The translations under genes and the position numbers were made by a program. Below the pieces are notes generated by a model. The model did no database searches and was not told the DNA's origin. It worked only from the letters and a program-made list of their open reading frames with translations. A stretch of DNA of 26,988 nucleotides from positions 1-26,988 of IMG/VR virus record IMGVR_UViG_3300020183_000386. One strand, given 5' to 3'. This document shows positions 1 through 26,988 of this stretch, piece by piece (the stretch's first letter is position 1; each line of letters starts with the position of its first letter). This stretch comes from a virus.

Positions 1-177
1 GGTGATATTCGTGGTAAGGCCCCAATGGGTCAGCGAACGGCAGAAGACGTTGATGAAGAAGAACTCGCTGAAAAGCAGTGGGGTGGAGCTCCAAAGACGA
101 AGAAGCCTCCGGTTGAGGACGAGGTGGACGACTCAACTGATGCTCTTGAATATTTCAAGAAGCTCGCAGACGACTAA
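1..177 (+). CDS. C-terminal end of a CDS with acidic tail; possible gp32-like ssDNA-binding protein (5' truncated)
   Basis: Frame 1 is open from the window edge to a TAA at 175-177, giving 58 residues of a protein that starts upstream. The visible part is charged and disordered-looking: an Asp/Glu cluster (DVDEEELAE), a basic-proline linker (KTKKPP), a second acidic stretch (VEDEVDDS), and a terminal DALEYFKKLADD. An acidic tail after a flexible linker is characteristic of T4 gp32, whose tail recruits replication partners, and T4-like phages can carry gp32 near the baseplate genes. That assignment is inference, because the OB-fold and zinc motif lie outside the window. Base composition is about 51% G+C against roughly a third in the following genes, and arginine is written as CGT/CGA instead of the AGA used almost everywhere else here. 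Two hairpins follow the stop codon. Confidence 0.4.
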   Translation, partial: GDIRGKAPMGQRTAEDVDEEELAEKQWGGAPKTKKPPVEDEVDDSTDALEYFKKLADD

Positions 178-182
178 TCCCG

Positions 183-201
183 CGAGAGATAGCATCTCTC
201 G
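183..201 (+). other. Perfect 8-bp hairpin just after the stop codon
   Basis: CGAGAGAT (183-190) and ATCTCTCG (194-201) are exact inverted complements around a 3-base AGC loop, starting 5 bases after the TAA of the upstream gene. No T-run follows, so on its own it is not an intrinsic terminator. It could protect the mRNA 3' end or assist the terminator just downstream. The structure is seen directly; its role is inferred. Confidence 0.55.
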
Positions 202-205
202 TCCG

Positions 206-249
206 ACACCCCCGCCAGCTGCAGCTGGATCACGGGGGTGTTTCTTTTT
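206..249 (+). terminator. Rho-independent terminator between convergent genes
   Basis: ACACCCCCG (206-214) pairs perfectly with CGGGGGTGT (233-241), followed by TTCTTTTT. The loop contains the self-complementary CCAGCTGCAGCTGG (215-228), so the whole can fold as a long, mostly continuous GC-rich stem. The T-tail lies only on the + side, so this terminates the rightward gene ending at 177. The leftward 490-aa gene stops at 248, immediately beside it, and on that strand the stem is not followed by Ts. Confidence 0.85.
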
Positions 250-1720
250 ACATATGCTGTGTTCTCCACACTGGTGTTGATTTTATCTGTTGAATAAATG
301 TATTTTTATTCTTCACGGAAAAATCAATTAAACCATCATCTAGACTTTTTGGTTTACCTTGTGTTGCTTCTATTAGTTTATTATCAAAGAACGATTTAGA
401 AGCATTTACCGCATTTGATTTTTTTGGATTAGAAAGTAATTGATTAGAATCATTCAATTCTTCATAATCTAATTGTTTCTTTGTACTTGGTGTAGTTTTA
501 AGTACCATGTTCTTTTCTATTGCCTGAGAGGCATTTGCATCATTGGGATATGAATCTATTTTTTGACTTACATTTCCACCCTCTAGGAAGGTTTTAGAAT
601 CTGCCTTCATTGTTTGTGTGGAATTGTTAGATTTTATAGGAACAATCATTTCTGGATTTTTTTCTCCTGCTAGAATCATGGAAGGGCCCTTTACCATTCC
701 ACCTTCAGCAAAAGCAGGAATTAACATTTTGTTTTCTTTATTATTAACTATTGTTCTAGCTTGAATCTTATTGACCATTCTGGTTTTCATATCATTGAAT
801 GTCATATTTTTAATTTCAGTGATTGATTCCTTGTTAGTTGAATCTATTGTATAGTACATTTCTCTATTTGCGAAAGTAAAGTTTGGAGAAAATATTTGTT
901 GTCTATTGTGTTCAATTACATTTTGATTCGTTGTAGTATTCGATTCGGAAGTTGTATTACCATCTACCACATTAGTATTTGAAGACTTGTTAACAATATT
1001 CTCCAGCACATTAGTATTTGAAGACTTGTTAACAATATTCTCCAGCACATTAGTATTTGAAGACTTGTTAACAATATTCTCCAGCACATTAGTATTTGAA
1101 TATCTTGTATTAGAATTACTACTTGGTCTTATGAAATAATCAATTGAACTAAAATTGTTTTTGTAAACTTCCGATGTTTTGGGGTAGTAATTAGAGACAT
1201 GATATGAACCAGAATCTGTTGAAAAATTATAAGGCTCTTGACTAATAAAAGTCATAGACGCTATATTCTTTTCTGTTATTTCTTTTTTAGATGTTTTAGT
1301 TGGTGATTGTTTTGTTATCACCTGTGGAGCATGAAATGTATTTTCAGAAGTTGTTATTGCAGGATTTAAGTAAAGAGGACTAACAGATGAAATAAAATTA
1401 GTACTAGTATTCAATATTGTTTCTAATGGTTTATCATTTTTTTTTAAGTTGATATTATATGTGTTATTCTTAGAAACATATTCTACACTTTTGTCATATA
1501 CATCTTTATTTCCTGCTCCCTGCACGCTTACATTTATGTTTATATCTTTGGACTGACCTGTTGCAGTTTGAGGAGTGGTTGTTGGGGTGGGGATTGAGGC
1601 AGGAACTTCGCTCTGTATGCTTTCGGAATTGAACATAGAATTATCTGACAATTGAATGCTGCTAGAAAATACTTTTAGTAATTCTTCCCTTAGTCGTTCT
1701 ATGTTCTTTTTATTTTTCAT
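248..1720 (-). CDS. Candidate tail tape measure or tape-measure-tip protein, Asn/Ser-rich, 490 aa
   Basis: The start ATG at 1720 overlaps the gp51-frame stop as ATGA and has a purine-rich ribosome site (GAGGAAGAAGG) 2 bases upstream. Around residues 336-360 is FAEGGMVKGPSMILAGE followed by NPEMIVPI, which matches the GG-V-GP-LAGE-PE-VIP motif common near the ends of phage tape measure proteins. Lying directly after the gp26/gp51 chaperone pair matches the chaperone-then-tape-measure order of long-tailed phages. T4 gp29 (590 aa) is the functional counterpart. Against a classical tape measure, the rest is low-complexity Ser/Asn/Thr-rich sequence, not long helices, and residues around 205-250 include a 13-residue tandem repeat (NTNVLENIVNKSS). 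It could instead be a hub- or tape-tip-associated protein. The motif is seen, the family link is established knowledge, and the exact role is inferred. Confidence 0.5.
   Translation of the reverse strand: MKNKKNIERLREELLKVFSSSIQLSDNSMFNSESIQSEVPASIPTPTTTPQTATGQSKDININVSVQGAGNKDVYDKSVEYVSKNNTYNINLKKNDKPLETILNTSTNFISSVSPLYLNPAITTSENTFHAPQVITKQSPTKTSKKEITEKNIASMTFISQEPYNFSTDSGSYHVSNYYPKTSEVYKNNFSSIDYFIRPSSNSNTRYSNTNVLENIVNKSSNTNVLENIVNKSSNTNVLENIVNKSSNTNVVDGNTTSESNTTTNQNVIEHNRQQIFSPNFTFANREMYYTIDSTNKESITEIKNMTFNDMKTRMVNKIQARTIVNNKENKMLIPAFAEGGMVKGPSMILAGEKNPEMIVPIKSNNSTQTMKADSKTFLEGGNVSQKIDSYPNDANASQAIEKNMVLKTTPSTKKQLDYEELNDSNQLLSNPKKSNAVNASKSFFDNKLIEATQGKPKSLDDGLIDFSVKNKNTFIQQIKSTPVWRTQHM
968..1100 (-). 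repeat. 39-bp in-frame tandem repeat, about 3.4 copies
   Basis: Near-exact 39-bp units begin at 968, 1007, 1046 and 1085 (the last partial, ending near 1100), each starting CACATTAGTATTTGAA on the + strand. The period is a multiple of three, so the reading frame of the 490-aa gene is kept and each unit encodes the same 13 residues. Such repeats expand and contract by slippage or recombination. Confidence 0.95.
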
Positions 1721-1938
1721 AACCTTCTTCCTCTAGAATTAAACGCTCTATTCATATTATTTTGATTAGCGATTCTATTGTTTTCGTTCTCAACATGCTG
1801 CCTCAGTAATTCAAGATATATGTCTTTTTCCCAAGGTATCATCGATTCTAACTCTGTCAAACTATAATTATAATGGTGCATTAGTTTGAAGTTTATGTCG
1901 AATAATGATCCTAGGCTTGTATGACTGAGGCCAACCCG
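1717..1938 (-). CDS. 51: gp51-like tail/baseplate hub assembly protein frame, probably expressed by -1 frameshift from gp26
   Basis: This reading frame ends with TGA at 1719-1717, overlapping the next ATG. It encodes a conserved-looking helical stretch (LMHHYNYSLTELESMIPWEK, then DIYLELLRQHVENENNR). This resembles cyanophage gp51 and the downstream 'T' part of lambda-type G/GT tail chaperones, which carry a similar Trp-Glu, Tyr, Leu-Leu and charged-helix pattern. The frame is open back to a TAG at 2019-2017, but the only ATG/GTG/TTG ahead of the conserved part is ATG at 1881. That ATG has no Shine-Dalgarno sequence and would give only 54 residues. The feature therefore starts at the -1 frameshift site, where the frame fuses to gp26 and adds 73 residues. 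In T4, gp51 (249 aa) is described as a hub assembly catalyst; this one is much shorter. Confidence 0.65.
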   Translation of the reverse strand, partial: RVGLSHTSLGSLFDINFKLMHHYNYSLTELESMIPWEKDIYLELLRQHVENENNRIANQNNMNRAFNSRGRRL

Positions 1939-2642
1939 AAAAAATCCTTTATCCCCCTTAATACTATTGATCTCTTTACTTTGTCTGAAGTTACATATGA
2001 TACTGTTTTTTCTACTCTAGGCATTGATGAGAAGAATTCTATGATTTTATCAAATTGCTTCTTTGTCATGTTATCAATAAATTCTTTAAGTTCATCTGAA
2101 CTCATTTTATCAGAGTCTATTCTTTCATCGTGAGTTTCTATGTAATCAATACACTTCAATGCGAGTTCATAAATGTCTGAAAGTTCCATAGTCTCTAGGT
2201 CATTTGAAATAAACAAAGACAATGATGGATACTTCATATGAATAATAACATCTTCTGATATTTTAATTTTGTTCGAATGATTCTTTCCTTTAATGATATC
2301 AAGATTATCTAAATCAATTTTTAGAGTTACCTTTTCTCCTGTTTCTGGGCATATCAAAATTGGAGTTGCATATTCTTGTACCGACTTTGATCTTAACTTT
2401 ATGAACATATATTCAAGATCGAAGAGTGGTATTTTTGTTGCATCATCCACTCCATCGTAGCATGTTTCAACTACATTTGCTATTGCTTTGAGCATTTCCT
2501 TTTCTTGACCTGTTTCCTGCGCGATTAACAGTACCTTTTCTTCTTTAACAAAAAATGGTCTAAACCACACTTGTTTATTTGAAGAAGGAATTGTGTCTTG
2601 ATATTTTGGTGTTTTTGATTTTAATAATTCAATCGGATTCAT
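1911..2642 (-). CDS. 26: gp26-like baseplate hub / tail assembly chaperone protein, 243 aa
   Basis: The protein starts MNPIELLKSKTPKYQDTIPS and has the look of T4-superfamily gp26 (208 aa in T4). An N-terminal PSSNKQVWFRPFFVKEEKVL segment resembles the start of many T4-like hub proteins, and it is followed by a helical region with CPETGEKV near residue 110. The start was set at ATG 2642 because AGGAG lies just upstream; an in-frame ATG at 2669 overlaps the previous stop but has no ribosome site. The last eight codons pass over the T TTT TTC heptamer, so ribosomes would make both this 243-aa form and a frameshifted gp26-gp51 form of about 308 aa. Its place before the tape-measure candidate suggests it is the short form of a tail assembly chaperone. 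Family confidence is fair; the chaperone role is inferred. Confidence 0.7.
   Translation of the reverse strand: MNPIELLKSKTPKYQDTIPSSNKQVWFRPFFVKEEKVLLIAQETGQEKEMLKAIANVVETCYDGVDDATKIPLFDLEYMFIKLRSKSVQEYATPILICPETGEKVTLKIDLDNLDIIKGKNHSNKIKISEDVIIHMKYPSLSLFISNDLETMELSDIYELALKCIDYIETHDERIDSDKMSSDELKEFIDNMTKKQFDKIIEFFSSMPRVEKTVSYVTSDKVKRSIVLRGIKDFFGLASVIQA
1938..1944 (-). other. Putative programmed -1 ribosomal frameshift site (T TTT TTC)
   Basis: On the minus strand, in the gp26 frame, the codons read GAT TTT TTC GGG, giving a canonical X XXY YYZ heptamer T TTT TTC. Slipping back one base enters exactly the gp51-like frame and bypasses the gp26 stop at 1913-1911. A run of five Gs (minus strand 1957-1953, within AAGGGGG) lies 8 bases upstream and could act as a Shine-Dalgarno-like stimulator, as at dnaX. 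I see only weak pairing downstream and no convincing stem-loop. Confidence 0.65.
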
Positions 2643-2668
2643 TTCATCTCCTAAAAGTTTTAATATCA

Positions 2669-3307
2669 TTAGCTTATTGTTTCAAAATAATAGTCTCTAT
2701 ATGTGAATATAGTAACAAATGTTCCATATCCAGTAACACTAGAGTCTAGTGTTGTCGGGGTTATGGATAACGGATATGCATTTCTCATTACTAAAGTAGA
2801 TGTTGGTTGTTTACTATCGTGTCTAAGACACTGTATAACAATTTGACCAGCATAATTTCCAAAGTCCAGAGTATAATCGGTATAAATGTCAGCAGACACA
2901 TTGTTACTACCAGTGGCATCTGCGTTAGCAGATGCAGGCGCCGATTGACCAATACCCCCCTTGACACCCTGTCCTCCGTTGCCACTCTTAATATCGACAG
3001 ATATAACTCTATCCATCCATTGTTCTATAAATGATCTTTCTGCCCAGTCCTGCATTATGATAAATGACATTGCACATTCACCATATTCTCTTTTTACTGG
3101 TATATTGAAATCAGGACCCCAAGGTGCATATTGAACCGTTTGAAAAGATCTAGCAGGTAATGCTATATTTTCGGGATAACAAAACATAGTTCCGTTTGGA
3201 CCTACAAGCATGACTTTGTAGCGACTAATCTGCTGCAATCCTCCGTTAAAGGATAGGATTTTCTTTTTAAATTCTGGTTTAGTGTCGCCTGTTCTATTTA
3301 AATTCAA
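2669..3307 (-). CDS. 54: gp54-like baseplate tail-tube initiator (tail tube fold), 212 aa, TTG start
   Basis: The order of motifs follows T4 gp54 and the related tube protein gp19: an N-terminal strand with RYKVMLVGPNG, then LPARSFQT, a central FIIMQDWAERSFIEQWMDRV (compare the Met-x-Asp-Trp region of gp54), and a C-terminal half of beta strands ending FVTIFTYRDYYFE. At 212 aa it is shorter than T4 gp54 (320 aa) and nearer to gp19 (163 aa), so a tube-protein variant cannot be excluded. gp54 sits on the hub and starts tube polymerisation together with gp48, which is encoded divergently nearby. The start is TTG at 3307, overlapping the gp4 stop as TTGA. An exact AGGAGG 7 bases upstream makes this start convincing despite the rare codon. 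Confidence 0.65.
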   Translation of the reverse strand: MNLNRTGDTKPEFKKKILSFNGGLQQISRYKVMLVGPNGTMFCYPENIALPARSFQTVQYAPWGPDFNIPVKREYGECAMSFIIMQDWAERSFIEQWMDRVISVDIKSGNGGQGVKGGIGQSAPASANADATGSNNVSADIYTDYTLDFGNYAGQIVIQCLRHDSKQPTSTLVMRNAYPLSITPTTLDSSVTGYGTFVTIFTYRDYYFETIS

Positions 3308-3735
3308 AATAGATCCTCCTCTGTTAATAATTTGAAGGATATGTTATTTTTTTGACAAAACTTTTTTGCAGATTCCCATTTTGCCTGATTTATAGCATAT
3401 GTGATACTTTCATTTATAAGAGTTCGTTTAGTCTTTCTTCCTTTTTCTGGTTGTAATGTTTGCTTTTTGGGTTTTATTTCCACTATAGATGTACTGATCG
3501 TCCCATCTTTGTTTTTTGTTTCTACTATGAAATCTGGTATGTAATTATGGAGTGCATTATCCACAGGAGAAACATAAGGTATTTTAATAGATTCAAATGC
3601 CCATCTTATAACATTTTTATTGTTATCAAGATATTTACAAAATTTTCTTTCCCATAAGGATCTGCAAATTATATCTTTGCTGCCACCTATATATTTTGTG
3701 GGATTTTCTGGAATGTACTTTGTTTTATATGGCAT
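3304..3735 (-). CDS. 4: gp4-like head completion protein, PD-(D/E)xK nuclease fold, 143 aa
   Basis: The sequence follows T4 gp4 (150 aa) from end to end: YIPENPTKYIGG at the start, RSLWERKFCKYLDNN near residues 25-39, WAFESIKIPY, then YIPDFIVE, IVEIKPKKQT and a final KFCQKNNISFKLLTEEDL. D68, E86 and K88 fit the PD-(D/E)xK catalytic triad, with E29 in the WER motif. gp4 is needed to finish DNA-filled heads before tail joining. The start at ATG 3735 is chosen by homology. A longer reading to 3873 would run antisense into gp48 and add an unrelated leader. There is no Shine-Dalgarno sequence, but a perfect TATAAATA sits 5 bases upstream, so the transcript may be leaderless. It overlaps the gp54-like gene. 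Confidence 0.88.
   Translation of the reverse strand: MPYKTKYIPENPTKYIGGSKDIICRSLWERKFCKYLDNNKNVIRWAFESIKIPYVSPVDNALHNYIPDFIVETKNKDGTISTSIVEIKPKKQTLQPEKGRKTKRTLINESITYAINQAKWESAKKFCQKNNISFKLLTEEDLF
3315..3320 (-). promoter_or_regulatory. Shine-Dalgarno AGGAGG fixing the TTG start of the gp54-like gene
   Basis: CCTCCT on the + strand reads AGGAGG on the minus strand, 7 bases before TTG at 3307 and inside the 3' end of the gp4-like gene. No ATG lies at a workable distance, so this site decides the start. Confidence 0.8.
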
Positions 3736-3740
3736 ATAGG

Positions 3741-3748
3741 TATTTATA
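3741..3748 (-). promoter_or_regulatory. T4-type late promoter TATAAATA for the leftward operon
   Basis: TATTTATA on the + strand is the exact T4 late -10 element TATAAATA on the minus strand, lying in the 29-bp spacer between the divergent gp4 and gp48 genes. With the usual T4 spacing (element at about -13 to -6), +1 falls on the A of the gp4 ATG at 3735. Confidence 0.7.
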
Positions 3749-3764
3749 AGGATAAAGTTTAAAA

Positions 3765-4679
3765 ATGGCAATACATCTCGTATATCCAGCAGAACCAGAA
3801 ATACAACGAATAATTCCTTTGTGGATGAAATTTTATTGTTACGAGTTTGCTGCAAATTATCAAACAAGAGCAAAAAATGTTATGGGCTCTTCTGCCCCAT
3901 CATTTTCTAGTACAATATCTCTTGGTCTTGGAGCCATTCCGGGTATTTCTGATTTAGTTTCTTGGGGTGTTAACACAGTTCAGGGTGGAAGACTTTTGGG
4001 TAGTGTATTCGTGCCTGCGCCGCCAGAACTGAGTTTGTATGCTGATGCACAATATAACACAAGTATATCAGACCCAGAAGCTATGACCACAGCAAATCCA
4101 GCTGCAACTTTGGGGGGGTTCAATCCCCTTGCACCAATTGATGAAGCATTAGACCGAGTAAGTGAATTGCTAACAGGGGGTTTGATTCAATTAGACTTAT
4201 CAGATGCTACATTTCAGGGAGTAAACAAAAGAGTATATACTTTTAAATTAATGATGCCCGCGTATACTTCTGCGGATGCGGCCGCAGCATCTGCTATTTG
4301 TAATTTCTTCCAAGCATATCAACTGCCAAATGTACAAACCCCCCTTATAGAGTCATTAACATTCCCAACCAAATCGTACCATCCTCCAATGTGGTCATTT
4401 GGTATTGGTCCTGGAAATAATAGTGCAACGGATCCTGATTGGTTGGGCGACACTCAACTTTCATTTCTCGATGGATTGACCGTAAATAAAACGGCATTTA
4501 AAAACAACTTCGGTATATCGAGTTCTGGAGGTTCAATCAAACCATTAGCACAATCTGCAACATTATCCTTCGTTGAGATTGAACCAGCATTCAGAGCTTC
4601 TGATAGATCTACTAATGGTGGTATACCTAGAGTTATTAATAGATCTACAGCGTTTGCAGGGGAAGACGGAGGAGTTTAA
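3765..4679 (+). CDS. 48: gp48-like baseplate tail tube cap, 304 aa
   Basis: The middle of the protein, NKRVYTFKLMMP at residues 154-165 followed by an Ala-rich helix (SADAAAASAICNFFQAYQLP) and FPTKSYHPPMWSF at 200-212, matches the tube-fold core of T4 gp48 (YRMFNFSFRMQ, helix, YPHEFLI). The stretch at 43-85 is rich in Gly, Ser and hydrophobics like the insertion before the core in T4 gp48 (364 aa). The C-terminal SATLSFVEIEPAF is the closing beta strand. gp48 binds the hub and, with gp54, forms the platform on which the tube grows. The ATG at 3765 has only a distant AAGGA 12 bases upstream. The gene ends TAATG into gp53. Confidence rests on pattern and gene order together. Confidence 0.8.
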   Translation: MAIHLVYPAEPEIQRIIPLWMKFYCYEFAANYQTRAKNVMGSSAPSFSSTISLGLGAIPGISDLVSWGVNTVQGGRLLGSVFVPAPPELSLYADAQYNTSISDPEAMTTANPAATLGGFNPLAPIDEALDRVSELLTGGLIQLDLSDATFQGVNKRVYTFKLMMPAYTSADAAAASAICNFFQAYQLPNVQTPLIESLTFPTKSYHPPMWSFGIGPGNNSATDPDWLGDTQLSFLDGLTVNKTAFKNNFGISSSGGSIKPLAQSATLSFVEIEPAFRASDRSTNGGIPRVINRSTAFAGEDGGV

Positions 4680-5593
4680 TGTTATTCTTTCAGACAAATA
4701 TAGATTATACATTTCAAAATGGTAAAACTGTAAATGTAGTAGATATATTTAAAAAGGTTTCGTTTTCTCAACAAACAATACAAGAACCATCTTTGTTTGA
4801 TACTGTTTTGTTGTCAGAGGGAAGTACTCCTGAAAGAATCTCAACACAATATTATGGAACTCCAACTGCTTCTTGGGTGATTTTACTTGCAAATAATATT
4901 ATAAATCCTAATTTAGAATGGCCTGTTGAGTATTCATACTTTTTAAACTATATCAATGAATACTATAAAGGATCTAGGTATTACATTTTTGATCTTCCAG
5001 AATTACAAGTAGGAGATGTTGTTGCTAAGGTAACTTCTTCTGGAACAGTGCTGGATACCAGCAATTACTCCTTTGTAAAAGAATGGGATCCTGTTACTAG
5101 AAGTTTTGTTGCATACGGTGGACTTGGAACTATATCCAATAACGATTCTGTTATATTTTTAAGAAACAGAGGAGATGGATTTGACACTGTTGCAAACAAT
5201 ATACAAATTCGCAAAAAGACAGAGAAAAACTATAATGGACTAAGTTATTTCTTTACTTCTGGAAATAGAGCACAAATAATAAGTCCATATAGAGTTGTAA
5301 ACGACAGCACTCTAACCAACATCACAGCAGATCCAGCAGCAACAAGCACTGATGTTGGGGGAGGATATACTGATACTGATACGATCAGATATACTCTTCT
5401 TTACAAATACATAAATGGCGAGAGTCTTCCTGTAGAAACTAAATCAATAATAGAAAAAGAAAATGATTTAGAGTACAAGAGATACAAGATTAGAATACCC
5501 AAGAACAAAGTTCTTAGAGCTATTCTTGATGCGTACAATAGGGCATCAAAAGAGAAGCAGATAGGTAGAAGCGTAGAAGTCACTGTACTATGA
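4679..5593 (+). CDS. 53: gp53-like baseplate wedge protein, 304 aa
   Basis: The N-terminal part matches T4 gp53: a starting MLFF, then VDIFKKV, and at residues 52-80 PERISTQYYGTPTASWVILL followed by ANN and NPNLEWP. This corresponds to the 'PEELANAIYGNPQLYWVLLM..N..YDPYYGW' segment of T4, a LysM-like fold that clamps the wedge to the hub. At 304 aa it is about half as long again as T4 gp53 (196 aa). The extra C-terminal portion (from about 110) is mostly strand-like and ends in a basic helix (RAILDAYNRASKEKQIGR). The start overlaps the gp48 stop (TAATG) and is preceded by a strong GGAGGAG, so translation is probably both coupled and independently initiated. Confidence 0.85.
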   Translation: MLFFQTNIDYTFQNGKTVNVVDIFKKVSFSQQTIQEPSLFDTVLLSEGSTPERISTQYYGTPTASWVILLANNIINPNLEWPVEYSYFLNYINEYYKGSRYYIFDLPELQVGDVVAKVTSSGTVLDTSNYSFVKEWDPVTRSFVAYGGLGTISNNDSVIFLRNRGDGFDTVANNIQIRKKTEKNYNGLSYFFTSGNRAQIISPYRVVNDSTLTNITADPAATSTDVGGGYTDTDTIRYTLLYKYINGESLPVETKSIIEKENDLEYKRYKIRIPKNKVLRAILDAYNRASKEKQIGRSVEVTVL

Positions 5594-5601
5594 GATAAAT
5601 A
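5594..5601 (+). promoter_or_regulatory. Late promoter-like GATAAATA before the giant hub gene
   Basis: GATAAATA differs from the T4 late consensus TATAAATA only at the first base and lies directly after the gp53 stop codon. The ATG at 5608 begins 6 bases beyond the element, so initiation would be at or one base before the start codon. Confidence 0.55.
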
Positions 5602-5607
5602 TTCATA

Positions 5608-8600
5608 ATGTCTGAAACTAAAATTGCACAACAATTCCAAAGTCCGTTCGTATCTTTTCTACACCGAGTTAAAATTGAAAAGATTGAAAACTTTTTAAAG
5701 CCCAAATCTGAGTGGAAAGTTGTCAATTCATTTGACATTGTTACTCCAGAGAAAGTGGGAACTGGTGAGAGTAGACTATATGATATCAGAATAATTGAAA
5801 GTATAGATACTCCCTTTATACGAGGAACGCTTCAAGTTTTAGATAGAAATGACTGGATAGGACAAATGAATCTAAATGGTAGTGAAAGACTAACCATTGA
5901 ATTTGCATTCATTGACAATCTTGATATAGTGAAAATGGAGTTTTTTGTTTATGGTGCAAAAATCATAAACAATTTCAGTAATGAAAATTCTGTAAGACTG
6001 ATGGGAAATGAAAATGTCATAATATATGAACTTGAGTTCATGTCTGATGAAATTTTCAATAACACATTTGACAAGTCTGTTCTTGAATTTGATAAAGACT
6101 TTGTTGGATTGATTGCAAAGGGAACTGGTAAAGAAAGAAAAGACGGTAACTCAGAAGAAATACCAGGTTTAATCAATCAGTTAGCAACAAAACTTGGTCT
6201 TACCCCAATAGAAATAGAAGAAACAAAAAACGGAATATGGTTGAAGAGTGGAGAAATCAGTTTCCCCTCAACCTTACCACAAGGTCAAATAAATGCAACA
6301 GCATTGATGAACTACTTGACTCAATATGCGGTTTCAAAGAAAAATGTCAATGCGGTAAATTATTTCTTCTGGAAAGATAGAGATGGTTGGCACTTTAAAA
6401 GTGTTGAATCTATCTTGGAAAAGAATAAAGAAAAACCAACCGTTGAATTCGATCTCAACACTGACGATTTATTGAACAAATATAGAGTTTTGAACATCAG
6501 TGTTGTGTCTCAACATAATAACTTGGAGTTGTTCCAAAATAATGCTTTCATGTCTCATTATGTTAGAATAGATCCAGATTATAAAAATGTTTATTCTGAT
6601 TTTTTAAGTAGTAAGGCGGGGTTTACTTATTCTATAGTTGATTACAATTATCATAGAGATTTCTCAAAAGTAAATCACATTGAAACCAATAAATTAATTT
6701 CTGATAATGTAGAAACTAACCCAGTTAAAGCTTCCAGAGTTGGTAAAAATAAAACACTAAAGGAAATACCGATTCCTGCAACTTTAAGTAGGGATAATGT
6801 CTTTAGTCATTATAACACTAACACATTTAATACCCCCTTTCAATTCAATATACACCACTCTGCTGATTTTGGATTTGGTTCAAGACCAGAGGAACCAGCA
6901 TATATCTGGTGGGACTATTTGGATAGAGAAAATGATTCAAGGTGGTCAAATGTTGCATGGCAACCACAATTCGATATAACAGAACTAGAGATATCAAAAC
7001 TTCATAAGATTTACAAATACATTCGGCAACCTCTAGAGGAAAAGAGAAAAGAATTTGTAAGACTGAAGAATCTAAAAAGAAAATGGGAAGTTTATAGATG
7101 TGTAGTATGTTGTTCTAAAACAATTCCAGGCGGACCAGAAGATATTAAATTATTAAATGATCCAAAGGTCATAAAGGATCCAGAAGAATACAAATTCTTA
7201 TTTGGAGAAGATGGAATATTTTCAGAGATCAATCAAGAATATAAAATAGTTGCTGCTGGTTCATTTACCGACACTATAGATTATGATTCACAAAATGATA
7301 ATATACAGCACGGTCTTACTTTAGCGGTAAACCTAGAAAAATTTAACTTTAATACTCCTTCCGGGATTACACCTCCAGCTGGAGTTGCAGGAGATGACTA
7401 TAAACCAAATCAATGGTATTCATCTACAATAGGACAATTCTTTAATCTCAAGAGTAATATTTCAAATTACATTGATACTGTTCTACAGAGAGGGATTAAT
7501 CAATACAATTACGAAATAGGACAGATAGACACAAAAATAGAAAATATAAGACTATTTTTGGATTCTGTCGATTCTTATATTACAGAAGCAAATAATTGGA
7601 TAACAAGTAGACTTTTACCTTGTTGCGAACAACCAGAAAATACTACAACACCAATCAGCGGATCTTCCATATCCTCTTTAGTTGAATTTAGAAATGCACT
7701 TTTAGGTAATTCTGGATGTAGTGCCCCAGAACCCTGCTGCACTTGTCCAGACACATGCTTCTTCTGTGCATCAGATGGACAGTGGAAATGTGGTGGATCT
7801 TCGTGTGATGATGGTGGCAATGGCGGCGGCGGTGGTGGATCGGAGTGTACAGAAAGTCTAGGAAGACGATGTAAATTATTTTGTAATGATGTAGAAGAAG
7901 AATGTTTAAGCGTACCATGTAATTACTTTGGTGCAGCAGGATGCCAACCGTTATTACAATTTGGTGCTGCATATCAAACATGTGATCCTGCTAATAGAGT
8001 TGTTGTTGACGAACTAGTTCCTCCGGGAGAAGTTGGTTGCTCTAGTAGTCCAGATGGATGGGGAGCGTGTTGTGTAAATTGTGGTGATAATCAAGTAGAC
8101 GATGAAATTCCATGCAAGTGTATTGGTAATTTATCATTCAGCGCGTGTGAAGAAAAAGGAATTGCACTAGGCGATCCAAACCGAGCAACATTCTTCAGAG
8201 AAAGAACATGCGCTCAAATCAATAACTGTGGTATAACTTTTGGTGGTGGTTATGATTTATGTCAAGAAGGCGCAACTGCATGTTTAAGACAAGGTTGTAC
8301 AGATCCATTAACTGGTAGCGTATTTAGCAGAGAACCGGCATCATGTATTGGATTTAATTACGTTGATGGATTGGGAAATGTTCCATTAATTACTTTACCA
8401 GAAGGGGTTTGCATAAAGTGCAATAACTTCTCCACCAGTGCGTTGGATGTTGAATTTGACGATTCGAATTGCTGTAACTGTACTCTAGAACAAGCAACAA
8501 CATATTCACCACTTCCTGAATGGGCATCTGCTTGCTCAAAACAAGCATTCATGAAATCTATTGCTCAGTATATTGGAACCGAAGGAAGATGGTACAACGA

Positions 8601-11208
8601 CTATAGGTTCACTCCCGGTGGAGGAGCAGCATTTGCAGATATTGACGATTATATTGGGCCAAATGGAGATCCTGCAACTGTCAGAAGATGCTTAGATCAG
8701 GGAGACTGCTACAATACTCTTTGCTTCAATCCTCTTTATCTAGAGGTAGAAAAGAGAAGAGCAGAAGAAGAACTTAAAATACTAAATGCAGAAAAAGCAT
8801 TACTAGTGTATTCAAGAAATATCTTCCAGCAGAACTTTATACAAAAGTTCCAAGAGAATTATAACAAGTGGTGGAATAGAAAGGCATTCTTTTATTCCGT
8901 TATGCCCGGTAAAAATGTATTCACCGATATCAGCACAGGTATAACTGGCAGCGTTATTGGTGGAAGAACTGGTCCTATTGAATATTCGGAAAAGTCCTTG
9001 ATGAACATTAAATCTATCAAGAGAAAGACAATAAGAGGAAGTAGATATGAGCTTCTTGCTAAGAATAAAGGTATAACCGGAGCCGAAGTAGGAGAATGGT
9101 TATATGAATTTTTCTGGGAAAACACAAATAAACAAACTCAAGGAAATAAGCACCCATATTACTCACAGAAGTATCAAAGTCCATTTGTTTCTCAGAGACA
9201 ACTATTCGTAAATTATTTGTACAATGAAGATTCAAACAAACTAAACAATTTCCCGTTTGCTTCTCCTTATGCTCCTATATGCACCGGCAATACATACGAG
9301 TATTCGGAAAAAGCATATTTGAGTATTCCTGAGCAACAAATGCAAGAAAATGGATTTGTTTCTCAGTTTACTAAGATATTCAGAACACAATTAGATTTAA
9401 ATCTAACACAGTTGAGTCCTTTACAGTATCAACGATCATTTGATCTTTATGATATACAATTACAAAGTATACCAGCAAATCTAAAGAAAGAGCAATTGAG
9501 TTCTTATGTTAGAATAGAATTCAATAGTCCAATTGGTTTAGATAGAATCGTAGATTTCCCTAACGGATTCATCCGAGATGCAGGAACCGAATACTTCTTA
9601 CCCTATCTCGTTTCTCTCACAGCAGGTCCTACAGGACGACAGACTATTAGAAACAATGTAGTTGTTATAGGAATGGATCCTTATGGGTTTGATGTTGCAG
9701 TAAAGAAGTCCAAAGTGATGGACGAGGAAACTGAGAAACAATATAGTTGGTGGAATGAGTATAGAAATCTAAACGATACTACTTTAACCAACAATGGCAT
9801 GGATCTTTGGCCTGAAGTCGGTTTTGAAACGGCATATCCATATTATGCCGCTGATCCGAAGGGTTGGTGGTGGGATTCTGCTTGGTATCACGGGGAATCG
9901 GATGTAAAGTTGCTAGTAGGTAGCGATAGCAATAACTATGAATGGTATACCAGATCTGCGGACGTTGATCCTGAGTATAAAGAAAGTGCCCACGCAAGTG
10001 GATATCTACAGTATTCATATAGAAAGATAAAACCACATAGATCTTGGTGGTCTTTCCATATTCCAAAGAACATCTTTATACCACAGAAGTTATTCCATAT
10101 GCTTTCTACTAAATTTGCAAAGATAGATGGCGAAAGCAGTGGTATATTGGGTGACATTTTTGCATATAAGTACAAAGACTACTACTGGTGGTATGGAGAT
10201 GAAGTGGATAGATGGTTACGACTATCCAAAGAAGGTAAAGTATTTGTAGAGTCATATGGACTCAAATTATTAAGCGTTCTTTCTACTGAAGAGAACTTTG
10301 AAAATCCACTTGCAAATCATGCATTTGTACATTCAGATGATTCGGTTAATCAACTTCACCCAGGATTACAAAGTTATTTCAACGAAACGACAATGCATTG
10401 GATGTTTGGTGACTTCATGGTATATAAACCAAATCTAGTTGCTACCGATGTATGGAAATACGATTTAACTGGGGAAAGTACTTATGGAATGGTTTCTCCA
10501 AAAACCATGTCTCCGAATTACGATCTATTTGATGACAACTTCTCTGCACAATTCATAGTCTTCTCTCGACAAGTCGATCTTTGTAAACAATTTACATGCG
10601 CCAACCCAGAGGGAGAAGTGAGTAATATAGGATGTCCAGAAGATAATCCACTATGCAATTGTCCAGCACAGGAACACATTCCAGACGAACCAGAACCAAC
10701 CTATCTAGAACTATACAAAGCATACAAAGAAATAAAGGAATGCGAACTGATCGAAGAACACCTCGGTGAAGATTATCTTGGGTGTGTTTGGAGCGATCCT
10801 GCAAATCCTTGCAGTTGTAATTGTCCTGAGATTGGTAAGAAGTTCCAAGAATATTTGGAATATACTAGAACCTATGCAACTTTCTGGGATACTCCCAAAA
10901 ATACTCCACTTATCAGAAAAGCACTGATCTCTCAACTGTTCTCTCAAACTATAATGATTAATGTTACAGGGACATCAAAAGTTAAGATTGGTGATGTTGT
11001 GAAAATAAAACAACTAAACGCAGTAAATGTTCCTTTGGAAATTCCAGAAAAGAATCTACATGGGTATTGGATGGTTACAGGAGTCACAATTCAATTTAGA
11101 AAGGATTCTTCTCAATCCTTGTTACTTACTCTAACCAGAGATACCCTACCAAGAAGTCCAGATCTTACTGTTCAAAATTTGAATAGTATACTAGACAAGT
11201 TCGTTTAA
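5608..11208 (+). CDS. 27: Giant gp27-like baseplate hub protein with a very large cysteine-rich insertion, 1866 aa
   Basis: Residues about 45-200 follow the pattern of T4 gp27 domain 1: IDTPFIRGTLQVLDRND, LNGSERLTIEFAF, a strand with VYGAKIINNFS, then VIIYELEFMSDEIFNNTF. The last 90 residues (TIMINVTGTSKVKIGDVVKI to GYWMVTGVTIQFRKDSSQSL and LLTLTRDT) look like the closing hub barrel domain. T4 gp27 has 391 aa; here much of the intervening length is extra. Visible parts of the middle are: long helices around 450-490; a region at about 667-1040 with some 39 cysteines, many in CC and CxxC pairs, and a GGNGGGGGG run near 736-744; a charged helix at 1045-1072; Trp/Tyr-rich segments at about 1375-1545; and a second Cys cluster near 1655-1745. 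No lysozyme or gp5-needle signature is recognisable. ATG 5608 has no Shine-Dalgarno sequence. The hub identity is inferred from both ends and from gene order. Confidence 0.65.
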   Translation: MSETKIAQQFQSPFVSFLHRVKIEKIENFLKPKSEWKVVNSFDIVTPEKVGTGESRLYDIRIIESIDTPFIRGTLQVLDRNDWIGQMNLNGSERLTIEFAFIDNLDIVKMEFFVYGAKIINNFSNENSVRLMGNENVIIYELEFMSDEIFNNTFDKSVLEFDKDFVGLIAKGTGKERKDGNSEEIPGLINQLATKLGLTPIEIEETKNGIWLKSGEISFPSTLPQGQINATALMNYLTQYAVSKKNVNAVNYFFWKDRDGWHFKSVESILEKNKEKPTVEFDLNTDDLLNKYRVLNISVVSQHNNLELFQNNAFMSHYVRIDPDYKNVYSDFLSSKAGFTYSIVDYNYHRDFSKVNHIETNKLISDNVETNPVKASRVGKNKTLKEIPIPATLSRDNVFSHYNTNTFNTPFQFNIHHSADFGFGSRPEEPAYIWWDYLDRENDSRWSNVAWQPQFDITELEISKLHKIYKYIRQPLEEKRKEFVRLKNLKRKWEVYRCVVCCSKTIPGGPEDIKLLNDPKVIKDPEEYKFLFGEDGIFSEINQEYKIVAAGSFTDTIDYDSQNDNIQHGLTLAVNLEKFNFNTPSGITPPAGVAGDDYKPNQWYSSTIGQFFNLKSNISNYIDTVLQRGINQYNYEIGQIDTKIENIRLFLDSVDSYITEANNWITSRLLPCCEQPENTTTPISGSSISSLVEFRNALLGNSGCSAPEPCCTCPDTCFFCASDGQWKCGGSSCDDGGNGGGGGGSECTESLGRRCKLFCNDVEEECLSVPCNYFGAAGCQPLLQFGAAYQTCDPANRVVVDELVPPGEVGCSSSPDGWGACCVNCGDNQVDDEIPCKCIGNLSFSACEEKGIALGDPNRATFFRERTCAQINNCGITFGGGYDLCQEGATACLRQGCTDPLTGSVFSREPASCIGFNYVDGLGNVPLITLPEGVCIKCNNFSTSALDVEFDDSNCCNCTLEQATTYSPLPEWASACSKQAFMKSIAQYIGTEGRWYNDYRFTPGGGAAFADIDDYIGPNGDPATVRRCLDQGDCYNTLCFNPLYLEVEKRRAEEELKILNAEKALLVYSRNIFQQNFIQKFQENYNKWWNRKAFFYSVMPGKNVFTDISTGITGSVIGGRTGPIEYSEKSLMNIKSIKRKTIRGSRYELLAKNKGITGAEVGEWLYEFFWENTNKQTQGNKHPYYSQKYQSPFVSQRQLFVNYLYNEDSNKLNNFPFASPYAPICTGNTYEYSEKAYLSIPEQQMQENGFVSQFTKIFRTQLDLNLTQLSPLQYQRSFDLYDIQLQSIPANLKKEQLSSYVRIEFNSPIGLDRIVDFPNGFIRDAGTEYFLPYLVSLTAGPTGRQTIRNNVVVIGMDPYGFDVAVKKSKVMDEETEKQYSWWNEYRNLNDTTLTNNGMDLWPEVGFETAYPYYAADPKGWWWDSAWYHGESDVKLLVGSDSNNYEWYTRSADVDPEYKESAHASGYLQYSYRKIKPHRSWWSFHIPKNIFIPQKLFHMLSTKFAKIDGESSGILGDIFAYKYKDYYWWYGDEVDRWLRLSKEGKVFVESYGLKLLSVLSTEENFENPLANHAFVHSDDSVNQLHPGLQSYFNETTMHWMFGDFMVYKPNLVATDVWKYDLTGESTYGMVSPKTMSPNYDLFDDNFSAQFIVFSRQVDLCKQFTCANPEGEVSNIGCPEDNPLCNCPAQEHIPDEPEPTYLELYKAYKEIKECELIEEHLGEDYLGCVWSDPANPCSCNCPEIGKKFQEYLEYTRTYATFWDTPKNTPLIRKALISQLFSQTIMINVTGTSKVKIGDVVKIKQLNAVNVPLEIPEKNLHGYWMVTGVTIQFRKDSSQSLLLTLTRDTLPRSPDLTVQNLNSILDKFV

Positions 11209-11212
11209 TATT

Positions 11213-11220
11213 AATAAATA
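11213..11220 (+). promoter_or_regulatory. Late promoter-like AATAAATA before gp25
   Basis: AATAAATA, one mismatch from TATAAATA, lies between the hub stop codon (11208) and the gp25 ATG at 11226. Exactly 5 bases separate them, which places a T4-style +1 on the A of ATG. Confidence 0.6.
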
Positions 11221-11225
11221 TCAGT

Positions 11226-11633
11226 ATGGCACAGTACTTAAACAAAAATCTTTACGCCGATTTACCGTTCTTTTTTACTAGAAACGAGTTTACGGATGAT
11301 ATAAGTCTAAAGAAAGACGGAAATGCTATTGCATATTCTCTTCAGAACATAGTATTGACTAGAATTGGAGAAAGACCTTTCGATAATGACTTCGGAACTT
11401 CGATTTATGATGTGCTGTTTGAAAATATTGACAACGATGATGTAAGACTTACTAGGTACAAAATTGATATAATTAATACGATAACAACATACGAACCTAG
11501 AGTAATTGCTAATTCGGTAGACTTTAGACAAGATACATCAGATCCAAGACTAGTGCTTGTATCCATAGATTATACGGTACTACATACAAATAGTAAAAAA
11601 ACATTAGTAGTAGGAATGGAGAGAACTAGGTAA
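11226..11633 (+). CDS. 25: gp25-like baseplate wedge (sheath initiator) protein, 135 aa
   Basis: Length (135 against 132 in T4) and motifs agree with the gp25/GPW family. SLQNIVLTRIGERPFDNDFG at residues 38-57 corresponds to the 'SLLGIITTRKGSRPFLPEFG' stretch of T4. It is followed by YDVLFENID and by YEPRV at 89-93, the conserved Glu-Pro-Arg motif of the family. gp25 bridges the inner wedge and the first sheath ring and is conserved in essentially all contractile injection systems. The ATG at 11226 has no ribosome site and follows a late-promoter-like element by 5 bases. The stop overlaps the gp6 start as TAATG, a common gp25-gp6 coupling. Confidence 0.93.
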   Translation: MAQYLNKNLYADLPFFFTRNEFTDDISLKKDGNAIAYSLQNIVLTRIGERPFDNDFGTSIYDVLFENIDNDDVRLTRYKIDIINTITTYEPRVIANSVDFRQDTSDPRLVLVSIDYTVLHTNSKKTLVVGMERTR

Positions 11634-13390
11634 TGGCCACAAACCCAACAACTATATTAGGAAAATTAGACTTTGATGAAATAAAAGAAAGTCTGATAAA
11701 CTACTTAAAAAGTCAATCCATAATCAAAGACTATAATTTTGAGGGTTCTGCTATTAGATCCTTGATCGATTTACTCGCATATAATACATTCTATTATGCA
11801 TATTATATGAACATGGTTTCAAGTGAAATGTTCTTAGATTCCGCACAAAGAATAGATTCCATAATTTCACTAGCAAAGCCACTAGGATATACAGTTCCTG
11901 GCAGAAGATCAGCAAGAGCAAAAATTTTAATTACAGGGATAAACAGAGCAGATCTAACTACAATACCAGAATATCAGACATTTTTTGGTATAGATTCTGA
12001 TGGTATTCAGTTTAATTTTGTAAATCTAGATCCATTCGTAGTTCAAGATAGCGATTCAGAAGTTGAAATTGCAGAAGGACAGTTAGTGGTAGATAGTGCT
12101 GCGTTACAGTCTTTTGATTTGAAAAAACAAAAGTATTACATTCTAAATGAGAATGTTGATATTTCTACAATACAAGTTAAAGTTAACAACGAAATATGGA
12201 AACTCGTTGGTAATATTGGTTCAAACTTTGAAGTCAATGATAATATCTACTTCATAGAAAGACTAAGTACCGGAGGATTTGTTATTCAGTTTGGACTACA
12301 AAATAGTCTAGGTACTGAGCTCACTGTGGATGACTCTTTAACTATACGTTATTTAATTTCAAACGGCAAAGTGGCAAACGGAATTTATCAGTTTACAGAT
12401 TCTGCTTCAAACACATATAGAGAAGCACCAGAAGGAAATATTGACATTGGAGTTTCTTGTCCCAATTGCAATGAATCTACGGGTGGATTAGACGAACCAA
12501 ATATTGATCTTATTAAGTTCCTAGCACCTAAATGGTTTGCTTCACAGGGAAGAGCTGTAACAAAAAGCGATTATTTAGGATTACTTCTTGAATCGAATTA
12601 TATAAACGATCAAAATGATGTGGCAATTTATGGAGGAGATGAAGTATTTCCTCCAAAATATGGAAGATTGTTTGTCTCAGTAATTGACAATAATATAGAT
12701 GCAGATGCAATAATCAATTACTTGCGAGAAAATTCAGTTGTTACAGTTCTTCCAGAATATGTAATTCCACAAATAGTTGACTATAAAGTAGACTTTAGTT
12801 TTATATACACTAAGCAAGCTCCAACCGAATTAGATAAGAGAATTGCTTTAAGAAATGTGAAGACTGCAATTCAAGAAAAAGTTGTATTAAATAAATTCAA
12901 CAGCACATTTGATCCGTTTGTAATTTCAGAAGATTTAAATTCATCACTTACCAATATAGTTCTAAATGGAAACACATTCAAGATAACTTTATCATCTAGA
13001 GTTTTTCCAAACTTAGAAAATACAAGTGAACTTTCATTGAATGTAGGAAACCCTTTTGCATTTCCACCTTTAGGAGCAACAACTATAACCACACCATTTG
13101 TCATTTCAAGTGATACTGGTCCACAAACTGTAGTATTAAAAGTCATCACATCCCCAACGACTAGTTTCAATAACTTCATCCCACTCAGAGCATATAGTAC
13201 AGTAAATAATAGAGAAATTAAAGACAGAGATTTTGGTAAGATTCAGATAAACACAGGAACCTTATATATTTCAAGTATATCCCAATCACCATTTACTGTA
13301 AATATTCCAATGAAGAATAATGTTTTAGAGTCTCACACGAATAACATTAACAATATTTTACTAGCAGATCCAGACATAGTACTACAATGA
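11633..13390 (+). CDS. 6: gp6-like baseplate wedge protein (baseplate J family), 585 aa
   Basis: The N-terminus (DEIKESLINYLKSQ, YNFEGSAIRSLIDLLAYNT at residues 34-52, then YYMNMVSSEMFLDSA and AKPLGYTVPGRRSA) is a close match to T4 gp6, where the same YDFEGS and LCDLLAYNT motif begins the helical dimerisation region. FASQGRAVTKSDYLGLL near residue 300-315 is the typical baseplate-J 'A-T-x-x-DY' motif. gp6 forms the ring of dimers that holds the wedges together and triggers baseplate switching. At 585 aa it is slightly shorter than T4 gp6 (660 aa). It overlaps gp25 at its start and gp7 at its end (ATGA). A CxxC pair (CPNCNES) near residue 278 lies in the middle of the protein. Confidence 0.93.
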   Translation: MATNPTTILGKLDFDEIKESLINYLKSQSIIKDYNFEGSAIRSLIDLLAYNTFYYAYYMNMVSSEMFLDSAQRIDSIISLAKPLGYTVPGRRSARAKILITGINRADLTTIPEYQTFFGIDSDGIQFNFVNLDPFVVQDSDSEVEIAEGQLVVDSAALQSFDLKKQKYYILNENVDISTIQVKVNNEIWKLVGNIGSNFEVNDNIYFIERLSTGGFVIQFGLQNSLGTELTVDDSLTIRYLISNGKVANGIYQFTDSASNTYREAPEGNIDIGVSCPNCNESTGGLDEPNIDLIKFLAPKWFASQGRAVTKSDYLGLLLESNYINDQNDVAIYGGDEVFPPKYGRLFVSVIDNNIDADAIINYLRENSVVTVLPEYVIPQIVDYKVDFSFIYTKQAPTELDKRIALRNVKTAIQEKVVLNKFNSTFDPFVISEDLNSSLTNIVLNGNTFKITLSSRVFPNLENTSELSLNVGNPFAFPPLGATTITTPFVISSDTGPQTVVLKVITSPTTSFNNFIPLRAYSTVNNREIKDRDFGKIQINTGTLYISSISQSPFTVNIPMKNNVLESHTNNINNILLADPDIVLQ

Positions 13391-14520
13391 ATTATTCATT
13401 CCTAGCAAGTCAATCATCAAGTTTAGCATCTCAAATAGATGCTTTTTTTGATTCTCTTGTTGAAAATGATGGATTTGATATTTCTTGTTCTAGTTTCTTA
13501 AGTATAGCAAAAAATACACCCCTTTGGATCGTTCACGAAAAATACAAGAAAGAACAAGAAGGGGAAGTTGTTCTTTCTATATTTGACTTTTTGCAAAAGT
13601 ATTACGACTGGTTATATTGCGATGAATCAGAAGGTGCTCAATATTTTTTATCAAGAAAGTTGCTAGAACTTATTGATATAGAAACAACTAGATCTGAATA
13701 CTATAAACGATTTGTAACAACATATGCAACAGGTCTTGAAGACGCTTTATATGATAAACAATTAAATGAAGCAGAAAAACTAAAGAAGTTCATTAAAAAC
13801 ATATCAAAGAATCTTTATCATAAAAAGACAACGGTTGAAGGTATAAAATACTTCTTTAGAATATTATTCCCTGAATTTAAGGAAGCTGATTTTTATGTTT
13901 ACTACCCAAAACAAAACCTAATGCGTTTGAATGGTGGTAAATTTGCAAATAGTAAATTTAAATTTAAAGATGCAACTGGTTCATATGATGATACCAATCA
14001 TCTAGGTGGAGGATATCTAAATGGTTCTGTTATGCAGGACTCAGATTGGTTTCAGGATTATTCCTATCTGTTGAAAACAGGTCTACCACTAAACGATTAT
14101 CAAGTATCATATAAAAATATGATGCATCCAGCAGGATTAAAGGTAATCTTCGAAAAAACAATTGAAGATTACCCGGGTGTAGGAAATACAGAAATAGAAT
14201 CATTGATATGCGAAAGACCAATACTTGGTAATTATTCAAGTTATCAATTAGGAGTGACTTACGATACTCAGATTGGAGTTGCTTCATATGCAGGAGCAAC
14301 TTACTCTTTATACGGATTAACTTACTGTAACAACTGCGATCTTGCTGCTCCTTGGGGAATAACATATCCTTCTCATGTGTTTCCAAATTGGTCTGGATCT
14401 ATAATTGGATATAGATTTGATGATATAAATATTTTGGATTTCTTTAACATGTGTTTCATTCAAGGATTTACTAGTCCAAATGCAGGACTAACTTGCGCCG
14501 ACGGTTGTTTTTTGTCATAA
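13387..14520 (+). CDS. 7: gp7-like baseplate wedge protein, short form (C-terminal part of T4 gp7), 377 aa
   Basis: The start overlaps the gp6 stop (ATGA) and there is no Shine-Dalgarno sequence. Residues about 55-165 form a helical block: FDFLQKYYDWLY, then FIKNISKNLYHKKTTVEGIK and YFFRILFPEF. This equals the 'FFESRSYDFYSTKGIEASYKFLFKVLY' part of T4 gp7. MHPAGLKVIFEK near residue 245 matches the VHPVGFGF segment. T4 gp7 has 1032 aa with N-terminal Ig-like and propeller-like domains; those are absent here, so only the core that binds gp6, gp8 and gp53 is kept. The C-terminal 100 residues are Tyr/Gly-rich (GVTYDTQIG, YAGATYSLYGLTY) and contain CNNC, unlike T4, and may be a surface attachment. 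The gp7 call rests on two motifs and position between gp6 and gp8. Confidence 0.72.
   Translation: MNYSFLASQSSSLASQIDAFFDSLVENDGFDISCSSFLSIAKNTPLWIVHEKYKKEQEGEVVLSIFDFLQKYYDWLYCDESEGAQYFLSRKLLELIDIETTRSEYYKRFVTTYATGLEDALYDKQLNEAEKLKKFIKNISKNLYHKKTTVEGIKYFFRILFPEFKEADFYVYYPKQNLMRLNGGKFANSKFKFKDATGSYDDTNHLGGGYLNGSVMQDSDWFQDYSYLLKTGLPLNDYQVSYKNMMHPAGLKVIFEKTIEDYPGVGNTEIESLICERPILGNYSSYQLGVTYDTQIGVASYAGATYSLYGLTYCNNCDLAAPWGITYPSHVFPNWSGSIIGYRFDDINILDFFNMCFIQGFTSPNAGLTCADGCFLS
14424..14431 (+). promoter_or_regulatory. Internal late promoter TATAAATA upstream of gp8
   Basis: An exact TATAAATA lies within the 3' end of the gp7-like gene, about 100 bases before the gp8 ATG at 14533. A start near 14437 would give gp8 a normal leader containing its GAGGAAAAC ribosome site. 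The match is exact; use as a promoter is inferred, since such octamers also occur by chance in AT-rich DNA. Confidence 0.45.
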
Positions 14521-14532
14521 GTTGAGGAAAAC

Positions 14533-16290
14533 ATGAACAAGGTAGTAGACTATATCAATAAAATAGGAAGAGTAAAGTATCCATATCTGTTTATCGGCAA
14601 AACGCAAAATACAGATAACAATGGTAATACTTCTAGGATGTTTATTGATGGATACAAAGACGCAGATCTGACTTACAAAGTAACTAGAAATGATGTTTCT
14701 GGAGTAATTGAAAATGTTCAATGGTCTAGATCAAAGATGTTTGTTCCTTGGATGGCAAATTTAACAGAAACACAAAAAAATTACTATGTGTATAATTCAC
14801 AGAATCAGTTTGTATATCTTTGCATTTCCAATAACGTAGATAACAGATCAGATCTGACTGGTCAAGTTAGTACTATACGTCCAACACACACATCTGGAAT
14901 TCAAACATACTCAGATGGATTCTCATGGCTTCCTGTTTATAAAATTACTCCAGGAATGCAAAAGTTTATATCTTCTAATTGGATACCAGTAATCAGTCTT
15001 GAAAATTTTGAAGAACCAACACAAGGAAACACTCCGTGGGAAAAGGCAAATTATTTCTGCAATTCTTCCCCCACTACTGAAGGATTCTGTGCTGTATATG
15101 TAAACAAAACAAAATCAATCCCAACTTCAAGTTCAACTTATGATTATTATTCTGCTGGTGATCTTTATACTACATTTGAAGGAACTTGCAGCGAATGCTA
15201 TTTTTCCTTCAATGATAATTTAGATGATGATTATACTTCTGTATTCTATGAAAATCAAGCAGACATCGAACCATCAATCGAGGTTTTAGGAAAAATTGAT
15301 TTAGTTGCAAGTCTAATAAGTCAAGGAAAGATACCAACAAATTCACCATATTATGCATTGTATCAGTCATGGTTAAAAAATGGAATAGAAGATGGTGGTG
15401 TTGTATCAGTTTTCATCGATCTTTCGGATATGTCTGAAACTGAACTTGTTACCAACGTAGAAAATCCATATATTAGAGTTATAAGTTCTACTGGTTCTGG
15501 TGCTGAAATTAGAATCAAAACATTCATTAATGAAAGCAAAAATTACCAAATCAAAGGAATAGAATTAATTTCACACGGTCAAGATTACAAAGATTTTCTT
15601 CTTGAAATGCAAAACTCTCCTGACTTTAATATTACAGAAGCAGATCTAATATCAAGAATAACAATAAATCTAGACAGATCCGATCTCTTAGGGTTAGATC
15701 CATCTCAGTTATTTAACTGCAAAAACATGATGACTCATGTTAGTTTTGGCAATCAAGAACTCAATGATATTGGTGTTGATTTCCCATCTTCTATTAATTT
15801 TTATAGTTTGATAGAAAATCCAACTAGAGTAGGTGACGACGATAATGAGGTTATTGCAGGAACACTAGATACTACAAAATATACAAAAGAAATAAAATCA
15901 TATAGAACTTTATTTAAGGTTCTAAAAACTGGATTGGGATTCGGCGAAGAAGGAGCATTAGAAGCACACGACAAGGCAGAACCAGTTATTATGAAAAGAC
16001 CTAACGAAACGACATTGACATCTGCATACATCAGGGATATAGATCCTACAAGCGACCCAACACACACTATTATTAAAATAACAGGAGATGTTAAATCGTC
16101 TATCGAAACCGCAACAAAACTAGTACTAGAAGACGGAACACTTTTAGTTGCAGATGAAGTAATAGTCCCTGATCATATCAAACAATTTACTGGGACATTG
16201 TTAAACGGTAAAATATTTGATACAAGAACTGCCAGAGATGTTTCTGGAAACGCAGCAATTACATTTAGCATCACAACCCCAATGAGTTAA
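14533..16290 (+). CDS. 8: gp8-like baseplate wedge protein, enlarged, 585 aa
   Basis: The N-terminal 200 residues follow T4 gp8 in order: PYLFIGKTQ near the start, then KVTRNDVSGVIENVQWSRSK, a VYLCISN segment matching the 'WLVYRCLDV' strand, the DGFSWLPVYKI motif matching T4 'DGYVWEYLFEI', and WIPV. gp8 dimers bind gp7 and gp10 at the wedge periphery. At 585 aa it is much longer than T4 gp8 (334 aa). The extra sequence includes residues about 235-420, with acidic, strand-rich segments, and a C-terminal stretch with repeated TGDVKSS/LVLEDGTLL-like strands. It begins 12 bases after gp7 with a good GAGGAAAAC site. A cysteine pair (CSEC) lies near residue 217. Confidence 0.75.
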   Translation: MNKVVDYINKIGRVKYPYLFIGKTQNTDNNGNTSRMFIDGYKDADLTYKVTRNDVSGVIENVQWSRSKMFVPWMANLTETQKNYYVYNSQNQFVYLCISNNVDNRSDLTGQVSTIRPTHTSGIQTYSDGFSWLPVYKITPGMQKFISSNWIPVISLENFEEPTQGNTPWEKANYFCNSSPTTEGFCAVYVNKTKSIPTSSSTYDYYSAGDLYTTFEGTCSECYFSFNDNLDDDYTSVFYENQADIEPSIEVLGKIDLVASLISQGKIPTNSPYYALYQSWLKNGIEDGGVVSVFIDLSDMSETELVTNVENPYIRVISSTGSGAEIRIKTFINESKNYQIKGIELISHGQDYKDFLLEMQNSPDFNITEADLISRITINLDRSDLLGLDPSQLFNCKNMMTHVSFGNQELNDIGVDFPSSINFYSLIENPTRVGDDDNEVIAGTLDTTKYTKEIKSYRTLFKVLKTGLGFGEEGALEAHDKAEPVIMKRPNETTLTSAYIRDIDPTSDPTHTIIKITGDVKSSIETATKLVLEDGTLLVADEVIVPDHIKQFTGTLLNGKIFDTRTARDVSGNAAITFSITTPMS

Positions 16291-16292
16291 TT

Positions 16293-16922
16293 ATGCCATC
16301 ACCATTATCATCCAGTCCATATAATAGTAGAAACTTAGACTATCCAAAGTATTCATTCGTAGCATTTAAGCCAGGAACGCCGTTACAGGCTTCTGAATTA
16401 AATGAATTGCAAGAAAATGTGTTAATGCAATTAACACATACTAATAAATTTCTATACGACATCGCTGCTGGTGATACATATTCCACCACTTCATTTCTAG
16501 GTTCGTTTAATTTTCCAATATTAACCACTTTGAATGAAATAACTTTATCGTTAAGTGATTCTAACTTAACCATGAATATAGGAAGTTCTTGGATAAATGT
16601 TCCAATAAATGAACAATATAGAGTATGGACAAAACCATCCAATGTTTCATTAACACTACCAACCACTGGTGGGATAGTTTATTCTTCATACGAATCTTCT
16701 TTTATTGTATGCTCAAGTAATAGCGAAGACGAAGGATATATTTTTAATGATAATTCTGGGGGAGCTGATTCATCGTGTGGGGCCGATAGAATAAAAGTGT
16801 CTTCTTCTATTACATTAACTTCCGCTTCTGCTGTTCAACTTTTTACAATTCAAGCAATAACAGAATCAGATGAATATTTAATTACAGATAAATTAAATAG
16901 AACAAGAACAATTGTATTATGA
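16293..16922 (+). CDS. Small FKPG-domain virion protein, 209 aa
   Basis: The distinctive motif is FKPGTPLQASELNELQEN at residues 25-42. This is a form of the 'FKPG-x-x-LQA-x-EL-x-E-x-Q' signature seen at the start of T4-like phage fibre or baseplate-attached proteins (reminiscent of DUF4815-type domains). The remainder is strand-rich with IGSSWINVPINEQYRVW and a DEGYIFND...GADRIKVSS segment. The whole protein is a paralogue of the last 230 residues of the next gene, matching in the same order. It probably binds the baseplate and carries or caps a fibre. It is tightly packed behind gp8 with only a weak GAG ahead of the ATG, and it ends ATGA into the next gene. The function is not otherwise recognised. 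Confidence 0.65.
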   Translation: MPSPLSSSPYNSRNLDYPKYSFVAFKPGTPLQASELNELQENVLMQLTHTNKFLYDIAAGDTYSTTSFLGSFNFPILTTLNEITLSLSDSNLTMNIGSSWINVPINEQYRVWTKPSNVSLTLPTTGGIVYSSYESSFIVCSSNSEDEGYIFNDNSGGADSSCGADRIKVSSSITLTSASAVQLFTIQAITESDEYLITDKLNRTRTIVL

Positions 16923-18985
16923 CAAATTTATATAAAAAAGCATTTAATAATAGAACTATTACTTGGGATTTCGAGGAGGGGGACGGACCTACAACAACAA
17001 ATGTCTTTGGAGATTGTATATGTGAAACAGTAAATGGTCCTGCTAATCCAGAATCATTTCAAGATCATGTTGATCCACTATGGGATTTTTACACATATGC
17101 AAATGATTATTATGTAGAAGGTATATTAACACCATCCGTTGCTCCTAAAGCGGATTATATCAATCAAAAATATGCAACATATGTTACCGGACTAAATCCA
17201 CAATGTTGGATCAATCGGTTATTTCCAAATGGAAACTCACCTACATTTTATCATTCCGTTTCTACTAGAGGTTATGGTGCTACTTATTTTACTCAAGGCT
17301 TTGGAGTTTTTGATAATATAACATGTAGAGGCGACATAAACGAAGATTGTTTTCCTGAACCCAGAAGTAACTATGAAAGATTTTTACATGAAGTACATTC
17401 AGTATGTGAAGGTGGCCTTGAAGGAGTTAGACGATCAATAGGTCAGTATGCTCCAACCGCTTCAGCAGTAACTGTTATTTCCCCAACACATGTTCTTTTA
17501 TGTGGTCACTGTGTTGGTGGGGGACCAGAAAGAGAAGATTATGTTGTTTTATGGGATCCAACTACTCAAACTTTTGTTGGTAATTTAGTAAGAACAGTTG
17601 CAAAAGTAGAATCTGCTTCGTCTCAAGATTTTCATACTAGATTGTATTATGATAGAGATGTTAGAATAGCAAAAATAGTAGGTACAGGACGATTTCCAGT
17701 ACATTACACCCATTACTTAAATCCATACTCATTCCAATCATATATTCGAACAACCGGACAACAAAACTCAAATGAAGATCTAGCAGTATTTCATTTGAAT
17801 CAACAAGGGATATTTGCACTTGGATTATTGTCTTTCCAGAACTTAAACAACATAGTCGATAATGGAAGTAGTGTGTTTGGTTTAATACCAAATTTTAATG
17901 TTGGATTAAAATATGAAAAAATAAAAGAAATAATACAACCTGGATTTGCTAATGCGAAATCTGGTAGTAGTGGAACAAACTATATGTTCTACACTAAAGA
18001 TGGAATAAATTTGTGGCCGGGTGGTGCATTTGCTGGACAATATATCAACGGCACGTGGAGAAGAATAAATAACAAATTTTTGGTAGATGAAGTCAATCAA
18101 TATTTAAGAGCAGTAGGTGAACCAGAATTAATAGAATATACTAATTTTGATTTAGTTTATAAAATTAGTGATTTCATGGAACAACCAGAACCCCCAGAAA
18201 ATCCACCAGAAGAACAAATAGGAATCTTAATTTCATCAGATGAAAATCCTAGTGCGTATAATCACGTTTTAAATATTTTTCCATATTCTAGTAGAAAACA
18301 AGATACTCAAGATAAAAACTATACTCAATTAGGATTTAAGCCGGGAATCTTGCTACAAGCAGCAGAATTAAATGAACTTCAGGAAAATATAGTTCTTCAG
18401 CAGACATTAACCCTTAGTCTTTCATATAATTGGCCAAAGTTTGGTAAAAAATATCAACATGAAAATGTTTTAGATTTTACAATTTATGAAACATTAAGTG
18501 GAAGGTTTGATGAAGTATATGAATTTCCAATTCCAAATTTAAATTATTGCGTACCACAAAACCCATCTTTAATAAAATCCGATGTTTTAGGAAATGCTAT
18601 ATTCATTACACTTTCTTCTGGATGGTATAATGTTCCAGTCAGAAACGAAAATATTTGGTGCTTTATGGAGAGTAAGACTATTTCTATTCCTTTAAGTGGA
18701 ACAGTTGATACTAAAGTATATTTAACAATAAGTGAAGAAATAGTTCCATCATCATTTATACCAACAGAAGAAGGATATGATTTTAATGACAAGTCTAGTA
18801 AATTTTTAAATCCAATCACTGATGGAGCAGATAGAGTAAAAATCAACCTAGATATAACTACTTCCCCAGAAAATAATGCGGTTCCGATTCTAACCATAAG
18901 ACGAGGGACAGATACAATAATAGGTTCAAATAGAATTTTAGTTCAAACAATGAATAAGTATAAAATTAATGATATAAATATCTAA
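16919..18985 (+). CDS. Virion protein with trypsin-like protease domain fused to an FKPG attachment domain, 688 aa
   Basis: Residues about 165-375 show the signature of a chymotrypsin-fold (S1-like) serine protease. AVTVISPTHVLLCGHCVG has H197 in the place of the catalytic His of 'VLTAAHC'. NEDLAVFHL supplies D287, as in 'DIALLRL'. AKSGSSGTNYM gives a G-x-S-G box with S351. A proline-rich linker (EQPEPPENPPEEQ, about 421-433) leads to a C-terminal domain (455-688) with FKPGILLQAAELNELQEN, a second copy of the preceding gene. The N-terminal 160 residues are not recognised. The likely design is a baseplate-anchored protein displaying a protease-fold head, which could cleave host surface protein, mature a tail protein or merely bind. 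Whether it is active is unknown. The ATG overlaps the previous stop. Confidence 0.65.
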   Translation: MTNLYKKAFNNRTITWDFEEGDGPTTTNVFGDCICETVNGPANPESFQDHVDPLWDFYTYANDYYVEGILTPSVAPKADYINQKYATYVTGLNPQCWINRLFPNGNSPTFYHSVSTRGYGATYFTQGFGVFDNITCRGDINEDCFPEPRSNYERFLHEVHSVCEGGLEGVRRSIGQYAPTASAVTVISPTHVLLCGHCVGGGPEREDYVVLWDPTTQTFVGNLVRTVAKVESASSQDFHTRLYYDRDVRIAKIVGTGRFPVHYTHYLNPYSFQSYIRTTGQQNSNEDLAVFHLNQQGIFALGLLSFQNLNNIVDNGSSVFGLIPNFNVGLKYEKIKEIIQPGFANAKSGSSGTNYMFYTKDGINLWPGGAFAGQYINGTWRRINNKFLVDEVNQYLRAVGEPELIEYTNFDLVYKISDFMEQPEPPENPPEEQIGILISSDENPSAYNHVLNIFPYSSRKQDTQDKNYTQLGFKPGILLQAAELNELQENIVLQQTLTLSLSYNWPKFGKKYQHENVLDFTIYETLSGRFDEVYEFPIPNLNYCVPQNPSLIKSDVLGNAIFITLSSGWYNVPVRNENIWCFMESKTISIPLSGTVDTKVYLTISEEIVPSSFIPTEEGYDFNDKSSKFLNPITDGADRVKINLDITTSPENNAVPILTIRRGTDTIIGSNRILVQTMNKYKINDINI
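18973..18980 (+). promoter_or_regulatory. Late promoter TATAAATA before the 766-aa fibre gene
   Basis: An exact TATAAATA overlaps the last codons of the 688-aa gene, 19 bases before the ATG at 19000. A start near 18986 leaves a leader of about 14 bases with a weak AAAAGAA purine tract. This is the best-placed promoter for the fibre genes. Confidence 0.65.
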
Positions 18986-18999
18986 AAGAATAAAAAACT

Positions 19000-21300
19000 A
19001 TGCCATTTACCAGAGATCAACAAATTTCAAACCTTTCGCCAACAACCACATTTTATGATTGGTGGCAAAAAGAAAACGATGAAATTATCGAAAAATTAAA
19101 CCAATTACGAGTCTTTAGTGCTACGGGTGGTGGTGGTATTTTTGCTGCTACTGACACGAATGGTCTTTTAACTATTAGTCTCGGTGGATCTCAAGGTGTT
19201 TCCCAAGGTATTACTTTCTCTGGTGATGTTCAATTTACTGGAAATACAATTTTACCGAACATTTCTTACAAAGTTACAGGTATCACTTCTGGTACTTCTG
19301 GATTTACTTTTGGTACTCCTGTTTGGGTAGATACGACTGCGACATCTGGATATAGTGCAGGAAATTGCACATCAGCAGACAGTTCTGAAATAGTAGGTTT
19401 AATTACTCAAAGAACCACAACTTACTCTACTATTACTGTATGCGGTAAAATTGATGGTGACTTTAGAAATACGGAAAGCACAGGAAATGATTTATCTGCT
19501 GGATGCATTTACTTCTTAGGAGATACTACAGGGAAGTTAAATGTTACAGAACCATCAACAGATGGATATGTTTCAAAACCGTTGCTAATGGGTTTGGGTG
19601 CGACTTCTGGTGTAGTTTTACCACTAAGAGGCCAATTACTTGATTCTAGTTCTGGTTCTGGTGGCAATACATATGGTTCAAATGACATATTTGTAGTTCT
19701 ACCATCTGCAAGTTCTTCTGACTTTACTGTTGGTAAAGTTGTTTCGTACTTTCCAGATGAAACACTATTGGGTCAATATTTAACATCAGATCCTGCATCG
19801 AGAAGTCAATATGGTGGATTTTTCTTAAGTAGATCGGGATCAGTTAAAGAAGGAGCACAACCAAAATCTCCATTTACCAATGATAACGAAGAAGATGCTG
19901 TAGTTGGAACAGTTACACAGGCAACGAACGTTGGTGGTGGTAATTACCTGTATAGAATTACTACTTTTGGTGCTGTTCCTATAGATCTTGGTGACCCTGG
20001 TTATTTTTATCTTAGCAACAACTGGACATCATCTGCAACTCAATTAATTTACAATTCATCGGCAACATATGCAGGAAAATTATACGCAATTCAGTACGAT
20101 GCTGGCAATCATACTATTGTAAATAGAAATCTTAAAGGATACGGAAGTCAGCAAGCAAGTTTCCTTCTTTCTGCTTCCACCTCAACAGGTTCAACTGCTG
20201 GTAGTCTAACAAAGAATCAACTTCTCAACGGCGACTACTCAATTTGGCAAAGAGAAGAAGGTAAACTTTCTGGATACACTGGACAGGAAAACTTAGTGTT
20301 TGCTGACATGTGGAGAAGAATTGATGGTATAACTGGTGCAACGGCAGGAACTAAGGATTTCCGAGTCGAAAGAAAAACCTTTGATGATTATCAGACCAGC
20401 ATTGAAGGTAATCCAGAATACTACCTACAAGTAAAAGCACTAGCAGCAACATGTGGTGCGACAGCAGATTATATAACAATTGGTCATGTAATTCCTAGTG
20501 CAAAGGCATTCAACGATCAAGATGTAGTTCTAAGTTTCTACATGAAGTGTTCACACAACAGTTATTCTGTAGATCTTTATTATGCCAGATATAATAATGG
20601 AATACAAGCAGACAAGACTTTAATTGATACAGTAACTCCATCAACTAGCTGGCAAAGATTTGATGTCACGTTTACTATCACGGATCTTGCAGATCTACTA
20701 ACAACAAGAGTAGATGATTATACTGAAGTTGGTTTTGATTTGATTCCACTTGTCAAAACTGCAATCAATAATGCAGTATCAATTTCTACGAATGTTTATG
20801 TTGACATTGCTTCTGTTTGCCTTTTCCCTGGCGATAAACTGTTCGCTCCTCATACACACGAAGAGTTTTCAAATAGATTAAATGAGTGCAGAAGATATTA
20901 TTTCTCCTCATATGATCTAGAACAGTATGCTGGCAAAGCGGTTCTCTTTGATGGTGGCGATATTTTAGGAACACCAAACCACACATACTTTCCACTAAAT
21001 GATTGCAACTTTACAAAGTGGACTGTTCCTATGCGAGACGATCCAACTGTTACAATTTACTCTCCATATTCTGGACAGCAAAATGATGCATATAATTTTG
21101 ATGCAGGAAGAGATTGTAGATTAACAAGTGGAACATTCGGATATAACGGAGCAAATAGAGTTGCGATAAACAATACAGCAACTACCTCAATAGAATCAAA
21201 CAAAAATGGTGTAAAGGTATGTGTTACACAAGGTAGAGTAATTTATGATAAGTTGTTCTACCATATAATAGCAGACGCAGATTATCCTCTACCATCATAA
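19000..21300 (+). CDS. Tail fibre-like protein with C-terminal carbohydrate-binding-like domain, 766 aa
   Basis: The N-terminus has FYDWWQKENDEIIEKLNQL (18-36), a motif frequent at the start of fibre-type structural proteins of marine T4-like phages and likely a trimeric coiled-coil anchor. It is followed by a Gly-rich spacer and strand repeats such as EIVGLITQ and CIYFLGDTTGKLNVTEPS (about 130-210), of a kind shared with the next gene. From about 405 comes a tail-tip domain of familiar type: NQLLNGDYSIWQREEG, FADMWRR, a jelly-roll-like middle (PSTSWQRFDVTFTI) and NRLNECRRYYFSSYD near 625. In other phages this arrangement (NGNFDIWQRG, ADRW, CQRYY) marks a carbohydrate-binding-like fibre domain. 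The protein likely touches the host surface. The exact receptor and T4 counterpart are unknown. Confidence 0.72.
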   Translation: MPFTRDQQISNLSPTTTFYDWWQKENDEIIEKLNQLRVFSATGGGGIFAATDTNGLLTISLGGSQGVSQGITFSGDVQFTGNTILPNISYKVTGITSGTSGFTFGTPVWVDTTATSGYSAGNCTSADSSEIVGLITQRTTTYSTITVCGKIDGDFRNTESTGNDLSAGCIYFLGDTTGKLNVTEPSTDGYVSKPLLMGLGATSGVVLPLRGQLLDSSSGSGGNTYGSNDIFVVLPSASSSDFTVGKVVSYFPDETLLGQYLTSDPASRSQYGGFFLSRSGSVKEGAQPKSPFTNDNEEDAVVGTVTQATNVGGGNYLYRITTFGAVPIDLGDPGYFYLSNNWTSSATQLIYNSSATYAGKLYAIQYDAGNHTIVNRNLKGYGSQQASFLLSASTSTGSTAGSLTKNQLLNGDYSIWQREEGKLSGYTGQENLVFADMWRRIDGITGATAGTKDFRVERKTFDDYQTSIEGNPEYYLQVKALAATCGATADYITIGHVIPSAKAFNDQDVVLSFYMKCSHNSYSVDLYYARYNNGIQADKTLIDTVTPSTSWQRFDVTFTITDLADLLTTRVDDYTEVGFDLIPLVKTAINNAVSISTNVYVDIASVCLFPGDKLFAPHTHEEFSNRLNECRRYYFSSYDLEQYAGKAVLFDGGDILGTPNHTYFPLNDCNFTKWTVPMRDDPTVTIYSPYSGQQNDAYNFDAGRDCRLTSGTFGYNGANRVAINNTATTSIESNKNGVKVCVTQGRVIYDKLFYHIIADADYPLPS

Positions 21301-21312
21301 TAGGAGTTAAAT

Positions 21313-22992
21313 ATGCCGTGTGGAAGCAGTTCAAATATCAATGTTTCTAAAACTTTCGTTGAAGTAAATCCTGCTGCGTTTGCAAGTAGTAGATTTGTTG
21401 TTACTATTCCAAGCGGAAGTTATGCAGCAGGAATTACTGGTGGTGATGTAATCTATTATGGTGTCACTTTTGGTGAATACAGAAAAGCAAAAGCAGACGA
21501 TCCAGTAAGTTCAGAAGTTTTTGGTATTGTGGAATCTAGAAATTTCATAAGTGGAAGCATCGATGTTGTTACACAAGGATCCATTAACTTTCCATCAACT
21601 GGATTTACGGCAACGGCGGCCGGGGGTGGTGCTGGTGGACTAGACGTTTATTTCTTGAGTGATACTGATGCAGGAAAAATTCAACCTCTTGCTCCAACTG
21701 AAGTTGGACATATAGTAAAACCAGTATATCAAGTAGGAGAACATGGTGGATCATATACTGGTCTTGTAACAAACTATATTGGTTATAATATAGGAACAGA
21801 AGTAGAAACTACTATTGGTGGGTTTTCTAGTGGAGTCGGTAGTTTAGTCTTTACTTTTGGTGAGATAGATGATCCTTCATATGTTTGTATTTCAAAAGTT
21901 TCGAATGAATTTCCAGGTCGTACAAAAATATTACCATTAACTTCAGAATATATTCCTTTGTTTGAAAAAATTGGAATACAATTCGGATTTATTTATCGCA
22001 TACAATTGAAGTTACAAAATGCATCTGAAGTTTTGACTAGATCTGCCATTGTAGCAGCATCTGGAGATCCATATGGCGGATATGGGGGGATAGGGTATTA
22101 TACAACTGCAACATCTTCTGCTGCTGGTAATTCGTTGTTGGATTCATTAACTTTTGACTTAAATGATATTACATCTTACCAAGGAAAATATGCACCATCA
22201 ATTTATGGTAGAAGAGTAATTGGTAGTAATAGAGATGGAAAGTTAAATTATGTTTATAGTTCAGAAAACAATCCATTTAATATAACAAATGATGCACAAA
22301 GAACATCAGCACTTTTAAGGGGATCTTGGACTAATCCTCAGCAACAAACAAACTGGTGGAGCGTCGTAGAACAAACTCCAGATTTTGATGATGAAAATTA
22401 TTTTTATCTTTATACCACTGGATATGGTCTAGAACCCCTTACAATTGGAGAGTCACCATATCAAATAATAGATGGAAAGTATTACCTAAATGATTTATCG
22501 GTATATGCTCCGTCCTATAACAATGGACTAACAGATCCTACAAATAGTCCATATAGATTCTACTTTGACACATTGGCAAATTCATATGCAGGAACAAATG
22601 GATCACAATTACCAAGCGATATAGTTTTAGCAACTAGAGCAGAAATTGTTGGATTCGCATTACCGCTCATAGATGTTTCTACATCTCATGATCCGAATAT
22701 TCAATTATTACCAATTCAAGTATTACAGGCCGACGACACGGCCGGCAATGCAACATATGCTTTCAATCCAATTCCATTAACTCAATACGGTAGATATGAT
22801 CTAAATGTATACATGAAAGTAAAGGATACTGGTATGTCTTCATATCTACCAAGATCAGTTGCAATCGAAGATACACTTGAAGTTCCAACATTAAAATATG
22901 GAGCAGAGAAAATTGATCTAGAAACAAAGATAGATAGTCTTATATCTCGTCTTGTAAATATTGAGAACAGATTAAGAATACCCCCACCATAA
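21313..22992 (+). CDS. Fibre-like virion protein with C-terminal coiled coil, 559 aa
   Basis: AGGAG 8 bases before the ATG gives a clear start, 12 bases after the previous stop. Residues 60-150 (SSEVFGIVESRNFISGSIDV, then VYFLSDTDAGKIQPLAP and GHIVKPVYQVG) share the strand pattern of residues 130-210 in the preceding fibre, so the two genes are related in part. The rest is strand-rich with Tyr/Gly segments (GDPYGGYGGIGYYTT). The last 35 residues are a short heptad-like helix (KIDLETKIDSLISRLVNIEN) ending PPP, which suggests trimerisation at the C-terminus. It is probably a baseplate-attached fibre or fibre-connector. No catalytic motif is seen and no T4 gene is clearly matched. Confidence 0.6.
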   Translation: MPCGSSSNINVSKTFVEVNPAAFASSRFVVTIPSGSYAAGITGGDVIYYGVTFGEYRKAKADDPVSSEVFGIVESRNFISGSIDVVTQGSINFPSTGFTATAAGGGAGGLDVYFLSDTDAGKIQPLAPTEVGHIVKPVYQVGEHGGSYTGLVTNYIGYNIGTEVETTIGGFSSGVGSLVFTFGEIDDPSYVCISKVSNEFPGRTKILPLTSEYIPLFEKIGIQFGFIYRIQLKLQNASEVLTRSAIVAASGDPYGGYGGIGYYTTATSSAAGNSLLDSLTFDLNDITSYQGKYAPSIYGRRVIGSNRDGKLNYVYSSENNPFNITNDAQRTSALLRGSWTNPQQQTNWWSVVEQTPDFDDENYFYLYTTGYGLEPLTIGESPYQIIDGKYYLNDLSVYAPSYNNGLTDPTNSPYRFYFDTLANSYAGTNGSQLPSDIVLATRAEIVGFALPLIDVSTSHDPNIQLLPIQVLQADDTAGNATYAFNPIPLTQYGRYDLNVYMKVKDTGMSSYLPRSVAIEDTLEVPTLKYGAEKIDLETKIDSLISRLVNIENRLRIPPP

Positions 22993-22999
22993 TATTAAC

Positions 23000-25870
23000 A
23001 TGGCATATGGAAGCAGTCCTGTAAGAAGAACAACAATCACCCAACTTGTGGGCCTCACTGGGCCCACAGGTAACGCTGGTCCTATAGGACCAAGAGGTGC
23101 AACTGGTGTTACAGGACTAGGAAATACTGGTAATACTGGATTCAGTCTAAACGGTATAACTTTAATTAATAATAGACTGATTTCTCAGTTTACTGATCAA
23201 AATTTTCAATCACAAGAAATAAAAGGACTTACTGGAAATTATCATCTTCATTTAGATGGTATTTCTCTGAGTTATACTCAACCCAATTTTTTAAAGTCAG
23301 TAAACGAGGGAGTAACATATACAGATCCAGTATCTGGAGATGAATATTCTGCTACTGATGTTTTTAATTTTAGAAACATTAAAACCACAACTCCAGATTC
23401 AATTACAATTGAAACTTCATCAGATGGAAAAACAATAAATGTAAAATATAATCTGATCGATATTTCTGCGTTGCAGATTGATGGTGGACCTATTAATGCA
23501 CTCATCAAAAACAATCCAGGAAATATTGCTACTGGATATACTGGTTCAACCTATGATGCGGTTAATAAAACAACAGACTTTGTTGCTAGTAATGTTTATG
23601 AAAAAGTAAAAGTAGTAAATGCTGCATTTAGAAGTTCTTCTACCATTCAGGTCTGGTTAATAGATGCAAATAAAACTGGTGACTTTGCCAATGTATTTTA
23701 TCTTGGTGGACAAAAGAACAATGCATCAGAAACATGGATAATTGTAAAAACTCCAACCAATACAGATTACACACATGCAGTTAATATAATTGCACCAGCA
23801 ATAACTGTAGAGGATAAACCTGTAAGATTTTACTATACAAGTTCCTCTCTTTCTGCAAACATGAGTGTAGATCTTCTTTCTCCTGTAATCTGGCCTCTAG
23901 GAGATGTTCCGTGTTTTAGCGGAAACTACGATCTGTTTAATATGATTTCAATAGGTGGTCAGTGGTATGGATATGTGACATCTTATAATAGAACAATAAG
24001 TCCTTCTGGTATATCAACTCCTGGTCAAACATATGATAATGTTGAGAATCGTAGCACTTTGTATTCTTGCTACCCTTCCTCTATACTGCCCAGATCATTG
24101 TTGATTCAGGGAGTAACATTTGGACTCTGTTGCGATGAAAACTGTGGTTACACTTATACCACTAATGTTCTTTGTAATGGACCGTTTACTGCTGGACTTA
24201 CATATCAAGCAGGACTAACTTTATGTGATGCACTTGGTGCGTGTTGTTTGTTTACACAAGATTCTAAATCAATTGGGTGCAATGAACTAACATACTGCGA
24301 TTGTGCAACCATAGCATCAGAGTCCGATTTGATTTACAAATGGACTAAGTTTAGTGGTTTAAAACAAACTTGCTTAGATTTTAACTGCAATAATAAACTT
24401 CTAAAAATAGGTGCATGTTGCGATGGATCTGGTTCATGTATAGAAACCACCGATGAACTATGCTCTGGTTATTGGCAAGGAGCAGGAGTTAAATGTGAAA
24501 CCTCTGATGGATTAAATGTATGCTACTATGGATTTGGTGCATGTTGTGATTCTGGTGTTACTTGCGAAAATAATATCAGCGGAGAAACATGTTTTAATTC
24601 AGATAAAACTTACTTTGGGGATACTTCAACTTGCAACACCATAGAATGTTCAAGAGAACACATCCCTTGTCTTTCTGTTGTTCCAAACGTAACACTTAAC
24701 ATTGGCGACGAATATGCAGATGGAATTGTTGCAGGAATATTCAATCCAAATGGTTCTGTTTGTGTTGGATCTCCTATCTTTGCGAATGGAGACAAGTCTT
24801 CGTATGCAATTCTTACAAACAGTGGAGATGCAACTGTAGCAAATTCATTTCAATCACGATACGACTTTAGTGGTTATGGATTTACTGCTCTGAATAATTT
24901 ATGTGACATGGATCATGACTCATATATCATGATTGTCTCCAAGACACCAATTATATTAAATGAAAATGATGATGTAGTAACTACCTCAACAAAGTATTCA
25001 AAGACTCAGTTTGTATGGAACTCTGGTGGCAATTCGTGGGGCCCTCTTCTACGAGCAAACTCACTAGTAATAGATGATCCAGACTTTGATGATCTTGATT
25101 TGTTTGAAGGTTACATTTACAATGCAGGATTTACTGCAAGTCAAAATGTTCTTGGAATAAATTCATTCCCCTCTTGTAATCTGATAAGAGCAGTTAACGA
25201 TCAAGAAGAATGGGTAAACGCAAGACTCAATACATCATTCAACGGTAAGTGGTATAGAAATTATGGATTCTTAAATACAACCAGAATGATAAATGCAGAA
25301 TTCATTCACTATGCAGGATTAACTGCTACTGGGGTGGATGATGGTTCATATGCTCCAAGAATAGACACAGAATTTGTTTCTGCTGCAAGAGCAATCTCTC
25401 TGTATAATGAAGCACTACCAGAAACAAATGAAATGATTTCAGACTGGTTTATTCCAAGTCATGATGAGTTAGCATTCTTGGCAAGACTATGTGTTAATTA
25501 CGAATCAACACCAAACTTTATAACGTCCGACACTAACAATTATAATCTCAATCTTCTATTATTAGAAAAAGGTCATGCTGCAATAGAAGGGTGGCACTGG
25601 TCATCTACTGGATCCTTTACCGATGGTTCTAATGAGTATATTTTAAACCACCCACAAGGACTTACTCACGGTACATCATCTTGGGCAATCAACTTTGATG
25701 TAGATGGTAATAGTAATAGTTTTGTGGTAGCAAAGAAAAATAGAACATCAAATTATTATAAAATCCGTCCAATTAAAATGATACGATGTGACGGAAGATA
25801 CTATTCTCTTAACAATGAAAACAATAAATATTGGCGTCTAAACACAATAGATAAGAGACTGGTACAATAA
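23000..25870 (+). CDS. Collagen-like, cysteine-rich adhesin with C-terminal DUF1566/C-type-lectin-like domain, 956 aa
   Basis: Three regions are visible. Residues 18-47 are collagen-like triplets (GLTGPTGNAGPIGPRGATG and on). Residues about 372-552 form a cysteine-rich belt with one CC-type start (LCCDENCG) and three GACC units (LGACCLF, IGACCDGSGSC, FGACCDSGVTC), each followed by further spaced cysteines. Residues about 555-930 resemble DUF1566/Lcl-type domains: LNIGDEYADGIVAGIF, DWFIPSHDELAFLARL near 813, WHWSSTG near 863 and YYKIRPIKMIRC near 918. That fold is related to C-type lectins, used by several phages for receptor binding. A receptor-binding or surface-adhesion role is therefore likely but inferred. 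The ATG at 23000, 7 bases after the previous stop, has no ribosome site, so coupling is probable. It overlaps the next gene as TAATG. Confidence 0.65.
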   Translation: MAYGSSPVRRTTITQLVGLTGPTGNAGPIGPRGATGVTGLGNTGNTGFSLNGITLINNRLISQFTDQNFQSQEIKGLTGNYHLHLDGISLSYTQPNFLKSVNEGVTYTDPVSGDEYSATDVFNFRNIKTTTPDSITIETSSDGKTINVKYNLIDISALQIDGGPINALIKNNPGNIATGYTGSTYDAVNKTTDFVASNVYEKVKVVNAAFRSSSTIQVWLIDANKTGDFANVFYLGGQKNNASETWIIVKTPTNTDYTHAVNIIAPAITVEDKPVRFYYTSSSLSANMSVDLLSPVIWPLGDVPCFSGNYDLFNMISIGGQWYGYVTSYNRTISPSGISTPGQTYDNVENRSTLYSCYPSSILPRSLLIQGVTFGLCCDENCGYTYTTNVLCNGPFTAGLTYQAGLTLCDALGACCLFTQDSKSIGCNELTYCDCATIASESDLIYKWTKFSGLKQTCLDFNCNNKLLKIGACCDGSGSCIETTDELCSGYWQGAGVKCETSDGLNVCYYGFGACCDSGVTCENNISGETCFNSDKTYFGDTSTCNTIECSREHIPCLSVVPNVTLNIGDEYADGIVAGIFNPNGSVCVGSPIFANGDKSSYAILTNSGDATVANSFQSRYDFSGYGFTALNNLCDMDHDSYIMIVSKTPIILNENDDVVTTSTKYSKTQFVWNSGGNSWGPLLRANSLVIDDPDFDDLDLFEGYIYNAGFTASQNVLGINSFPSCNLIRAVNDQEEWVNARLNTSFNGKWYRNYGFLNTTRMINAEFIHYAGLTATGVDDGSYAPRIDTEFVSAARAISLYNEALPETNEMISDWFIPSHDELAFLARLCVNYESTPNFITSDTNNYNLNLLLLEKGHAAIEGWHWSSTGSFTDGSNEYILNHPQGLTHGTSSWAINFDVDGNSNSFVVAKKNRTSNYYKIRPIKMIRCDGRYYSLNNENNKYWRLNTIDKRLVQ
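23048..23067 (+). repeat. GC-rich inverted repeat just inside the 956-aa gene
   Basis: GTGGGCC (23048-23054) and GGCCCAC (23061-23067) are exact inverted complements around TCACTG, about 50 bases after the start codon. It coincides with collagen-like Gly-Pro codons, which favour GGNCC runs, and no T-run follows. Confidence 0.6.
25823..25830 (+). promoter_or_regulatory. Possible late promoter AATAAATA before the last gene
   Basis: AATAAATA, one mismatch from TATAAATA, lies in the 3' end of the 956-aa gene, 39 bases before the ATG at 25870. It has the same form as the element before gp25. It could also be chance in AT-rich coding sequence. Confidence 0.35.
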
Positions 25871-26988
25871 TGATTGGAAGCACAGTAATAACATATACCA
25901 AACTTCTAGGCCCATCTGGTGGATTCACAGGTCCAACTGGTCCTACTGGTCCTACAGGTCCAACTGGTGCTACTGGGCCCACTGTAACAGGTAATACTGG
26001 TAATACGGGTACTGGCGTAACCGGAATTAATTATCTGTCTTCTGGATCTATTTTTGTATTTTTGGGAAATGGTAATACATCAGGTATTTTAAATTTCACG
26101 GGTGCAACAGGATCTACTAATGATGACTCCATAATAGCATTTGTTGCACCCGATATAGTATTAGGTTCTTCAAATATTGCTAGCATACTTGCTAGCACCA
26201 AGGGGCCTAATCAAAATTATTATCAAGCAAACTATCTTGATACTGTTGAATTTAAATCTATAAATTTTACAAGTGAAACGAATGCAATCATAGGTGTATC
26301 CAGCGATTCAAATTTAATCTATGTTGTAGGTAAAGAATTTGATGAAATAGTTTCATTTAGACCAATAGGAAATATTGGTGAAATTCTTTATCAATATGAA
26401 GCAAATAAAGGTAGAGGTGGAAGAGAAACTTTCTATAATGACACTGCTCATACAGTTTCATTCCCAATGAATACTGAGCGACATTGGATTGATTCAACAA
26501 ATAGTAATTTTGAATTAAGTTCTAACTTTTCTTCTTTAGGTCCATATACTTTCAATACATCTGGATCAACTGGTATTCATCAAACTAGATTTGATGTAAA
26601 CTTAGTCGAGGGATACTATAGAATAAATCATATTGATGCTTCTTATACTAATTTAGCAGGAGAAGCTTCAACATATCAGGGCAATATCGAAATACAAGAA
26701 AGAGCATTTTTTGGTACAACTTTATCTAATGCATTAGATTATAAGTTCCCAACACTTTCTTGGGACAAAATTTCAAATGAACAAGCGTTAGACGATTATA
26801 ATGGAGAATTAGTATCTACCAATCTAGCAACAACTCCAAGAGTGGAAGATATTGGTTCATGTTGTCTTTGCACTTCAGAAAACCCAACAGATAAAACATG
26901 TGAAGACTATGTTAACAAATACTATTGTGAATCAATTGGTGGATTGTTTAGCAATAGATCTTGTTTAGAAAGAATAGGTGCTGGAGAT
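25870..26988 (+). CDS. Collagen-like, cysteine-containing fibre protein, 3' truncated by window edge (373 codons seen)
   Basis: The ATG at 25870 overlaps the previous stop (TAATG), and the frame is open to the window end without a stop. It starts MIGSTVITYTKLLGPSGG, followed by the collagen-like run GPTGPTGPTGPTGATGPT and NTGNTGTG (residues about 14-50). This is the same design as the 956-aa protein (TTITQLVG before GPTG triplets), so the two are partial paralogues. The middle is strand-rich with no motif I recognise (for example YNDTAHTVSFPMN). Near residue 330 is IGSCCLC, followed by CEDYVNKYYCESIGG and SCLER, a further member of the GACC cysteine units. By analogy it is an extended adhesive fibre of the baseplate; no enzyme motif is seen. 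Confidence 0.65.
   Translation, partial: MIGSTVITYTKLLGPSGGFTGPTGPTGPTGPTGATGPTVTGNTGNTGTGVTGINYLSSGSIFVFLGNGNTSGILNFTGATGSTNDDSIIAFVAPDIVLGSSNIASILASTKGPNQNYYQANYLDTVEFKSINFTSETNAIIGVSSDSNLIYVVGKEFDEIVSFRPIGNIGEILYQYEANKGRGGRETFYNDTAHTVSFPMNTERHWIDSTNSNFELSSNFSSLGPYTFNTSGSTGIHQTRFDVNLVEGYYRINHIDASYTNLAGEASTYQGNIEIQERAFFGTTLSNALDYKFPTLSWDKISNEQALDDYNGELVSTNLATTPRVEDIGSCCLCTSENPTDKTCEDYVNKYYCESIGGLFSNRSCLERIGAGD

Follow-up and report, generated by a model that had tools for sequence, protein, structure and literature searches.

A −1 frameshift occurs in phage lambda G/GT at the heptamer G GGA AAG and in Escherichia coli dnaX at A AAA AAG, the latter accompanied by a strong downstream hairpin. 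The lambda proteins gpG and gpGT are encoded in two overlapping frames that precede the tape-measure gene, with the heptamer late in the first open reading frame (ORF) and a −1 extension that lacks its own start, giving a short and a long product (PMC5009743). This 2016 review describes G-T frameshifting as widely conserved, T4 excepted. In Vandenendeviridae and Andersonviridae, the TAC-N/TAC-NC genes (as in phage Adele) likewise have a conserved −1 frameshift at a T-rich site just before the tape measure, and their second ORF is annotated as hypothetical (PMC12846349). Vladimirov, Gautam and Davidson (2022; Virology 566:9-15) identified and named T4-like tail assembly chaperones, and the title of their paper suggests for these phages a mechanism other than frameshifting. 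The passages that cite this study describe T4-like phages in which a short gene goes with a fused long one (PMC10885494) and slippery poly-T sites in the chaperone genes of such phages (PMC12846349). The frameshifted kind of chaperone is already known from other phages, and, going by papers that cite Vladimirov et al. (2022), the G/GT analogy for T4-like phages is published. Beside the passages citing that study, the present analysis adds a tally from 140 loci, the placing of the start of −1 coding at the slip site, and a Shine-Dalgarno (SD)-like element.

We analyzed a stretch of 26,988 nucleotides (the window; positions 1-26,988 of IMG/VR record IMGVR_UViG_3300020183_000386) from a T4-like phage of uncultured origin. 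On its minus strand, gp26 starts at ATG 2642 with AGGAG immediately 5' and matches Pfam PF12322 (T4_baseplate, E=2e-53) and phrog_150 (E=9e-54); NCBIfam returned zero matches for gp26 or for the 490-aa ORF downstream. Near its end, gp26 reads through gaT TTT TTC and then eight further codons (GLASVIQA) before its stop. Translation of both frames across minus-strand positions 2800-1500 confirmed what an earlier note on this DNA had described, namely a T TTT TTC in the gp26 frame, a −1 frame without stops from 2016 to the TGA at 1719-1717, and products of 243 and about 308 aa (Table 1). The first −1 codon past the slip is CGG (1938-1936), so that the predicted junction reads DFF-RVGL. The gp51 tail encoded there matches phrog_634 (baseplate hub assembly catalyst, E=8e-23) and returned zero matches in Pfam. 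The window locus contains both the PF12322 domain and the gp51 tail, placing it in the T4 gp26/gp51 family. We propose, with a probability of roughly 0.9, that gp26 and gp51 are one gene with two readings, in which −1 slippage at T TTT TTC gives a short and a long chaperone.

Table 1. Positions of the gp26/gp51 locus and its flanking genes in the window
Feature	Positions	Strand	Basis
Tail-tube-like gene, 5' of gp26	2669..3307	-	phrog_45 tail tube, E=4e-11 on the 2669-3232 part
gp26 short form, 243 aa, G-like N-terminal chaperone domain	1911..2642	-	PF12322 and phrog_150 matches
Predicted gp26-gp51 frameshift product, GT-like long form, 308 aa	1717..2642	-	Joined translation, family HMM
SD-like AAGGGGG, candidate stimulator, 8 nt 5' of heptamer	1953..1959	-	Anti-SD duplex energy
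Slippery heptamer T TTT TTC	1938..1944	-	gp26 frame (gaT TTT TTC)
0-frame stop TAG, short-form end	1911..1913	-	Translation
−1 frame extension, gp51 tail, T-like domain, 73 aa, N-terminal RVGLSHTSLGSL	1717..1938	-	phrog_634
490-aa ORF, tape-measure candidate	248..1720	-	Position; directly 3', ATGA overlap with gp51 stop

In an AT-rich window such as this one, a slippery heptamer by itself is not rare: among 8362 codons there are 61 in-frame XXXYYYZ and six in-frame T TTT TTN. Its conservation lifts it above chance. From IMG/VR and public phages we collected 205 loci by gp26 similarity (window included), which reduce to 140 non-redundant loci at <90% identity over 450 nt; they lean toward cyanophage-like groups and are mutually related, so that the counts are not independent trials. 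In all 140, the window among them, the end of gp26 has T TTT TTN in the matching frame; of the 158 other Phe-Phe pairs within the same gp26 genes, only 6 form this heptamer. The check proposed in the earlier note, that heptamer and relative frame be conserved in relatives, was thus passed. The last base of the heptamer is C in 127 loci, T in seven, A in five and G in one; the codon preceding it varies (TCT, AGT, GAT, AAT, GCT), always ending in T. Counted from the first base of the heptamer, the 0-frame stop starts at 10 nt in 125 of the 140 loci and at 7, 25 or 31 nt in the remainder, so that the place where the 0 frame ends is not strictly conserved. Relatives carrying the layout include Aeromonas PX29, Vibrio K567, Cronobacter LPCS28, Stenotrophomonas Moby and Rhizobium RHph_Y68.

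Two relatives depart from the common sequence. In Rhizobium phage RHph_Y68 (L042, last gp26 codons, ending 3184), the site is T TTT TTG and the second codon encodes Leu (DFLH), with the −1 tail kept. In Vibrio phage K483 (L044, 3075-3190), a gp51-like −1 tail follows gp26, and CTT TTC AAG takes the place of the T run. The slip site is therefore not universal, and K483 has either another slip site or a separate gp51 start.

The same survey bears on the idea that a one-base indel, introduced in sequencing or assembly, split one continuous gene. That T4 encodes a protein of this kind, gp51, in a single continuous ORF speaks for such an error. The layout nevertheless recurs in 140 non-redundant loci, including the finished isolates S-PM2, P-SSM4, S-SM1, PX29 and Moby, and the relatives already contradict this explanation, which we regard as hardly credible.

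If ribosomes do slip at the heptamer, coding in the −1 frame is expected to begin there, and column entropies over the 140 loci follow this pattern. Codon periodicity is in the 0 frame 5' of the heptamer and in the −1 frame from +6 onward (entropies of 1.09, 0.77 and 1.45 for −1 codon positions 1, 2 and 3). The −1 frame is conserved from the first codon past the heptamer, and the residue that follows FF is Arg in 125 of the 140 loci. Upstream, the −1 frame is closed by a stop within 12 nt of the heptamer in 49 of the 140, and directly at it in 11. The second ORF is thus in the −1 frame and conserved from the slip site, without a conserved start of its own.

Alternatively, gp51 could be a separate small protein translated from an internal −1 start (ATG 1881 in the window), perhaps coupled to gp26 termination. 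Public annotations do give gp51 its own CDS, and 43 of the 140 loci have an ATG at +15. Yet the annotated starts are scattered: they lie at about +60 in HTVC008M and Mosig and at an ATG nearer the heptamer in S-SM1, and in LPCS28 gp51 is unannotated, in line with the earlier remark that gp51 is easily missed, since missed or mis-started copies are found in public records. Moreover, in 76 of the 140 loci the −1 frame lacks any start codon up to and including +15, and an internal start there would lose the conserved RIALSH part. The SDs of the internal starts are weak, with a median of the best per locus of −1.0, compared to −4.0 for gp26 starts. A conserved gp51 start with its own ribosome site, which the earlier note had named as contrary evidence, was not seen among the 140 loci. 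In the window, ATG 1881 lacks a usable SD, as had been described, but it is only the first, and not the sole, −1 start past the heptamer: TTG 1860, likewise without a usable SD, and later in-frame ATGs follow, and the duplex energies at 1881 and 1860 are +1.6 and +1.8. A separate gp51 also leaves unexplained why T TTT TTN is invariant, silent positions included. We consider it very unlikely. A frameshift product, by contrast with a protein begun at ATG 1881, would contain the predicted peptide VGLSHTSLGSLFDINFK, encoded in the −1 frame between the heptamer and that ATG; predicted digestion across the junction of the window product yields only DFFR with trypsin and DFFRVGLSHTSLGSLFDINFK with Lys-C.

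Upstream of the heptamer, a GAGGG-like stretch is conserved at −14 to −9 in the family. Its predicted pairing with the 3' end of 16S rRNA averages −6.8 kcal/mol, whereas synonymous resampling gives −5.1, so that it exceeds the demands of coding modestly. The AAGGGGG that had been noticed in the window does lie 8 bases 5' of the heptamer, and its anti-SD duplex energy of −11.2 kcal/mol (mean −5.5) was equaled in none of 50 synonymous resamplings. The E. coli dnaX frameshift, in an unrelated protein, has a similar SD-like stimulator about 10 nt 5' of its heptamer. On the 3' side, RNA folding in the family exceeds that of shuffles (mean z −1.8, control −0.4). RNAalifold found no consensus for a downstream structure, whose shapes differ among family members, and none is predicted in the window (z +1.1 and +0.5 for the nearest 50 nt). 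Because of the latter, the G-run is the better candidate stimulator in the window.

The element also bears on a third explanation, in which RNA polymerase slips on the T run and produces mixed mRNAs, leaving the ribosome uninvolved. Every locus does have a homopolymer run of T, which speaks for this explanation. However, the run comprises just 6 T in 133 of the 140 loci and at most 8, and short homopolymer runs slip poorly in transcription. Furthermore, it is kept in the exact X XXY YYZ register and accompanied by the upstream SD-like element. The register and the element are both signs of ribosomal slippage, and polymerase slippage appears extremely unlikely.

T4 itself provides a comparison for the long form. 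Like the window locus, T4 gp26 and gp51 have the PF12322 domain, and T4 gp51 has the same C-terminal tail; T4, however, encodes them as two separate genes on opposite strands (gene 26, 208 aa; gene 51, 249 aa) without a heptamer, whereas the window phage uses two frames of one locus. Both T4 proteins match PF12322, and their mutual alignment is weak (E=2e-6, in a single comparison). T4 gp51 combines the domain and the C-terminal tail in one ORF, and T4 gp26 corresponds to the short form, whose C-terminus (GLKEFFELL) keeps the terminal Phe-Phe with the codons TTC TTT. A profile HMM built from hypothetical gp26-gp51 fusions of 139 loci aligns uninterrupted through the FF-R junction to the single-ORF gp51 of T4 and of Klebsiella 311F. 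The natural existence of a single-ORF long form in T4 thus lends support to the reality of the frameshift product in the other phages.

In agreement with the earlier suggestion that gp26/gp51 is the G/GT equivalent of this lineage, gene order and the short/long paralogy of T4 gp26 and gp51 are both consistent with it. As in lambda, the two overlapping frames precede a putative tape-measure gene, the heptamer comes late in the first ORF, and the −1 extension lacks its own start; the window differs in its heptamer and in its PF12322 chaperone domain. The T-rich site before the putative tape measure also recalls TAC-N/TAC-NC, which belong to other phage families and have GTTTTT as their conserved motif. 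The locus is flanked by the tail-tube-like gene upstream and the large ORF downstream, which from its position is a tape-measure candidate. Homologues of this 490-aa ORF occupy the same place in L006-L018, most relatives have a large ORF in the equivalent position after gp51, and in HTVC008M the second gene past gp51 is annotated as a putative tail tape measure. A GGMVKGP...GE tape-measure motif in the 490-aa ORF was dropped as evidence, being present in only 1 of 34 ORFs seen whole. The same ORF contains a 39-bp tandem repeat (3.6 copies, 968-1108) with the 13-aa unit SNTNVLENIVNKS. Elsewhere in the window, an 1866-aa ORF (5608-11208) with a long Cys-rich middle part has phrog_350 (tail protein) as its sole PHROG match, best on residues 58-369, and large ORFs of 766 and 559 aa (19000-22992) have no PHROG match at E 0.01.

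The AlphaFold2 model of gp26 has a mean pLDDT of 90, with residues 237-243 past the heptamer below 50. Foldseek found many viral relatives and no significant match in the PDB, where the HK97 tail assembly chaperone (2ob9) took ranks 2 and 3 with weak scores (E=0.6, probability 0.63 and 0.54) that are suggestive only. Searched by sequence, the gp26 profile matched no PDB chain.

Taken together, the layout suggests the following order of events. Most ribosomes would terminate at TAG 1913-1911 and release the short form of 243 aa. A minority, in which two Phe-tRNAs occupy T TTT TTC, would move back by one base, probably aided by pairing of the AAGGGGG just upstream with 16S rRNA, and would go on to make the 308-aa protein that bears the gp51 tail; we infer both the slip and its rate. 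By analogy, gp26/gp51 very probably acts as lambda G/GT does: the short form would coat the tape-measure protein, the tail of the long form would recruit tail-tube subunits, and both forms would depart before the tail is complete.

We somewhat favor the view that T TTT TTN frameshifting is ancestral across most T4-like phages (cyanophages, pelagiphages, and Aeromonas, Vibrio and Rhizobium relatives), with the upstream SD-like element as a shared stimulator, and that T4, along with its close kin, departed from this by replacing frameshifting with gene duplication and fusion. Frameshifting at this locus would change the annotation of many marine and other T4-like phages, in that gp26 and gp51 would become one frameshifted gene. 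The finding helps account for an old puzzle by assigning T4 gp51 the role of long form in a pair of chaperones, and allows frameshift and gene duplication to be compared cleanly as two routes to the same pair of short and long proteins.
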